Source: an uncultured Clostridium sp.
Lineage (GTDB): Bacteria; Bacillota; Clostridia; Lachnospirales; Lachnospiraceae
DNA length: 64,000 nucleotides
Assembly (NCBI GenBank): GCA_945915475.1
Contig: CAMEFI010000001.1
Coordinates: forward strand, 1 to 64,000
Reading direction: 5' to 3'
The position numbers and the translations under genes were made by a program. The notes under the pieces were generated by a model. It did not search any database, was not told where the DNA came from, and saw only the letters and a list, made by a program, of their open reading frames with translations. This document shows positions 1 to 64,000 of this stretch, piece after piece; the first letter of the stretch is position 1, and each line of letters begins with the position of its first letter.

Positions 1-2
1 CT

Positions 3-83
3 CATGTCGCAAAGAAGCTTATTAGAGTCATCTATGCATTGGAGAGGCAAGATATAGACTTTAATACTCAAAAGCTTCATTAA
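3..83 (+). CDS. IS110-family transposase, C-terminal end only (partial at window edge)
   Basis: Twenty-six codons remain before a TAA stop; the rest lies off the left edge. The peptide begins HVAKKLIRVIYALERQ and ends in KLH. The pattern H-V-A-x-K-L-[IL]-R-V-[IL] close to the stop is typical of the C-terminus of IS110/IS116/IS902 transposases, the DEDD-type recombinases guided by a bridge RNA. Only the tail is visible, so it cannot be judged whether the element is intact. The family call rests on a short match and is moderate. Confidence 0.6.
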   Translation, partial: HVAKKLIRVIYALERQDIDFNTQKLH

Positions 84-217
84 ATCCAACTCTTCAGAGT
101 TGACTACATCCATCTGAAATACGGTATATTCAGATGGCTTATTAAGGTTACCCTTTTTTACAAATCAAAAAAATTTCAAAAAACCCTTGACTGTTTATAG
201 TTTGTCACCTCTATTCA
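84..217 (+). other. Non-coding 3' flank of the IS110-like element, with two hairpins
   Basis: No coding potential is seen here. Directly after the transposase stop come two short hairpins: 87-93 pairs with 96-102 (CAACTCT / AGAGTTG), and 110-118 pairs with 129-137 (CCATCTGAA / TTCAGATGG, 10-nt loop). IS110-family elements carry a structured bridge RNA in a non-coding end (in the IS1111 group, downstream of the transposase). These hairpins could belong to such an RNA or simply be a terminator. The right boundary of the element is not defined. Confidence 0.35.
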
Positions 218-318
218 TTAGGGAACTTTTACAAATAATATTATAACCAAAAGTTCCCTAAATATCAACATTATTTTAGGGAACTTTTTTGATGAGTTTA
301 TATCAGTAAGTTCCCTAA
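218..318. repeat. Two tandem inverted repeats built on TTAGGGAACTT
   Basis: The first is a perfect 13-bp inverted repeat, TTAGGGAACTTTT (218-230) and its complement (249-261), around an 18-nt AT-rich loop. The second is an 11-bp inverted repeat, TTAGGGAACTT (276-286) and its complement (308-318), around 21 nt. The motif therefore occurs four times in alternating orientation in 101 bp. A fifth copy with extended flanks lies at 8102-8126. The role is unknown: possible recombinase or integration site, small palindromic repeat element, or terminator pair. The rest of this gene-free stretch (319-388) shows nothing recognisable. Confidence 0.7.
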
Positions 319-388
319 TTATTCATGCTTACACTTTTTTCGTTTGTTTCGTAAAACTATTTTCTTCCGCCTATCCTATACGATTAAG

Positions 389-3115
389 TTATTCCACCTC
401 CCGCAGCTGCTCCACGATACTCTCCCCACGGAAGAAATGATACACCACATAAGGAATCAGAATACCAATGATTAAGAAAATGGGTGATACAATAGCAATG
501 GGTGTCATTGTGAATTGATACCGGAAAAACCAGAACATACTGCTTAACACATCTCCCATAAAGGTACTTAATATACCACAAATGATAAGAGACAGTAAAA
601 TTGTCAATATGGCATACCAGCCACCTTCATAAACCAGCATTTTCTTAAGCTGTTCCTCCGTCATTCCAATAGAACGCAGCATAGCAAATTCCCGTTTTCT
701 TGTCATGATGGAAGTAATCATGGCATTTAAGAAATTAAGCACGCCTATCATTCCCACAATGATACAAAGAACACTTCCCACCATGGCAAACATCCTGCAA
801 AATCCATTAAATTCTTCCACATATTTCTGTTTGGAATCATAATTCAAAGAAGGGTCCACCTTCGTGGTATAGTTTTCTATAAAGGACTCCATATCCTGTT
901 CCGCATCCTCCCGGACATCAAAATCATATGTCATCACAGTATCCGTCTTTGTATCCTTCTTAAACTGACCGGCACCCAGTACAAACTCCGCATTACCACC
1001 GCGCCGATAGCCTAGCGGATATGGTACTGCCACAGTAGCGGCTACGGTATAAGTCTCTTCCCATGCATCCACAAGGCGGTTATCCCATGCATCATCAGGA
1101 AGCTGTTCTATTTCTTCATCAGTAAGCTTCTCTCCTGTTTTTACGTTATACGATTCCCAAATCTCATAGTGCAAGGTAATTTCATCTCCTGTTTTTACGA
1201 AATTCGATTCTTCTATTACATTGTCATAATCATCCACATCATAAGCCGCAAGAATATATTTTGTCTGTGATTTACTGCCATCTGCATTGTTCCCTTCCTG
1301 AGATTCAACGTCTCCAACTTCATTCTCCTTTTGCTGGTCTATCACCTTTGAGATATCTCCATCAATTACCTTTAGCCGGCTAAGAGGAAGCTCCTCCATT
1401 CCGCTAAGGGTAATATCATCCCAAATACCATCTTCCTTCGTATGCCACTCCAGATAGTCTTGTATTTCCTCCTCACTGCCATATCTGTGATTATTCCGGA
1501 ATTCCTCTTCCGTCACCTTTGTGGTAATGGAATGGTCTATCCCCACACCATAGACACAGCCCTCTTTCTCAATTCCTCCCTGACTACGGATTGCTTCGAT
1601 TGCTTCCGCAGATACAGGTGTTTCGTCCTGATATCCCCAATTATATTGAAAATATGCCGCACTTCCAACCTGATAATCTGCCACTACCTCCTTTTCCAAA
1701 TAGGCATCCATATCAAATCCTTTTACAAAAGTTACAACTACATGCAGTAAAACGACGGTAAGAGAAAGGGACAATACCACAAGCACCGTCTTTTTCCGAT
1801 TCCGGTTCAAATTCGATAATGCCATACGGTAAATGGAAAATGTCTGATTTCTTTTTTTCTTTCCTCCATGTATACCATCTCCTTCTGTATAGCGAAGTGC
1901 CTCAATGGGTGACACACGGCCTGCCATTTTACCGGGCTTAATACAGGAAATGAACACTGTAAACAGAGAAAACAGGGCTGCTCCCACAAAAATAAGGGGA
2001 TTGGCTGTAACAAAGGTTTTCTTATAATTCATGGTAGACATGATAATCGGCGCTAACACATTTCCACAGATAAAACCAAGCATCAGTCCGATGGGAATAC
2101 CGATTAGCGATAAATAAAATGCCTGTCGGTAAATAATCCTTCTGATTTGTTTATGTGTGGTTCCAATGGTCTTTAGCATTCCATAAAAACGGATATCATT
2201 TACAACTGCAATCTGGAAAATGTTGTAGATAATCAGATAACCGGACAACATAAATACAATGACTAACAAAACTGCAATTACGACTGTCACCGGATCCATT
2301 GTCTGACCTACCTGCGCAGACAAATATGCCCAGTTCACACCGATTGCAATATAATTATCCGCATCCATATCCTCTGACTGATATCCACAGTCTTCTAACA
2401 CCGTAAGCATATCCTGCTCTATATGCTTCGCATTTGGGAAGTTTACATTGTAATCCCATGTCCCCGTACTGTCATCCTCTGACACCGGCTTATAATCTGC
2501 CAGTTTCTCCTCCACGTAAGACAGAGGTACCACCGCCATACTCGCCTGTGAAACGTCATCAAACTCCCACCAGCCGCATAGTGTAAAGGTATCCGTCACG
2601 GTCTGGTTGGCATCTCCAAATAACCCAATATCATAGGTAATGGTAAGCTCCTCACCAAGCTCCGGCTTTACCCCCAAAAGCTCTAACACCTTTGTGTCGC
2701 ATGCCAATTCCTTGGTTCCCTCTTCGGGAAGTCTTCCCTGCTTTGGATAACAAAAATATCCCTTTGCACAGTTCTCATCCATATAACTGATTTCTGTATG
2801 CTGCTTATTAAATGGCGCCTCCACCGGCACTCCCAAAACCAGTCTTTTTCCGTCTGATTTGATAAGCGGGTGCTGAGACAACTTGTCCATCTGTTCCTTT
2901 GTGACATATTTAAAGGTTCCATGCAAATCGCCGCCCACCTGCCGCATTGTCTCCTGTTCAAAGGAATACAGCATGGTTCCGCCTACGGTAAATAGTGCAG
3001 TAAATAACACCGTGGTCAGAATAATGGCCGCCACCGCCATCCGGTTTCTGGTCTTGTTTGCCCGAAGGCTCTTTTTTGAAAGGTTCGTGATACATTTCTT
3101 ATTTGCTACTTTCAT
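389..3115 (-). CDS. ABC transporter permease with two FtsX-type domains (908 aa)
   Basis: Membrane part of an exporter working with the ATPase encoded just upstream (12-bp gap). A transmembrane segment at about residues 25-50 is followed by a large extracytoplasmic region. A first FtsX core of three helices follows (about 275-400), with the KTIGTTHKQIRRIIYRQ cytoplasmic loop. A second membrane segment lies at about 440-465, then another large external loop. The second FtsX core at the C-terminus (about 785-895) carries the similar loop MLRSIGMTEEQLKKM. This duplicated MacB/FtsX layout is usual for Firmicutes exporters of antimicrobial peptides or lipids, often induced by an adjacent two-component system as here. 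At 908 residues it is longer than BceB-type permeases (about 650), so it is not called BceB. The substrate cannot be told from sequence. Confidence 0.9.
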   Translation of the reverse strand: MKVANKKCITNLSKKSLRANKTRNRMAVAAIILTTVLFTALFTVGGTMLYSFEQETMRQVGGDLHGTFKYVTKEQMDKLSQHPLIKSDGKRLVLGVPVEAPFNKQHTEISYMDENCAKGYFCYPKQGRLPEEGTKELACDTKVLELLGVKPELGEELTITYDIGLFGDANQTVTDTFTLCGWWEFDDVSQASMAVVPLSYVEEKLADYKPVSEDDSTGTWDYNVNFPNAKHIEQDMLTVLEDCGYQSEDMDADNYIAIGVNWAYLSAQVGQTMDPVTVVIAVLLVIVFMLSGYLIIYNIFQIAVVNDIRFYGMLKTIGTTHKQIRRIIYRQAFYLSLIGIPIGLMLGFICGNVLAPIIMSTMNYKKTFVTANPLIFVGAALFSLFTVFISCIKPGKMAGRVSPIEALRYTEGDGIHGGKKKRNQTFSIYRMALSNLNRNRKKTVLVVLSLSLTVVLLHVVVTFVKGFDMDAYLEKEVVADYQVGSAAYFQYNWGYQDETPVSAEAIEAIRSQGGIEKEGCVYGVGIDHSITTKVTEEEFRNNHRYGSEEEIQDYLEWHTKEDGIWDDITLSGMEELPLSRLKVIDGDISKVIDQQKENEVGDVESQEGNNADGSKSQTKYILAAYDVDDYDNVIEESNFVKTGDEITLHYEIWESYNVKTGEKLTDEEIEQLPDDAWDNRLVDAWEETYTVAATVAVPYPLGYRRGGNAEFVLGAGQFKKDTKTDTVMTYDFDVREDAEQDMESFIENYTTKVDPSLNYDSKQKYVEEFNGFCRMFAMVGSVLCIIVGMIGVLNFLNAMITSIMTRKREFAMLRSIGMTEEQLKKMLVYEGGWYAILTILLSLIICGILSTFMGDVLSSMFWFFRYQFTMTPIAIVSPIFLIIGILIPYVVYHFFRGESIVEQLREVE

Positions 3116-3126
3116 GTTATCACCAC

Positions 3127-3798
3127 CTATTCTCTCGTCACAATCTGTCCGTCTTCAATACGGATAATCCGGTCCGCAAGCTGGGCAATTTCTTCGTTAT
3201 GGGTAATCATGACAATGGTCTGATGGAACTTTTCACTGGTAATTTTCAAAAGACCCAACACATCCTGGCTGGTCTTAGAGTCCAGATTTCCCGTCGGCTC
3301 ATCCGCTAAAATGATAGCCGGTTTGCTGGCAAGTGCTCTTGCAATGGCTACCCGCTGCTGCTGTCCACCGGATAGATTGTTTGGCAGATTGTCAAGCTTG
3401 CTCTCTAAACCTAACGTCTCAATAATATTTTCCACATACTCTGCATCCGGCTTACCGCCATCAAGCTGTACCGGAAGAACAATATTTTCATATACATTTA
3501 GTACCGGTACCAGATTGTAATTTTGGAATACAAATCCAATCTTCCTTCTTCTAAAAATGGTAAGCTCCTCATCCTTCAAGGAAAAAATATCCTTTCCATC
3601 CACATGAACATTCCCACTGGTAGGACGGTCAAGACCTCCTAACATATGTAACAGTGTCGACTTTCCACTTCCAGATGTTCCTACAATGGCAACAAATTCG
3701 CCCTTTTCCACCTCCAGATTGACTCCCGCCAAGGCATGGACTTCATTTTCTCCACTGCCATATATTTTCTTAAGCTCTGTCGTTGATAAGATAGTCAT
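3127..3798 (-). CDS. ABC transporter ATP-binding protein (MacB/LolD-like, 223 aa)
   Basis: Energises the neighbouring FtsX-type permease. Visible motifs are Walker A GTSGSGKST, the Q-loop in VFQNYNLVP, signature LSGGQQQRVAIARAL, Walker B IILADEPTGNLD and the H-loop in MITHNEE. The frame stays open upstream as far as 4059, but the start at 3798 (MTILSTTELKK) is preceded by AGGAGGAATTAGG at good spacing and gives the normal family length. The 163-bp gap between this gene and the histidine kinase upstream probably holds a promoter controlled by that two-component system. This is inferred from the layout; no operator was identified. Confidence 0.93.
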   Translation of the reverse strand: MTILSTTELKKIYGSGENEVHALAGVNLEVEKGEFVAIVGTSGSGKSTLLHMLGGLDRPTSGNVHVDGKDIFSLKDEELTIFRRRKIGFVFQNYNLVPVLNVYENIVLPVQLDGGKPDAEYVENIIETLGLESKLDNLPNNLSGGQQQRVAIARALASKPAIILADEPTGNLDSKTSQDVLGLLKITSEKFHQTIVMITHNEEIAQLADRIIRIEDGQIVTRE

Positions 3799-3961
3799 CC
3801 TAATTCCTCCTATTCGAATTGTATCAGATTCTTTCTTTAACGCATAAAAAATCTGTATTGCAAGATACTTTTCTCTTACAACACAGATTCTGCCATTCAA
3901 TTCTTTCCACATTCTTTCCAGAAGAAAATCCATTCTAACAGTTTTGACAGATTTGGAAGCA

Positions 3962-4867
3962 CTATTTCTTCGCCAGATACACTCCAAACACAGAACCCTC
4001 CCCCGGCTTCGAACTAACCTTAATGAAACCGCCCTCACTAGAGATAATCTGCCTTGCAAGGTAGAGTCCGATTCCTACACCTTCTTTCTCTCTCACATCA
4101 TTTGACCGGTAAAATCGTCCAAAAATCTTCGCCTGTTCATCTTCACATATTCCGATTCCCGTGTCGGAAACCTCTATACAGACAAACATTTCATATTCTT
4201 TTATTCGAAGGGTAACACTTCCCTTTTCGGTATACTTTATGGCATTATCCACTATATTATGAAGTGCTTCTGTTGTCCACTTTTCATCAAAATATGCCAC
4301 CACTTCCCCGCTCATTAATAGAAATTCCAGTCCCCTCTCCTTTGTTGTTGGTAAAAGTTGTCTGTAGACAAATTCTACCATAGGTGCCACATTTTTCTGC
4401 TCCGGAATAACATTCACAATTCCCGTCTCCAATCTGGACATCTTAACAAGGGAGGAAATGAGAAAACTAAGCTTCTCTGCCTGTTCGTGAAGCTTATCCG
4501 CATATTCTTTCTCCTCTCCTGACAGATTCTTTTCCTGCAATAATTCCGAGTATAACAACAGATTTGCTATCGGAGTTTTCGTTTGATGGGAAATGTCTGC
4601 AATCAAGGTTTTTATTTTCTCCTTCTCCGCTTTCACATTTCTTGCGGAAAGCTCCGAATCTGCCAAATACCTGCCAACTTTATTTTCCACTGCAGAATAC
4701 ATAGTCTCATCTAAAGTGTCCTGGGTAAAGGTTCCATTTATCGCCCTGTCAAGCATTCTGTCCAGATTCTGCAAAATATGCTTCGTATGACGACGATAGA
4801 AAAAAACAACCACAATCGCAACTGCCATTACTATAATAACGATTCCAACCAATATCTTTTCTATCAT
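3962..4867 (-). CDS. Sensor histidine kinase with a single N-terminal membrane helix (about 301 aa)
   Basis: A hydrophobic helix (about residues 3-25) is followed directly by a linker and the HisKA dimerisation helix containing ISHQTKTPIANL (phospho-acceptor His), and then a HATPase_c domain with N box NIVDNAIKYTEKG, DTGIGI and GVGIGLYLARQI. There is almost no external domain, so a signal would come through the membrane or a partner such as the neighbouring transporter. Three in-frame ATGs compete (4879, 4870, 4867). GGGAG lies 5 nt before the 4867 ATG, which also shares its A with the stop of the response-regulator gene, so 4867 is preferred. The tight junction implies translational coupling. 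Confidence 0.9.
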   Translation of the reverse strand: MIEKILVGIVIIVMAVAIVVVFFYRRHTKHILQNLDRMLDRAINGTFTQDTLDETMYSAVENKVGRYLADSELSARNVKAEKEKIKTLIADISHQTKTPIANLLLYSELLQEKNLSGEEKEYADKLHEQAEKLSFLISSLVKMSRLETGIVNVIPEQKNVAPMVEFVYRQLLPTTKERGLEFLLMSGEVVAYFDEKWTTEALHNIVDNAIKYTEKGSVTLRIKEYEMFVCIEVSDTGIGICEDEQAKIFGRFYRSNDVREKEGVGIGLYLARQIISSEGGFIKVSSKPGEGSVFGVYLAKK

Positions 4868-5580
4868 CATTTCTCCCATACATATCCAATTCCATAAACC
4901 GTTTTAATATATCCGGTGGCAGATAACTTATCCCGAAGCCGCTTGACGGTTACCGATAGCGCGTTTTCATCCACATATTCTGCCCCATCTGTCCAGATGC
5001 GATCTACCAACTCACTTCTTTTTAATGTAATGCCCCGGTTTTCTACTAACATACGAAGCAATTTCTGTTCCGTTTTGCTAAGTTCAATGAGACAATTATC
5101 CTTTTTAAACTCCATACGTTCAAAATCAAAACAAAAACTATCAATGTAGATTGGACCTTGTTTTCCTTTATCAATTCCTCTATCTGACATATCCAGTTTT
5201 CTTAACTGCACGCCAACACGGGCACGAAGCACCGCAAGACTGAATGGTTTGGTAATATAATCTACAGCACCATTTTCCAATCCATAGACTATATCCGACT
5301 CCATATCATTTGCCGTAAGCATAATAACCGGTGCCGAACAATCTTCCCGAAGTTCGTTTAAAAAATCAAATCCATTACCATCCGGCAAATTCACATCTAA
5401 GAGAATCAAGGAGAAATCGTCCCCTTCCATCTGTTCTTTTTTCTGCTTATCAAGACCAAGCTTTAATCTTGCCTCCCTCAAAGTCCCACAGGCAATCACC
5501 TCTATATCCTCTGTCAACAATGCACGGCTTAATCCCTCTGACAAAGTTATATCATCTTCGATAATTAAAATATGTTTCAT
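4867..5580 (-). CDS. OmpR/PhoB-family response regulator (237 aa)
   Basis: A receiver domain begins MKHILIIEDD (acidic pocket), has the phospho-acceptor Asp in LILLDVNLPDGNG and the conserved Lys in YITKPF. A C-terminal winged helix (about 140-237) has ELSKTEQKLLRMLVEN and the recognition part NALSVTVKRLRDKL. It is the first gene of the set RR - kinase - ATPase - permease and presumably activates the transporter. Unusually, a short acidic/basic insertion (KQKKEQMEGDD) lies just before the phosphorylation-site strand. Confidence 0.93.
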   Translation of the reverse strand: MKHILIIEDDITLSEGLSRALLTEDIEVIACGTLREARLKLGLDKQKKEQMEGDDFSLILLDVNLPDGNGFDFLNELREDCSAPVIMLTANDMESDIVYGLENGAVDYITKPFSLAVLRARVGVQLRKLDMSDRGIDKGKQGPIYIDSFCFDFERMEFKKDNCLIELSKTEQKLLRMLVENRGITLKRSELVDRIWTDGAEYVDENALSVTVKRLRDKLSATGYIKTVYGIGYVWEK

Positions 5581-5712
5581 ACCTCTCTCCTACTTTTCGA
5601 TTCAAACGACAACTTCCCCATAAACAAAAGTCAAGCCACAAGTTTTCATCTATGACTTAGCCCATGTTTGAATTAAATAATATTATTTCTCAGTAAGAAA
5701 AACCATCCATTC

Positions 5713-6267
5713 CTACAGATATATATCCTTTATAGTCTCCCAAATTTTGAACAACTCCAAATCAGAAGCACAATTATTTTCACTCATAACCTTCGCTATA
5801 AATTCATCATAATATAGTCCTGAGTTTTCTAAAGCCACAAGGAAATCTTCCGGAACATCTATTAATACATCTTTTTCTTCCGGAATATACTCACTAAGAG
5901 ACGTAATAAATTCACCAATCTTTCTTAAATAATCTCTTTCAATCCTGGCAGCATATGCCCTCGCAGCCGATTCATTATAGTGATGTGCATCATCATTTCT
6001 ATCCGCTAAAAGTCTTAACCAAAAATCCTCATCGTGAATCAAACCCTGTTGATATGATATCTTTAATATATCTTTCGGAGAACCGGTTTTGGCTGCCATA
6101 ATATATTTCTCTTTTAGTAAATACTCTTTTAAAGACTTCCAACATAATTCAAAAAGTCTGTCAAAATCAGAGGTAATACCGGAAATAAATAATTTCGTAT
6201 TCGAATGAATCGTGTACTCATTTATCATAGTTTTATATAATCTTTTTGCCTGTTCAAATTTTTTCAT
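5713..6267 (-). CDS. hepT: HepT-like HEPN ribonuclease toxin with C-terminal extension (184 aa)
   Basis: A helical HI0074/HEPN-type protein paired with the MntA-like nucleotidyltransferase upstream. The catalytic signature R-x4-H-x-Y is visible as RNDDAHHY (R90, H95, Y97). In characterised HepT the Arg/His pair is the RNase centre and the Tyr is the residue AMPylated by MntA. The preferred start at 6267 (MKKFEQAK) has GAGGGGGT upstream and overlaps the antitoxin stop by 14 bp; an ATG at 6291 is possible but poorly placed. The protein carries about 55 residues beyond the usual HEPN helices (after about residue 130), a region not recognised. No terminator is obvious downstream. Confidence 0.8.
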   Translation of the reverse strand: MKKFEQAKRLYKTMINEYTIHSNTKLFISGITSDFDRLFELCWKSLKEYLLKEKYIMAAKTGSPKDILKISYQQGLIHDEDFWLRLLADRNDDAHHYNESAARAYAARIERDYLRKIGEFITSLSEYIPEEKDVLIDVPEDFLVALENSGLYYDEFIAKVMSENNCASDLELFKIWETIKDIYL

Positions 6268-6547
6268 ATAAGATGACCCCCTCATCTTCAATGCTTTGTC
6301 GTAAATCCAACGAAATCATATCACTACTTAAATTCACAACATCAAACATCAACAAAGTTCTTATATCCTCTACTCTGTCACAAAACTCTAAATAATCATT
6401 GACAGAATTAAAATATGCAGCAAGATCTATATCACTACGTTCATTACACATACCAGTCGCCCTTGAACCAAAAAGAATAAGTTGTTGTAATTCAAAAGTT
6501 TCTGCTAGTTTTTTTAAATCCTGCAAAATGAAATCCTCCAAAACCAT
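6254..6547 (-). CDS. mntA: MntA-like minimal nucleotidyltransferase antitoxin (97 aa)
   Basis: A small Pol-beta-fold nucleotidyltransferase with the exact GS-x10-D-x-D motif: G27-S28 in FGSRATG and D39/D41 in SDIDLA. In characterised MntA/HepT pairs this enzyme transfers AMP groups to a tyrosine of the HEPN toxin and so neutralises it. AGGATGG lies 8 nt before the ATG. The gene order antitoxin then toxin and the 14-bp overlap fit the known modules. That the pair is active is inferred from intact motifs. Confidence 0.82.
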   Translation of the reverse strand: MVLEDFILQDLKKLAETFELQQLILFGSRATGMCNERSDIDLAAYFNSVNDYLEFCDRVEDIRTLLMFDVVNLSSDMISLDLRQSIEDEGVILYEKI

Positions 6548-6749
6548 ATAAACACCATCCTAACACTTATTCTTGCACTATTTTATTATCTAATTAAACT
6601 TCTGTCAAACTTCCCTAACTTTTGGATTCCGGACTTTTCAACCTCTTTTATCAGAAGAATTTATTGGTACTCTTGCTGTATGTTGATACCTTCATTGCAT
6701 TCTCATCTCGAAATCCTTTCAATATAATCAATTTTCTTAACCAATGGTA

Positions 6750-7946
6750 TTAAAATGAATCAGAGAAATAATCAAAATTAATATCATATGCATTTTTATG
6801 ACCTATTTTACTGACTTTCAACATTTCATTACCAATATAATTCATGTAATTTCTAACTGTCGGTACACTTACCTGTAATATCTTAGCGATATCTTCTACT
6901 GTCAGCCCCTCCTCCCCAAAAAGACTATTTTGCATCAGGATAAACAGAACATCTCTGGTCTTTTCCTCTTTTACAGCTTTAAGAATTCCTTTGTGATAAA
7001 ATTGCATCTGCTCATATTTATTGGCTAATACAGTATTCAAATTATCTACTGCCTGCTGTATAAATCCAAGAAATATGATAACAAAAGGTGTTATATCCCC
7101 CTTATTTTTTTTATCATTTGTCATCTTAAAAGCTTTGTAATACAAATTAATCTGTTTTTTTATTGTATAAGATAAACTGTAACCTACAAGTGGATGTAAT
7201 TCCTTCGACAGCAAATAACTGCTAATAAATCGATTAAGTCTTCCATTTCCATCATAAAATGGATGAATATATCCAATAAAATAGTGTATGGCAGCTACAG
7301 TTACCAGCTTATTTATGTTATCATCATGAATCAATTTCAGACATTCATCCATATATGAAATAATCTTTTCCTCTGGATTTACACCATTATGAATGATTCT
7401 CAAATCACTCCCCTGCACACTAACACCATTTTTTCTAAAAAAAACTCCGTCCGGCTCGTTTCTCTTGTCCTCCTGCATCACTTCCTGTAAAACCAAATCG
7501 TTATAAATATCCCTGATATCCTTACAAGAATCTATACGAATCTCTTCTTCCTGTGATAGCATATAGTATTTTTGTACAAGTCCAAATAACCTTTTCCGGT
7601 ACCGCTCTTTCGTCTCCGGTTTCAACAACTCACTGATTTCTTTTCTTGTACTATAAACGCCTTCGATATCATTCGATAATTTAATCTCATCAATAAGACA
7701 TTTCTTGGTAAACTGTTCAAGAGCAATGCCCGGCAACGCATTAATCCTTCTGTTTAACAACTTATCAGCTTTATATATGTTAGTAATTAACTGTATCACT
7801 TCCATGGGAAAAGTAATAAATGCCTCATTTCCGTTTACAGAAATCGGAATATGCAAGGTGGATTCTCCTTGATATCTTTCCAGATATAACTTCTCATAAT
7901 TCTCTTTATCTTTATAAAATTCTTTCGATAACTGTATATACTTCAT
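6750..7946 (-). CDS. Fic-domain AMP-transferase with N-terminal inhibitory motif and C-terminal HTH (398 aa)
   Basis: Fic proteins usually transfer AMP to target hydroxyls. The active-site loop HPFYDGNGRLNR is complete (H228 to R239). An inhibitory [S/T]xxxE[G/N] motif, SNDIEG, is present at about residues 91-96, upstream of the Fic core, which marks a class II, self-inhibited Fic. The C-terminus (about 350-380) has a winged-helix-like stretch, LTVEDIAKILQVSVPTVRNYM, common in Fic/DOC proteins with possible autoregulation. The GTG at 7955 overlaps the AAGGAG ribosome site, so the ATG at 7946 (MKYIQLSK), 8 nt after AGGAG, is the start. No antitoxin partner gene is adjacent. Confidence 0.9.
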   Translation of the reverse strand: MKYIQLSKEFYKDKENYEKLYLERYQGESTLHIPISVNGNEAFITFPMEVIQLITNIYKADKLLNRRINALPGIALEQFTKKCLIDEIKLSNDIEGVYSTRKEISELLKPETKERYRKRLFGLVQKYYMLSQEEEIRIDSCKDIRDIYNDLVLQEVMQEDKRNEPDGVFFRKNGVSVQGSDLRIIHNGVNPEEKIISYMDECLKLIHDDNINKLVTVAAIHYFIGYIHPFYDGNGRLNRFISSYLLSKELHPLVGYSLSYTIKKQINLYYKAFKMTNDKKNKGDITPFVIIFLGFIQQAVDNLNTVLANKYEQMQFYHKGILKAVKEEKTRDVLFILMQNSLFGEEGLTVEDIAKILQVSVPTVRNYMNYIGNEMLKVSKIGHKNAYDINFDYFSDSF

Positions 7947-8101
7947 AAAACGCACTCCTTTTTTGTAAGTATATCATAATTTTAAAAAAATATACAGTTA
8001 TATTTGCATAAACTTAATAATATTTTTCATTTTTTATTATGTTTTATAAATATCATTACGAGATTACCGTTATATGGTATTAAATTATGTCTTGCTATCA
8101 T

Positions 8102-8126
8102 CATCATTTTAGGGAACTTTTTTGAT
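8102..8126. repeat. Second copy of the TTAGGGAACTT-centred repeat (direct repeat of 269-293)
   Basis: Twenty-four of 25 bases match 269-293 in the same orientation, including 21 consecutive identical bases (8106-8126 and 273-293). The copy starts 4 bp beyond the stop codon of the PadR/DUF4097 relic. The two copies bracket the ABC/two-component, MntA/HepT and Fic genes (about 7.8 kb). No palindromic partner is present at this copy. Confidence 0.75.
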
Positions 8127-8129
8127 ATT

Positions 8130-8349
8130 CTACTTCCCAAACCGAATATCAATATCCCCATAGGACGACTCAACCGAGATTGTTTTTTTTGCAGAACCTG
8201 TAGACATATGATGTTCTCCCATGTCTTTTCCATTGATTGTAACATCGCCATCCTTTGTAAAATGCAAGGCGTTCCCTTCTGGTATCTGACTCCTCTACAA
8301 TAGCAAGCACGCAGGCATCCAGCAATGGAGCTGCTAATTGAAATGTCAT
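8130..8349 (-). pseudogene. Relic: start of a PadR-type regulator fused out of frame to the end of a DUF4097 protein
   Basis: From the ATG at 8349 the first 22 codons read MTFQLAAPLLDACVLAIVEE then SD, the typical start of a PadR regulator. The similarity stops abruptly near 8281. In a different frame the following DNA encodes EGNALHFTKDGDVTING and ends ESSYGDIDIRFGK and a TAG at 8130, the typical C-terminus of a DUF4097 adhesin-like protein. In Firmicutes, PadR, a HAAS/DUF1700 membrane protein and DUF4097 often sit in that order in one operon, so an internal deletion joining first and last genes explains the relic. Good ribosome binding site (AAAGGAGACATTACT) remains. Nothing is seen in the flanking 8350-8535. 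Confidence 0.75.
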
Positions 8350-8535
8350 AGTAATGTCTCCTTTCAAAAGTATTGTATTCCTTTACATAACTGTTATGAT
8401 GTATGATGCTATACGTCATATAATATTGTTTGTCAACATTTATTGTACAATAAAAAATTTATAAATAAACAAAGTCCAGGCACAACACCTGAACTCTCTT
8501 TCGTTTGATACAACAATTCTACTGATTTTTTAATC

Positions 8536-9138
8536 CTATGGCTTGAATAAAATTGCGGAATTTATGTATTCATCCGGTGAGATACCCAACTGTTTCTTAA
8601 ATACCCTATCAAGGTGGCTCTGGTCACAGAATCCAACAGCAGTTGCTACATCAACTACCTTCAGACCATTCTCTAATAATTCCTGCGCCTTTCGAATACG
8701 ACATTGGAGCTGAAACTTATGTGGCGTCAATCCATTTTCCCTTGCAAACTTTCTTATCATATGATAGGAACTAACATGAACTTTTTCAGACATATCAGCA
8801 ATGCTTATCTCCAATTCCGGATTACCAATAATCTCATTCCTGATAATATCAAGTTCTCTCTCAATTTTATCTTCCTCAGGAAAACAAATGCTTATCATGG
8901 AATAGCAATCTGATATTGGATAAATGGAATGTGGCAAATTAAGTGCAATGGAAAAATATTCGCCTTCATGACAAACAAACTCATCCCGTCCAATTTTCAC
9001 CCCAACCATTCCATCGGTTACAACGCCTAACACAAAATGTCCAATATGTGTATGCTCCGGGTAAGAGATATTGACATTCTCATAGCTAATCACCTCGATG
9101 CCTGTAGATGTATCTTTGATATATTCCAGTTTATTCAT
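8536..9138 (-). CDS. AraC-family transcriptional regulator (200 aa)
   Basis: An N-terminal cupin-like sensor part (about 15-85, with HTHIGHFVLGVV and LNLPHSIYPI) is joined to two helix-turn-helix motifs: ISIADMSEKVHVSSYHMIRKF and VVDVATAVGFCDQSHLDRVFKK, followed by the family end LGISPDEY. The protein is shorter than usual AraC regulators (about 270-290) because the cupin part is compact. It starts 24 bp after the stop of the upstream gene, with a weak site (AAAGG), so it may be the last gene of the same transcript or have its own promoter. The inducer is unknown. Confidence 0.88.
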   Translation of the reverse strand: MNKLEYIKDTSTGIEVISYENVNISYPEHTHIGHFVLGVVTDGMVGVKIGRDEFVCHEGEYFSIALNLPHSIYPISDCYSMISICFPEEDKIERELDIIRNEIIGNPELEISIADMSEKVHVSSYHMIRKFARENGLTPHKFQLQCRIRKAQELLENGLKVVDVATAVGFCDQSHLDRVFKKQLGISPDEYINSAILFKP

Positions 9139-9162
9139 ACTTATACCTTTTTCGCAATAAAA

Positions 9163-10074
9163 TCATCCCTTAAAATCAAAGTTTTGTCCAACTTTCTTTT
9201 CTTCCTCTGTCATAACTGATTTTGTGGAATTATCATAAGCGTATTTTGAAACCTGGCTAATCAAATCTTCCATGGAATCTGCTTTAATTTCAATATACTC
9301 CTTATCGTCAGATTCACGAATCGTATTATCCTCTTTATCCCGATTATTTTTAAGTTCTTTTTGTTTCGCTCTTTGTTCTTCACGAGATTTTTCTAATCTT
9401 TCTTCTTTGGCTTTCTTCTCCGCCTGCTTCTTTTCCTTTACTTTTGCGGCTTTCTTTTCTGCCTGCTTCTTCTCTAATCTCTTAGCCTGTTCCGCCGATG
9501 ATTTCTCTAAGGTAGCAAAAAAGCTGGTGGAACCATCCGAATTTACAGACATACCAAAGTTTTTCACACTTGCTCCACTACTTGCCAGGCTGTTCTTTGC
9601 ATTAGCAAGCTGAATCTCACTCATGGCAATAATTCCCTCATATTTCTTTCGATAAGACTCATCATTCGCCATTTGTTCCAGTTTTGCATCATCAATTAAC
9701 ACAACCTGTTTCTTGGCATTCCCGTAAGACGCCGCATTGGCATGAACCTGTGATTTCATATCCTGACTGACAGCAATAAACTCCATATTATGAAACTTCG
9801 CTTTTAATTTGTCATAATATTCTTTTGCCTTATCCGATAACTGCACATCACCAATTGCTATCCCAACTCCATCTTTATAAGAGGGAATAAGCGGGCTGCC
9901 GGATGGAACCGGACTCCAGGTGGATTTTTTAATATCCTTATCTGTTTTTGAAGCAGCCTCACTAGAAGTATTAGAAGCAGATGAATTCTTAGCCACTTCT
10001 TCATTTTTCTTTGTAGATTGTTTCCATGTTTGATTCGTCTGCTGATATGCAGATACTCCGTATACATTTGACAT
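9163..10074 (-). CDS. Unnamed Lachnospiraceae-type protein with a charged Lys/Glu-rich helix (303 aa)
   Basis: Not recognised with confidence beyond being a Clostridia-type protein of unknown function. It has no signal peptide or membrane segment. It starts MSNVYGVSAYQQTNQTWK, has a low-complexity Ser/Asn/Lys stretch (about 20-50), a folded middle part (about 60-190), and then a long highly charged coiled-coil-like segment (about 195-260) with repeated EKKQAEKKAAK-type units. The start is supported by AAGGAGGTAATCAT. It is the third gene of a run with 10745-11389 and 10121-10726. The N-terminal Tyr-Gly and absence of a Sec signal are shared with two neighbours. Confidence 0.8.
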   Translation of the reverse strand: MSNVYGVSAYQQTNQTWKQSTKKNEEVAKNSSASNTSSEAASKTDKDIKKSTWSPVPSGSPLIPSYKDGVGIAIGDVQLSDKAKEYYDKLKAKFHNMEFIAVSQDMKSQVHANAASYGNAKKQVVLIDDAKLEQMANDESYRKKYEGIIAMSEIQLANAKNSLASSGASVKNFGMSVNSDGSTSFFATLEKSSAEQAKRLEKKQAEKKAAKVKEKKQAEKKAKEERLEKSREEQRAKQKELKNNRDKEDNTIRESDDKEYIEIKADSMEDLISQVSKYAYDNSTKSVMTEEEKKVGQNFDFKG

Positions 10075-10120
10075 ATGATTACCTCCTTGTACTTTTTATA
10101 GAACTCCATTTCTATCTTAT

Positions 10121-10726
10121 TTACTCCGTACCTTCCGTTGATGCTCCCACAGATGCCATTGTATCCTCTACTGAAACAATCTCCGGACCATTGGCAAATA
10201 CTTCTTGTCCGTCTGCGGTTTCCATAGCGTCCTCTCTTTCTCTCTTCTCCTCATCCTCCCAAAGGGAATCATGTTTTTCTCTGTCCTTGTTACGCATCCT
10301 GGCTACCATTTGTGCACTCTTAGCCATCTGATACATATCTCTGTCGTACTCCATAACCTTCTTTTCATCGCTGCCAGGAACGGTATCCCCATGGGTCATT
10401 CGTCTCACAACTTCCATGATTTTACGCAAATCCTCAAAGCCTTCCTTTTCCGCTTCCGCATTTTCCCTTGTTGCAACCTCATTAAACTTAGCATCCCACT
10501 GTTCCATCAGCCGGTCCATATAATCCTGGTATTCATTCTGTTTCTCAGCAACTGCGTTATAAGTTAATTCAAGGGTTGCCGCTTCATTTGCAAAAACCAC
10601 CGCACCATTTTCTGTTGTCTTCATCCGCTCAGCTAAATCTGCTTTTTGCTTTGCAAGCTTGCATTTCTGAATATTATATGATCTTAACTGCGTACTATAA
10701 GCTTGACGAGCTTCTCCTACCGTCAT
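10121..10726 (-). CDS. Unnamed coiled-coil protein (201 aa)
   Basis: Family not recognised. A soluble, mostly helical and strongly charged protein without signal peptide; predicted helices at about residues 15-90 and 95-150 look like coiled coils. The N-terminus is MTVGEARQAYSTQLRSYNIQ. The start has AAGGAGGGATTGTT upstream and lies 18 bp after the stop of 10745-11389, so the two are co-transcribed. The repeated spacing and shared context with neighbours suggest a common function, perhaps a chaperone or structural partner. That is inference only. Confidence 0.78.
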   Translation of the reverse strand: MTVGEARQAYSTQLRSYNIQKCKLAKQKADLAERMKTTENGAVVFANEAATLELTYNAVAEKQNEYQDYMDRLMEQWDAKFNEVATRENAEAEKEGFEDLRKIMEVVRRMTHGDTVPGSDEKKVMEYDRDMYQMAKSAQMVARMRNKDREKHDSLWEDEEKREREDAMETADGQEVFANGPEIVSVEDTMASVGASTEGTE

Positions 10727-10744
10727 AACAATCCCTCCTTACAT

Positions 10745-11389
10745 TCAAGGTTTGCTCAATTTCCTAATTACAGAATCCCCTTCCTTTGACACATTGGATT
10801 CGCTGCCATAAGCATTAGCGGCCTTCAACAGATTCTCACGCTCCGACCCGAACCGTCTTTCCACGAAATCCCGGAATTCATTTTGTAAAATCGATAACTC
10901 TTCTTCCTTTGAAATCTGTCTATAACCATTCTCTGCCGTTTTCTCTTCCACAAAACGGATTCTCGTACCTTCATCGTATCCGGATACAATCTCATCATAT
11001 AATGATTTATATGTATTCAATATACTCTCTGCTTTTTCCTCCTCACTACGCTTTACATATACATATTCTCCATTTTCGCCCTTTTCATAGTTGGAAGGCA
11101 TGGCATTAGAAAAAACATTGGAAAAGCTTTCAACCGGCTGATGGTTTAACATAAACTCCTTTCTTGTTTGAACTTCTACCAAATTCTCGCTTCCGGCTAA
11201 CCTACTGCCATGCAAAGCCCTCAATCCATCTTCAGAAATGCTGACCTTTACTTCCGGCATGTTTTCTCCATACCCTGTATCCTTTAACATTTTCGGTTGA
11301 GGATCCTGTGTTTTTGCCTGCTCAAACAAATTGATTGTAGGCGCATGATAACTTTTTCCATTTATATTTCCATAGAAATTAACCGCCAT
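10745..11389 (-). CDS. Unnamed soluble protein, first gene of a three- or four-gene run (214 aa)
   Basis: Family not recognised. It starts MAVNFYGNINGKSYHAPTIN, contains a segment VSISEDGLRALHGSRL like those found in other Clostridia proteins of unknown function, and a charged helical C-terminal half (about 110-200). There is no signal peptide. The ATG follows GGAGGGATTGAA. A small hairpin (CTAACAT / ATGTTAG) lies just upstream of the ribosome site at about 11414-11429. It heads the run to 10121-10726 and 9163-10074. Confidence 0.78.
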   Translation of the reverse strand: MAVNFYGNINGKSYHAPTINLFEQAKTQDPQPKMLKDTGYGENMPEVKVSISEDGLRALHGSRLAGSENLVEVQTRKEFMLNHQPVESFSNVFSNAMPSNYEKGENGEYVYVKRSEEEKAESILNTYKSLYDEIVSGYDEGTRIRFVEEKTAENGYRQISKEEELSILQNEFRDFVERRFGSERENLLKAANAYGSESNVSKEGDSVIRKLSKP

Positions 11390-11738
11390 TTCAATCCCTC
11401 CTGTCCCTTATGCCTAACATCCATGTTAGACTTTTTACTATATTTGGATCAAATACTTCATATTATTAAATATTCTTTTTAACAAAAAGTGGGGAATTCC
11501 AGATAAATCTGTAAGAAATGAAATAGAATAACCATATTATAAACACAAAAAAGACATAGCAGACCTATATCTTAAAAACATCTCACTCCTTGAGAACTAC
11601 GATCCGAAATCCTTTTCTTCTTATAAAATATTATATTTATGCCTTTCTAAGTTATGTATCGGCAAGGATTCAGTAATCCTTTAGATACATTTCATATTTT
11701 TTAGAGAATATGATACCAGATTCTTCTATTAACCTATG
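11390..11738 (-). other. Gene-free stretch: promoter region of the 11389 gene and a hairpin after the 12239 gene
   Basis: No gene is seen in these 349 bp. An imperfect hairpin at 11654-11690 (ATGTATC...AAGGATT / AATCCTT...GATACAT) lies about 50 bp after the stop of the 11739-12239 gene and may end its transcript, although no T run follows. A weak, degenerate match to the LytTR operator pattern (two 9-bp half-sites 12 bp apart) can be placed at 11488-11517, at the same distance from the ATG as the good sites upstream of neighbouring genes. It matches poorly and may be chance. Confidence 0.4.
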
Positions 11739-12239
11739 TCACATCAGCGTTGACATGGCAAATGCATTTTTATCAGCAGCATTATCTTCCTCTCCTGAAG
11801 CTGATACCTCACTCAATCTCTGTTGCGCCTTTGCAATCATTGCTTTTACTTTATTCACTTCGTTTTCATCACACATACCGCTTTCTAATCCTGCCTGACA
11901 ATCCGCTAAGTCCGTTTGCAAAATACTCATTACCGTTTGAACATTTTTAGGCGTTTTAGCCGCTGCAAGCTGGCGGGCACGTTTTCCTTCATTAAAAGCG
12001 ACAGCGCCTCCATGAGTTTCTGTAGTCGTATTTGCTTGAGCCGTTTGCGTTTCTTGTGATAACTCTAAGACAACAGAACCATCTTCGGATTGGTAGATTG
12101 TCTTTTTCTCTGCTTTCATTTGTTCTGGATATTGTTCTGATAATTCATCCAATGAACCATTAGAACTCGCATTCACCTTTTCTTTTGCATATTCCATGGC
12201 TGCTTCTGACACCCAGCTATTTCCAACTTTAACCGCCAT
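11739..12239 (-). CDS. Unnamed protein controlled by a LytTR-type operator (166 aa)
   Basis: Family not recognised with confidence. It begins MAVKVGNSWVSEAAMEYAKE, has a beta-type patch YQSEDGSVVLELSQ (about 50-63), and ends in a helical segment ARQLAAAKTPKNVQTVMSIL...EVNKVKAMIAKAQQRL, which looks like a helical bundle. There is no signal peptide. The start follows AAGGAGGATGAGATT. A LytTR-type double repeat lies 104 bp upstream (12343-12372), so the adjacent AgrC/LytTR pair probably controls it. Confidence 0.8.
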   Translation of the reverse strand: MAVKVGNSWVSEAAMEYAKEKVNASSNGSLDELSEQYPEQMKAEKKTIYQSEDGSVVLELSQETQTAQANTTTETHGGAVAFNEGKRARQLAAAKTPKNVQTVMSILQTDLADCQAGLESGMCDENEVNKVKAMIAKAQQRLSEVSASGEEDNAADKNAFAMSTLM

Positions 12240-12342
12240 AATCTCATCCTCCTTGAAATAAAACGAAATTCCATTTATTCCTATCCCAGTATAAATAGGC
12301 TATTTATATTATCGCGCTATATTTAATAGAATTGAACCGAAT

Positions 12343-12372
12343 TGTTGTGAATGAGACTTTTTTCGGTGTAAA
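12343..12372 (-). promoter_or_regulatory. LytTR-type operator upstream of the 11739-12239 gene
   Basis: On the minus strand two 9-bp half-sites, TTTACACCG and TTCACAACA, are separated by exactly 12 bp. The second half-site and the following AATTCGGTT are nearly identical to the operator before the 12450-13178 gene. LytTR proteins such as AgrA bind paired 9-bp repeats with 12-13 bp spacing. Confidence 0.7.
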
Positions 12373-12380
12373 GAAATAGA

Positions 12381-12406
12381 AAGAAGCAGCAAAATGCTAC
12401 TTCTTC
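12381..12406 (-). terminator. Terminator-like hairpin after the FliD-like gene
   Basis: AAGAAGCAGCA (12381-12391) pairs with TGCTACTTCTT (12395-12405) with one wobble and a 3-nt loop. On the minus strand it is followed by a T-rich stretch. It separates the 12450-13178 gene from the promoter of the next gene. Confidence 0.55.
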
Positions 12407-12449
12407 CATGCTATCTCTTTTCACTTAATACATCTTTGTTTGGACAAGC

Positions 12450-13178
12450 CTAGAAAAATCCATCATACAAAGAACCACTATTGTAATTATTGTATAACGA
12501 ACCGTTATTCCCATACAGACTTCCATTTACCTGGCTCATCTGATTAGAAGCCTGGAAGGCGATCCTCGATGCAGAGGAAGAAATGCTACCTGCAAAAGAA
12601 CCGTTTCCATTAAATAATGACTTTACACGGCTCATATCTGCATTCTTGAACTTTTCTTCATCAATAGACATCTTACTGTCCGAACCAACAGTAATACCAA
12701 TCTTCGACAAACTGTTACTCATAATACCCGTCATACGCGTCATACGATTGCCTGCATTCTTTACTGATGTATTCGAAACAGACCCCATAGCACCTACAGT
12801 ATCATTATATTCATCTATAAAACTACTTACAGCTTTATAGATTGCATCTTTGTCATACTGATTCTTATCTGCAAACAGACTCCCTTTTCCAGTAGTCGTC
12901 AGCTTCTTTGCAGAATCCACAAGTTCATTTGCCTCGGATTTTACGGTTGATAAAGCTACATTTGCAACATTTCCCTTATCCTTAAGGTTTGTTGTCTGCT
13001 GTGTCTGGGTCGTCTTATTTGGTGCAACCTTCTTATAATATGCTTTCAAAGCCTTTGAATAGGCTCCTGTTCTAATGCTTCCATACTCTGAAAGATTGCT
13101 GTAAAAAGATGACATTCCAGACATCCTTCCCGCACTAAACATGCTGCTATAATTGGAAAATCCATAGATTCCAGCCAT
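12450..13178 (-). CDS. FliD (flagellar cap)-like C-terminal domain protein (242 aa)
   Basis: The middle and C-terminal parts resemble the FliD_C region: SSFIDEYNDTVGAM (about 115-130), LSKIGITVGSDSKMSIDEEKF (about 160-180) and ADMSRVKSLFNGNGS (about 182-196) match the family pattern of Y-N-D, then G-I-T and D-E-x-K-F, then V-x-x-L-F. The full cap protein is about twice as long; the N-terminal FliD half is missing and replaced by a Ser/Tyr/Met-rich start AGIYGFSNYSSMFS. The C-terminus is a Gly/Asn/Ser/Tyr repeat with several SLY units. No other flagellar gene is in the window. Of two ATGs, 13178 is 6 nt after AGGAGG and is preferred over 13181. A LytTR-type operator lies upstream. Confidence 0.72.
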   Translation of the reverse strand: MAGIYGFSNYSSMFSAGRMSGMSSFYSNLSEYGSIRTGAYSKALKAYYKKVAPNKTTQTQQTTNLKDKGNVANVALSTVKSEANELVDSAKKLTTTGKGSLFADKNQYDKDAIYKAVSSFIDEYNDTVGAMGSVSNTSVKNAGNRMTRMTGIMSNSLSKIGITVGSDSKMSIDEEKFKNADMSRVKSLFNGNGSFAGSISSSASRIAFQASNQMSQVNGSLYGNNGSLYNNYNSGSLYDGFF

Positions 13179-13311
13179 CATACCCCTCCTTTCGATTTTA
13201 TTTTACTCCAAAGCCTGCCGGTTCAAAGACCAGCAAGCTTTAGATATGAAGTGTAGTACATACAACCTCTATATCAAGTTTCGTATTATCTCTCAAAAAA
13301 ATCAACCAAAT

Positions 13312-13341
13312 TGTTGTGAACAGACCTTTTATGGTTGTGAA
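13312..13341 (-). promoter_or_regulatory. LytTR-type operator upstream of the FliD-like gene
   Basis: Minus-strand half-sites TTCACAACC and TTCACAACA are separated by exactly 12 bp (ATAAAAGGTCTG). The site overlaps the last codons and stop of the AgrC-like kinase gene (13329), so the promoter of the FliD-like gene is embedded in the end of the kinase gene. A candidate -10 (GATAATAC) follows about 21 bp downstream. Confidence 0.72.
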
Positions 13342-14699
13342 GGAAACACCACGCTGATCAAAACCTGGTTTCTCTTCTGTTCGAATACAACATCACCACC
13401 ATATTGTTTCACCACCCTGGTAATATTATGTAAACCCATTCCATGGCCTGCCCCTTTTGATGATACCGGCAATCCTGTGTCTGTGTTCAGTTCCAGATTT
13501 CCTGTAAATGCATTTGAGACACTTAGAATATAAATGTCCTTCACCTGTTCAGAGGCTACGCAAATCCAGGGTTTCTCCCCATTTACAGCCTCCAAACAAT
13601 TGTCCAATAGATTACTTAAAATGATACTCATATCAAAAACATCTATGTTGTTTTGAGAAGGATAATGATAATTACAAGAAAACTCTATCTTTCTGCTTTC
13701 TGCGTCTCTCATTTTCTCCTGTAAAATGATATCAGTCACGGGATTTCCAGTCTTTATCACAGGTGTAATACTTTGTTGCTGCTCTTTTAATCTGGCTAAA
13801 TATTCAACAGCGTCTTTATTTTTTTCATCACTAATCAAATGCTCCATAATCTGAATATGATTTCCCATATCATGACGCAGGCTTTGTGCTTCCTTATATA
13901 ATAGTTCCACCTGTTCCAAGTGTTTTTTCATCTGTTGAATTTGCGTTGCAAGTACATCTGTCTGGTGCCGTTCATTCTGATCATCCTTCATTTTCTGATA
14001 GGTTACAACCATAATCAGCTGCATGACATAGGCAGTCAGATAAAATAAAAAACGATATCCGTCTGCCGGAATATTCTCCTTAATACTTCCATTGGAAATC
14101 CCCTCACTAAACAAATTAAAATACTTCGAGACAATGTTACTTACAAACATAATAGCAAGCTGTGGGATACACAGAAATATCAGCTCATTTCTCGTCAAAT
14201 CCTCATATTTATTACGATAAGTTTTATGAAATAATCGAATTCCAAAATAAAACAGGAAAGAAAATAACAGTACATATAAGATTTTATCAATTGTAATATA
14301 TATCACATCCGCTAACACACTTTGCTGCAATATCTTTGTCACAACCGGCAAATCCCTGGTATAAAAACTCAGCTCTGCCATGATCCCAGCCACCAGAAAA
14401 CGCATAACATAAAAGCAAATACATAAATACACCTTTTGTTTTACATTCTGTCGTTCAAAAGCAGACATAAGAAAGCAGGTCAGAATCATGATGGTTCCAT
14501 ATGTAATTCTTGCACTAAAATTTTCCGAATACGCATAGCTTACCATAGAAATGATTGTAAACAGACTATTTGTAATATATTTTATTTTTTTATTCTTAAG
14601 AAATGGTGCGAAAAAGACATGAAAATTAACAGCCGTTGCAAATAGAACAAAATAATTAGTAATCTCACCAAGTACTTTCATATAAAAAATTATATCCAT
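13329..14699 (-). CDS. AgrC-like sensor histidine kinase (456 aa)
   Basis: Six or so hydrophobic helices occupy residues 10-235, then a helical linker (MKKHLEQVELLYKEAQSL), a phospho-acceptor region LRHDMGNHIQIMEHLI (H276) and a GHKL-type ATPase domain (N box LSNLLDNCLEAV, then GHGMGLHNITRVVKQYGG). This is the AgrC/ComD-like 10HPK class, usually a receptor for a secreted cyclic peptide. No agrB or agrD gene is visible nearby. It lies 3 bp after the LytTR regulator gene, so both are on one transcript. The signal and whether it is self-made are unknown. Confidence 0.88.
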   Translation of the reverse strand: MDIIFYMKVLGEITNYFVLFATAVNFHVFFAPFLKNKKIKYITNSLFTIISMVSYAYSENFSARITYGTIMILTCFLMSAFERQNVKQKVYLCICFYVMRFLVAGIMAELSFYTRDLPVVTKILQQSVLADVIYITIDKILYVLLFSFLFYFGIRLFHKTYRNKYEDLTRNELIFLCIPQLAIMFVSNIVSKYFNLFSEGISNGSIKENIPADGYRFLFYLTAYVMQLIMVVTYQKMKDDQNERHQTDVLATQIQQMKKHLEQVELLYKEAQSLRHDMGNHIQIMEHLISDEKNKDAVEYLARLKEQQQSITPVIKTGNPVTDIILQEKMRDAESRKIEFSCNYHYPSQNNIDVFDMSIILSNLLDNCLEAVNGEKPWICVASEQVKDIYILSVSNAFTGNLELNTDTGLPVSSKGAGHGMGLHNITRVVKQYGGDVVFEQKRNQVLISVVFPSQP

Positions 14700-14702
14700 T
14701 CC

Positions 14703-15419
14703 CTAATCCTCATTTTTTCTATGGTAATGTAAAAACGCCTTCACAAATTCTGAATAATTCGACTTGGAAAGCAGCACTTCCTTATCCTTCATATAAACCT
14801 TGCCAGCCTCGTAGCTTGTCACATATTTTAAATTTACCAGATATGCCCGATGCGTCCGAAAGAATGTATTCCCGGATATTGTCTCAAGCTCCTTCAACTT
14901 TCCGTAATATTCAATTTGTTCGTTTTTTAAATGTAAAATAATATTTCGATTAAATACCTCTGCATAGATAATATCATTTAATAGGATCTTTCTAGTAATT
15001 CCCTTAGTCTTAACTATTATATATGATTCTTCATGAAAACCACTATTTTTTCCCGCTGCCCTTTTATTTACCTGTGCAATTGCATTTTTCAATACTTTCT
15101 CAAACTTCAAATCATCTATCGGTTTCACCAGATAATGAAATGCTCCTACATCAAAGGCATCAAACACATACTCTTCCAGTGCTGTCACAAAAATAAGAAT
15201 ACTTTTTTCGTTTTTTATTCGAAATTCTTTTGCAGTCTCCATTCCATTTTCACCCGGCATCTGTATATCTAACAATAATATATCTGGATTATAATCACTT
15301 AAAAGAAGCTCTCTTCCTGAAGCAAATTGCTCAATGTCCATATTCAGAGACATTTGTTCTATTTTCTTATTCAACATTTGTCGTATTGATTGCTCATCAT
15401 CACAAATAGCGATTCGCAT
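14703..15419 (-). CDS. LytTR-family response regulator, AgrA-like (238 aa)
   Basis: A receiver domain (about 1-125) has the acidic pair in MRIAICDDEQ, phospho-acceptor D51 in DILLLDIQMPGENGM and Lys in YLVKPID. A LytTR DNA-binding domain (about 135-235) contains SYIIVKTKGITRKILLNDI, FFRTHRAYLVNLKYV and the end VLLSKSNYSEFVKAF. The frame is open from 15440, but AAAGGATG lies correctly for the ATG at 15419. It probably autoregulates through the operator at 15487-15516 and controls the FliD-like and 11739-12239 genes. Confidence 0.9.
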   Translation of the reverse strand: MRIAICDDEQSIRQMLNKKIEQMSLNMDIEQFASGRELLLSDYNPDILLLDIQMPGENGMETAKEFRIKNEKSILIFVTALEEYVFDAFDVGAFHYLVKPIDDLKFEKVLKNAIAQVNKRAAGKNSGFHEESYIIVKTKGITRKILLNDIIYAEVFNRNIILHLKNEQIEYYGKLKELETISGNTFFRTHRAYLVNLKYVTSYEAGKVYMKDKEVLLSKSNYSEFVKAFLHYHRKNED

Positions 15420-15486
15420 AGTTTCACATCCTTTGCACATAGATATACTAATTATATCGGAAAGATGAAATCAACATCCTATATAT

Positions 15487-15516
15487 TGTTGTGAAACAAC
15501 TATTTTTTGTTGTGAA
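15487..15516 (-). promoter_or_regulatory. LytTR-type operator upstream of the LytTR/AgrC operon
   Basis: Two perfect TTCACAACA half-sites on the minus strand are separated by exactly 12 bp. This is the best copy of the three in the cluster. A TATAAT box follows 30 bp downstream (GATATAATTAG) before the start at 15419. It supports positive autoregulation of the two-component system. Confidence 0.75.
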
Positions 15517-15564
15517 ATGAGAGTGCGTCATAGTGCGCAAACAGAGTGCAAGCAAAGCTTCTCA

Positions 15565-15870
15565 TCATAAAACTTCATAATCCATACACATACGAACTTC
15601 CGTATATGGACGCACGTAGGTATCCGCTGCTGCAACATGGTCTGGATGCGTCTGATACCCCTTTAACGCCTCTACACTTTCCAATTCACTGTCTAACATC
15701 ACATCTGCATTGGAAGAATCCAGTCCATCAATTATAATGTTTAATTGAGTAAGTCCCGGCACCTTTCCCACTAAAGCTTCCAAATTCTCCTTGATACCTG
15801 CCTTCACTTCCATTTTTTCCTGTTTGGATAAGCTTTCTTTTAGCTTCCATAAAATCACATGCTTGATCAT
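15565..15870 (-). CDS. Dabb-domain (stress-responsive alpha/beta barrel) protein (101 aa)
   Basis: A ferredoxin-like dimeric alpha+beta barrel protein. MIKHVILWKLKESLS at the start, ALVGKVPGLTQLNI in the middle and SVEALKGYQTHPDHVAAADTY near the end fit the Dabb family. The function of bacterial members is mostly unknown. Two in-frame ATGs exist; 15870 (MIKH, 7 nt after GGAGG) matches the usual family start better than 15876. It stands alone between two promoters. Confidence 0.88.
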   Translation of the reverse strand: MIKHVILWKLKESLSKQEKMEVKAGIKENLEALVGKVPGLTQLNIIIDGLDSSNADVMLDSELESVEALKGYQTHPDHVAAADTYVRPYTEVRMCMDYEVL

Positions 15871-16110
15871 ATTCATTCCTCCTACTATCTTAATGTACTA
15901 TCCTTCTTTTTGTAGCAACTCTATTTTATAATAATATGATATAAGTGTCAAAAGTCCAAAAAGTTTTCTGCTTGCAGAAAAACTGCGATTTCACAGAACA
16001 GCAACAATATAAACATAATTTGTTCACAATTAGTCGATATACTATGAACTTGTAAGAGCTTTTCATATAGTACAACTCAGTTGTACTGAAATCCTCTCCC
16101 CCTCATTAAA

Positions 16111-16138
16111 AGAAGGTCTGGCATCTGCCAGACCTTCT
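16111..16138 (-). terminator. Strong terminator after the amino-acid transporter operon
   Basis: AGAAGGTCTGGCA (16111-16123) pairs perfectly with its complement (16126-16138). On the minus strand a TTTTAAT stretch follows. It lies 9 bp after the stop of the ATPase gene. The remaining intergenic DNA (15877-16110) shows nothing else that can be supported. Confidence 0.8.
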
Positions 16139-16146
16139 GTTTTTCT

Positions 16147-16890
16147 TTATGCAGTTACTCTCTTTAGGAATGTCTGAAGTCTTGGACTCTTTGGAGAATT
16201 AAAGATTTCTTCCGGTGTTCCTTCTTCTTTGATTCCTTTTTCATCTAAGAACATGACGCGATTTGCGACCTCTTTGGCAAATCCCATTTCATGGGTAACC
16301 ACTACCATGGTCATCCCTTCTCTGGCAAGCTCTTTCATCAATTCTAACACTTCACCAACCATCTCCGGGTCTAAAGCGGAAGTCGGCTCATCAAACAAAA
16401 GAATTTCAGGATTCATGGCCAATGCGCGAATAATAGCAATTCTCTGTTTCTGTCCACCGGACAATGTATCCGGATAGGCATCTGCTTTGTCTGACAGACC
16501 AACACGTTCTAATAATTCCTCAGCTTTGTCTTCTGCCTCTTCCTTCCCCATAAGCTTTGTCTTAACCGGAGCTAAGGTGATATTTTCCTTAATTGTGAGA
16601 TTCGGAAACAGATTAAAATGCTGGAATACCATGCCTATTTTCTGACGCATTTTGTTAATATCCACTTTCTTTCCCATCAAATCTTCTCCGTCAAGGAATA
16701 TGGAACCGGAATCCGGCTTCTCCAACAAATTCAAAGTACGGATAAAGGTTGATTTACCACAGCCGGAAGGACCAATGATTGCAATAATATCTCCTTTATT
16801 CACCGTCGTATTAATATCCTCTAATACTACATTGTCACCATAAGATTTCGTCATATGGTCCACTTTTATAATTACATTCTTATCGCTCAT
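16147..16890 (-). CDS. Polar amino-acid ABC transporter ATP-binding protein, GlnQ-like (247 aa)
   Basis: ATPase of a PAAT-type amino-acid importer. Walker [11 protein letters not shown]-loop [13 protein letters not shown], signature [15 protein letters not shown], Walker [16 protein letters not shown] and H-loop VVTHEMGFA are all present. The gene overlaps the end of the binding-protein/permease gene by 11 bp, with AAAGGAGCC upstream, so the two are translated together. The substrate is inferred only from context. Confidence 0.95.
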
Positions 16891-18370
16891 TTTTCTTCAG
16901 GCTCCTTTCCAGCTTATTCACTCCAGCAGACAGAATCATTACAATCACAAGATAAATACATGCTACTGTAATCAACGGGAAAAACGCCTCATACGTAATG
17001 CCACGGATAATATTACCTCCCATTGTGAGATCCTGAAGACCAATATAACCACTAATTGCAGTCTCCTTGATCAACACGATGAACTCATTACCCAAAGCCG
17101 GCAGCGTATTCTTAATTGCCTGTGGTAAAATAATATACCGCATGGTCTGTCCGTGAGATAAGCCGAGACTTCTTGCACCTTCAAACTGCCCGATATCTAA
17201 TGCCATAATTCCACCACGCAAAATCTCAGCAACATATGCGCCGGAATTAATTCCAAATGCCAATACTGCAACCAGTATCTTGCTCACATTAGAAGAAGCA
17301 AACACAACATAATAAATGATCAATAACTGAATCATGGTTGGCGTACCACGGATAATCGTTAAATACACTTTACAAAACCAATTCAATATTTTTAGATTAC
17401 CCATTTTATCATGGGTTACACGAACCAAAGCGATCAGGAATCCGATTGCCAATCCAAGTAATACGGCAAAAACAGATATGACAAGTGTATTGCGAAGACC
17501 TTTTATAATGTATTGATAACGGTTTTCTTCTACAAAATTCTGATAAAAACTATCTTTGATAGAAAGAAGTGGATTATTATTTCCATTCCGAACGATAATA
17601 ACCTGCTTTGCAGTGGTATAAGGTTCTGTGAAATCAATATTCTTCAAACGGTCTTCCGTTATCGTCATTCCAGCCACCCCAATGTCAGCCTTACCGGATT
17701 GAACTGCTGTAATGATGGAATCAAATTCCATATCCTCAATCTCCAACTTCATATTCAATTTATCTGCAACTGCAGTTGCCATATCCGCATCAATACCAAC
17801 AATATGGTTATCCTTGTAATACTCATATGGTGGAAATGCTGCATTAGTAGCCATCACAAGGGTACCATTCTCATAGGAAAGTCCTTCCGGACTCTCATAA
17901 TGAAATCCCTCGTCACTATCGTTAATATAATTGTCAATAATCTTCTGTAAGGTTCCATCCTCTTTCAGCTCAGAAAGTGCCTGATTGATATTATCCCGAA
18001 GTTCTGAGTTCTCTTTTGCCACGCAGATTGCATAATCCTCAATGGTAAACTCCTCTTCTAAGATACTTAAATCACTGTTCTTCTTGATAAATGCCTTTGC
18101 CGGCTCCTCATCAATCACAACACAATCAATCTTTCCATTCTTCAAAGAAGAAACTGCATCATTGCCTTTGTTATATCGTTCAACAACTGTTCCCGCATCA
18201 TCACCTTCATAATCCGATACGTAGATATCTCCTGTCGTTCCGATCTGTACACCAATCCGCTTGCCATCCAAATCATCAATAGATGAAATATCAGACGGTT
18301 CTACCTGCTTACCGCAACCGGTAAGCAACAGGCAGAACAATGCAAGCAATAGTATCTTACCCTTCTTCAT
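16880..18370 (-). CDS. Amino-acid ABC transporter: circularly permuted binding domain fused to permease (496 aa)
   Basis: A lipoprotein signal (LLLTGCGKQ, Cys about residue 19) is followed by a type-3 solute-binding domain in swapped order. First comes what is normally the second half ([16 protein letters not shown]... to [14 protein letters not shown], about 30-150). Then comes the usual first half ([20 protein letters not shown]... to [21 protein letters not shown], about 167-255). A His/Glu-type permease domain (about 285-490) follows with helices and the EAA loop [22 protein letters not shown]. Binding domain and channel are thus one polypeptide, partnered with the downstream ATPase. The cluster context suggests an aromatic or related amino acid, which is inference. 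Confidence 0.9.
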
Positions 18371-18427
18371 TTTCTCTATAATTCCCTTCTATCTCTATTA
18401 CATAACTTATTCATATGCATGTCTGCA

Positions 18428-19798
18428 TTATTCCACCTTTGGCAACTGATCTAATGATCTGGCAAGCTCTTCATCTGTAGGAATATAATCACTCATCTCA
18501 CCGTCATTATATTTCTGATATGCCACCATATCAAAATATCCTGTTCCTGTCAGACCGAATACAATATTCTTCTCCTCACCAGTTTCTTTGCATTTCAGTG
18601 CCTCATCAATAGCAACCTTAATTGCATGACTGCTCTCCGGAGCTGGAAGAATTCCTTCCACTCTCGCAAAGGTTTCTGCTGCTTTGAACACCTCTGTCTG
18701 CTCTACACTTCTTGCTGTTAATAATCCCTGATCGTATAATTCAGAAACAGTGGAACTCATTCCGTGATAACGAAGTCCACCTGCATGGTTTGCGGATGGG
18801 ATAAAGCCACTACCTAAGGTATACATCTTTGCCAATGGACAAACTTTACCCGTATCACAGAAATCATATGCATATTTACCACGGGTAAGACTTGGGCAGG
18901 AAGCCGGCTCAACTGCGATAATATCATACTGTGCCTCTCCCCTTAACATTTCACCTGCAAATGGAGAAATCAATCCGCCAAGGTTAGAGCCACCACCGGC
19001 ACAGCCGATTACCATGTCTGCCTTAATTCCATATTTATCCAATGCCGCCTTTGTCTCCAAACCGATCACAGACTGATGTAACAATACCTGCGCTAATACG
19101 GAACCTAGCACATAACGATATCCTTCCTGGGTTGTTGCCGCTTCTACCGCTTCGGAGATAGCACATCCAAGACTTCCTGTTGTTCCCGGAAATTCTGCAT
19201 TGATCTTACGTCCAACTTCTGTCAACATAGATGGTGAAGGTGTAACCTGTGCTCCATAGGTACGCATCACTTCCCGGCGGAACGGTTTCTGTTCATAGGA
19301 ACATTTCACCATGTATACCTGGCAATCCAGATCAAAATAAGAACAGGCCATGGATAACGCAGTTCCCCACTGACCAGCCCCTGTCTCTGTTGTCACACCC
19401 TTAAGACCCTGTTTCTTTGCATAATATGCCTGGGCAATGGCAGAATTTAACTTATGGCTTCCGGAAGTATTATTTCCCTCAAACTTGTAATAGATATGAG
19501 CCGGTGTGTCTAATTTCTTCTCTAAGCAATATGCCCGGACAAGTGGAGAAGGACGATACATCTTGTAAAAATCACAAATCTCCTCTGGAATATCAAAATA
19601 AGGAGTTGTGTCGTCTAACTCCTGCTTTGCAAGTTCTGTACAAAAGATACCGGAAAGTTCTTCTACCGTAACCGGTTTTAAAGTTCCCGGATTCAGAATC
19701 GGTGCTGGCTTCTTCTTCATATCAGCCCGCACATTATACCACTGTTTTGGCATTTCCTGTTCTTCTAAGTAGATTTTGTAAGGAATTTCTTTGCTCAT
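18428..19798 (-). CDS. TrpB2-type tryptophan synthase beta subunit (456 aa)
   Basis: PLP-dependent enzyme that joins indole and serine (or a related amino acid) to make tryptophan. The PLP lysine is in GSHKLNSA (K116), the catalytic Glu in ETGAGQWG (E138), and the phosphate-binding loop in GCAGGGSNLGG. The long N-terminal extension (about 80 residues, starting MSKEIPYKIYLEEQEMPKQW), the W in GAGQWG and the length of about 455 distinguish TrpB2 from ordinary TrpB (about 400). TrpB2 often works without TrpA, for example in indole salvage. No trpA is adjacent. It lies between a thioesterase and an amino-acid transporter. The ATG follows GAGGTAAACAA. Confidence 0.93.
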   Translation of the reverse strand: MSKEIPYKIYLEEQEMPKQWYNVRADMKKKPAPILNPGTLKPVTVEELSGIFCTELAKQELDDTTPYFDIPEEICDFYKMYRPSPLVRAYCLEKKLDTPAHIYYKFEGNNTSGSHKLNSAIAQAYYAKKQGLKGVTTETGAGQWGTALSMACSYFDLDCQVYMVKCSYEQKPFRREVMRTYGAQVTPSPSMLTEVGRKINAEFPGTTGSLGCAISEAVEAATTQEGYRYVLGSVLAQVLLHQSVIGLETKAALDKYGIKADMVIGCAGGGSNLGGLISPFAGEMLRGEAQYDIIAVEPASCPSLTRGKYAYDFCDTGKVCPLAKMYTLGSGFIPSANHAGGLRYHGMSSTVSELYDQGLLTARSVEQTEVFKAAETFARVEGILPAPESSHAIKVAIDEALKCKETGEEKNIVFGLTGTGYFDMVAYQKYNDGEMSDYIPTDEELARSLDQLPKVE

Positions 19799-19868
19799 TT
19801 GTTTACCTCATCTTTCTTTATTATATTATATAATTATTTGATAATTGTATCCCATCATCAATGGAAGC

Positions 19869-20261
19869 CTATAAATGTACCCCACTGGTAGATGCCACTG
19901 CCACTGCATTTCCGAGATTATCTGTAATCGAAATCTCATAGAAACAATTACGTCGGCCATCTTTTAACAGCCGGCTCTCTCCATATAACGTATCACCCTT
20001 CGGTGTACCTAGATAACTGATCTGGCTTACTGTGGTAACCGTCACCACATCATCATAATTCGTTGCCACTGCAAATACAAAATCTGCCAGGGTATAAATT
20101 GCTCCACCCATAACATGTCCGGTTGCATTCACATGCCGCTCATCAATCTTCATACTGCATTTGGCATAGCCACCATCCACCGCTTCTATCTCAATTCCGG
20201 TGGTTACCATCGCATACCGGTCCTTGATAAAAAACTCTCTTACCTCTTCCAACCTGCGCAT
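19869..20261 (-). CDS. PaaI-like hotdog-fold thioesterase (130 aa)
   Basis: A single hotdog domain with the family pattern HVNATGHVMGGAIYTLADFVFAVATN (about residues 43-68), which includes the active-site Asp, and LKDGRRNCFYEISITD in the last strands. It hydrolyses acyl-CoA thioesters; the substrate is unknown. It lies 24 bp after aroB and 70 bp before the TrpB2 gene with AAGGAG ahead of the start, so it is probably co-transcribed with both. Confidence 0.88.
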   Translation of the reverse strand: MRRLEEVREFFIKDRYAMVTTGIEIEAVDGGYAKCSMKIDERHVNATGHVMGGAIYTLADFVFAVATNYDDVVTVTTVSQISYLGTPKGDTLYGESRLLKDGRRNCFYEISITDNLGNAVAVASTSGVHL

Positions 20262-20285
20262 TCTTCTTACTCCTTCGTATTCTTC

Positions 20286-21398
20286 CTACATATCCATTAT
20301 AATCTCTCTGGCGATACTCTCTTCAATCGGTGTTGCAAATACGCCTGGTTCAAATTCCACCACGTCACCAATCCTCTTTTGGATTACAAAACGTAACTTA
20401 CCTTCTCTTACCTTCTTATCGGTGTATAACTTTTTCACCAGAGACTCTCTGTCAATGTAATCCGGAATTGCGGTTGGCAGCTTTGCTTTTGCAAGAAGCG
20501 CAATCACCTCATCCCTTTCCTCCTCCGTCACATATCCTAACTGATATGCAAGCTTCACCTCTGCCACCATACCAATTGCAACGGCTTCCCCATGCATCAG
20601 TTCATAATCACTTACTGTCTCAATGGCACGTCCCACTGTATGCCCAAGATTCAGCACCTCACGAAGTCCACTTTCTCTCTCATCCTTCATAACCACATGA
20701 TACTTAATTCTGCAATTCTCCTCGGCAATATGTTCACATGCTTCCTTTTCCAATGAAAGAATCTCTTCCATATGAGTGTCTAAATAAACAAACAAATCCC
20801 AGCTTGCAAGACAGGCATGCTTAATGGTTTCTGCCAGGCCACTGATTACCTGGCGTTTCGGTAGCGTCTTCCATGTTGCAATGTCGATATACACCTTTTC
20901 CGGCTGGTTAAACAATCCAATCAGATTCGTTGCAAGCGGTGTGTCCACTGCTGTTTTTCCTCCCACAGACGCATCTGCTGCTGCAAGCAGAGTAGTTGCA
21001 TAATTAATAAATGGAACTCCTCGTCCAAAGGTTCCTGCCACAAATCCGGCAAGGTCAGTCACCACACCACCGCCAACTGCAATGACACAACAATCTCTAC
21101 GGTAGCCCTTTGCCAGCATGGCATCCTCTATCTCTTCTTTCGTCTTACGTGACTTCTGTTTTTCGCCTTCCTCAAACACAAACAAATCGGCCTGATATCC
21201 AGCTTCTTTTAACAAATTAGTTATCTTATCTGCATACAAATCCTTCACAATGCTGTCTGTGATGACTGCAAATTTATGGATTTTTCCTGCCAGACCATTT
21301 TTTAAATCCTCAATAAGCTGATTCTCTAATTCAAATCCAATCTCAATTTCATAACTGTCATCTACTACTTTTTTTAATTCTACATTAAATGTCCGCAT
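20286..21398 (-). CDS. aroB: 3-dehydroquinate synthase (370 aa)
   Basis: Second step of the shikimate pathway (DAHP to 3-dehydroquinate). The NAD-binding glycine motif is seen in VIAVGGGVVTDLAGFVAGTFGRG, and ligands follow in SVGGKTAVDTPLATNLIGLF, GLAETIKHACL and LNLGHTVGRAIE (metal-binding His). Length matches the family. AGGAGAGAAACC precedes the ATG. It heads a probable operon with the thioesterase, TrpB2 and the amino-acid transporter; other shikimate genes are not in the window. Confidence 0.96.
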   Translation of the reverse strand: MRTFNVELKKVVDDSYEIEIGFELENQLIEDLKNGLAGKIHKFAVITDSIVKDLYADKITNLLKEAGYQADLFVFEEGEKQKSRKTKEEIEDAMLAKGYRRDCCVIAVGGGVVTDLAGFVAGTFGRGVPFINYATTLLAAADASVGGKTAVDTPLATNLIGLFNQPEKVYIDIATWKTLPKRQVISGLAETIKHACLASWDLFVYLDTHMEEILSLEKEACEHIAEENCRIKYHVVMKDERESGLREVLNLGHTVGRAIETVSDYELMHGEAVAIGMVAEVKLAYQLGYVTEEERDEVIALLAKAKLPTAIPDYIDRESLVKKLYTDKKVREGKLRFVIQKRIGDVVEFEPGVFATPIEESIAREIIMDM

Positions 21399-21608
21399 GG
21401 TTTCTCTCCTATGTATGTATCATTTCCTATGAGTTTCTACATTTCCTTTAGAGATTTTATCATTAAATAGCAAATCAAACAAGGGGCATTCTCCCTGTAT
21501 ACAGATTTGCAGTCTCGGATACTCCTTTTTCTTGTTTGGTCATCAAGAATCAGCCCATTTGCAAAAAGTATTAATTCCTCAAAGCTGCAGCCCATCCAAA
21601 TAAGCAAA

Positions 21609-21647
21609 GTCCGGAGTATGAATTGAAATCTCATCCACGCTCCGGAC
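21609..21647 (-). terminator. Probable terminator after the 1261-aa LRR gene
   Basis: GTCCGGAG (21609-21616) pairs with CTCCGGAC (21640-21647) around a 23-nt loop; on the minus strand it is followed by TTTGCTTATTT. It lies about 35 bp after the LRR stop. The rest of the 21399-21608 stretch contains only a short open frame of 65 codons that is not recognised. Confidence 0.5.
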
Positions 21648-21682
21648 CATTCTTTAACTTTTAATTAGATTTTCAATCGGAT

Positions 21683-24600
21683 TTACTTTATTTTACCTTT
21701 AAAGCCTGCCTTCTCTAACTGCTTCTTGTAATCCTTCTTGCAGCTCTTTGGCACTTTGATTGTTACCTTCTTGCTAAGCTTCTTAACACCTGCCTTAGCA
21801 AATGCGTTCTTTGCAAGCTTTGTTGACTTAATTGTAATTGTCTTAACTGCCTTACAATCCTTGAATGCATTCTTACCGATTGATGTAACATTCGCACCAA
21901 TTGTAATCTTTGTTGCCTTCTTGCAGCCTGCAAATGCTTTTGCAGATACAGAAGTGACTTTATATGTGATTCCATCTACCGTAACACTATTTGGAATTGT
22001 TACTGCCTTTGCTTTTTTGTTGATAACTGCAGTATACTCTACCGTTGGATTCCCTTCCTGGTCAGAGGTTACCGTAACACTTGCATTTGCAACGACTCCC
22101 TTTAATACTGTTCCAACTGCTGCCGGTGTTGTACCAACTGGCGTTGTGGTATCTGTTTTTGTACCATTACCTGTATTCCCACCGGATGGATTGTTTATTT
22201 CCGGATTGTCATTCCCACCGGATGGATTGTTTGTTCCCGGATTGTCATTTCCGCCGGATGGATTGTCCATTCCTGGATTGTCATTTCCGCCGGATGGACC
22301 ATCATCTTTTGGTGACGAAACATCAAATCCATTCTCCTTTGCCCACTTTGCAGCGACTGAATCAGCACTTGCATAGATTACAAAATCATCTTCATTACCA
22401 TCAATTGCATATTCTCCAAAATTGACTACGCTATCAGGAATTGTAATACTAGTTAAGCCCTTGCAATTAGAAAATGCACAATCCCCAATACTTATTACTC
22501 CATCTGGAATGGCAATACTTCTTAGATTCATACATCCACTAAATGCACACGCTCCTATACTCTTAACATTATTTGGAATAATAGAATTCTTGCATCCTAA
22601 CACAAGTTCCGAATTATCTTTTCTGATAATACAATTCTGCTCACTATAATATACTTCATTTTCTTCCGCAACTTCTACACCTGTTAAGCCCATGCACCCA
22701 TCAAATGCAGCTTTATTAATATTTGTTACAGAAGCCGGAATCATAATATTCGTTAAGCCACTACATCCAGAAAATGCAGCTTCTCCAATACTTGTTACAG
22801 TACTTGGTATGGTTATACCAGTTAACCCAGCACAACATGAGAATGTGTCTTTCGCAATTGTTTTTAATCCCTCAGGAAGCGTAATACTTTCTAACCTGTC
22901 ACAACCAGAGAATGCAGCTTCCCCAATATTTGTCATACTAGCCGGCAGAGAGACACTTTCCAAACTGCAACAAGAATTAAATGTATTTTTTTCAATATTG
23001 GTTACTCCATTCGGAATCACAATACTGGTTAAACTTTCGCAGTCACTGAACGCCCCTTCACCAATACTTGTTACACCATCCGGAATCGTGATGGTTTCTA
23101 TATTGTCACATACAGCAAATGCATAGTCCCCTATACTGGTTAAATTGGATGAACTTGAAATATTAACATACGAAAGTGAAATACATTCACTAAATGCATA
23201 TTCCCCAATACTTGTTACACTATCCGGAATGCTAATACTTGTTAAATAGTATTCACATTCTGTAAATGCACGACGTCCAATACTTGTTACTGTCTTACCA
23301 TCAATCATTGCAGGAACCTCTATTTCTTCCTGTTCACTGAAACATGCATCAATTCGAATAGTTCCATCATCTAACACCGTATATTCATAGGTACCATCCC
23401 CGTCTTCATAAGTTTGGGACAAACTCATTAAATCGTAATCATTTTTCTTTGCCCATTCTGCAGCATAGGAACCCGGCACCGCATGGATACAGGTTACAAT
23501 TCTATCTCCATCATCATTTATATAATTGTAACCAATCGTACCTTGTCCAATGCTGATCACACTAGAAGGGATTGAAATATTACTCAAACTACTATCATCA
23601 AAGGAATAATCTCCAATATACGCTACTCCATTTGGAATTACAAAATCATAGTTGAAATGACATCCCCTAAATGCGTGTTTCCCAATACTCTTTACTCCTG
23701 TTGGAATTACTGATTTTTTACAACCTGCAATCAATTCTCCCTCTTTCGATATGAGACAATTTCCGGAACTATAGTAGTATTCATTTCCTTCTGCAACAGT
23801 TATCCCTACTAAATTTGAAAGACCTACTAAGGCACCATACTCTATATTTGTTACACTAGATGGAATTGTAATATTCTGTATATTACAACCACTAAATGTA
23901 AATTTTCGAATACTTGTGACTGCCTTATTATCAATCGATGCCGGAATCTCTAAATTTTTTTCTGTTCCCCCATAACCAATGATTTCTACCGTACCATCAC
24001 TTAGAATTTGATACTGATATTTGTTTCCACCTTCCTCAAATTCCCTACCCTCATTTATTGTCTCTACTTTATATCCTTTCTTCTCTGCCCACATTACAGC
24101 ATAAGAACCTGGTGCTGCATGAACAATCAAATTTTCGTTTACACCATAGAATGCATCTTCATCACCCTCATCAATGGATGTTACACTTCTTGGAATTGTA
24201 ACACTTGTTAAACTACTACAGTACAAAAATGTATTATATTTTATCTTTGTAACACTATTTGAAATTACAACACTTGTTAATCCACTACATCTTTCAAATG
24301 CACCTCTTCCAATCTCTGTTACACTCTCTGGAATTACAATACTTGTTAATCCACTACACCAGCTAAATGCATCGTCTCCAATCTTTGTTACACTCTCTGG
24401 AATTATGATACTTGTCAGATTTATGCAGTATTCAAACGCACCTCTTCCAATCTCTGTTACACTCTCTGGGATTACAACATCCCCTGTTGCATTACTTCCG
24501 TCAATCAATAAATTATTAACAATAACCAACCCATCATTTGAATTTTTTTTCATATTTTCAAGCCATGCTGTTCCAGAAAAGGCATTGCCTTCCACAGTCA

Positions 24601-25468
24601 CTACACTAGCCGGAATTGTAATACTTTTCAAATTACTGCAGCCTGCAAATACAGATGCCCTAATTCTCGTAATCCCTTCCGGTATTGTAATACTTGTCAG
24701 ATTACTACAGTCTGCAAATGCAGCTATTCCAATCTCTGTTACTTTCTCTGGAATTGTAATGCTTGTAAGATTACTACAACCCAAAAATGCATCGGCTTCA
24801 ATACTTATGACTTCTTTAGGAATATCAGATGTTTTACATCCCAGAATCAATTTATTATCTTTCGTCATAATGCAATTTCCTGCACTATAATACTTTTCAT
24901 TTCCATCCTCAACAAGAATCTCGCTTAAATTGCTACAACGAGAAAATGCATTGGTCTCAATCTCTATTACGCTCTCTGGTATTGTGATACTTGTCAATCC
25001 ACTACAGCCATAAAATGCACATGACTCAATATACTTTACTCCTTTTTGAATTGTAATATTTGTCAAATTACTGCAGTCTGCAAATACAGATTCCTTAATT
25101 CTCGTAACCCCTTCCGGAATTGTAATACTTGTCAATCCGCTACAGCCCTTAAATGCATAATAGCCGATATCCGTTACTCCCTCCGGAATCGTAACACTTG
25201 TCAAACTACTATAATCATAAAACGCCTCTCTATCAATGGACGTTACCTTATATCCAGCAACCTCTTCCGGGATTACCAATTCCGTATCACTCCCAGTATA
25301 ACCACTAATCGCTGCACACTTTCCATTTTCATTTTCCCACGTATAATACTTATACCCATCAGCCGTCTCCGCTGCCTTGCTCGTTACTGACACCAATGCC
25401 ACACCAAGCAGTATGAACATACAATATGCCAGCAACATACCTATTCGTTTCTTCTTTTTACTCTTCAT
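21683..25468 (-). CDS. Large secreted BspA-type leucine-rich-repeat protein (1261 aa)
   Basis: A Sec signal peptide (about 1-32, KKKKRIGMLLAYCMFILLG...) is followed by a short domain (YKYYTWENENGKCAAISGY) and then many LRR_5/BspA repeats of about 23 residues with the consensus F-x-x-C-x-x-L-T-S-I-x-I-P-x-x-V-x-x-I-G-x-x-A. Repeats run from about 45 to 1020 in three blocks, each starting with a degenerate unit with Y-x-Y-x-x-L-x-D-G-T. A Pro/Ser/Gly/Asn linker with four PSGGN units follows (about 1050-1100). A final repeat block (about 1130-1261) ends with basic KAGFKGKIK. There is no LPXTG sorting motif. Proteins of this type bind host or bacterial surfaces. AGGAGGAATAGAGG precedes the ATG. 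Confidence 0.92.
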   Translation of the reverse strand: MKSKKKKRIGMLLAYCMFILLGVALVSVTSKAAETADGYKYYTWENENGKCAAISGYTGSDTELVIPEEVAGYKVTSIDREAFYDYSSLTSVTIPEGVTDIGYYAFKGCSGLTSITIPEGVTRIKESVFADCSNLTNITIQKGVKYIESCAFYGCSGLTSITIPESVIEIETNAFSRCSNLSEILVEDGNEKYYSAGNCIMTKDNKLILGCKTSDIPKEVISIEADAFLGCSNLTSITIPEKVTEIGIAAFADCSNLTSITIPEGITRIRASVFAGCSNLKSITIPASVVTVEGNAFSGTAWLENMKKNSNDGLVIVNNLLIDGSNATGDVVIPESVTEIGRGAFEYCINLTSIIIPESVTKIGDDAFSWCSGLTSIVIPESVTEIGRGAFERCSGLTSVVISNSVTKIKYNTFLYCSSLTSVTIPRSVTSIDEGDEDAFYGVNENLIVHAAPGSYAVMWAEKKGYKVETINEGREFEEGGNKYQYQILSDGTVEIIGYGGTEKNLEIPASIDNKAVTSIRKFTFSGCNIQNITIPSSVTNIEYGALVGLSNLVGITVAEGNEYYYSSGNCLISKEGELIAGCKKSVIPTGVKSIGKHAFRGCHFNYDFVIPNGVAYIGDYSFDDSSLSNISIPSSVISIGQGTIGYNYINDDGDRIVTCIHAVPGSYAAEWAKKNDYDLMSLSQTYEDGDGTYEYTVLDDGTIRIDACFSEQEEIEVPAMIDGKTVTSIGRRAFTECEYYLTSISIPDSVTSIGEYAFSECISLSYVNISSSSNLTSIGDYAFAVCDNIETITIPDGVTSIGEGAFSDCESLTSIVIPNGVTNIEKNTFNSCCSLESVSLPASMTNIGEAAFSGCDRLESITLPEGLKTIAKDTFSCCAGLTGITIPSTVTSIGEAAFSGCSGLTNIMIPASVTNINKAAFDGCMGLTGVEVAEENEVYYSEQNCIIRKDNSELVLGCKNSIIPNNVKSIGACAFSGCMNLRSIAIPDGVISIGDCAFSNCKGLTSITIPDSVVNFGEYAIDGNEDDFVIYASADSVAAKWAKENGFDVSSPKDDGPSGGNDNPGMDNPSGGNDNPGTNNPSGGNDNPEINNPSGGNTGNGTKTDTTTPVGTTPAAVGTVLKGVVANASVTVTSDQEGNPTVEYTAVINKKAKAVTIPNSVTVDGITYKVTSVSAKAFAGCKKATKITIGANVTSIGKNAFKDCKAVKTITIKSTKLAKNAFAKAGVKKLSKKVTIKVPKSCKKDYKKQLEKAGFKGKIK

Positions 25469-25494
25469 CCTCTATTCCTCCTGTTGAATATTTA

Positions 25495-25522
25495 ATGATT
25501 TCTCAGTTTTTTGTGAAATCAT
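25495..25522. promoter_or_regulatory. Inverted repeat just upstream of the 1261-aa LRR gene
   Basis: ATGATTTC (25495-25502) and GAAATCAT (25515-25522) form a perfect 8-bp inverted repeat with a 12-nt spacer, 27 bp before the ATG at 25468. It could be an operator or a hairpin in the leader. No matching regulator is identified. Confidence 0.35.
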
Positions 25523-25662
25523 CATGTAAATCAGTAGCCAATACCCACTACCAAATCCTGTCAGCATTCATACTATCACAATCAAATTTCCAATAAAATA
25601 AACTTGTACAAAACAACCTTCACATGTACAAAATAACACTCTTACAACTACTAACATCATGT

Positions 25663-25709
25663 AGACAGCCCCGGTTATGAACTCATATCGTCCATAACCG
25701 GGGCTGTCT
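25663..25709. repeat. Perfect 17-bp inverted repeat (strong hairpin)
   Basis: Bases 25663-25679 (AGACAGCCCCGGTTATG) are perfectly complementary to 25693-25709, with a 13-nt loop. No T run follows on either strand, so it is not a typical terminator. It lies at the broken end of the response-regulator relic. Confidence 0.75.
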
Positions 25710-25870
25710 GCATACCGCATCAATCGCCTGTACAACTTCGTTACTATCCCGGAATACCTGTGGTTCCCAATCGACATATTGATACAATATATTTTCATCA
25801 TATCAAGCAGCTTCTCTACAAAAGCTGCATCCATATCACAAATTCCAATCATAAGCATACTCCATCTCAT
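25683..25870 (-). pseudogene. Fragment of a response regulator (N-terminal part, frameshifted)
   Basis: From about 25858 the reading MLMIGICDMDAAFVEKLLDM resembles the first strand and helix of a receiver domain (usual I-C-D-D-x pattern, here C-D-M-D). After a frameshift near 25775 the other frame continues WEPQVFRDSNEVVQAIDAV, which fits the second strand and helix of an AgrA/LytTR-type receiver, then stops at 25683. The rest of the gene is absent. A 100-residue open frame (25568-25870) covers this region but is not a plausible protein after the shift. It suggests that a regulator once sat beside the LRR genes. Nothing else is supported in 25469-25977 apart from the listed repeats. Confidence 0.5.
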
Positions 25871-25977
25871 TTATCCTATAATCACGTACATACAACACTA
25901 CTTAATAATAGCATAAATAAAACGGATATCAACCGACTTGTACATTTTTCAAGCACTTGTACAAAACAACATATCAT

Positions 25978-28071
25978 CTATCTTCCTGACTTCTGAATCA
26001 TCTTTTTATAAGAATCACCTTTGCCTCTTGGTACTTTGAACTTGGTCGTCTTAGAAATTCCGGAAAACGCTTTCTTTCCAATCTTTTTGAGTTTCGTACT
26101 TTTAATAACAACTTGTTTTAGTTTCTTATTGCCATAGAAAGCCTGTTTCTCAATAGATGTGACATTTTTTCCAATCTGAACCTTCTTCAGATTCTTACAG
26201 CTCATAAATGCCTGCCGTCCGATCTTTGTTATGGAATTACCTATCGTTACACTCTTCAGATTGGTCATCCCCTTACAAGCACCATCATCAATCCTGGTAA
26301 CTTTATAAGATACCCCATCCACTTTCACATAAGCTGGGATTGTCAACTTTTCTGCCGAGGAATCCTGTACACCGGAAAATGTGATATTCTTACCATCAAG
26401 TACCGTATACTGACATCCCTTAACTGTATATTCTACTCTATTTTTGTTTTCTTGTTGTGTTGTATTCTTTTGCTCAGTTGTCTGTTCTGTTCCTTTCCCA
26501 GTTGCATCCGATTCTGGATTCTCCGGTTCCGGCTGTTTATCTGACTCTGAATCCGGATCCACAGGTTTGGAAGTAGAAGATTCATATGTTGTGTAATGTG
26601 TAAAATGATTCTCTTGTAAATAATTCTCTACGGAACCATCTGCAACAACGAAAAGAAATAGCTTTTTATACTGTAAAAGACCGAGGGAGCTGATATCAGT
26701 CACCTTCTCCGGAATCACAATGGTGACGTCATCCGTATCATTAACAAACATTCCGGTAATCTTCTGTATCCCTTCAGGCAATACAATTTTTTTAAGTTTC
26801 GTACAATTTACAAAAACTTTATTTCCTATCTGTTTAACCGAATCCGGTATGGTAATACTTGCTAAATCTTTACATCCTATAAAACAATAATCATTTAGCT
26901 GTGTTAGATTTGCAGGCATTCGAACCTCTACAAGATCATAACAATAGGCAAACGCTCCAAATCCGATACTCACCACACTATCCGGTATTATAATTTTGCA
27001 CACTTCCGACTTACTAAAACTGGTGCCTGTGCCGCTGGGTGCATAGAAACAATATGGTACAATCTCACAGACTCCCTCCGGTATTACAATCTCTCCCGTC
27101 GTCAATGCTCCATCCAACACAACATTATTGCGGATGACCAGATGATCTTCTCTCTCATTACGCACACTCACCAACCACGGGGTATACCAGAAAGCATATG
27201 CACCAAATGTATGTAAGGAAGTCGGGATACTAATCTCCGCCAATGATGTACATTGCGCAAAAGAATTACGTCCAACAGCCTCCACTCCTTCTTTCATCTC
27301 CACCTTCACTAACTGATTGCAGGCGTAGAAAGCACGCTCGCCAATCTCCTTGACAGAACCGGGAATTGTAACGGACTGCAAACTTGCGCCTTTCGTCGAA
27401 TTATTCTTTGGATCTTCATCTTCTACAAGAATACTGTCCGGACCATAGAAGGAACCTCCCACAATTGCGGTTACTGTATCCGGAACGACAACTTCTCCCG
27501 TTGCCATTCTTCCATCAATTAGTATGTTATTACATATGACCAGATGATCCTCACTGTTCTCTCTAGCATTATTTAACCACGGGGTATACCAAAAGGCAGC
27601 CGGGCCAATCTCTTCTACAGCCGCCGGAATATCCACCTGCTCTAACTCAATACAGGAAGTGAAGGCATCAAACTCAATCCTTTGCAGCGTATCCGGAAAC
27701 GTTACGTTCTCCAACGAAGTACATGCCCAGAAGCATCCGCATCCAATATATTGGATGCCCTCCTCAAAGGTAACGAAAGTGATACTTTCATTGCCCTTAA
27801 ACACCTCCGCACCAATTCCCAGAACCTTATAATCCTCTATATGACTCGGCACGACAACGCCACCACTACTAACCGCCTTATCATATGCAGCTACAATCTC
27901 CACCGTTTTATCCTGTTCATCTAAAATGATATAATCCCATTTCTCATCCTCACTCCTGTAGGTCTTTGTATCCTCTGCCTTAACCGATATTGCACTCCCA
28001 CATACACATAGCCACAGAAATATTACTCTCCATACATACTTCATGCTTGTCTTTCTTCCTCTTCCCTGCAT
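25978..28071 (-). CDS. Secreted BspA-type leucine-rich-repeat protein (697 aa)
   Basis: Paralogue of the gene just upstream (28120-30234). The N-terminus MQGRGRKTSMKYVWRVIFLWLC contains a signal peptide (hydrophobic core about 13-28, cleavage near VKAED). LRR_5 repeats fill about residues 60-500, including two copies of a unit containing FWYTPWL and DHLVIxNNxLxDG. A Pro/Glu/Ser/Thr-rich linker (about 510-550) and a terminal repeat domain (about 555-697) with basic residues follow. AAGGAG lies 10 nt ahead of the ATG at 28071, supporting this start over the internal MKYVW. It begins 48 bp after its paralogue's stop, so they are probably co-transcribed. Confidence 0.9.
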   Translation of the reverse strand: MQGRGRKTSMKYVWRVIFLWLCVCGSAISVKAEDTKTYRSEDEKWDYIILDEQDKTVEIVAAYDKAVSSGGVVVPSHIEDYKVLGIGAEVFKGNESITFVTFEEGIQYIGCGCFWACTSLENVTFPDTLQRIEFDAFTSCIELEQVDIPAAVEEIGPAAFWYTPWLNNARENSEDHLVICNNILIDGRMATGEVVVPDTVTAIVGGSFYGPDSILVEDEDPKNNSTKGASLQSVTIPGSVKEIGERAFYACNQLVKVEMKEGVEAVGRNSFAQCTSLAEISIPTSLHTFGAYAFWYTPWLVSVRNEREDHLVIRNNVVLDGALTTGEIVIPEGVCEIVPYCFYAPSGTGTSFSKSEVCKIIIPDSVVSIGFGAFAYCYDLVEVRMPANLTQLNDYCFIGCKDLASITIPDSVKQIGNKVFVNCTKLKKIVLPEGIQKITGMFVNDTDDVTIVIPEKVTDISSLGLLQYKKLFLFVVADGSVENYLQENHFTHYTTYESSTSKPVDPDSESDKQPEPENPESDATGKGTEQTTEQKNTTQQENKNRVEYTVKGCQYTVLDGKNITFSGVQDSSAEKLTIPAYVKVDGVSYKVTRIDDGACKGMTNLKSVTIGNSITKIGRQAFMSCKNLKKVQIGKNVTSIEKQAFYGNKKLKQVVIKSTKLKKIGKKAFSGISKTTKFKVPRGKGDSYKKMIQKSGR

Positions 28072-28119
28072 TGTAATAACTCTCCTTTTCTATTCTCCAT
28101 ATTTTTTCATTTCCATATT

Positions 28120-30234
28120 CTATTTTCTTGACCCTTTGATCATCCTTTTATAAGCATTACCTTTTCCGATTGGTACTTTGAATCTCGCTGTCTTAGAAAT
28201 ATTAGAAAATGCTTTCTTCCCAATCTTTTTGAGTTTCGTACTTATAATCACAACTTCTTTTAGTTTCTTGTCACCATAGAAAGCCTGTTTTTCAATAGAA
28301 GTAACCCTTCTTCCAATCTGAACCTTCTTCAGATTCTTACAGTTCATAAATGCCTGCCGTCCAATCTTAGTGACAAAACCACCGATGAAAACACTCTTCA
28401 GGCGGGTCATCCCCTTACAGGCACCATCTTTAATCCGGGTAACTTTATAAGATACTCCGTCCACTTTCACATAAGACGGGATTGTTAACTTTGCTGCCGA
28501 GGAATCCTCCACACCGGAAAATGTGACATTTTTACCTTCCAGTACTTTATAGCGACATCCCTTAACCGTATATTCTGCACCAATTTTGTTTTCTTGCTGT
28601 GCCATATTCATTTGCTCCGTTGTTTGTTCTGATACTTTTGTTTCCGGTTGCTCATCCGCTTCCGGATTCCCTGGTGCCGGCTGGTTATTTGCATCGGAAT
28701 CCGGATCCACCGGTTTGGAAGCAGAAGAAGCATATGTGGTATAATGTGTAAATTGATTCTCTTTTAAGTAATTATCTACAGAACCATCTGCCACAACACA
28801 AAGATTAACATTCTTGAATCGCAGCAGATTCAAAGAACCGATATCCGTCATCTTCTCCGGAATGACAAGGGTAAGAGTTTCCACATCATCAATTGCCGTC
28901 CCATCCATCTCCTGTATACTCTCTGGCAGCACAATCTTCATAAGTGCTGTACAATTTCCAAATGTACCTTTTTGAATCAGCTTGACAGAATCCGGTATTG
29001 AGATATCCGTTAATGAAGTACATCCATTGAAACAATTATGTCCTAGATCTGTCAACATCCTTGGCAATCTGACCTGCTTAAGGTTCAGACAGCCTGTAAA
29101 GGCACGAAATCCAATTTTAGTTACACTGTCCGGAATTGTAATACTAGTCATACTCGAACTGGTAAGCATACCGGAAGTATCATCATAGCAATTCGGTGCA
29201 TAGAAGCAACATGGTAAAATTTCACAAATCTCATCCGGTAACACAAGATCTCCCGTTGCAAATAATCCATCCATTAATATATTGTTACGAATGACCAGGT
29301 GATCTTCTCTCTCATTTCGTGCACTGTCTAACCACGGTGTATACCAGAATACACCACCAGCAAAATCCGTCAATGTAGAAGGTATCCTTACATCAGATAA
29401 GGACGTACAGTGTGAAAATGCCTCCCGTCCAAGCGTTGTTATGCCTTCCGCCATCTCAAGCCGAATTAATTTATTACAATAATAAAACGCAAACTGTTCA
29501 ATCCTCTTCACGGAAGACGGAATGGTTATAGATTGCACGTCACCGCCTTTTATCGACCCGGAATTGGTACTCTCTTTAAGGATACTGTCCGGTCCGTAGA
29601 AAGAATACCCCGAAATATATGTTACATCATCCGGCACCACAACATCTCCAGTTGCCATTCTGCCATCAATCAATATATGATTGCGGATGACCAGATGATC
29701 CTCTCGTTCTTCCCGTGCATTATTCAACCATGGTGTATACCAGAAGGCTCCCCGTTCAATCTTCGTTACGGTATCCGGAATCTCAATCTCAGATAAACTA
29801 TTACAAGAATTGAATGCATTATCCCCAATCTCCTGTAATTTATTCGGTAACTTTAGCTCTGTGAGATTACTACACCCCCGAAAGCAAAAGCTGCCAATAT
29901 ACCGGATACGGTTCTCAATGACCACCGAAGTAATATTTTTATTCTCCCGGAAGACATTCTTACCGATTCCCTCCACATTGTAACTCTGACCTTCCTTCAT
30001 TATTGTCTCGGGTACATGAACCGCACCCCTATCCACCGCTGCCGCATATGCCGCTATTATCTCTACTGCCTTATTCTGCTCATCTAAAATGGCATATTTC
30101 CATTTACCATCCTCACTCCTGTATGTCTGCACATCCTCCGCCTTAACCGACATCACATTTCCATATACACACAAGCAAAGAAATAATAATCCCCATACAG
30201 ACTTCATACTTTTTCCTCGTCTTCTACCCTGCAT
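28120..30234 (-). CDS. Secreted BspA-type leucine-rich-repeat protein, tandem paralogue (704 aa)
   Basis: Same layout as the downstream gene: signal peptide within MQGRRRGKSMKSVWGLLFLC, LRR_5 repeats with FWYTPWLNNAREEREDHLVI and similar units, a DPDSDANNQPAPGNPEAD-type linker, and a basic C-terminal repeat block ending KGNAYKRMIKGSRK. The two proteins are similar along their whole length, indicating tandem duplication. AAGGAG lies 11 nt ahead of the ATG. No LPXTG or transmembrane anchor is seen, so the C-terminal basic block may keep the protein at the wall; this is inference. Confidence 0.9.
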   Translation of the reverse strand: MQGRRRGKSMKSVWGLLFLCLCVYGNVMSVKAEDVQTYRSEDGKWKYAILDEQNKAVEIIAAYAAAVDRGAVHVPETIMKEGQSYNVEGIGKNVFRENKNITSVVIENRIRYIGSFCFRGCSNLTELKLPNKLQEIGDNAFNSCNSLSEIEIPDTVTKIERGAFWYTPWLNNAREEREDHLVIRNHILIDGRMATGDVVVPDDVTYISGYSFYGPDSILKESTNSGSIKGGDVQSITIPSSVKRIEQFAFYYCNKLIRLEMAEGITTLGREAFSHCTSLSDVRIPSTLTDFAGGVFWYTPWLDSARNEREDHLVIRNNILMDGLFATGDLVLPDEICEILPCCFYAPNCYDDTSGMLTSSSMTSITIPDSVTKIGFRAFTGCLNLKQVRLPRMLTDLGHNCFNGCTSLTDISIPDSVKLIQKGTFGNCTALMKIVLPESIQEMDGTAIDDVETLTLVIPEKMTDIGSLNLLRFKNVNLCVVADGSVDNYLKENQFTHYTTYASSASKPVDPDSDANNQPAPGNPEADEQPETKVSEQTTEQMNMAQQENKIGAEYTVKGCRYKVLEGKNVTFSGVEDSSAAKLTIPSYVKVDGVSYKVTRIKDGACKGMTRLKSVFIGGFVTKIGRQAFMNCKNLKKVQIGRRVTSIEKQAFYGDKKLKEVVIISTKLKKIGKKAFSNISKTARFKVPIGKGNAYKRMIKGSRK

Positions 30235-30326
30235 CCCAGTAATTCTCCTTAAGTATTTGCATATTTTATTCTTTCATTTATTATAAAGACTTTCATATTA
30301 TATATAATTTCTTTTTGTAGAAAAAG

Positions 30327-30600
30327 TCAAGAAAAAACGCAGACCAGTCTTTCCTCTTTCATATCGTGGTAAATCACACAGCCGTCATCTTTCACTGAAT
30401 AAACTCCAATGATATCTTTCAAGTCCTCTCCCTTCGGATAAAATCCGTCAGCTTATTTTCCATATTTTGGAGCAGTTCCGGCTGGAATGCCACAGTCTTT
30501 TCATTATCGAACACCGCACCATATAATATGCCTGCCTCCACCAGATCCTGAAATATATGGCTGCCATAGAATCACCCTTCGTCCATTACTTTTCCTATCA
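30327..30600 (-). pseudogene. Broken gene of unknown family
   Basis: Two overlapping frames together give a protein-like sequence: HIFQDLVEAGILYGAVFDNE continuing to ELLQNMENKLTDF in one frame, then (shifted near 30440) GEDLKDIIGVYSVKDDGC to MKEERLVCVFS and a stop at 30327. An in-frame stop also interrupts the start side near 30580. The family is not recognised. The remainder of the 30235-30845 gap is AT-rich and holds only the terminator listed next. Confidence 0.5.
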
Positions 30601-30744
30601 ACTTCGTCCAGTCTTATGTCTTTCTAAAATATTACAAGATTATCCTCAAACAGGTGAATCTTTCTATGTATATGTTTTATTTTAGCATAAGTCGAGTTGA
30701 AAGCCTATATTTTTATTATAAACAGATAAACACTTTTCCCTAAA

Positions 30745-30792
30745 CAAAAAAGCAGATTCTATACCAAAGATCATTTGGCACATAACCTGCTT
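30745..30792 (-). terminator. Terminator of the spoIIA operon
   Basis: On the minus strand AAGCAG...CCAAA (30792 down) pairs with TTTGG...CTGCTT, with small internal mismatches, and is followed by TTTTTTGTTT. It lies about 55 bp after the sigF stop. Confidence 0.65.
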
Positions 30793-30845
30793 CTTGCAAA
30801 CTGATTTTTGTAAAATATCAGCAGTCACATTCCGGCATTAATATT

Positions 30846-31574
30846 CTATATGCCGCATCTGTAATATTCGTCCCGCATTTTCAGCAATATTTTCTTTTCC
30901 AGTCTGCTTACCTGTACTTGGGAGATTCCTATTTCTCTTGCAATCTCCGTCTGGGTTTTATTCTCATAATATCGCATCTGAATAATTTTTCGTTCCACCT
31001 CCTCTAATCCTGACACCAATTCCTCTAGCACTATATGGTTTAATAATTCTTCACTCTCATCTTCCTGATCTGCCAGCTTATCAATCAGATAAACGGAGTT
31101 CCCATCATTTTGATAAACGGTCTTATGAATGGATTCAACTTCCACATTTGCCTCTAAAGATGCTACAATTTCTTCTTCATCAATTTCTAATAATTTAGAA
31201 AGTTCCTCCAGCTTTGGCTCTACTCCCGTCTGATTCATAATCTCCTCTCTTGCACGTTTCACTTTATAGGCTGTCTCCTTTAATGTACGGCTTACCTTAA
31301 TCATTCCATCATCCCGAAGGAACCTCTTAATCTCTCCGCTAATCATCGGAACTGCATAGGTAGAGAATTTTACATCAAAGGATAAGTCAAACTTATCAAT
31401 ACACTTCATTAATCCTATGCATCCAATCTGGTACAGATCCTCCAACTCATGCCCTCGTCTCATAAACCGCCTTGCTACCGCCCATACTAATCCAAGATTC
31501 TCCGTGATAAGCTGTTCTTTTGCGTCCTGGTCTCCATCTTTTGCAAGTTTTAGCAACTCCAAAGTTCTGTCCAT
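30846..31574 (-). CDS. sigF: RNA polymerase sporulation sigma factor SigF (242 aa)
   Basis: Forespore-specific sigma-70 factor. Region 2 is seen in GHELEDLYQIGCIGLMKCIDKFD and FSTYAVPMISGEIKRFLRDD, region 3 in VSRTLKETAYKVKRAREE, and region 4 in VERKIIQMRYYENKTQTEIAREIGISQVQVSRLEKKIL. Length and the first position after spoIIAB match SigF rather than SigG. It is held inactive by SpoIIAB until the anti-anti-sigma factor acts. The start is 10 bp after the spoIIAB stop. Its presence marks a spore-forming lineage. Confidence 0.95.
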   Translation of the reverse strand: MDRTLELLKLAKDGDQDAKEQLITENLGLVWAVARRFMRRGHELEDLYQIGCIGLMKCIDKFDLSFDVKFSTYAVPMISGEIKRFLRDDGMIKVSRTLKETAYKVKRAREEIMNQTGVEPKLEELSKLLEIDEEEIVASLEANVEVESIHKTVYQNDGNSVYLIDKLADQEDESEELLNHIVLEELVSGLEEVERKIIQMRYYENKTQTEIAREIGISQVQVSRLEKKILLKMRDEYYRCGI

Positions 31575-31584
31575 GACGCCTCCA

Positions 31585-32049
31585 CTATTTTACATATTCT
31601 TTCTGATACTCCTCTGTCTTATCCTGCCGGATTACCTTACGCATTGTTACTGTGGTGCCTTTTCCAACTGTGGATTCAACAAATAATTCATCCATGAATG
31701 CCTCCATAAAAGCGAAGCCCATTCCGGAGCGTTCCAATTCCGGTTTGGAAGTATACATTGGCTCCATTGCTTTTTCGATATTATCAATTCCCAATCCATA
31801 ATCTGTCACAATCACGGTAACGGTATCCTCCACGATATGTGTTTCAATCCGTATACGTCCATCTCCATTTTCATATGCATGAATAATGGAATTGGTCACT
31901 GCCTCCGACACCGCAGTCTTAATATCCGCAATCTCTTCTAACGTTGGATTCAATCTTGCAACAAACGCAGCTACCACCACTCTTGCAAAACTTTCATTCT
32001 TTGATACGCTGTCAAACTCTACTACCATCTGATTATTAAAATGTTCCAT
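31585..32049 (-). CDS. spoIIAB: Anti-sigma F factor / serine kinase SpoIIAB (154 aa)
   Basis: GHKL-fold kinase that binds SigF and phosphorylates SpoIIAA. Motifs are N box SEAVTNSIIHAYENGDG, G1 box VTDYGLGIDNIEKAMEPMYT and G2 ERSGMGFAFMEAFMDEL. Length is typical (about 145-155). It sits between spoIIAA (38-bp gap) and sigF (10-bp gap) in the conserved order. Confidence 0.95.
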   Translation of the reverse strand: MEHFNNQMVVEFDSVSKNESFARVVVAAFVARLNPTLEEIADIKTAVSEAVTNSIIHAYENGDGRIRIETHIVEDTVTVIVTDYGLGIDNIEKAMEPMYTSKPELERSGMGFAFMEAFMDELFVESTVGKGTTVTMRKVIRQDKTEEYQKEYVK

Positions 32050-32087
32050 ATCCTTGTCCCCTTTTTCTATTTTAACTATAGTTAATT

Positions 32088-32465
32088 TTACTGATATAAC
32101 ACACTCTCTGCATACTTTTGTTCTATATCCTCTAAGGCCTCTTGTACATCTCTCCTTTGTTTTGCCACACGGTACAGACCTGATATTTCCATAATTCTTG
32201 CAATCTTATCATGTACCCCTACAATATAGACATCCCCTTTTAAATAACGTACTTCTCTATACCGTCCCATAACAAGACCAATTCCTGAACTATCCATGAA
32301 ACCGGTATGTTGATAATCAAACACCACGTCCCGTATTCTCTTGCATATAAATAAATCATCCGTACATCTTCTGATCTCACCTACCGCATGATGATCCAGT
32401 TCCTCTGGCAACTGTACAATCAGGGTTTCCCCTACAACCCTATACAACTTTTTCCCATCTTCCAT
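32088..32465 (-). CDS. spoIIAA: Anti-sigma F factor antagonist SpoIIAA (125 aa)
   Basis: STAS-domain anti-anti-sigma factor; the phosphorylated serine lies in FMDSSGIGLVMGRYRE. When dephosphorylated by SpoIIE it frees SigF from SpoIIAB. The frame is open to a TTG at 32489, but the ATG at 32465 (MEDGKKLYRVVG) is better placed after AAAGGAAG. The protein is slightly longer than the B. subtilis form at its N-terminus. No clear SigH promoter was identified upstream. Confidence 0.93.
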   Translation of the reverse strand: MEDGKKLYRVVGETLIVQLPEELDHHAVGEIRRCTDDLFICKRIRDVVFDYQHTGFMDSSGIGLVMGRYREVRYLKGDVYIVGVHDKIARIMEISGLYRVAKQRRDVQEALEDIEQKYAESVLYQ

Positions 32466-32530
32466 TTTTCTCTTCCTTTCTACACTCAATATTATCCGTA
32501 TAAATTATGTCGACGGAATTATCTATACGC

Positions 32531-32562
32531 AAAAAGCAACCTGTTTATAAAACAGATTGCTT
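32531..32562 (-). terminator. Terminator between the TPR gene and spoIIAA
   Basis: AAGCAA-C-CTGTTT (32534-32546) pairs with AAACAG-A-TTGCTT (32550-32562), with one mismatch and a 3-nt loop. On the minus strand TTTTTG follows. It ends the folC-TPR transcript. Confidence 0.7.
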
Positions 32563-32606
32563 TTCTTACGTAGGTTATATTAATTTTATCCGCAGTTAAT
32601 TTTTAT

Positions 32607-33920
32607 CTATTCCGCAAGGTAATCTTTTATCTCTTCGAGATGATCACTTTCCGGATAGTTATCCTTGAGACTGATAAATGCTGACTTTGCATTCTCTTCA
32701 TCCTGATTACCAAGATATGCTTTTCCCAAATAGTAATAAGCATCCTCCCCTTCCTGAATCTGAAGAGCTACATTACAAAGACTGATTGCCTTCTGGTAAT
32801 CGTTTTCACTGATTGCTTTGGATGCTTCCGAACATAACGTCTCATATGTTGTGTTCGGAATATTGTTCCTAATAATCTGGAAAGCTTCCTTGGAATCTTT
32901 CTGTTGTTCCTTTTCCTTCTCTTTCTCCTGATCCTTTGCTTCTAATTGTTTGTTCAAATCATCTATCTGTCCTTCAAGATCCGATATTGTGACATTCTTC
33001 TTAGATACTTCTTCACTATAAGAAATCTCCAATTGGCGATTCTTCTGATTTGCATTATTCAGTTTCGTTGGTAACACCAGCAACCAGAATGTCAGAACAC
33101 CAAGAACAAGTCCCACTGCAACATATATCAGATTGAACTTATTGTGGTTAATCTCTTTATAGGAACCCACTGTCAAATCGGGATTATCAATATTCTCCAA
33201 GCCTTTCTCAACAAATGTCTCCAAATCCGACTTATATTGATCCTCATCGGAATAAGCAGAATCTACATCAATCCGGTGACTACTCTCTTTCATCCCAATA
33301 ATGTCCTTAGGGGCAACTCCCATCTCTGCTAAATATTTGACCGCCAGCGTGTTATTCTTGTCAATTCGAAGTACACGCTTCAATGCTTTCTTTGCCTTGT
33401 CCGGATTCCCATTATCCAAATACAACAAAGCAAGTAGTAAATATCCCTTCACAAAATGCGGATAATTTGATAAAATCCTCTTCAACTGGATAAATGCCAG
33501 ATCCTTTGTTCCCTGTTTTGCATGGGATAATGCCTGATTAAATTGTTTGGCTAACTGATTCGCCTCTTCTAACTTTAACGGATCCGACTGCACTTCCTTA
33601 ATATAACGCTGCGCCATATTATTCTCGGGAAGGTAGTTGCTACTCATAACCCACTGTGTTAGTCCCAACACCGTCTCACCCATCTCGTAATAGATGAGTC
33701 CTAATAAATTTCGGGCATTGATATTCTGCTTATTGTACTTCAACGCCAAGTTCAATGCATCAATTGCACCGGTAAGATCTCTGACACTTGCTCTGTCTAA
33801 TCCCAAATTATAGTAATAGTTTGATGTATTATAGGCCTTTGCCAACAGCTTATAGTTCATGCCGCATTGGCTGCAGTGTCCGTTCTCTAATACAGGTGCT
33901 CCACAATTCAAACACTCCAT
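32607..33920 (-). CDS. Zinc-ribbon / TPR membrane protein (437 aa)
   Basis: A short N-terminal zinc ribbon (CLNCGAPVLENGHCSQCG, two CxxC pairs) is followed by TPR-like helical repeats (about 30-210), a single transmembrane helix (FNLIYVAVGLVLGVLTFWLLVLP, about 265-288), a coiled coil (about 290-345, rich in Lys/Glu/Gln), and two further TPR units at the C-terminus (YQKAISLCNVALQIQEGEDAYYYLGKAYLGNQDEENA). Cytoplasmic and external parts may recruit partners; the function is not known. The frame is open from a GTG at 33929, but the ATG at 33920 is 8 nt after AGGCGG. It follows the 49-residue gene by 12 bp. Confidence 0.85.
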   Translation of the reverse strand: MECLNCGAPVLENGHCSQCGMNYKLLAKAYNTSNYYYNLGLDRASVRDLTGAIDALNLALKYNKQNINARNLLGLIYYEMGETVLGLTQWVMSSNYLPENNMAQRYIKEVQSDPLKLEEANQLAKQFNQALSHAKQGTKDLAFIQLKRILSNYPHFVKGYLLLALLYLDNGNPDKAKKALKRVLRIDKNNTLAVKYLAEMGVAPKDIIGMKESSHRIDVDSAYSDEDQYKSDLETFVEKGLENIDNPDLTVGSYKEINHNKFNLIYVAVGLVLGVLTFWLLVLPTKLNNANQKNRQLEISYSEEVSKKNVTISDLEGQIDDLNKQLEAKDQEKEKEKEQQKDSKEAFQIIRNNIPNTTYETLCSEASKAISENDYQKAISLCNVALQIQEGEDAYYYLGKAYLGNQDEENAKSAFISLKDNYPESDHLEEIKDYLAE

Positions 33921-33932
33921 ATTATTCACCGC

Positions 33933-34082
33933 CTATTTCTCTTTCTTACCATTAACCTGTTGTAACATTTCCGCTAATACATCTGTAATATCTTTTACGT
34001 CGTTCTTATATATTGCATCCTCTGCCTGAGATACTTCAAGACAAGGCTTAAACTTTCTTACTTCTTCGTCAAAATTAATCAT
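33933..34082 (-). CDS. Small conserved-looking protein between folC and the TPR gene (49 aa)
   Basis: An ATG at 34082, 9 nt after TTAGGAG, opens a 49-codon frame starting MINFDEEVRKFKPCLEVSQA and ending QQVNGKKEK. The ribosome site overlaps the end of folC and the gene ends 12 bp before the TPR gene, so spacing on both sides is that of a real gene. The sequence is acidic and helical with one Cys and no membrane segment. The family is not recognised. Confidence 0.75.
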   Translation of the reverse strand: MINFDEEVRKFKPCLEVSQAEDAIYKNDVKDITDVLAEMLQQVNGKKEK

Positions 34083-34085
34083 AAT

Positions 34086-35426
34086 CTATACTCCTAAACT
34101 GAGCAGATTACCAACCAGATATAGGGAACCTACACAAAATAAATACTGATCCTTAACATGGTTCCTTGCATACAGGAAACCGTCCCTGATATCATCAAAC
34201 GTAGTAATTCTGCTACTCGAAAACTGTCTAAATGTTCTTTCCACTGTTTCAATCTGTGCTGCACGACTTCCCTCATACCGAACAATGATAATCTCATTGA
34301 AAGACACCTTAGAAAGCCTCCGAATCATTGTCTTATAATCTTTATCTTTCGAAACAGCAAATAATAAAATCTTCTGTTCTTGCGGGAACAGCACCTCTAA
34401 CGTATGACAAAATGCATCAATGGCTTCTTCATTATGAGCGCCATCCACATAAATATGCTCTGCAATGCACTGCATTCTGCCCTGCCAGACCATAGATTGT
34501 AATCCGGTCTGAATCTCATCTATATGTTCATCAATCAACTGACAGACTCTATCCCGATTGTCTTCATTCGAAACATTGAAATCCATCATTCCATTCTTCT
34601 GCAATAATAACTGTTCATATGCTCTCACGGCAAGAACCGCATTCTCCACCTGATAGAGAGCTGTCTTACGAATTCTCAACTCACAATATCTATAATAAAC
34701 ACTATCCAAAGAAAAATCAATGGTTTTTTTACCTATTTTTAATATTTTATATTGCGAATTTTCGACAAGCTGTAAAGGGGCCTCTATTTCTCCCGCTCTT
34801 TGAACTATAACTTGCGTTGATTCATCTTTACGATCAAAGAAAAGTGCCGTCACACCTTTTTTCATAATTCCGGCTTTTTCAAATGCAATCTGAGAAAGCG
34901 TATTTCCCAAAAACTGCATATGATCCATACCAACAGATGTAATAATTGTCAAAACCGGATTTACCACATTGGTTGCATCCAGTCTTCCTCCCATTCCCGT
35001 TTCCACGATTGCATAATCCACCTTGTGTTTTGCAAAGTACACAACTCCCATCAGGAAAACAAATTCAAAAAAAGAGGGATGCGGTATCCCCATTTCTTTT
35101 GCTTTGTTTATGGCATTCATCGTTTCATCAAAAACTTCTGTCCACTCATCATCAGTAATCGGCTGTCCGTTGATCTGTAACCTCTCATTGATCCGAATAA
35201 GATGAGGCGAAGTAAAGGTCCCAACCGTATAACCCGCCTGTTGCATAATAGAGGCTAAGAAGGCACAAGTAGAGCCTTTTCCATTCGTTCCCGCAATATG
35301 AATCACTGGATAATCCATCTCCGGATGTCCCATTTGATCTAATATCTGTTTAAGACAATCTGTTCCTAGTTTTTCCGCAAATAAGGGTATGGATAATACA
35401 TACTCTGCACTCTCTTTATAGTTCAT
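34086..35426 (-). CDS. folC: Folylpolyglutamate synthase / dihydrofolate synthase (446 aa)
   Basis: Adds glutamates to folates. The P-loop HIAGTNGKGSTCAFLASIMQ, omega loop region GTFTSPHLIRINERLQING, the Mg-binding VETGMGGRLDATNVV, and the C-terminal domain motif IYVDGAHNEEAIDAF are present. Length is usual. The ORF is followed within 3 bp by the small 49-residue gene, and a hairpin upstream separates it from queF. Confidence 0.95.
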   Translation of the reverse strand: MNYKESAEYVLSIPLFAEKLGTDCLKQILDQMGHPEMDYPVIHIAGTNGKGSTCAFLASIMQQAGYTVGTFTSPHLIRINERLQINGQPITDDEWTEVFDETMNAINKAKEMGIPHPSFFEFVFLMGVVYFAKHKVDYAIVETGMGGRLDATNVVNPVLTIITSVGMDHMQFLGNTLSQIAFEKAGIMKKGVTALFFDRKDESTQVIVQRAGEIEAPLQLVENSQYKILKIGKKTIDFSLDSVYYRYCELRIRKTALYQVENAVLAVRAYEQLLLQKNGMMDFNVSNEDNRDRVCQLIDEHIDEIQTGLQSMVWQGRMQCIAEHIYVDGAHNEEAIDAFCHTLEVLFPQEQKILLFAVSKDKDYKTMIRRLSKVSFNEIIIVRYEGSRAAQIETVERTFRQFSSSRITTFDDIRDGFLYARNHVKDQYLFCVGSLYLVGNLLSLGV

Positions 35427-35447
35427 TCCATTTCACCGTTCCATAAG

Positions 35448-35477
35448 AATTAGCCGCAATATTAACTGCGGCTAATT
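35448..35477 (-). terminator. Hairpin between queF and folC
   Basis: AATTAGCCGCA (35448-35458) pairs perfectly with TGCGGCTAATT (35467-35477), with an 8-nt loop, 25 bp after the queF stop. Only a short T-rich run follows on the minus strand, so the termination call is probable rather than certain. Confidence 0.65.
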
Positions 35478-35502
35478 TTCTCTTTCTTATCTTATTTTCT
35501 TC

Positions 35503-36000
35503 CTATCTATTGTCCACCTTTTCCGGATACAAATCATGATTTGCCAGACGGTTCCAAGCTACTTCTTCCCATTTTGTTCCCGGTTTTCCATAATTGCAAT
35601 ATGGATCAATAGAGATTCCTCCTCTTGGTGTAAACTTACCCCATACTTCAATATACTTTGGATCCATCAACTTAATTAAATCTTCCATAATAATATTCAT
35701 ACAGTCCTCATGGAAGTCTCCATGATTACGAAAACTGAATAAATATAGTTTCAAAGATTTGGATTCTACCATTTTCTCACCGGGTACATAAGAAATATAA
35801 ATGGTTGCAAAATCCGGCTGTCCGGTAATGGGACAAAGGGATGTAAATTCCGGACAGTTAAACTTCACAAAGTAATCATGCTCCGGATGTTTATTCAAAA
35901 ATGTCTCTAATACCTCCGGTTCATAATCCTGTGGATATTTTGTACCCTGATTACCTAATAAAGTTACGCCTTCCATTTCTTCTTTGTTTCTTCCTGTCAT
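35503..36000 (-). CDS. queF: NADPH-dependent 7-cyano-7-deazaguanine reductase (preQ1 synthase) (165 aa)
   Basis: Reduces preQ0 to preQ1 in queuosine synthesis. The family signature is visible: [21 protein letters not shown] with the catalytic Cys in [10 protein letters not shown], then [21 protein letters not shown], the QueF motif. It is the short, single-domain YkvM-type form. The other queuosine genes (queC, queD, queE) are not in the window, so the substrate must come from elsewhere. It starts 83 bp after addA and could share its transcript. No preQ1 riboswitch-like structure was recognised upstream. Confidence 0.94.
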
Positions 36001-36083
36001 CTATCTCTACTCCCTTTCTTCTCTCAATTACTCTAATCATAATCTATTTCACATAGTTTTGCAATGGGTAAGCTTTACTATAT

Positions 36084-39000
36084 CTACAACACCGCAATCT
36101 CTTTCCCTAGTGCAAAGGAATAGATATAAGACTCCGCCACATTCAGTCCCGTCAATTGCTCTAATGTATCTTTGTAATACTGCATCTGAGTCCGGTATCG
36201 TTTCACCAGAAGCTCTTCCTGCCCCTCTTTCACATGGTCTGTCTTATAGTCTAAAAGAATCAGCTTGTCACCTTCTTTAAAATAAGCATCAATGATACCC
36301 TGTACCACAATCGGGGTGGATGTGTCCTTGTCACTTATGTTGTCCTTCGAAACTGACTCTTTTCCTGTGAGACACTTAACCGGCACTCCCACAACAAACT
36401 GTTTCTCCTTGTAGAGGTTTCCCTGCTTTGCTGCTTCCCGCATACGGATTCCAAGAGAAGACTTGGAAAAGATTGTAAGTTTATCTGCTGTCACGAAATC
36501 CTTCGTCTCCTCCGGTAATCTTCCATCCTTTCGAAGGTCCTCTAAAAAAACAGCAATATCCTCCGTTGAACACAATGATGCATGATCAAATAATTCCATT
36601 GCCTTATGCATCCATGTACCTCGCATCGCAGCATCCATCTTCTTCTCTTTTTCAATGAAGCGAGGAACCGCAAAGGTATCCGTGACATACTCTGCATCTT
36701 CCACCACATCAGATGGTTCCGTTTCTGTTTCATAGATCCGTTTGATTTCAGTAACAGACAGCTTGGATTTTTGTGTAGTAAAAGCTGCATTTTCATATGT
36801 CCAGGAAAGCCGCTCTTCCAAATCTGTTTGATACCGGACTTCCTGCCCCATCCATTGCTTTAAACGTTGCGTCTTGTCCATCTGTTCTTCCAGATTTGCG
36901 TGCAGATGCATCACCGATAATTTCTTAAAATCGAATGTCTTTACTGACAGCCGGATAGCCGGTGAGGTGATCACATTGTCTAACTCATATTCTGCAGAAA
37001 TGATCTGTTCTCCCTTTTTATCCATACGCTTTGGTACTTCCTTCATAGCATCATGAAATGTTGTATTCCTGATAAATGCCGCCACAAGAAAATCTAAATA
37101 ATTTCTGGCAATATGCACGTTACGATATCCTAATTTTCTGTCTTTTTGTGTCAGTACCATCTCATGTTGTTTGATTAATGCCGGAATATCTCTTGTCACT
37201 CCTGTAATAATCAGCTTCTCCTTTGCACGGGTCAGACCAACATAGAGCAGACGAAGTTCCTCTGCAATACTCTGGGTAATCATAAGGGATGCAAATGCCT
37301 TCCGATTGAAGGTGTCATTACCACATCTGTTCTTTGTATCAATATATTTGGCACCCAGATAATAATCCGAATGGATAATAAGCGGTGTTTTCGTATCCAT
37401 CAGATTGAAATTCTTTCCTGTTCCCGCTAAAAATACAATAGGAAACTCCAATCCCTTACTCTTATGAATACTCATGATCCGGACAACATTTTCACTGCTT
37501 TCTGCTGAAGGATCTCCGCCTAGCGAAACTGCCTTTTTCTGTAACTGATTCACAAACTGTAAGAAGTCAAACAAAGACGGATAGCTTCCATCTTCGAACT
37601 GTTTCGTTTCCATTAACAGCAGCTTGAGATTTCTTACACGAAACATCCCCTCCGGCATTGCCTGCACATAGTAATAAAATCCATTTTCATAATACAGTTC
37701 CCGGAGTAACTGCCCAATTCCCATGTAAGATTTCTTTGCAATATAGTCTTGTACCAATTGCAGAACCTGTTTACACTTCTCACAAAGTGACTGAACTACA
37801 TCCGGTCGTTCTTTTGGAAGCTTCTGTGTAATGCTCTCTCTGTCATCACCGGCAAGTGCTTTAACAACCGTAAAAATATATATCTTGTTCCCATTTTCCT
37901 GCCCTAATATATTTTTTGCAATGGCCAACATTGCCAGTTCATCGCTACTGCATTTACCAAAATATCCCCGGAGCACCGCCGTCATTTCCACATCATTATA
38001 GGGGTTATCTATGACACGAAGCATACTGAGTATCATGCGGATTTCTACAGTATCAAAATAACCATTCTCATTCTGTACTCTTACCGGAATATGATAATTC
38101 ATCAGCACTTCCTGAAATACCTGGCTAAATGCTGTCGGTGCCCGGAACAGAATTACCATGTCTTTGTACGTAGCATCCCGAAGGGTTTCTCCATCTTCCG
38201 CAACCACCTGATATGCATCCCTACCGTCTTCCCCTGTCATTTCCCGAATTCGTCTGGCAATCATGGTTGCTTCCAATTCCATCTTTCCGATATCTTCTAA
38301 ATTCTCGTCCAAATTTTCTTCCTTTTGTGCCGTCATTTCCTCATCCGTTGCACTTAGAAATTGAAAATCTTTACTTTCTCCTAAAAGGAACTCCACCTCA
38401 TCCCCGGAAACCTTCGGAAACTCTCGTCCCGGAACCAGAGCTTCATCCTCTGTATACTCGATTCCCCCAAGCTCCTGTCCCATAATCTGATAAAAAATAT
38501 AATTGATGGTCTCTAGTACATTGGCCCTGCTTCGGAAATTATTCTTTAACAACAGTTTTCGACAGTTCTCACCATCATTTGTGGAATAGGTGTGATATTT
38601 ATCCATAAACAGATCCGGTCTTGCCATACGGAAACTATAGATACTTTGCTTCACATCTCCCACCATAAACATGTTGTAGGTTCCTTCATGTAGCCTGGAT
38701 ACACATTGAAGAATCGCTTCCTGCAGATAGTTACTGTCCTGATACTCATCAATTAATATCTCCCGAAATTGCTCTGACATCTCCCGTCCTACACTACTTG
38801 GGATAGGATTACCTTCTTCATCATATCCGTCACATAATACCTGCAATGCAAAATGTTCCACATCACTGAATTCCAGAATTCCCTTTTCAAGCTTCGCCTG
38901 TAAGAACTGCTCCCGGAACACATCTGTTGCATCTAACAGTGCGCAAAGCATGTTCTCCTGTCCGGCACACTGCTTAATCACTTCATCAAAGGGTATTTCA

Positions 39001-39944
39001 AACAGGGCAAAGAGCCCATTGATCTCCTTCTTATATGCATCCCGGATACTTTTCACACGCTCGGCTTTCTCCTCATCATATTCCCCTTTCCTTCCACGCC
39101 CAATGCCGGCAAACTTTTGTCCGGCAAGTTCTGCAAACTGGGTATAAGTTCTTGCTGACATGATATCTTCCACCAACATAACATCCGACAAAAGGGCCTT
39201 TTCCATATAAAGCGGCCCATCAATACTCCGTGCTATATCCAGTGCCATCTGTACCTTTTCCCGTATTCCCTGTGCCATTTCATGCAATTCCTTAAAATAC
39301 TGCTTTACAAAAGGCAGATTGACAAAAGTATCCTCGTCCTCCACATGCAGACTCTCTTTCGCATATTGAATCCACAGTTCCGGTCTTGGATAACTGGAAC
39401 ATACAGTGTATATCTTCAGCATATATTCTGCTATCTTCTCATCATTCTTATCAGCTGAATATGCTTCCGAGCAAGCCACAAAATCCGGATTCTGATAGCA
39501 TTTCTCTATAACCTGGTCAAGCACTTCATCCTGTAGTAACGCAATCTCTCCGGTATCTCCAATCCGAATCATTGGATCTAATCCAAGAATATGAAAATGT
39601 TCCTTTACTACCTGATAGCAAAAACTATCTATAGTTAAAATGTTGGCCTGGCCTATATAGTTAAGCTGTTTCACATAATGCTCATTATCCGGTTCCCGTT
39701 GTAGCATATCCTCTAAAGCTTTCGCAATTTTATCTTTCATCTGTGCCGCAGCCGCCTTTGTAAAAGTGACAACCAGCAATTCATCAATATCTAACGGGTG
39801 AGAGGAATCTTCTATCATCTCAATAATACGTTCTACCAGCACAGCCGTCTTCCCGGAACCTGCCGCTGCAGATACCAAAAGATTACAATCTCTAGCATCA
39901 ATAATCTTCCTTTGATCATTTGTCCATCTCATGTTCCTCACCAT
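36084..39944 (-). CDS. addA: ATP-dependent helicase/nuclease subunit A (AddA, 1286 aa)
   Basis: Part of AddAB, which resects double-strand breaks for recombination. UvrD-type helicase motifs are seen in LLVSAAAGSGKTAVLVERI (Walker A), ILIDEYQDSNYLQEAIL (Walker B), GDVKQSIYSFRMARPDLF, IMSIHKSKGLEFPIVFL and RLLYVGLTRAKEKL. The C-terminal RecB-family nuclease domain has LILLDYKTDHV. Length is normal. ATGs at 39944 and 39932 are possible; 39944 has GGAAGG 5 nt upstream. The gene overlaps addB by 29 bp. Confidence 0.96.
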   Translation of the reverse strand: MVRNMRWTNDQRKIIDARDCNLLVSAAAGSGKTAVLVERIIEMIEDSSHPLDIDELLVVTFTKAAAAQMKDKIAKALEDMLQREPDNEHYVKQLNYIGQANILTIDSFCYQVVKEHFHILGLDPMIRIGDTGEIALLQDEVLDQVIEKCYQNPDFVACSEAYSADKNDEKIAEYMLKIYTVCSSYPRPELWIQYAKESLHVEDEDTFVNLPFVKQYFKELHEMAQGIREKVQMALDIARSIDGPLYMEKALLSDVMLVEDIMSARTYTQFAELAGQKFAGIGRGRKGEYDEEKAERVKSIRDAYKKEINGLFALFEIPFDEVIKQCAGQENMLCALLDATDVFREQFLQAKLEKGILEFSDVEHFALQVLCDGYDEEGNPIPSSVGREMSEQFREILIDEYQDSNYLQEAILQCVSRLHEGTYNMFMVGDVKQSIYSFRMARPDLFMDKYHTYSTNDGENCRKLLLKNNFRSRANVLETINYIFYQIMGQELGGIEYTEDEALVPGREFPKVSGDEVEFLLGESKDFQFLSATDEEMTAQKEENLDENLEDIGKMELEATMIARRIREMTGEDGRDAYQVVAEDGETLRDATYKDMVILFRAPTAFSQVFQEVLMNYHIPVRVQNENGYFDTVEIRMILSMLRVIDNPYNDVEMTAVLRGYFGKCSSDELAMLAIAKNILGQENGNKIYIFTVVKALAGDDRESITQKLPKERPDVVQSLCEKCKQVLQLVQDYIAKKSYMGIGQLLRELYYENGFYYYVQAMPEGMFRVRNLKLLLMETKQFEDGSYPSLFDFLQFVNQLQKKAVSLGGDPSAESSENVVRIMSIHKSKGLEFPIVFLAGTGKNFNLMDTKTPLIIHSDYYLGAKYIDTKNRCGNDTFNRKAFASLMITQSIAEELRLLYVGLTRAKEKLIITGVTRDIPALIKQHEMVLTQKDRKLGYRNVHIARNYLDFLVAAFIRNTTFHDAMKEVPKRMDKKGEQIISAEYELDNVITSPAIRLSVKTFDFKKLSVMHLHANLEEQMDKTQRLKQWMGQEVRYQTDLEERLSWTYENAAFTTQKSKLSVTEIKRIYETETEPSDVVEDAEYVTDTFAVPRFIEKEKKMDAAMRGTWMHKAMELFDHASLCSTEDIAVFLEDLRKDGRLPEETKDFVTADKLTIFSKSSLGIRMREAAKQGNLYKEKQFVVGVPVKCLTGKESVSKDNISDKDTSTPIVVQGIIDAYFKEGDKLILLDYKTDHVKEGQEELLVKRYRTQMQYYKDTLEQLTGLNVAESYIYSFALGKEIAVL

Positions 39945-42900
39945 CCTTTCCTTCCATAATCAGATGTTTCGCCTCATTCCGGTCAATCTGCGGTGCAATC
40001 CGGTATGCATTGCCACCAAGTCCCGCCTCAAACCGGCATATGCTCTGAAAATCACAGTAATTGCATGGAGAATTCTGCTCCCCTTTTTCAGGATTCATTT
40101 CAATATTTCCCTGTATAATCTGTTCTCCAATCTCCTCCATTTTGTTTCGGACAAAAGATGAAATCTGTTCGAGTTCATGGGTGGTTACTAAAGCTGTATT
40201 TCTGGAATCAAAGTCCCCATCCTTTTTATAACGTACCGGTGTCACGGAACCGGTACGTCCATCCATCAACTGAAGACAGGTGTCATCCTCATTGACTAAT
40301 CCGGTAAGTCTGCTACTCTCTTTCCGTTTCTGTTCGATTCGTTCTTCTTCCCTCTCCTCAATAATGGGATCATAAATATGATAATAATACATACCTGTTG
40401 GTATAATCTTCTTGTCCGGATACTGACGCTTCAAAAGCTCTATCATCACATTCATATATACCGTAAGCTGTAACTGCTTTCCTTCATACATTTTCACATA
40501 ATCGATGTCTTTTGCCCCAGACTTATAATCGATCACCTTCACATATATTGCATCATCTGTTTCCTTAATATCAACCCGATCTATAATTCCGTTTAATTCC
40601 ATCTGCACGCCGCTAGTCAATGCCATGGTAATATAGGAAATCTGATCTTTCGGAGAGAACTGTTTCTCAAAATATGCCGGTTTCATTTTCCCTTCTTCCA
40701 AATGGCGGCACAAATGTCCGACACATCGTTTGGCAATTCGTATAAGAACCTCCAATTGGTGTCTGCTTCGGAAACTGCTGTCAAATATGGTCTCATTTTC
40801 TTCCGCTGCCGCCTGTCTGACAAAGTTCTCAACTTTTGCATCCCGTTCTTCCACAGAAATTTGACTAAGGTCAATTTGTCCATTCTGTACTTCACGGAAG
40901 AAATATTCCATTACCGCATGCAGAATGGTTCCTATATGATTTGATTCTATCTCATATTCTTCTCTTTTTGAGATCTTCAATCCATACTGCAGGAAGAAAC
41001 GATACGCACATCCCACATAGGTCTCTAATCTAGATACACTATGTACCATATGTTTACCATATAAATGGTGGGCAATGGTTTTATCTAATACAGTTTCCCT
41101 GTTCTCATAAAGATAACCATCTATCATCTGACCCATAAGTTCTCTCTGCATTTCTGACATCATCTGATATACCGATGCATCCTCCATATCCTCTCGTGCA
41201 AGCTGACCCGCAAACACATCCGTCATCTCCTCTTGTGTGGATGGCAGCATCTTCTCTAACAGAGTTTTTACGGATACCACGGATAACTTTGGAAAAATCT
41301 GAAAAATACGTTTCAGAAAATAGGATGGTCTTAACTCCACACCTTTTTCATCCACCTGTCTATACGTGAAAATCAGCTCCTCAGATGCTTGAGTCAGCTG
41401 CAGATACAGATAGAACTGTTTGATAAAAATATCCCTTTTACTGTCTGGTGAAAGAACAATCCCCTGCTCCGCCAACTTCTTTCGATCCTTATCTCCTAAG
41501 ATTCCCGTCTGGGAGCTATTCTTTGGAAGTAATCCTTCATTTGCCCCTGCGACAAATAATACTTTCACATGGTGAAAACGGGTTCGCTCCATATCTCCGA
41601 TTACAACCTGATCAATAGTAGACGGAATTGCACCTAATCGAATGTCTGACATTCCTGCAGCTAATATATCCCGTAAAGTTTCTCTTGTAATCTCTTCCTC
41701 TCCTAAGATATCCATTGTCTTATCTAACACGGAGATAAATTTGTCATACACCTGGGCATAACTTTTCGCTTCCCTTAATTTCCCCTCACTTTCAAAAAGC
41801 AGGCTTTGCTTCTGCAATTTCTGTGCCATCTGATTCGTTGACATAAAATTATATAATGCCATCAGATAATCCTTCGTTTTTGCTGACGGCTTTGATAAGA
41901 CAGATACCACCGGTTCAAGCAAATCCATAAATTGTTTTCTTGCTCCGTTTATTGTTCCAAGCCCCTTTACACCGCCACGGAAAGATTCCTTCCACCAGGA
42001 ATATCCTCTCACCCCATATTTGAGTACATAATTTTCAAGAAGATATACTGCATCCATATCCATTTCGAAAAAACCGGTTTTCAAAAATGAAAACACACTT
42101 TCATATGCAAAATCCCGAATAAAGAGATTCAAAAGCATATTGATGATCTCCACAATGGGATTGTGTGTTAATGGCTCATTCACATCAATAAAATAAGGAA
42201 TATGAAGCTGTTGCATTACCTTATGCCAGGTTGCAGTCTGTTCACCCATATCTCCTGTTACGATAGCAAAATCATCATAATGATATGTTCCCCTCATAAC
42301 AGATTCTTTTATTGTCTTTGCAATATAATACGCCTCTTCTTCCACGTCTGTTGCCAGCCGGACACAGATTGCCTTATTCTCGCCCTGGTATTCCACCACC
42401 GGAAAACGAAATAAATGTCGTTCCATATATGCCAATTCCGGCTGGTTCTGTAACCGATAATTGGTCTGCATACTGACATGGGGAAGAATCGGAACCTGAT
42501 TTTCCTGTGCCAATTTACATAATCTGTCCACTGATTCTTTTCCCATGGAAAACAATTCATTTTCTCCATATCCGTTATCTCCAAACAGATTCCCGTCCAT
42601 GGTAAACACAAAATGAAGATTACAGGCCTGCTTCATCAATGCCTCAATGACTTTGTACTGCACCGGAGTAAAACCGGTAAACCCATCAAAATACACTTCT
42701 GCATTCCGCAATAATTCCGATTCTTTCAATGTCTCTGCCAACAGGGAAAGAATCTGTTCAGCCACCATGTAAGAATCTTTCATTGCCTCCTCAAATGCGT
42801 TAAGTAATATCTTAAGATCTGATATCTTGTGATAGAGACTCTGCTCCGGCGACAAACCGGAAAGTATTCCATCTAACACCTCCACTGTCACCTGATATTG

Positions 42901-43290
42901 ATAAAATTCTGACAATATGGATTTGACTTCTTCCACAAATCCCTGCTTTCCGATCATTTTGCCGTAATAAGTAAATTCCTTTTGATGTTTCCTCATTAAT
43001 TTCATCAGGAGCATGCTTTTCCCATAATCATCTAAAATGTCAAAGGTATGCACATTTCGTTCATCAAACACCTTAAATGCCATACGGGTAAAACTGACAA
43101 TGGATATATCCATGGTTCCACCATTGGGATGTAAGGATACCATATCCTGTTCTGCCGCCATATTCGACTGTTCCGGCAACACAAACCAGATTGGAGCATG
43201 CTCCTTTTCCTGTGATTTTTGAATCATTTTTTCATATATGTAACGGGTCTTTCCCGTACCACTTGGTCCCAGTATCAATTCAATCGCCAT
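39916..43290 (-). CDS. addB: ATP-dependent helicase/nuclease subunit B (AddB, 1124 aa)
   Basis: Partner of AddA. A Walker A LGPSGTGKTRYIYEK sits at the very start, as in AddB, with an inactivated helicase body, and the C-terminal nuclease domain carries VKVIDYKSGAKDID. The Fe-S cluster cysteines are visible: one in YVGCAYRFFLQYG and three in CNYCDFQSIC near the end. ATGGAGGCGTT precedes the start. It heads the operon to addA, and the 218 bp upstream hold divergent promoters with the 43509 gene; no clear promoter box was assigned. Confidence 0.95.
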   Translation of the reverse strand: MAIELILGPSGTGKTRYIYEKMIQKSQEKEHAPIWFVLPEQSNMAAEQDMVSLHPNGGTMDISIVSFTRMAFKVFDERNVHTFDILDDYGKSMLLMKLMRKHQKEFTYYGKMIGKQGFVEEVKSILSEFYQYQVTVEVLDGILSGLSPEQSLYHKISDLKILLNAFEEAMKDSYMVAEQILSLLAETLKESELLRNAEVYFDGFTGFTPVQYKVIEALMKQACNLHFVFTMDGNLFGDNGYGENELFSMGKESVDRLCKLAQENQVPILPHVSMQTNYRLQNQPELAYMERHLFRFPVVEYQGENKAICVRLATDVEEEAYYIAKTIKESVMRGTYHYDDFAIVTGDMGEQTATWHKVMQQLHIPYFIDVNEPLTHNPIVEIINMLLNLFIRDFAYESVFSFLKTGFFEMDMDAVYLLENYVLKYGVRGYSWWKESFRGGVKGLGTINGARKQFMDLLEPVVSVLSKPSAKTKDYLMALYNFMSTNQMAQKLQKQSLLFESEGKLREAKSYAQVYDKFISVLDKTMDILGEEEITRETLRDILAAGMSDIRLGAIPSTIDQVVIGDMERTRFHHVKVLFVAGANEGLLPKNSSQTGILGDKDRKKLAEQGIVLSPDSKRDIFIKQFYLYLQLTQASEELIFTYRQVDEKGVELRPSYFLKRIFQIFPKLSVVSVKTLLEKMLPSTQEEMTDVFAGQLAREDMEDASVYQMMSEMQRELMGQMIDGYLYENRETVLDKTIAHHLYGKHMVHSVSRLETYVGCAYRFFLQYGLKISKREEYEIESNHIGTILHAVMEYFFREVQNGQIDLSQISVEERDAKVENFVRQAAAEENETIFDSSFRSRHQLEVLIRIAKRCVGHLCRHLEEGKMKPAYFEKQFSPKDQISYITMALTSGVQMELNGIIDRVDIKETDDAIYVKVIDYKSGAKDIDYVKMYEGKQLQLTVYMNVMIELLKRQYPDKKIIPTGMYYYHIYDPIIEEREEERIEQKRKESSRLTGLVNEDDTCLQLMDGRTGSVTPVRYKKDGDFDSRNTALVTTHELEQISSFVRNKMEEIGEQIIQGNIEMNPEKGEQNSPCNYCDFQSICRFEAGLGGNAYRIAPQIDRNEAKHLIMEGKDGEEHEMDK

Positions 43291-43508
43291 ATAACGCCTC
43301 CATTTATTCTATTCCCATCTCCAATTTATAACACTGATCCTTTTCCTATAACATGCCACAGAATCTCTCTTTTTACAAGGCATATTCATGAAGAAAATAT
43401 AATTTGTATTCCTGGCCATATTTATATATAATGATGTACGAGTCAAAAGTAATTTTGCCACTTACTGATATTGGTAAAATATATTAAAAAGAAAAGGAAC
43501 ATGATAAT

Positions 43509-44153
43509 ATGAATGGAATGATACTGTTTTTGGAAATCTTAGGAACCATTGCATTTTCTATCTCAGGTGCAATGGAAGCCATGAAAAAAGAAATGGATCT
43601 GTTAGGAATTCTGATACTTGGACTTGTGACCGCCATTGGTGGAGGTATTCTCCGGGACATAATCATGGGGGAATTGCCACCGGCCGTATTTCAGAATCCT
43701 AAAATCGTATTGATTGCACTTATTGCGGCATTTCTGTCATTTATTGTGGGAATTCTTGTTTCCAAGAGTAATAAAACCACCCACAAAAATATATGGAATA
43801 CTCTATTATTAGTATCCGATGCCGTAGGTCTTGGAGCCTTTACCATTCTAGGAATCCGTTGTGTACAGGAGCAATATGGCTATAATAATCCAGCCCTTTT
43901 ACTTTTTGTGGGTGTAATCACCGGTGTCGGTGGTGGTGTTATTCGTGACATCTTTGCAGGAAACGTTCCTTATATTTTCCGCAAACACGTCTATGCAACA
44001 GCCTCCATTGCAGGTGCCGCTGTGTATCTTATTCTGCAAAGAACCAACCATCTAGAACTGGCTACCATTGTAAGCTTACTGCTGGTACTACTTCTTCGCA
44101 TTCTAGCAGCACAGTTTCAATGGAATCTTCCAAAAGTTCATTTTAAAGAATAA
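43509..44153 (+). CDS. TRIC/UPF0126-family cation channel protein (214 aa)
   Basis: Seven membrane helices in two similar halves. Each half has the family's Gly-rich signature: LGLVTAIGGGILRDIIMGELPPAVF and VGVITGVGGGVIRDIFAGNVPYIF. Bacterial TRIC homologues form trimeric potassium-permeable channels; YadS/YvgT-type proteins belong here. The start follows AAGGAACATGATAAT. It is followed after 69 bp by the 145-residue membrane protein on the same strand. Confidence 0.93.
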   Translation: MNGMILFLEILGTIAFSISGAMEAMKKEMDLLGILILGLVTAIGGGILRDIIMGELPPAVFQNPKIVLIALIAAFLSFIVGILVSKSNKTTHKNIWNTLLLVSDAVGLGAFTILGIRCVQEQYGYNNPALLLFVGVITGVGGGVIRDIFAGNVPYIFRKHVYATASIAGAAVYLILQRTNHLELATIVSLLLVLLLRILAAQFQWNLPKVHFKE

Positions 44154-44222
44154 TTATTATTCATGTTCTAAAATTCCTTCCTTTCACATAACCTTATAGT
44201 AACAATTATCGGGAGGAATTTT

Positions 44223-44660
44223 ATGGGTTCACAGACAAAAATCGTTGTAGTTAAAGCGAAAGAATTAATTTATACCGGCATTTTCCTTGTCCTTGGTATC
44301 TTATTTGTCATACTGTTAATTACTATGTTCGGAAAGGAAAAAAAGAAAGACACTTCCAGCACACAAAAATACGTCCCCGGTGTATATTCCTCAGCTATCA
44401 CCCTTGGAGAAAATACGTTAAATGTTTCCGTCACGGTTGACGAAGAAACCATAAGCGGTGTGTCCATTGAAAACTTAGATGAAACAGTCACCACCATGTA
44501 TCCGCTATTAGAACCTGCGTTAAATGAAATCAACAGCCAGATATCTGTTGTTGACAATGTAGACGATATCACCTATTCCAAGGAAAACCAGTACACTTAC
44601 ATCATCTTAAATCAAGCAATTAAAAATGCTCTCGAACAGGCCTCCGCTACAAAAAAATAA
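44223..44660 (+). CDS. Membrane-anchored protein with FMN-binding-like fold (145 aa)
   Basis: One transmembrane helix (about 14-36) is followed by a short linker and an external domain (about 48-140). VPGVYSSAITLGENTLNVSV, DEETISGVSIENL and the final helix QAIKNALEQA match the layout of FMN_bind-type domains seen in Clostridia (G-x-Y, then V-x-V-x-V-x-x-x-x-I-x-x-V), but no residue clearly required for flavin attachment is visible. The assignment is therefore a fold-level resemblance. GGGAGGAATTTT precedes the start. Confidence 0.6.
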   Translation: MGSQTKIVVVKAKELIYTGIFLVLGILFVILLITMFGKEKKKDTSSTQKYVPGVYSSAITLGENTLNVSVTVDEETISGVSIENLDETVTTMYPLLEPALNEINSQISVVDNVDDITYSKENQYTYIILNQAIKNALEQASATKK

Positions 44661-44671
44661 CACAGACATGT

Positions 44672-44730
44672 TAAGGCATACGTTTTTGCTCCTGTGCTGA
44701 CTGCAAAACGCATGCCTAAAGTGTTTTTTT
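44672..44730. terminator. Bidirectional terminator between converging genes
   Basis: Left arm 44672-44689 (AAGGCATACGTTTTTGC) and right arm 44703-44719 (GCAAAACGCATGCCTTAA-like) form a long stem with few mismatches and a 13-nt loop. A T7 run follows on the plus strand at 44724-44730. The stem overlaps the last codons of the 44716-45390 gene. Confidence 0.8.
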
Positions 44731-45390
44731 GTCTACAATATTGTTCTTGTCTTTGAAGATAGAATGGGCCGGAACCACTCCACGTACCATGCTCACCGGA
44801 TACACATTAGAATCCTTACAAATAACCGAACCCGGATTCAGCACCGAATTACAACCAATTTCTACATGATCTCCTAACATGGCTCCAAATTTCTTAAGCT
44901 TTGTATCAATATCATAATCGGCTCCCTTTACGTGAACAAGTGTCTTATCTGCCTTAACATTGGAAGTAATGGAACCTGCTCCCATATGGGAATAGAATCC
45001 CAACACAGAATCCCCTACATAATTATAATGCGGAACCTGCACATGATTAAAAAGTATTACATTCTTAAGTTCTGTGGAATTACCAACCACACAGTCATTA
45101 CCTACCAAAGCATTACCACGTATAAAGGCTCCCGGTCTTACCTCCGTACGCTCTCCAATGATACACGGACCTGCAATATAATTGTTTGGATAAATCTTAG
45201 CAGATTTTGCAATCCAGACATTTTCTTCCCGTTCTTCATAAATATCCTTCGGCAAGGTTTTTCCTAACTCTACAATAAACTCTCCAATCTTAGGAAGCGC
45301 CTCCCACGGATAAGTCAGGCCTTCCAGCAATGGTTTTGCCAATGTTTCGTTCAAGTCATATAATTCTTTGATTGTTATCTGTTCCTGCAT
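44716..45390 (-). CDS. Left-handed beta-helix (hexapeptide) sugar-nucleotide transferase-like protein (224 aa)
   Basis: The middle consists of hexapeptide repeats (about 60-215: AKIYPNNYIAGPCIIGERTE, VRPGAFIRGNALVGNDCVVG) typical of GlmU C-terminal-like acyltransferases. In Clostridia such stand-alone proteins are commonly labelled UDP-GlcNAc pyrophosphorylase because of this similarity, but the pyrophosphorylase domain is absent. An N-terminal helical part (1-50) starts MQEQITIKELYDLNETLA. The acceptor is unknown. Confidence 0.8.
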   Translation of the reverse strand: MQEQITIKELYDLNETLAKPLLEGLTYPWEALPKIGEFIVELGKTLPKDIYEEREENVWIAKSAKIYPNNYIAGPCIIGERTEVRPGAFIRGNALVGNDCVVGNSTELKNVILFNHVQVPHYNYVGDSVLGFYSHMGAGSITSNVKADKTLVHVKGADYDIDTKLKKFGAMLGDHVEIGCNSVLNPGSVICKDSNVYPVSMVRGVVPAHSIFKDKNNIVDKKTL

Positions 45391-45529
45391 ATTTTATTTC
45401 CCTTCCAAATAAAAAAAATCTTATACTTTATTATATATTTATATACCATAACCTGCAAGAGATAATGTATTACAAGCAATTTCTATGACATTCATCATTT
45501 CAATCCATACACCCATTCGTTTCATCAGC

Positions 45530-45742
45530 CTATCCCCTCTTTTCCACCAATAAATCCATACCAAGCAAGTTAATGAGGTCAATTGCTTTTCCAATCTCGG
45601 CAGTTGCCTTACCTCTCTCCAAATCCGAGATGAAACTCACGCTGAATCCCGTAAATTCTGCCAAATATGCCTGTGTATAATGTAATTCTTTTCTTCTGAA
45701 GCGAATTGCTTCTCCTAACGACTTTGAATCTGTAATCTTCAT
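45530..45742 (-). CDS. Small XRE-family transcriptional regulator (70 aa)
   Basis: A single helix-turn-helix domain: LGEAIRFRRKELHYTQAYLA then FSVSFISDLERGKAT, of the HipB/Y4mF type, which is typical of antitoxin-like regulators. No HipA or other toxin gene is adjacent. Three palindromes built on CCGTACGG lie directly upstream (45765-45853) and are its most likely operators. The 139 bp downstream contain no recognisable gene. Confidence 0.85.
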   Translation of the reverse strand: MKITDSKSLGEAIRFRRKELHYTQAYLAEFTGFSVSFISDLERGKATAEIGKAIDLINLLGMDLLVEKRG

Positions 45743-45764
45743 AAAAACATTCCCTTTTCATATC

Positions 45765-45853
45765 AGCCGTACGGCTTAATTCGTATTAATTCCCATATAA
45801 AAAGTCCGTACGGCTAAATTTTATAATCATAATTATATATTATGCCGTACGGC
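45765..45853. promoter_or_regulatory. Three phased CCGTACGG palindromic operators
   Basis: AGCCGTACGGCT (45765-45776), TCCGTACGGC (core 45806-45813) and GCCGTACGGC (45844-45853) have centres exactly 39 bp apart (45770.5, 45809.5, 45848.5). Each is followed on its plus-strand side by TAA/TTAA. They lie between the XRE regulator start and the topB stop, so autoregulation of the XRE gene is the likely use. Confidence 0.78.
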
Positions 45854-45862
45854 TAAGTCAAT

Positions 45863-47968
45863 TCATTTTTTCTCTGTTTTCTTTCCTCCGCTCTTCTTTG
45901 CCGGCTGTTTGTAAAACTGTGCCGCATAGTCAAAATAGGTTCTTAACTGGTACTGGTTATTCAGTCCCTTCACAGCATCGGTTCGTTTCTGTATAAAATC
46001 CTCCAGTTTTTTCATATATTCTTCTTTCGAAACAGAACCCTCTGCCACATAGGAAAGTCCTTTTTCCCAGCTTGCTGTAAGTTCCGGATTCAATAAAGAT
46101 TTGATAGAAGATGCCACCACATCATGTATCATTTCTCCCATAAGAGTCGGCGTAATAATCTGCGTTTTCTTATTCAAATCCAGATATTTATTATTTACTA
46201 ATTTCTTGATAATCTCCGCACGGGTTGCAGATGTTCCAATCCCACTGCCCTTAATCTGGGCACGAAGCTCCTCATCCTCTATGAGCTGTCCTGCATTTTC
46301 CATGGCAAGAATCAAGGTTCCGGAACTGTAACGCTTTGGCGGAGAAGTTTCCCCTTCCTTAATATCAAATCCATTGACAGAAAGCTTCATTCCTTTCTTA
46401 AGCTGCATGGCAGCCTCCACCATTTCCTTGGAGTACTTCTCTTCCTCATCCTTTGGCTTGCCAAAGGAATACACGGTAATTGGAAGATATCCCGGGTCTG
46501 CCAACACCTTGAAATTTGCAAACAGCTTTTCTCCATTCCTGTCCAAAGTAAGTGCCAGTTTCTGATATACCGCCGGTGGATAGAAAATGCTTAGGAAACG
46601 TCTCACTATGACCTCATAAACCTTCTTTGCCGTATCATGCAGACTGCCAAATGCATTTAAGCCCTGTCCTGTTGGAATAATGGCATAATGGTCGGTTATC
46701 TGCTTATCATTGACATAACGTGTCTTCGCAATTCCTTTATAGCTTCCACTTTGCAAAATCTGCTCTGCAAATCCTTTCATGGAAGGTATATTCTTAAGAC
46801 CGGAGATATTCTTATATATCTCCTTGCTTACCGCCGTGGATAACACTCTGGCATCCGTTCTCGGATAGGTCACCATTTTCTTTTCATACAGTTCCTGCAC
46901 AATCTGTAACGTCTGGTCAGGACTTATTTTGAACAGTCTGGAGCAGTCATTTTGCAGCTCTGCCAGGTTGTATAAAAGAGGAGCATTTTTATTCTCCTTT
47001 TTCTTCTCCACCTTTTCCACTAACACCAGCGGCAGACCATTTTCTGAAACTCCGGTTCCTATGTTTTTTAAGTCTATATCTGCTGCATTGGCAACATTTC
47101 CCGTATTTCCAACCAATTCTTCATACTTCCCTGACAATTCTTCCATCAGATGCTTTGCATCCTTTTCTTCCTTGAATCCATTCTCTTTATAGAGCAATGA
47201 TGAATTATAATACCGGCTGCCCTCTACTGCTTTCCATTCCGCTTCAAAAGTACCATCTGCTAATGCAATATTACCCACTACCCTATAAAACGGAGTCTTT
47301 ACAAACTGTCGAATCTCCCGTTCCCTGCGCACGATCATACCCAATACACAGGTCATAACTCGTCCAACGGATATCACGCATTTATCCCTTCCAAGATATG
47401 TCTTAACGGAATAGCTGTATTTAAGAGTGAGAATTCTCGAAAAATTAATTCCCATAAGATAATCTTCTATTGCGCGCAAATATGCAGCATCCGATAAATT
47501 ATCATACTCATGCATATCCTTTGCTTCTCTTATACCGCGGAGAATCTCCTCCTCTGTTTGTGAGTCGATCCATACTCGCTTCTTCTGCTTTGTGTCCGGA
47601 ACCTGTGCCATCTGGTCCACCAGACGATATATGTACTCTCCTTCCCGCCCGGAATCCGTACAGATATAAATGCATCCAACATCTTCCCTGTTCAATAAGC
47701 CTTTCACAATCTCAAACTGTTTGGATACACCATCAATGACCTCATATTTAAATTCCTTCGGCAAAAATGGCAGCGTATCCAGGCTCCACTTTTTCAAAGC
47801 CGGATCATACACCTCAGGATAACTCATGGTCACAAGATGTCCCACGCACCATGTCACCACCGAATTCTCTGACTCGATATACCCATTCTTACTGCCCCCA
47901 TTTATCTTGAGTGCCTTGGCAAATTCCTTTGCCACACTTGGTTTTTCTGCTATATATAAATTCTTCAA
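45863..47968 (-). CDS. topB: DNA topoisomerase III (701 aa)
   Basis: Type IA topoisomerase. The Toprim start is MKNLYIAEKPSVAKEFAKAL, with acidic residues in CTDSGREGEYIY. The active-site Tyr is in KKMVTYPRTDARVLS. The motif GIGTSATRAEIIKKL and the later TASWEKGLSYVAEG part fit TopB of Firmicutes. There is no zinc-ribbon C-terminus. The protein is about 40 residues shorter than E. coli-type/B. subtilis forms with tails. The last palindromic operator of the XRE gene lies 10 bp after its stop. Confidence 0.94.
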   Translation of the reverse strand: MKNLYIAEKPSVAKEFAKALKINGGSKNGYIESENSVVTWCVGHLVTMSYPEVYDPALKKWSLDTLPFLPKEFKYEVIDGVSKQFEIVKGLLNREDVGCIYICTDSGREGEYIYRLVDQMAQVPDTKQKKRVWIDSQTEEEILRGIREAKDMHEYDNLSDAAYLRAIEDYLMGINFSRILTLKYSYSVKTYLGRDKCVISVGRVMTCVLGMIVRREREIRQFVKTPFYRVVGNIALADGTFEAEWKAVEGSRYYNSSLLYKENGFKEEKDAKHLMEELSGKYEELVGNTGNVANAADIDLKNIGTGVSENGLPLVLVEKVEKKKENKNAPLLYNLAELQNDCSRLFKISPDQTLQIVQELYEKKMVTYPRTDARVLSTAVSKEIYKNISGLKNIPSMKGFAEQILQSGSYKGIAKTRYVNDKQITDHYAIIPTGQGLNAFGSLHDTAKKVYEVIVRRFLSIFYPPAVYQKLALTLDRNGEKLFANFKVLADPGYLPITVYSFGKPKDEEEKYSKEMVEAAMQLKKGMKLSVNGFDIKEGETSPPKRYSSGTLILAMENAGQLIEDEELRAQIKGSGIGTSATRAEIIKKLVNNKYLDLNKKTQIITPTLMGEMIHDVVASSIKSLLNPELTASWEKGLSYVAEGSVSKEEYMKKLEDFIQKRTDAVKGLNNQYQLRTYFDYAAQFYKQPAKKSGGKKTEKK

Positions 47969-48072
47969 ATATATTACCTTACCTTTATCTTTCTACACAT
48001 ATGCACATTGTTTTATTGTAACTTGATTGCCGGATTTTGTAAATAGCCGCCTGCATTTTAGAAAAAATACGT

Positions 48073-48102
48073 TTTACATGGCATTTCTACCATAAATATG
48101 AT
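48073..48102 (+). promoter_or_regulatory. Probable sigma-A promoter for the 48195 operon
   Basis: TTTACA (48073-48078) and TATGAT (48097-48102) with an 18-bp spacer, about 90 bp before the ATG at 48195. Divergent from topB. No operator is recognised in the remaining 226-bp intergenic stretch. Confidence 0.5.
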
Positions 48103-48194
48103 ATGATACAAAAGTCTTAACACAGACTGCAACATTGCAGCATAGCTATATATAGTGCTACCAATAAATGAACATGAAAGGCTAGGTGTTTGAT

Positions 48195-50129
48195 ATGGCA
48201 TATGATGATTATATGAAAGCTCAGAAAATGGGATTAAAGGCATTTAAGGCGTCCACCGCCCGTGGTCAGTACCCTTATCTGCCGGTATTAGATGAAATAT
48301 TGTCTCACGCAGACATTGAATGCGAGGTGTCACTGGGGGTTATCAACATTCCTCTCAACCAGGTAGTCGGTACCAGCACCTTTGGCAGAACCCAGGCATT
48401 TGCCTCCAATTTCATGCCATTGCTAGATTATGGAAGTGAATTCTCCATCAAATGGTCCTCTTTGGTAGATGCCCAGATTGAAGAAGGAATTCATGATGCC
48501 ATTAAAGTCTATGAATACATGAATAAATATTATGTAGTGGAGGGAAATAAACGCGTAAGCGTATTAAAATATTTTAACTCCCCAACCATTGCTGCGGAAG
48601 TAACAAGAAAAGTTCCGAAACGCAGTGACGATCCGGAAATTCAGATTTATTATGAATTCATGGATTTCTATAAACTGACCAAGATTAATTACATTCAATT
48701 TTCGAAAATTGGCAGTTATACAAAGTTATTGACTTTAGTTGGGAAAAATGATACTGACATCTGGACGGATGATGAATGTATGGATTTTTCCTCCTTTCAT
48801 ACTGCTTTTTACAAAGCTTTTAAGGAAAAGGGCGGAAATAAACTGGATAATATTACCTGTGGTGATGCACTGCTCTTCTATCTTTCTCTATATCCTTACG
48901 ACGAAGCCAAAAATATGCTAAGCTCAGAAATCAAGGTAAATCTTGATAAAATATGGCCGGAAATCTTATTACAAGGTGAGGATGATACGGTTGAGCTTCT
49001 AATGAATCCAACGGAAGAAACCAAAATAATGACCTCTGTCTTAAGTAAGATTTCTACCAAAAAGAAAAAAGTTGCCTTTGTCTATGACAAAGATCCATCT
49101 GTATCTGATTGGATTTATGGTCACGAATTAGGCCGTCTTCACTTAGAGGAAGCTCTTGGCGAGATTATTGAGACACACGCCTACATCACCTACGGAGTGG
49201 ATGATTCTGCTGAGAATATACTAGAAGAGATTTGTAACGATGGTTGTGACATTATATTTACAGTAACTCCACAATTTATCAAGGCATGTCTGAAAGTTGC
49301 TGTCGCGCATCCGGAAGTAAAAATACTAAACTGCGCCCTCAATTCCTCTCATACCACTGTACGAACTTATTATACAAGAATGTACGAAGCAAAGTTTCTA
49401 ACCGGAATGATTGCCGGTGCAATGTGTAATAATGACAAGATTGGCTATGTTGCTGATTATCCAATCTACGGCATTGCAGCGAATATCAATGCATTTGCCC
49501 TGGGTGCCCGTATGGTGAATCCTTATGCAGAAGTCTACCTTGCATGGTCAACCATGAAGGACTTTGATACAACAGAATATTTCAAGGAACGGGGGATCAC
49601 TTATATTTCTGCACAGGATATGATCACTCCACAAAGTGGCAACCGCCAGTTCGGACTTTATGTTGAGAAAAATGATGTCAAGAAAAACCTTGCAATGAGT
49701 ATTTACCACTGGGGTGCCTTTTACGAGGAGTTGATAAACAGCATTATGCGTGGTTCCTGGAAAGTGGAAGATTCCGGAGACTTTAAAGCTATCAATTACT
49801 GGTGGGGACTTTCTGCCGGGGTTATAGATGTAATCTGTTCCAACAATCTCCCGATTGGTATCACACAATTAATCCATCTCATGAAACACAATATTTCTTC
49901 CGGGCTGTTTCATCCTTTTATAGGGCCTCTTACCGACCAGAACGGCATACTCCGTTGTGAAGAAAATGATTTAATCTCACCAGAGAATATTATGACAATG
50001 GACTGGTTAGTTCCTAATGTAGTCGGAACCATACCAACTATCGATGAATTGGTGGAAGAAGCTCAGCCGGTGGTACAATTGCGTGGTCTGGATACTGCTA
50101 CAGAGAAAGGAGGAACTTCTTTGCTATGA
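48195..50129 (+). CDS. Cytoplasmic fusion of a ParB/sulfiredoxin-like domain and a BMP-type periplasmic-binding fold (644 aa)
   Basis: The N-terminal part (about 30-200) has LGVINIPLNQVVGTSTFGRT and YYVVEGNKRVSVLKYF, which resemble ParB/Srx-like domains (V-x-E/D-G-N-x-R pattern). The C-terminal part (about 285-600) resembles BMP/Med solute-binding proteins: KVAFVYDKDPSVSDWIYGHELG, YTRMYEAKFLTGMIAGAMCNNDKIGYVADYPIYGIAANINAFALGARMVNP. There is no signal peptide or lipobox, so it is probably a cytoplasmic ligand sensor rather than an importer component. The frame is open from a GTG at 48186, but the ATG at 48195 is 6 nt after AGGTG. It overlaps the phosphoesterase gene by 4 bp (ATGA). Confidence 0.72.
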   Translation: MAYDDYMKAQKMGLKAFKASTARGQYPYLPVLDEILSHADIECEVSLGVINIPLNQVVGTSTFGRTQAFASNFMPLLDYGSEFSIKWSSLVDAQIEEGIHDAIKVYEYMNKYYVVEGNKRVSVLKYFNSPTIAAEVTRKVPKRSDDPEIQIYYEFMDFYKLTKINYIQFSKIGSYTKLLTLVGKNDTDIWTDDECMDFSSFHTAFYKAFKEKGGNKLDNITCGDALLFYLSLYPYDEAKNMLSSEIKVNLDKIWPEILLQGEDDTVELLMNPTEETKIMTSVLSKISTKKKKVAFVYDKDPSVSDWIYGHELGRLHLEEALGEIIETHAYITYGVDDSAENILEEICNDGCDIIFTVTPQFIKACLKVAVAHPEVKILNCALNSSHTTVRTYYTRMYEAKFLTGMIAGAMCNNDKIGYVADYPIYGIAANINAFALGARMVNPYAEVYLAWSTMKDFDTTEYFKERGITYISAQDMITPQSGNRQFGLYVEKNDVKKNLAMSIYHWGAFYEELINSIMRGSWKVEDSGDFKAINYWWGLSAGVIDVICSNNLPIGITQLIHLMKHNISSGLFHPFIGPLTDQNGILRCEENDLISPENIMTMDWLVPNVVGTIPTIDELVEEAQPVVQLRGLDTATEKGGTSLL

Positions 50130-50722
50130 ATATACTTGTACTTGCAGATGAAGAATCCAAGTACCTGTGGGACTATTTTGAAAAAAGTAAGTTAGAAGGT
50201 ATTGATTTGATTATTTCCTGTGGTGACTTAAAACCACAATATTTATCCTTTTTGGCAACCTTTGCCAAAGTGCCAATTCTATATGTACATGGCAATCATG
50301 ATGCAGTCTATGACCAAACACCTCCTGATGGCTGCATCTGCATTGATGATGATCTATATGTATATAATGGGGTTCGTATTCTTGGACTGGGCGGTTCCCA
50401 ATGCTACAATTTTGGAACCTACCAGTATACAGAAAAAGAAATGCGTTACCGTATATTCAAACTGCGGCGCAAATTACGCAGGAACCGCGGTTTTGATATA
50501 CTTGTCACCCACGCCCCTGCCTATCAGCTAAACGATGGAGAAGATCTCCCACACAAAGGATTTCAGGCATTTCGCGATCTTTTGGATAAGTATAAGCCAA
50601 AATATTTTATTCATGGCCATGTCCATCTTAACTATAACTGGAATCAACAACGTGAATGTACATATAACGATACCACCACCGTCATCAATGCCTTTGAACG
50701 CTACACATTTGAGTACAAATAA
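50126..50722 (+). CDS. Calcineurin-like metallophosphoesterase (198 aa)
   Basis: Metal-binding motifs GDLKPQYLSFLA (GD), VHGNHD (GNHD), VTHAPAYQL (H) and FIHGHVHLNYN (GHxH) are in order. The usual first D-x-H is replaced by LADEES, so the first metal ligand is uncertain. The ATG overlaps the stop of the BMP-like fusion gene (ATGA), so both are translated together; a joint function with a nucleoside or nucleotide ligand is possible, as BMP proteins usually bind nucleosides. That is inference. Confidence 0.88.
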   Translation: MNILVLADEESKYLWDYFEKSKLEGIDLIISCGDLKPQYLSFLATFAKVPILYVHGNHDAVYDQTPPDGCICIDDDLYVYNGVRILGLGGSQCYNFGTYQYTEKEMRYRIFKLRRKLRRNRGFDILVTHAPAYQLNDGEDLPHKGFQAFRDLLDKYKPKYFIHGHVHLNYNWNQQRECTYNDTTTVINAFERYTFEYK

Positions 50723-50765
50723 CCGTCCGGACACATTGAACAAAGTACATACGTCCGGCACGGTT
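50721..50765. terminator. Terminator hairpin between converging genes
   Basis: AACCGTCCGGAC (50721-50732) pairs with GTCCGGCACGGTT (50753-50765) with one bulged base and a 20-nt loop. It overlaps both stop codons of the converging phosphoesterase and patatin genes. Confidence 0.65.
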
Positions 50766-51612
50766 ATGACATTGTAGTTAGATACGTCTTAAGATCTGCC
50801 AGAGCGTTGGTTGCATCGTGCAGACCAAGCTCATAAACAGTTTGAAGTTTTTCTGCATCCTTTTCAATCCGTTTGATTCCAATCGGAGATGAAGGACGAA
50901 TAACAAACACATTGCCCTGCTTTTCTAACCACCGCAAATGTGCCACACTGGCATTGTAGGATTCGTAACGATGTTCTAACGTGTTACGAAATTCCGGATA
51001 GTTCCGGTAATGAATGGCAGATGGTAATTTGGAGGATGGCTTTTTACGATAGCTAAAATCACGGGTTAGCACAACTATAATCTTGTCATAACCCAAATCC
51101 ATCATTTTCTGATATGGAATGCTGTCAGCAATACCACCATCGAGATATGGTATCCCATCTAAATAGACAGGCTTGGATACATGTGGCATGGAAGCAGATG
51201 CCCGTAATACCTCCATCTGTTCAAATACACTCTCAATCTGTATGTATTCCGGTTTTCCTGTCAGCATATTGGTTACTACTGCATAAAAAGGTACTCCGGA
51301 ATGTTTGAACGTTTCATCATCAAATACATCCAATTCATAAGGAACAGTATAATAAGCAAACTCTGTGTTCACAATATTGCCGGTAGTCAAGAGAGAATGC
51401 ATTCCCATATACCGTCTATCCCCATTAAATTTCTTATTGTAGCGAATAGAACGACCTCTCTGCTTGGAAAGATAATTCACTCCAAACAGGACACCTGCCG
51501 ATACCCCTATGACCCCGTCTACTGCAATCCCCTGATCCAAAAAGATATCCAATACACCAGCGGTATACATTCCCCGCATGGCACCGCCTTCTAGTACCAA
51601 TCCTACTTTCAT
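50764..51612 (-). CDS. Patatin-like phospholipase (282 aa)
   Basis: Catalytic dyad of the patatin family: oxyanion loop EGGAMRGMYTAG, nucleophile Ser in GVSAG (about residue 39) and Asp in YLDGGIADSIP (DGG). The rest fits the YjjU/RssA-like bacterial type of about 280 residues, with PFYAVVTNMLTG and RASASMPHVSKPV. It probably hydrolyses membrane lipids. The start overlaps the end of the cation exchanger gene by 4 bp. Confidence 0.92.
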   Translation of the reverse strand: MKVGLVLEGGAMRGMYTAGVLDIFLDQGIAVDGVIGVSAGVLFGVNYLSKQRGRSIRYNKKFNGDRRYMGMHSLLTTGNIVNTEFAYYTVPYELDVFDDETFKHSGVPFYAVVTNMLTGKPEYIQIESVFEQMEVLRASASMPHVSKPVYLDGIPYLDGGIADSIPYQKMMDLGYDKIIVVLTRDFSYRKKPSSKLPSAIHYRNYPEFRNTLEHRYESYNASVAHLRWLEKQGNVFVIRPSSPIGIKRIEKDAEKLQTVYELGLHDATNALADLKTYLTTMS

Positions 51613-52544
51613 TTTAACACCACCAAATATACAAAATATGCTGCATAGGCCAGCAACATTGCTGCCCCTCCTGCTCTTCCTAACTTCTGATTCTTACACA
51701 CGCATAACCATAATAAAATACCGGCAGCCAGACTTATAATCGCATCCACCAAGAAACTCATCTCAAACACAACCGGCGTGATTAGGGCTGTTGTGCCTGT
51801 CACAAAAAGAATATTAAATATGTTACTTCCCACAATATTGCCAATGGCAATATCTGCTTTTCCTTTCCGTGCTGCAGAAACGGAAGTAACCAGTTCCGGA
51901 AGAGAAGTTCCAAATGCAACAATGGTAAGGCCAATGAACCGCTCACTCAGACCGACAATCTTTGCAATAGCAGTAGCCGCATCCACTGCCACATCACTTC
52001 CAAAAATAATCAATGCAACCCCAACCAAAACAAAAAGAACCAACATCCAGATTGGTCGCTTCTTTTCCTCTTCCACCTCTTCCTTATTATTCTTCGCCAT
52101 AAGAAACAGATACACAAGATACACAAGGAAAGCAATCCATAATGCAGCACCTTCTATAAATGTAATATGGTTCCCTGTATATCCAAATACAGCAAGTAGT
52201 ACCGTTATAAATAACATATATGGGATTTCATATTTCACCGTTGATTTCTGTACATGAATTGCAACAATGACAGCAGTAAGACCCAGAATAACCAAAATAT
52301 TCATTATGTTACTTCCCAAAACGTTACCAATGGTGATAGCCGCATTTCCTTTTAACGCGGCGGTAATACTGACTGCTGCTTCCGGTGCACTGGTTCCCAT
52401 GGCAACAATGGTAAGACCAATGACTAACTGGGGAATTCCAAATTTATCTGCAATTCCCGCTGCACCATCCACAAACCAGTCTGCGCCCTTTACCAACATG
52501 ACGAATCCAACAATCAACAATACAAATTGCAATACGATTTCCAT
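51609..52544 (-). CDS. Sodium/calcium exchanger family protein (CaCA, YrbG-like, 311 aa)
   Basis: About ten membrane helices in two inverted halves, each with the alpha-repeat signature: GLTIVAMGTSAPEAAVSITA (about 43-62) and GLTIVAFGTSLPELVTSVSA (about 200-219), both with the acidic residue that binds Ca2+. A hydrophilic loop NNKEEVEEEKKRP separates the halves. Na+ or K+-dependent Ca2+ export is expected for the family. It is co-transcribed with the patatin gene. Confidence 0.94.
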   Translation of the reverse strand: MEIVLQFVLLIVGFVMLVKGADWFVDGAAGIADKFGIPQLVIGLTIVAMGTSAPEAAVSITAALKGNAAITIGNVLGSNIMNILVILGLTAVIVAIHVQKSTVKYEIPYMLFITVLLAVFGYTGNHITFIEGAALWIAFLVYLVYLFLMAKNNKEEVEEEKKRPIWMLVLFVLVGVALIIFGSDVAVDAATAIAKIVGLSERFIGLTIVAFGTSLPELVTSVSAARKGKADIAIGNIVGSNIFNILFVTGTTALITPVVFEMSFLVDAIISLAAGILLWLCVCKNQKLGRAGGAAMLLAYAAYFVYLVVLK

Positions 52545-52584
52545 AAATATGCATCCTCCTTATTTCTGTTAGATATAGTATTCC

Positions 52585-52637
52585 CAAGAAAAAACGAGAC
52601 TATTATTGCACACGAAAAGTACAATAATAGTCTCGTT
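52585..52637 (-). terminator. Strong terminator after the M29 aminopeptidase gene
   Basis: AACGAGACTATTATTG (52593-52608) pairs perfectly with its complement (52622-52637), loop 13 nt. On the minus strand the 3' arm is followed by TTTTTTCTT. It lies about 170 bp after the aminopeptidase stop; the intervening 52638-52805 has no gene. Confidence 0.85.
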
Positions 52638-52805
52638 CTTATCTCAGTATGCATCCCGGCTGATTCAGCGTGATGACGTTATGCATAACATCCCAGTGGA
52701 ATGTGAACTACTCCCTAATATTTGTTTCAGACTACCATAATTCCTGACAGAAGTCAATTCTATTTTTCACATTTTATCTGACATGATCAGAATAAATCTT
52801 TGACT

Positions 52806-54896
52806 TTATCTAAAAAGTCCTTCTTGAAACGGTTCATTCAACATGTCACATCCCGGCAATACAAACCTTCCATTCTCAATAATAGGAACTTCTGTTCCGT
52901 CTGCATGAACACTGAAAATCGTCTTGATCTCATCATATGGAATCGTAATATCTGTATGACAGTTGAAATATGCGTTCTCCTCATCCGTATCCCGGAGCAG
53001 GGAACATTCATTATCTTTCGCCACAATTTCTTTTCCATCAGGATTATACAATCGCACTTCCTCACTGTGGCTGTAACAGGTATCCCCTACTGCAAAATGC
53101 GGTCCCATCTTCTCTACGATGAGGATTGGAAGCTTATATACAATATCAAAGGCATTGGCCATTACATAAGCTGTGGTATTGGTTCCTATAGCAAACTCTC
53201 CAATGGGAAGGGTTTCCCGGTTGAACATCACATTTTCCTTAATGTAAGCTTGATTTTCTTCCTCTGTATCAAAATTGTCACAGGTATAATGCTTGATCTT
53301 CCCATCTTCAAAGGTTAACATAATATTCTTGAAATTAAGGTCATTCAGATAAACCTCAGATACATTCAACACACCATGGGTTCCTGTGAGCTTTGGAGAG
53401 GTAAAGACCTCTCCCACCGGTATATTCACATCTGCCGTACAATTCTCAAAATTTGTCTCCTTCTCCGGATGCTTTCTCTCATGCATCATTACCGTCATAT
53501 CGGTCTGATTCTTGCCTGCTCCAAGCACTCGGACAGATACTGCCTGATCTAACTCATCAATAATGATTTGCTGAACCTTCTTGTAAGCTTCGTTGTCTAA
53601 TGTATTAACTTTCACAATCGCCTCAAAGATCTCCTCAAATCGTTCCCCGATCTCCGGAAGGGGATATGCGATTATGGTAAAGCTGTAATCACTTTGTGGA
53701 ATATAAGTATTCACAATCTTTGAGCTTTCCGTTGTCATGGTAACAGAAAGCTTTTGCTGTTTTTCAGATAGCGTAATAGACTCTTTCTTATTCTGTGGTT
53801 CAAAAGGATTCTCACCAAACACCTCGATCACTGCCGGACCTGCATACTCTGCTGCTAACTGTTTTCGGCTCTCATATGCATTATGCAATACAGAAATCTT
53901 ACGATCCACAAACGCTTTATCTAAGAACAGCGCCTCATCCATTCTATGATCATACTCATACTGTTTATTGGCAGAAGTTGCCGTATATCCTGGTCTCAAT
54001 GTCAGTCTTCGATTCACTCTGGCAACCGGTGCCCGGTAAATGACCGGAACAAGCCCCATTTTCTCAAACTGTAAAATGGCGGCTTTCACCATACGTTCCT
54101 GACCGATGGAATACCGGATATTCACTGTCTTCTTCTTTGATAAATCAATCCCAGCAATACGGAATCCTTCTTCGTAACCATGTGTGTAAGTATATGCCAT
54201 GGCATCTATCTCTTTCTGGGACATACGATTCAGAAAATCTGCCAACCGAATCTCATTATCGGAAATATATTCACCGTAGCGGAACAGATAACGCAGATCT
54301 GACAAATCACTCTGCATAATAATATCCGTTGCAAAAGACAATTCCGGATCCAGAATCTCTCTCGTCCGATAATCCACAGTGCGGTCAGCATAATCACTTA
54401 CAAAATAATATATCACTTCCCGGATCTCTTTTGCAGATGGCATTCCATCCTCAAACAGACATAGGATTTCCACTAAAAGCTCCAAATGTATGGTGAGATC
54501 AAACAATCTATGTTCCACTGCATATACAAGCCCACCCCGAAGTTCCGTATACACAAAGGAAAGAAGCTGCCCGTATTCTACCCCCAACTGCTCTGCTGCA
54601 TAGGACGGATTGGCGTAACTTTTCTCGTATCCCTCCTCTCCCGGTAAAATATCTGCATATAGCAAATGATTGTATGCCTGTAATTCATCCATCTTCATCT
54701 GCCACAAATCTTTCTTTTCCACATGATTTTTCCACTCATCTAATATCTTGACAAACTCTGCCATCCTTTGAAAATAATCCAAAAAAGGTTCCCGTATTCT
54801 GGTATCATTATGAAATGTCAGAATCCTCTCCAGAGCCAGGCCATAGCGCTCCTTAACACTCTCATTTTCCTCCTGAAACAACTCACCATATTCCAT
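52806..54896 (-). CDS. M29-family aminopeptidase with a large N-terminal extension (696 aa)
   Basis: The C-terminal half (about 330-650) matches thermophilic M29 aminopeptidases (AmpS/AmpT): NIPVGEVFTSPKLTGTHG (metal-binding Glu), LPIGEFAIGTNTTAY (Glu/Asn), and GPHFAVGDTCYSHSE (His and Tyr). The standard enzyme is about 410 residues, whereas this one has about 290 extra residues at the N-terminus with helical character, seen in some Clostridia. Metal-dependent removal of N-terminal residues is expected. The 66 bp to the next gene upstream contain no clear promoter. Confidence 0.88.
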   Translation of the reverse strand: MEYGELFQEENESVKERYGLALERILTFHNDTRIREPFLDYFQRMAEFVKILDEWKNHVEKKDLWQMKMDELQAYNHLLYADILPGEEGYEKSYANPSYAAEQLGVEYGQLLSFVYTELRGGLVYAVEHRLFDLTIHLELLVEILCLFEDGMPSAKEIREVIYYFVSDYADRTVDYRTREILDPELSFATDIIMQSDLSDLRYLFRYGEYISDNEIRLADFLNRMSQKEIDAMAYTYTHGYEEGFRIAGIDLSKKKTVNIRYSIGQERMVKAAILQFEKMGLVPVIYRAPVARVNRRLTLRPGYTATSANKQYEYDHRMDEALFLDKAFVDRKISVLHNAYESRKQLAAEYAGPAVIEVFGENPFEPQNKKESITLSEKQQKLSVTMTTESSKIVNTYIPQSDYSFTIIAYPLPEIGERFEEIFEAIVKVNTLDNEAYKKVQQIIIDELDQAVSVRVLGAGKNQTDMTVMMHERKHPEKETNFENCTADVNIPVGEVFTSPKLTGTHGVLNVSEVYLNDLNFKNIMLTFEDGKIKHYTCDNFDTEEENQAYIKENVMFNRETLPIGEFAIGTNTTAYVMANAFDIVYKLPILIVEKMGPHFAVGDTCYSHSEEVRLYNPDGKEIVAKDNECSLLRDTDEENAYFNCHTDITIPYDEIKTIFSVHADGTEVPIIENGRFVLPGCDMLNEPFQEGLFR

Positions 54897-54963
54897 AATC
54901 TATATTCCTTTCCCTTCAGCACATTTAAGTAATATACATATTATCCGTTTCACAATCACTATT

Positions 54964-55548
54964 TTATTTGAGATTTCCAAGTCTTTGGTTCTTGTCTACC
55001 AGTTCTTTGACATGATTCCACAATACTTCTGATCCTTCTTTTGTAGCATCGTTTCGTCCCAGCACCTGACTTGCTGCAATGCCATGTTCTCTCCAGGATC
55101 TTCCGTTGGTAATATCATTTAGCATAACCGGTTGTACCTTATCTAATACATTGGCAAATCTTGCCTCCGGTGTGTCACCCGCCTCAAATTCTTCCCATAG
55201 GTCGCGCATTTCCTTTGCCTGATCTTCTGGTAATATATGAAAAATGCGTTTAGCCGCTTTTTCTTCTCTTTCCCGCTTGGTATTTGCTCCCTGTTCATCA
55301 TACGCATAAGTATCGCCGGCATCAATCTCAACCGCATCATGAATCAATACCATTTTCATCACATGTAATACATCCACCTCTTCATTGGAATACTCACTAA
55401 ACAGCATCGCCATCAACGCAAGATGCCAGGAATGCTCTGCATCATTTTCATGCCTGCTTCCATCTGCAACATAGGACCGTCTTTTGATATATTTCAGTTT
55501 ATCCAGTTCCAATATAAAATCCAATTGCTTTGCAAATCGTTCGTCCAT
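54964..55548 (-). CDS. HD-domain hydrolase, YfbR/HDDC2-like (194 aa)
   Basis: HD-type metal-binding motif: DAEHSWHLALMAMLFSEY (His), then LIHDAVEIDAGDTYAYDEQG (HD...E...GD) and the final Asp in NVLDKVQP. The pattern AEHSWHLAL with HDxxEIxxGD is that of 5'-deoxynucleotidase-like HDDC2/YfbR proteins; the substrate may be a deoxynucleoside monophosphate. It is followed directly upstream by a small membrane protein and a VanZ protein; spacing (9 bp) indicates one transcript. Confidence 0.86.
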   Translation of the reverse strand: MDERFAKQLDFILELDKLKYIKRRSYVADGSRHENDAEHSWHLALMAMLFSEYSNEEVDVLHVMKMVLIHDAVEIDAGDTYAYDEQGANTKREREEKAAKRIFHILPEDQAKEMRDLWEEFEAGDTPEARFANVLDKVQPVMLNDITNGRSWREHGIAASQVLGRNDATKEGSEVLWNHVKELVDKNQRLGNLK

Positions 55549-55557
55549 TCTATCCTC

Positions 55558-55872
55558 CTACAGCACCCATCCAATTACATATAAAATGATGGCAAACAGC
55601 AAGGGAATGATATTACAGATTCCTGCAATTCTCTTCATTAGCATGCCACCATCCACAGATTTCCATGCACTCACCGTGAACACAATTCCCATAATCGCAA
55701 GTAAAAAGCTTCCAATCCCCAAAAGTCCCACTGCTGCAGGTCCCTTTCCGTCATATGCATAAGACATAATGACTGCACCCATCAGGCAGCTTACGGATAA
55801 CCCTGCCAACACGCAGGCAATAATGGCGTCTACACTGACACTTTTTACACTATAAGCGCTTTCTTTCAGCAT
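55558..55872 (-). CDS. Small membrane protein of unknown function (104 aa)
   Basis: Three hydrophobic helices (about 15-38, 45-65, 80-102). The order KSVSVDAIIACVLAGLS, GKGPAAVGLLGIGSFLLAIMG and IAGICNIIPLLFAIILYVIG fits a Lachnospiraceae family of small membrane proteins often found with a domain-of-unknown-function label; it was not identified further. The frame is open from a GTG at 55881, but the ATG at 55872 is better placed after AGGAG. It overlaps the VanZ gene by 23 bp. Confidence 0.75.
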   Translation of the reverse strand: MLKESAYSVKSVSVDAIIACVLAGLSVSCLMGAVIMSYAYDGKGPAAVGLLGIGSFLLAIMGIVFTVSAWKSVDGGMLMKRIAGICNIIPLLFAIILYVIGWVL

Positions 55873-56326
55873 TTCGTTCACTCCTTCTATTCACTAATAG
55901 CAGAATATAATAGATCCAAAATCCTAATAATCCACCTAAAGTATTCAAAATCAAATCATCCACGTCAAATACTCCAACACGGGCAACCAACTGTAATAAT
56001 TCTACACACAGACTGAATAAAAATGTATATCCTACCGCCTGATACCATCTGGTCTTCTGATTCACAACCCACCGGATCAATGCACCAAATGGCATAAATG
56101 CTACAACGTTACCTGCTAAATTGATTAAGGAGTAATAGGCTCCTATTGTCTTCCAATAAATAATAAAACGTTTGATTTCCTGAAACGGAATCAAATTATA
56201 CTGTGGGTCCTGGTGTCCATTCATTCTGCCAAATCCATCGCTTAACAGCAAAAAATACACCAGCACAATCATATATATACCAAAACAAATCCGACTGATA
56301 ATCCGGATAATCTTTCTTTTCTTCAT
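55850..56326 (-). CDS. VanZ-family membrane protein (158 aa)
   Basis: Four or five membrane helices with the VanZ pattern: RMNGHQDPQYNLIPFQEIKRF then NLAGNVVAFMPFGALIRW and CVELLQLVARVGVFDVDDLILNTLGGLLGFWI. VanZ-like proteins are associated with resistance to teicoplanin or other envelope stress, but the activity is mostly unknown. It is the first gene of the run to the small membrane protein and HD hydrolase. Confidence 0.9.
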   Translation of the reverse strand: MKKRKIIRIISRICFGIYMIVLVYFLLLSDGFGRMNGHQDPQYNLIPFQEIKRFIIYWKTIGAYYSLINLAGNVVAFMPFGALIRWVVNQKTRWYQAVGYTFLFSLCVELLQLVARVGVFDVDDLILNTLGGLLGFWIYYILLLVNRRSERNAERKRL

Positions 56327-56385
56327 TTCATACCATCTTTTCTTATCCCTTATTCAATGATAACACGCTCTATTGATTGTACCAC

Positions 56386-56426
56386 ATAAAAAGGGACCGC
56401 CGCAATATCGAATGTGACGGTCCCTT
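56386..56426 (-). terminator. Terminator after the LTA-synthase-like gene
   Basis: AAGGGACCG (56391-56399) pairs with CGGTCCCTT (56418-56426), loop 18 nt that can extend the stem. On the minus strand TTTTTATG follows. It lies immediately after the stop at 56430. Confidence 0.75.
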
Positions 56427-56429
56427 ATC

Positions 56430-58898
56430 TTATTTCTGTTCTGTTGTGGCTTCAGTTGATTGGCCTTCTTCCGATGTTCCATTTTCCGTTGTTCCTGTAT
56501 TATCTTCTGTCGTAGTGACATTTTCTGCATCCTTAATAGAAATTGTGTTGGTCACTGATAATACCACATGATCATCTCCTGCCTGAGCAACATATAGTTC
56601 TTCGCCATCCTCTACATCCTCATAAGGAACTGTTAAGATTCTAGATCCTTGCCAGGTCGTATCTACGGATTTTCCATCTACATACACAATGGAATACAGA
56701 TTAAAGCCTTCTCCGTATATCCATAATTTATCACCTTTCACCTCACACCGTTCTATATTGATGTCCCGGATTCCCATCTTCATGTCCGTTGTTGGAAATG
56801 GATTATGCCCATCAAATGCATAATTATTGCCATATAGCGTATCATATTCCAATAATTCCAACCTATCCAGATAACCCTGTTGATCATTACTATTCATATA
56901 CCGCTTATGGAAATTCTGCATCAATCCACCCTGTAGTCCTAACCGGTTAAAAATATATGTGCTGGCCTGATATGCGGTGATATTCTTATGCTCCACATCC
57001 AAACCAATATTATCCCACATGATCCATTCCGTCTGGTATAGATTAATGCCATCCAGATCTTCTTCCTCTAGATTCAGGCTTGGTAAATGATCTCCATACA
57101 TAAATACAACTGTCGGTTCATCCAAATCCTCTAATTTTCTGATCAGATCCCCAACCATATCGTCTGTTTCCCGGCACATATTGATGTAATATTCCCATGC
57201 AGCTTCCTTTTCCGTATCCCCGGTATATTTGCCGCCAAAATAACAGGTTAATCCGGTCATTGTGTCTGTATGTTTCTTCGGATAACGTCCATGTGCCTGT
57301 ACCGTAATCGTTGTAATATAGTCTCTTCCCTCCGTCTGGATCATCCGCTGAATCATAAGATCATCTAAAACATTGTCCTTTGCCCATCCACGAGGTGTCT
57401 TATTAAGTCCGTACATATGCTCCATTCCGGTAAAACTGTCAAATCCAAGATTTGCATAATCTATATAACGGGAATAGAAGGTTGCATCATTATTGTGAAA
57501 TCCCGTCGTTGCATATCCTAAACGTTTCAGGTCATATGCCATACTGTCACATGTCATACTCCGCATAACCGTCTTAAAGGGATACTCCCCTGCACCAAAG
57601 AACTGCGTACTCATTCCTGTCTGCACTTCAAACTCCGTATTTGCAGTACCTGCTCCGACTGCCGGCACCGTAAATAATCCATTGGAATATTCTGCCTTCA
57701 AAGCAGTTAATGTTGGCATCGGATCTTCCGATGGGTAGAAATCCTTCATATACTTTGTATCAAAAATAGACTCTAACTGGATTACAATGATATTCGGATT
57801 CTCTTTTGTAGCCAATTCATTCGTATAATACGTAATCTCACCCATATCCGTTTCTTCTATTGTTTCGGTCATGGATTCCTCTTGTGAATCTGCAACAGCT
57901 GTGTTGTTATCGGCCACTTCTTCTGAATTTGTATTCTCTGCTGAAGATTCTTCCACCGCTGTTGTCCGTTCTGTAGTGGAATGATCCACGACATCTGTAT
58001 CTAATCCACTGTCAGCCACCTCTTCCGATTGTTCTGCCGTCTTTGCTTCCTCAGAAGCCTCCATTGCTTCCTCGCTAGTCTCAAAGATTACATCAGACTT
58101 ATCATATTCCAGTGTATCTGTTATCGCTTTGATTGTTTCCTCACTGTATTCTTTTGGTTTGCTAATCCCCACATCAATAATACTGTTTGAAAAACAATAA
58201 GCAAAGCCATAATCATTATACGCATATGCAAGATTTCCAAAATTATCCGAAACCGTCTGTGTCTCCACCGCTACCTTCGTCAGTGTATATACCAGCACAA
58301 AACACATACACACATAGGCAGATGCCCGAAACGGTCTACGCTTACTCTTTGATTTTGGCAAACGAATATACATGTATACCAGCAAAGCAATCAGCAATAT
58401 GATACCGATCACACTCAGTACCATCTGCCACTTTGTCATATATTTATCCAGCATTGTCATGACATTACGAATCATCAACACATCAATGGCAGAAAATGGT
58501 GTCGTACGGAAACATAATACAATCCAGTTTGCAAATGCAGAAATCACCCACATTGCACACACAAATACCGTTGCAAATACTTTTCTCTTCGCAAACAACA
58601 CCAGTGATAATGTCACAAAAATAATAAATGCATTATATAAAAACACAAGCGGCGATGTTCCAATAAAAATAAATGCTTTTATGAAAGAATGCCTGCTTAA
58701 CACTTCCAAAAAGAAATTAAGCACACAGGCCAGTAACAAATAACCGATAAATGGTATCTTCACAACCCGGATGATTGCTTGCATGGCCTTTGTTGCTGCA
58801 AATTTTCTAAATGGTCTTGCTACCACATCTCCAACATAACATTTTTTTTGCTTGCATGCACCTAAAGCCTGCTTTATTTTATTAAATATATTTTTCAT
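56430..58898 (-). CDS. Lipoteichoic-acid-synthase-like phosphoglycerol transferase with acidic insert (822 aa)
   Basis: About five membrane helices (45-210) are followed by an extracytoplasmic alkaline-phosphatase/sulfatase domain (about 365-680). The nucleophile is probably T418 in GAGTANTEFEVQTGMS, and the metal ligands lie in IVIQLES (E376) and VVFMYGDHLPSL. This fits LtaS-type enzymes, which transfer glycerol phosphate to lipid anchors. Unusual parts are an Asp/Glu/Ser/Thr-rich stretch (about 275-350) between helices and catalytic domain, and a C-terminal TIG-like domain (WIYGEGFNLYSIVYVDGKSV to LYVAQAGD, about 725-790) with a Thr/Glu-rich tail. Confidence 0.9.
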   Translation of the reverse strand: MKNIFNKIKQALGACKQKKCYVGDVVARPFRKFAATKAMQAIIRVVKIPFIGYLLLACVLNFFLEVLSRHSFIKAFIFIGTSPLVFLYNAFIIFVTLSLVLFAKRKVFATVFVCAMWVISAFANWIVLCFRTTPFSAIDVLMIRNVMTMLDKYMTKWQMVLSVIGIILLIALLVYMYIRLPKSKSKRRPFRASAYVCMCFVLVYTLTKVAVETQTVSDNFGNLAYAYNDYGFAYCFSNSIIDVGISKPKEYSEETIKAITDTLEYDKSDVIFETSEEAMEASEEAKTAEQSEEVADSGLDTDVVDHSTTERTTAVEESSAENTNSEEVADNNTAVADSQEESMTETIEETDMGEITYYTNELATKENPNIIVIQLESIFDTKYMKDFYPSEDPMPTLTALKAEYSNGLFTVPAVGAGTANTEFEVQTGMSTQFFGAGEYPFKTVMRSMTCDSMAYDLKRLGYATTGFHNNDATFYSRYIDYANLGFDSFTGMEHMYGLNKTPRGWAKDNVLDDLMIQRMIQTEGRDYITTITVQAHGRYPKKHTDTMTGLTCYFGGKYTGDTEKEAAWEYYINMCRETDDMVGDLIRKLEDLDEPTVVFMYGDHLPSLNLEEEDLDGINLYQTEWIMWDNIGLDVEHKNITAYQASTYIFNRLGLQGGLMQNFHKRYMNSNDQQGYLDRLELLEYDTLYGNNYAFDGHNPFPTTDMKMGIRDINIERCEVKGDKLWIYGEGFNLYSIVYVDGKSVDTTWQGSRILTVPYEDVEDGEELYVAQAGDDHVVLSVTNTISIKDAENVTTTEDNTGTTENGTSEEGQSTEATTEQK

Positions 58899-59008
58899 TT
58901 CTTCTCTTCCTTCTAACCTATGTTAAAACAAAGTAAATTTCAATCACTATGCTAATATACCATGGTTTTCAAAAAAAGCAAGTCTCTTCACATTTTTTTA
59001 AGAAATCC

Positions 59009-60787
59009 CTACGAAACTTTATACTGACTGTTATAAAGCTGCGCATAAAAACCATCTTTTTGGAGCAAATCGTCATGACTTCCCTGTTCAATAATGTCTC
59101 CATCCTTCATAACAAGAATGACATCGGATTCCTTGATGGTAGACAGACGATGTGCTACTACAAAACTGGTTCTGCCCTTCATCAATTTAGCAAAAGCATT
59201 CTGTACTTTAATCTCCGTACGGGTATCAATAGAGGAAGTAGCTTCATCTAAGATCAGCATCGGCGGAACCTCTAACATAACCCTCGCAATACAAAGCAAC
59301 TGTTTTTGTCCCTGTGACAGATTGCCACCATCCTCCCCAATTATGGTATCATATCCATCTGGCATACGTTTGATAAAACTATGTGCATGACACGCTTTGG
59401 CGGCTTCTATGATCTGTTCTCTGCTAGCATCCGGTTTTCCATACGCAATATTTTCCGCAATGGTACCGGATTTCAGCCATGTTTCCTGCAATACCATTCC
59501 GTAATTACCTCGCAGGCTATCCCTCGTTATCTTATAAATGCTGGTTCCGTTCAAAGCAATACTTCCATCATCAATATCATAAAACCGCATCAACAGATTG
59601 ATCAGTGTAGATTTACCACATCCGGTGGGACCAACAATAGCCACTCTCTGCCCTCTCTTCACATTCAAGTTAAGGTCCTTAATCAACGGTTTCTCTTTAT
59701 CATATGAGAAAGCAACATGTTCTAACACCAAATTACTGTTTTCTTCTGCTTCTTTTCTCGAAAGTACTTTACAATCTTCTGTATCTGCCTCTTCTACCGG
59801 CTCATCTAATAATTCAAATACACGGGCAGCACAGGCAATCGCATTCTGAACCTCAGTTACCACACCGGAAATCTCATTAAACGGCTTTGTATATTGATTG
59901 GCATAACTTAAGAAACAGGAAAGCTGTCCAACCGTAATTCCTCCTCGAACAGCAACAAATGCACCAACAATACCAACACCCGCATATACCAGTCCATTCA
60001 CAAAACGGGTTGCCGGATTCGTAATCGAAGAAAAGAAAATAGCACGAAGACTATATCCCGACAACTCCTCATTGATTGCATCAAATCGTTTCATTGCATC
60101 ATCTTCGTAGCCAAATGCCTGTACAATCTTCTGATTTCCAATCATTTCATCCACTAATGCAGTCATATCTCCCCTGCTTTCTGACTGCAACCGAAACATG
60201 TGATACGTCTTTCTTGCAATAAAACTTGCTACAAACAGGGAAACCGGTGTAATCAACACAACCACGATGGTTATGGTTACATTAACAGACAACATGAATA
60301 ATAACGTTCCCAGTATTGTGATCACACCAGTAAATAACTGGGTAAATCCCATCAATAATCCCTCCGAAAACTGATCCACATCATTAATGACACGGGATAC
60401 CACCTCTCCATACTGTCTGTTGTCAATATATCGTAGGGGAAAATGATTCAACCGTTCAAACACGCTTATCCGGATATCCTTTACCACCTGATAAGTAATC
60501 TTATTATTACAAAGGCTCATGAGCCACTGGGATGCTGCTGTAATAGCGATCACAACGGCAAACCGAAACAACAACGGCTTAAGTCCTGTAAAATCAACCT
60601 GGCCTTTATCCACAATATAATCAATGGCATTACCGGTGATAATTGGCGCATACAACGTAGTTGCTACCGTCACAAACGCAAAAAATAAAGACAACCAGAC
60701 AAAATGACGGTATGGCTTAATAAACGTAAGCACCCTTTTTACTGTATTCATCTGACTTTCTTTTGACATTTCACTCTTACCTGCCAT
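59009..60787 (-). CDS. ABC exporter half-transporter with the consensus catalytic site (592 aa)
   Basis: Six membrane helices (about 25-320) and a nucleotide-binding domain (about 350-580): Walker A GPTGCGKST, signature LSQGQKQLLCIARV, Walker B with catalytic Glu MLILDEATSSIDT, and H-loop VAHRLSTI. It forms a heterodimer with the adjacent 581-residue half. The start at 60787 (MAGKSEMSK), 9 nt after AAGGAGGTG, is preferred over the open frame to 60850. It overlaps the upstream half-transporter by 11 bp. Multidrug or peptide export is typical of this family; the substrate is unknown. Confidence 0.93.
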   Translation of the reverse strand: MAGKSEMSKESQMNTVKRVLTFIKPYRHFVWLSLFFAFVTVATTLYAPIITGNAIDYIVDKGQVDFTGLKPLLFRFAVVIAITAASQWLMSLCNNKITYQVVKDIRISVFERLNHFPLRYIDNRQYGEVVSRVINDVDQFSEGLLMGFTQLFTGVITILGTLLFMLSVNVTITIVVVLITPVSLFVASFIARKTYHMFRLQSESRGDMTALVDEMIGNQKIVQAFGYEDDAMKRFDAINEELSGYSLRAIFFSSITNPATRFVNGLVYAGVGIVGAFVAVRGGITVGQLSCFLSYANQYTKPFNEISGVVTEVQNAIACAARVFELLDEPVEEADTEDCKVLSRKEAEENSNLVLEHVAFSYDKEKPLIKDLNLNVKRGQRVAIVGPTGCGKSTLINLLMRFYDIDDGSIALNGTSIYKITRDSLRGNYGMVLQETWLKSGTIAENIAYGKPDASREQIIEAAKACHAHSFIKRMPDGYDTIIGEDGGNLSQGQKQLLCIARVMLEVPPMLILDEATSSIDTRTEIKVQNAFAKLMKGRTSFVVAHRLSTIKESDVILVMKDGDIIEQGSHDDLLQKDGFYAQLYNSQYKVS

Positions 60788-62522
60788 GATGAGCCACCTC
60801 CTTTTGCGCATTGTCATCCTGGGAATATACAATCTCCCGATATACTTCACAGTTCTTCATCAATTCCTCATGTGTACCGATTCCGGCCATGGTACCATCC
60901 TCTAACACAATAATCTGATCCGCCTGCTTAATCGTAGATGCCCGCTGGGATACAATGAATACCGTCATCCCCTTTGTCTCTTCCCGGATTGCCTTTCTAA
61001 GTCTTGCATCCGTTGCAAAATCAAGTGCTGACGCCGAATCATCCAGAATCAGAATCTCCGGTTCCTTCACTAAAGCTCTGGCAATCGTCAGTCGCTGCCG
61101 CTGACCACCTGATAAATTCTTACCGCCTTGCAGGATCATCTCCTGCAGACCATTTTTCTTACTTTCAATGACATCTTTACCCTGGGCAATCCCAATGGCA
61201 TGCATCATTTCCTCTTCCGTTGCATCTTCCTTACCCCAACGCATATTATCAGCAATCGTTCCATTGAATAGCACTGCCTTTTGTGGTACCACTCCAATGC
61301 GATCCCGCAACTGATGAAATGAATAATTCTTAACATTCACTTTGTCCACCAGTACAGAACCTTCTGTTGCTTCGTAAAAACGCGGAATCAGATTGACTAA
61401 CGTGGACTTTCCACACCCGGTACCACCGATTACACCAATTGTCTGTCCCTTTTTTGCAGTAAATGAAATATCTTTTAATGCCGGTTCCTTCGCTCCTGCG
61501 TACATAAATGTCACATGGTCAAATACAACCTTATCCTCCGACGGAACCAGATCCACACCGGTAGGATGCTCCATAATGGATGGTTGCATTGCAAATACCT
61601 CACCTACACGTTTGGAAGAGGCCACCGCCTTTGTAAGAAGAATAATCAGATTTGCAAGTTTTACCAATTCTACCAGAATCTGTGACATATAGTTCACTAA
61701 TGCAATCACTTCACCCTGGCTGAGATTTCCAACATTAACCTGCAAGCCACCAATCCATATAATTGCAATGATAGCAGCATTCACGATAATATACGTAACC
61801 GGATTCATCATCGCCGAAACCTTGCCTACAAAGATCTGCATCTGCATCAGATGATCGCTGCCCTTTTTGTAATCTTCTTCCTCATCTCTCTGTCTGCAAA
61901 AGGCACGAATGACTCTTGCACCAACCAGATTCTCTCTGGTCATGAGCAAAACCCGATCCAATGCCGTTTGCACTTTCTGATACAGCGGAATAGAATATAA
62001 CATAATACCAAACACAACAACAGAAAGTAGCGGAATTGCAACAACAAACACAAATGCAGCCTTTACATCCACTGTAAATGCCATCACCATGGCACCCACT
62101 ACAATAAATGGGGAACGCAGAAACAAACGCAGAAACATATTCACACCCGATTGCATCTGATTAATATCATTCGTCATACGAGTAATCAAAGTGGATGTTC
62201 CCGCCGTATCTAACTCTGTATAAGATAAGGAATTAATATGGGCAAACAAATCTTTTCGCACACTCTTTCCAAATCCGACAGATGCCTTTGCAGCAAAATA
62301 CTGGGCTGTGATAGAACATGTAAGTCCCACAATACCAAGCAACACCAAAATAGCACCCATTCTTAAAATGTAGGCATTATCTGCATTTTTGATACCTGTA
62401 TCCACAATGGTAGCCATAACAAGGGGTACAAACAATTCAAAACTTGCCTCTAACATTTTAAAACACGGTGCCACAATACTTTCCTTTTTATATTCTTTTA
62501 GGTAATTCGTTATTTTGAACAT
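60777..62522 (-). CDS. ABC exporter half-transporter with degenerate catalytic site (581 aa)
   Basis: Membrane domain (about 15-300) with QSGVNMFLRLFLRSPFIVVGAMVMAF and nucleotide-binding domain (about 335-570): Walker A GGTGCGKST, signature LSGGQRQRLTIARAL, Walker B ILILDDSASALD, and VSQRASTI where the usual H-loop His is Gln. The catalytic Glu is replaced by Asp and the H-loop His is absent, which is the non-consensus site of heterodimeric exporters such as TM287/288 or LmrCD. It is the first gene of the pair, 4 bp after the esterase gene. Confidence 0.93.
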   Translation of the reverse strand: MFKITNYLKEYKKESIVAPCFKMLEASFELFVPLVMATIVDTGIKNADNAYILRMGAILVLLGIVGLTCSITAQYFAAKASVGFGKSVRKDLFAHINSLSYTELDTAGTSTLITRMTNDINQMQSGVNMFLRLFLRSPFIVVGAMVMAFTVDVKAAFVFVVAIPLLSVVVFGIMLYSIPLYQKVQTALDRVLLMTRENLVGARVIRAFCRQRDEEEDYKKGSDHLMQMQIFVGKVSAMMNPVTYIIVNAAIIAIIWIGGLQVNVGNLSQGEVIALVNYMSQILVELVKLANLIILLTKAVASSKRVGEVFAMQPSIMEHPTGVDLVPSEDKVVFDHVTFMYAGAKEPALKDISFTAKKGQTIGVIGGTGCGKSTLVNLIPRFYEATEGSVLVDKVNVKNYSFHQLRDRIGVVPQKAVLFNGTIADNMRWGKEDATEEEMMHAIGIAQGKDVIESKKNGLQEMILQGGKNLSGGQRQRLTIARALVKEPEILILDDSASALDFATDARLRKAIREETKGMTVFIVSQRASTIKQADQIIVLEDGTMAGIGTHEELMKNCEVYREIVYSQDDNAQKEVAHHGR

Positions 62523-62526
62523 ATCT

Positions 62527-63501
62527 TTACTTCTCTTTCCTCTTAATATACCAGATGAACCTGCCTACCTCTATCCAGGCCTCCTTTGCCTCCGGATACA
62601 GCAATAACCCCATCTGGAATACATGAAACATTCCCGGATAGACATGTTTCTTTACAATGACACCTGCTTCTGCTGCATGATCTGCAACCGTCAACGTATC
62701 ACTTAACAGCATCTCATATTCACCAACCTGCATCAGCATGGGCGGGAATCCATGATAGTCTCCATTCACCGGTGAAATATAGGGAATCTCCGGATTGCTA
62801 CCCTTATAATATCCATCCTGATATACCAGACTGTCCTTTGTTCCGCCAAAAATCGGATCAATATCAAAATTCTCATGATAGGACTCCCCACTCTTTGTCA
62901 GGTCTGTCCATGCAGACATGGTGATAATACCTGCCGGCATTGGCATGGTATGGTCTCTCAAATATAAACACAGCGCCAATGCAAGACCTCCACCTGCCGA
63001 ATCACCTGCCACAATAATCTGTTCCTGTGGGTATCCCTGCCGGATGATCCATTCATATGCCGCTAATGCATCCTCTAGCGCTGCCGGATAGGGATGATCA
63101 GGAGCAACCCGGTAATCCACACTCAGCACGTCATATCCTTTACTCAATTCATTATATAATCCTGCCATATCCCGGTATGTATTATGCAATTTTCCATAAT
63201 ACCCACCGCCATGCAGCTGTAACACAATTCCTGGCAATATCCTATCTTGTTCATCCTCTTCCATCTCATCCGCTTTATTTTCCTTCCTGCTTAACAGTTC
63301 CATGGTAAACTGTTCCATTGCAATCACCTGAAGCTGCAGATGATCCGGACATTCCCACATCCGTTCTCTCTGATAAAGCTTGGCCCGCAATTGTCCTGCC
63401 TGGCCTGAGCCACCCGGAAATGGTAAATGATTTGCCACTTTCACCATCTTTCGCGCTGTCCTGCCACGAATACTAATTCTATCTTCCATATATTTCTCCA
63501 T
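62527..63501 (-). CDS. Alpha/beta hydrolase (hormone-sensitive-lipase-type esterase, 324 aa)
   Basis: HGGGYYGK is the oxyanion loop, the nucleophile Ser is in GDSAGGGLALAL, Asp lies in MQVGEYEMLLSDTLT, and the His is in YPGMFHVFQM. This is the HSL/esterase pattern; short-chain esters or acetylated sugars are likely substrates. It starts 1 bp after the upstream membrane-protein gene and ends 4 bp before the exporter, so the unit membrane protein - esterase - exporter is one operon. Confidence 0.92.
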   Translation of the reverse strand: MEKYMEDRISIRGRTARKMVKVANHLPFPGGSGQAGQLRAKLYQRERMWECPDHLQLQVIAMEQFTMELLSRKENKADEMEEDEQDRILPGIVLQLHGGGYYGKLHNTYRDMAGLYNELSKGYDVLSVDYRVAPDHPYPAALEDALAAYEWIIRQGYPQEQIIVAGDSAGGGLALALCLYLRDHTMPMPAGIITMSAWTDLTKSGESYHENFDIDPIFGGTKDSLVYQDGYYKGSNPEIPYISPVNGDYHGFPPMLMQVGEYEMLLSDTLTVADHAAEAGVIVKKHVYPGMFHVFQMGLLLYPEAKEAWIEVGRFIWYIKRKEK

Positions 63502-63502
63502 T

Positions 63503-64000
63503 TTATACGTGAAATCTGCGTTTTAATTCCCTTGTAATCTCCCGGTCCCCAAAAATGATGGTACCAAGGAGATAAATACCTGTCACAGCCGTACAGGTAA
63601 CCGGAAGCACCACATTTGTAATCTTACCTGCAAAATAAAGGCTGATAATTGTGATACTGCAAATTGCAATCAATACCAACAGCAAAGTGTAACTGTACCA
63701 CTGCTGTCTGTTTAGCATCATCAAAAAGAATACAATGGCATCGCCAAATAAGATTACACCGGGAATCGCCCATTTTAACGACCAGCCTGTCATACCTGTA
63801 AAATAATCCATTCCCAATAGCAATAACATCGTAAATATCAATTGCAGTCCGATCTTAGCCGCATATCCTGCATCATGATTAATCCAATAGATCATAGACA
63901 GATAGATGTAGATCATGGCAATTCCGCTAATGCCGGACCACCAGAAATGCGGTGTTGCAAAATAATTGATCACGATAAGTCCAATCTCTGCTACAATAAA
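63503..64000 (-). CDS. Membrane protein cut by the right window edge (partial)
   Basis: The frame is open to the window edge with no start needed: codons upstream of the GTG at 63973 continue as FIVAEIGLI, so the true start lies outside. Five or so hydrophobic helices are visible (FWWSGISGIAMIYIYLSMIY, IGLQLIFTMLLLLGM, WAIPGVILFGDAIVFFLMML, YTLLLVLIAICSITIISLYF, LPVTCTAVTGIYLLGTIIF), ending in basic RELKRRFHV. The layout resembles Clostridia proteins that have a zinc-ribbon N-terminus followed by such helices; the missing N-terminus prevents a firm call. Confidence 0.75.
   Translation of the reverse strand, partial: FIVAEIGLIVINYFATPHFWWSGISGIAMIYIYLSMIYWINHDAGYAAKIGLQLIFTMLLLLGMDYFTGMTGWSLKWAIPGVILFGDAIVFFLMMLNRQQWYSYTLLLVLIAICSITIISLYFAGKITNVVLPVTCTAVTGIYLLGTIIFGDREITRELKRRFHV

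Follow-up and report, generated by a model that had tools for sequence, protein, structure and literature searches.

Three paired repeats around a LytTR two-component operon

Which genes does a LytTR two-component system of an uncultured Clostridium sp. (Lachnospiraceae) control, and through what kind of promoter? The question is posed by the 64,000-nt stretch of DNA analysed here (the window), whose minus strand encodes, at 14703..15440, a response regulator with a receiver domain (PF00072, E 1.4e-18) and a LytTR domain (PF04397, E 2.3e-17), both above the cut-off, and, at 13329..14699, a GHKL sensor histidine kinase of the AgrC-like class (PF14501, E 9.9e-22). The true start of the regulator is likely 15419, where the reading frame opens with MRIAICDDE behind an upstream AAAGGA, and its Asp58, which we take to be the phospho-acceptor, is invariant in 19 sequences. 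The N-terminal half of the kinase is hydrophobic, its hydropathy segments falling within residues 16-192.

An earlier note on this DNA had described three promoters with direct repeats of identical geometry, and these are indeed present on the minus strand, each with exactly 12 bp between its 9-mers and 5' of a putative target; dinucleotide shuffles of the window give a mean of 0.17 such operators, and three were reached in none of 100 shuffles. Operator 1 (15487..15516, minus strand), 5' of the regulator-kinase operon, matches TTCACAACA-N12-TTCACAACA perfectly. Operator 2 (13312..13341, minus), 5' of the gene for a FliD-like protein, has one mismatch to this pattern, and operator 3 (12343..12372, minus), 5' of the gene for a 166-aa protein, has three, its promoter-distal half TTTACACCG being degenerate and weak. 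Operator 2 had been placed inside the 3' end of the kinase gene; it does overlap that gene, but it straddles the stop codon and only 13 of its 30 bp fall within the open reading frame (13329-14699). The proposal of a LytTR regulon made up of its own operon, the FliD-like gene and one further gene, all under the same operator geometry, is supported. The repeats tabulated for LytTR regulators in PMC6193735 are mostly of the ACCNCTTAN type, whereas those found here are TTCACAACA and variants; the tabulated repeats are themselves variable, so that ACCNCTTAN is no strict requirement.

A sigma28-type -10 element behind the operators

Each operator is followed on the minus strand by a -10 element resembling that of sigma28 (FliA). 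Behind operator 1 this is CCGATATAAT (15451..15460), in which CCGATAT overlaps a sigmaA-like TATAAT and CGATA starts 28 nt past the operator. Operators 2 and 3 are followed by ACGAAA (13279..13284) and GCGATAA (12309..12315), the latter departing from C/A in its first base, with CGAAA and CGATA each starting 29 nt past the operator. Across genomes, 67 of 78 sites have CGAWA starting 28-30 nt past the operator, 44 of them exactly 29 nt past it; in a second set it starts at 27-30 nt in 55 of 63 regulator sites and 50 of 52 kinase-distal sites, against a background of 0.0019 per position. The PWM was built without the -10 element, and its training set included the three window sites.

The operator-linked element agrees with the -10 of the Butyrivibrio fibrisolvens sigma28 promoter (-35 TAAA, -10 MCGATAa, PMC3720852) and with one flagellin promoter of the window's own genome (CCGATATATAG). 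That genome encodes FliA and flagellins, and of six flagellin loci scanned strictly for TAAA plus CCGAWA, only one yielded a promoter. The canonical sigma28 -35 TAAA is nearly absent from the operator-linked promoters (3/55 regulator promoters and 2/50 kinase-distal promoters, duplicates removed); the -10 elements of the window itself are CCGATA, ACGAAA and GCGATA. TTTA occurs 17 nt upstream of the -10 in 24 of the 50 kinase-distal promoters.

Could this simply be an ordinary LytTR regulon on poorly spaced sigmaA promoters, as at AgrA targets, with a flagellar link that lies in gene content only? The regulator promoters would allow it: in the window the sequence reads CCGATATAAT, and a perfect TATAAT is present in 26 of 55, so that sigmaA alone could serve there. 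In addition, the -10 lies about 31-33 nt past the repeat in tabulated LytTR promoters (worked out from PMC6193735), compared with about 30-31 nt here, and the -35/-10 spacers of the AgrA promoters in PMC4227749, 18 and 20 nt long, are suboptimal. The kinase-distal promoters speak differently, however, for they carry CCGAAA (39/50) or CCGATA (11/50) and never TATAAT (0/50), with the position of the element unchanged. Together with the match of CCGATA to sigma28 promoters noted above and the confinement of regulator homologues to genomes with flhA (below), this makes a purely sigmaA-dependent regulon unlikely in our view, and use of sigma28 at the output promoters the better-fitting inference.

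The earlier reading had overlooked both the CCGATA/CCGAAA element, with its nearly constant distance from the operator, and the association with flagellated genomes. The same reading had raised the possibility that the run of genes at 9163-11389 is controlled along with the three operator-bearing units. That run has its own sigma28-like promoter, TAAA-N17-CCGATA (11657..11683, minus), 273 bp before the open reading frame 10745-11389 and without an operator, and co-control by the regulator is therefore unlikely.

Specificity and conservation of the operators

A genome-wide search for the repeat pair, suggested in the earlier note, gave an answer that depends on the pattern used. The bare half-site pattern at no more than 3 mismatches yields 27 matches, compared with 13 for the reversed pattern, so that chance matches dominate, and half-sites alone were rejected as a specific marker. 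At no more than 1 mismatch, two of the three window sites match and nothing else in the genome does. When the downstream -10 is included, the three window sites are the only matches in the 3.09-Mb genome and the control gives none; this pattern was composed after the three sites had been seen, and its informative part is therefore the absence of other matches. The note's own refuting condition, recurrence of the pattern at many unrelated loci, thus speaks for the regulon when the promoter element is included and against the bare half-site pattern at 3 mismatches. A site with two mismatches on another contig (G000:C48:14110) lies 21 bp from the contig end, where a -10 would not be visible, and was left out of the count.

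Conservation was followed in the best 80 of at least 463 relatives of the regulator, 76 of which have a recognised kinase; some of these 80 named loci also occur among the unnamed loci and the PWM training loci, and they were kept. The 30-bp repeat lies 5' of the regulator in 65 of the best 80 (57 with CGAWA) and is absent there in 15. Just behind the kinase it occurs in 55 of the 76 (53 with CGAWA): among the 73 loci with at least 250 bp left behind the kinase, 52 carry it and 21 do not, and the other three sites lie in shorter loci. Roseburia faecis M72 (L213) and R. inulinivorans DSM 16841 (L215) are among the genomes with this operator-promoter layout. Half-sites at no more than 2 mismatches matched in 39 of 60 relatives, mostly at scattered positions, and only the clustered matches were followed. 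Searching the 397 family genomes with a refined 30-bp pattern gave 24 sites, spread over 16 genomes, and none with the pattern reversed; flhA is present in 15 of these 16. One site (in G133, L145) was taken as a chance match, as it lacks CGAWA and its genome is absent from the flhA list.

The link to flagella extends to the regulator itself. By side-by-side reading of listings for the 397 family genomes, flhA is present in all 55 genomes with a close regulator homologue, including homologues from a site-poor branch, as against 156 of the 342 others (p 1.8e-17, kinship ignored).

Would the repeats perhaps bind some other regulator, such as a global flagellar one, with the two-component system and the genes next to it under its control and the LytTR protein as one target among several? 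The half-site is unlike the repeats tabulated in PMC6193735, and co-divergence of half-sites within loci is only slight (0.787 vs 0.764 shuffled, with 64 of 5000 shuffles as high; for the spacer there is none, 991 of 5000 being as high). Against this, the LytTR regulators tabulated in PMC6193735 typically have 9-12-9 direct repeats just 5' of the -35 region, the sites bracket the regulator operon, and no site was found in the flagellin and FliD loci scanned in the own genome. Moreover, the sites are concentrated in one part of the regulator tree (35/39 rows vs 3/17; 55 of the 76 homologue places plus one from G020). It counts against our reading that the site label changes 8 times on this tree rather than once. 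We consider control by another regulator quite improbable. The earlier suggestion that the adjacent LytTR regulator is the likely binder gains support from this linkage of the repeat pair to a regulator subfamily across many genomes and from the slight co-divergence of its half-sites, and we infer that it does bind them.

Output genes and their proteins

The earlier note had regarded the output of the system as undescribed. This can now be answered in part: the outputs are proteins of FlxA, FliD-D1 and DUF6033 type. FlxA-like genes are the commonest: in 37 of 76 loci such a gene directly follows the kinase, and in 48 one lies no more than five genes away. FliD-D1-like and DUF6033-like proteins accompany them. 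The modelled FlxA-like protein is predicted to consist of long helices with disordered tails.

In the window, the output adjoining the kinase is the 243-aa FliD-like protein (12450..13181, minus), which has no cysteine and no membrane segment and matches PF07195 (E 4.2e-9), as do 13 of 15 homologues. Its structural model is confident only for residues 108-214, which form one compact part with a predicted D1-like fold on structure comparison; model confidence is low at the N-terminus, which is probably disordered. Foldseek returned no match for the model at E <= 0.001, and when solved structures were searched with a profile, FliD came up at E 0.43 only. FliD-like proteins occur in 27 genomes, two of which (G051 and G053) match weakly and may encode FliD proper; the own genome also holds a 668-aa open frame with an end-to-end FliD_C match (G000:C3:126160). 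Both termini of the 166-aa protein (11739..12239, minus) match a protein of 401 aa from another genome of the genus (L070), the central part of which is absent here. Its C-terminal part matches proteins encoded by the first gene past the kinase in 6 of 76 relatives, and one of them, the L139 copy, has a DUF6033 match. None of six 166-aa-like proteins is cysteine-free, and the 166-aa protein of the window has two cysteines.

The FlxA-like and FliD-like proteins are cysteine-poor and without membrane segments: 46 of 58 and 13 of 18, respectively, are cysteine-free, compared with 12 of the 504 remaining genes of the loci, and no such depletion is seen in the other genes past the kinase (5/108 cysteine-free). 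Given this depletion, the lack of membrane segments and the co-occurrence with flhA, the output proteins perhaps leave the cell through the flagellar type III apparatus.

Proposed mechanism and significance

We think it likely that a positively autoregulated LytTR two-component system here places a branch of the late flagellar regulon under added control by a signal. The kinase would sense a signal and phosphorylate the regulator, a dimer of which would bind the 9-12-9 direct repeat just 5' of the promoter. The target promoter would consist of a sigma28 (FliA) -10 without a recognisable TAAA -35, and the regulator would recruit or activate RNA polymerase there. Operator 1 would provide positive autoregulation of the regulator-kinase operon, where a -10 that reads both as sigma28 (CCGATAT) and as sigmaA (TATAAT) could permit a basal level. 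The other operators would drive output genes of the FlxA-like, FliD-D1-like and DUF6033-like types that need sigma28. As these genes would need both sigma28 and the regulator, output would require a flagellum at the sigma28 stage as well as the signal.

The operators might instead mediate repression, but they lie 5' of the -35 in promoters that lack a TAAA -35, which fits an activator, and a like arrangement gives positive feedback in the characterised LytTR systems covered by PMC6193735; repression thus seems highly improbable, and we return to activation. The near-fixed distance of the paired sites from putative flagellar promoters implies that an outside signal probably switches on flagellum-like, possibly exported proteins. 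It is tempting to go further, if only tentatively and with some doubt, and to envisage a widespread and apparently undescribed Lachnospiraceae branch in which LytTR replaces the sigma28 -35 and an AND gate, open when the flagellum is complete and the signal present, releases its own set of cysteine-poor FlxA and mini-FliD proteins via flagellar export into the gut.

To our knowledge, flagellar sigma28 promoters are usually taken to need no activator. The Chlamydia protein GrgA is an activator that also serves sigma28. Here, a two-component operator stands at near-constant distance from a sigma28-type -10 in many genomes, including Roseburia. In the open-access literature, we found no papers on DUF6033 or FlxA-like proteins and, among the matches listed, nothing like a LytTR operator joined to a sigma28 flagellar branch. 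Open-access matches for LytTR, sigma28 and flagellar led to Laribacter, and those for LytTR, SigD and flagellar to C. difficile only. If our reading is true, part of the flagellar regulon of gut commensals answers to an external signal, and the FlxA-, DUF6033- and FliD-like proteins, which have no assigned function, can be placed in a regulatory setting, with export as a hypothesis that can be tested.

Comparison with known systems

The half-site bound by AgrA differs from the half-site here. The likeness to AgrC-AgrA lies in the pairing of a GHKL kinase with a receiver-LytTR regulator and in direct repeats just 5' of the promoter (PMC4227749), whereas the targets here have a sigma28-type -10 and there is no AgrB in the nine neighbouring ORFs. 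The own genome has four AgrB matches, all on other contigs, and in 3 of 15 system-bearing genomes (G029, G150, G397) the search found no AgrB. An Agr-type quorum-sensing locus was rejected, AgrB not being encoded alongside the kinase and regulator.

The regulators of the LRS (HdrRM/BrsRM) lack a receiver, and the receiver and GHKL kinase found here set the present system outside that group. The two share autoregulatory repeats, mostly 9-12-9 and as a rule some 10 bp ahead of the -35, but LRS have a membrane inhibitor in place of the receiver domain and histidine kinase, and LRS promoters tabulated in PMC6193735 mostly end in TATAAT-like -10s. RR_1586 of C. difficile, a direct-repeat regulator, is OmpR-type (PMC6222199) and hence no parallel.

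Among flagellar systems, the FliD cap resembles the 243-aa protein in its FliD_C match and D1-like predicted fold, but at 243 aa there is no room for the D2-D3 head. The Campylobacter Feds are flagella-co-expressed proteins that depend on sigma28 in production and secretion; their likeness to the putatively exported proteins here is one of logic only, and the accessible part of PMC5223770 does not mention LytTR control. With the late sigma28 flagellar regulon the present system shares a FliA-type -10, a FlxA-family target (E. coli flxA is FliA-dependent, according to PMC4183435) and, in our set, occurrence in flhA-positive genomes only; the difference is that here a two-component operator stands in the place of the TAAA -35.

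Results

The three direct-repeat sites of the earlier note were borne out at 15487-15516, 13312-13341 and 12343-12372, all on the minus strand and each with 9-12-9 geometry. They lie, respectively, upstream of the operon for the LytTR response regulator (14703-15440, minus strand) and its GHKL AgrC-like sensor kinase (13329-14699, minus strand), a FliD-like gene, and the gene for a 166-aa protein. Chance would supply 0.17 sites per window, and none of 100 shuffles reached three. Their position-weight scores (30.2, 39.0 and 40.9, against a maximum of 10.4 when the window was dinucleotide-shuffled ten times) are descriptive, as all three sites belonged to the matrix training set.

A near-invariant CGAWA lies downstream of the sites, both in this locus and in related loci, beginning 28-30 nt past the operator in 67 of 78 sites and at exactly 29 nt in 44. 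In a second promoter set, from which duplicates were removed, it begins at 27-30 nt in 55 of 63 promoters of the regulator and in 50 of 52 behind the kinase (termed kinase-distal); the background rate is 0.0019 per position. The window's three elements start 28, 29 and 29 nt past the operators, and the corresponding -10-type elements read CCGATA, ACGAAA and GCGATA. In the genome-wide half-site search proposed earlier, the bare repeat proved unspecific at three mismatches (27 matches versus 13 in the reversed control), whereas TTCACNACA-N27..29-CGAWA, a pattern derived from the window's three sites themselves, found no further match in the 3.09-Mb genome (reversed control, 0). The regulon therefore comprises three promoters, within the limits of this pattern and of an assembly that is 97.9% complete.

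When 82 sequences (1.22 Mb) were scanned with a weight matrix, 88 matches scored at least 10, versus 3 in the reversed sequence. A refined pattern, TTCACAACANAAAAAGGNCNGTTCACAACA, which one window site satisfies and the other two do not, gave 24 matches with up to three mismatches in 16 of 397 family genomes (control, 0). Of 463 relatives of the regulator in named genomes, the 80 best were examined: the repeat stands upstream of the regulator in 65 (57 with CGAWA) and behind the kinase in 55 of the 76 with a recognised kinase (53 with CGAWA), or in 52 of the 73 loci with at least 250 bp there; 47 carry both. Because the two sites of a pair flank the regulator-kinase operon, several genomes show a spacing of 2.2-2.3 kb between them. 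One genome (G269) has two very similar copies of this operon on separate contigs, with two operators around each.

In a regulator tree with 56 members (drawn from 55 of 76 homologue places plus one from family genome G020), a branch with 98/95 support separates 39 rows from 17; a site plus -10 occurs somewhere in the locus in 35 of the 39 versus 3 of the 17, and the site label requires eight changes. Across 29 non-redundant loci, the half-sites of one locus resembled each other slightly more than shuffled pairs did (0.787 versus 0.764; 64 of 5000 as high), and spacers showed no excess likeness (991 of 5000).

Regulator homologues (E <= 1e-45) occur in 55 of 397 genomes and FlhA in 211. All 55 encode FlhA, versus 156 of the 342 others (p = 1.8e-17, ancestry uncorrected), in a comparison of lists matched by eye that also counts homologues on the side of the tree where sites are scarce. 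FlhA is also present in 15 of the 16 genomes bearing refined-pattern sites, the exception having a site without CGAWA. In a set of 60 relatives, a FliD-like match (E <= 0.001) was found in 27 genomes, two of them weak, all with FlhA, and in none of the 10 FlhA-negative genomes (p = 0.0013).

Discussion

PMC3720852 gives the Butyrivibrio fibrisolvens flagellar sigma factor a -35 of TAAA and a -10 of MCGATAa. The window's genome encodes flagellins, FlhA, FliA (above the curated cut-off) and a 668-aa frame that aligns with FliD_C end to end; a strict scan found one flagellin promoter, TAAA-N16-CCGATATATAG, and no such TAAA promoter at the remaining flagellin loci scanned. Regulator promoters read CCGATATAAT, with CGATA in all 55 aligned and a perfect TATAAT in 26, and could serve sigmaA too; kinase-distal promoters have CGAAA (39 of 50) or CGATA (11 of 50), and TATAAT in none. 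What weakens the sigma28 reading most at the sequence level is that the canonical TAAA -35 is nearly missing (3 of 55 regulator and 2 of 50 kinase-distal promoters). This is expected if, as predicted here, the regulator substitutes for the -35.

The run at 9163-11389, whose co-expression with the three operator-bearing units was earlier put forward as a test, encodes DUF6033 and two unnamed proteins with 0-1 cysteines apiece. An operator-free sigma28-like consensus promoter, TAAA-N17-CCGATA (11657-11683, minus strand), stands 273 bp upstream of ORF 10745-11389, and the run probably belongs to the general late flagellar regulon. In a locus of genome G010 (L063), orthologues of DUF6033 (74%) and a 201-aa protein (71%) adjoin a FliD-like gene, with no operator site. 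The 166-aa protein (11739-12239, minus strand) resembles a longer protein minus its central part, and its conserved C-terminus finishes with a FAM..LM-like motif. Judged by eye from its translation, a 1261-aa protein (21683-25468, minus strand) is built of repeated units like bacterial leucine-rich surface repeats.

The N-terminal half of the kinase is hydrophobic. AgrB was absent from the scanned neighbours of the regulator-kinase operon and was not found in 3 of 15 genomes carrying the system, so an AgrB-made peptide is no general requirement.

The regulon is real, with strong comparative support. Regulator binding, sigma use, the sign of regulation and export are predictions, and the coupling of LytTR two-component control to sigma28-type promoters would be new.
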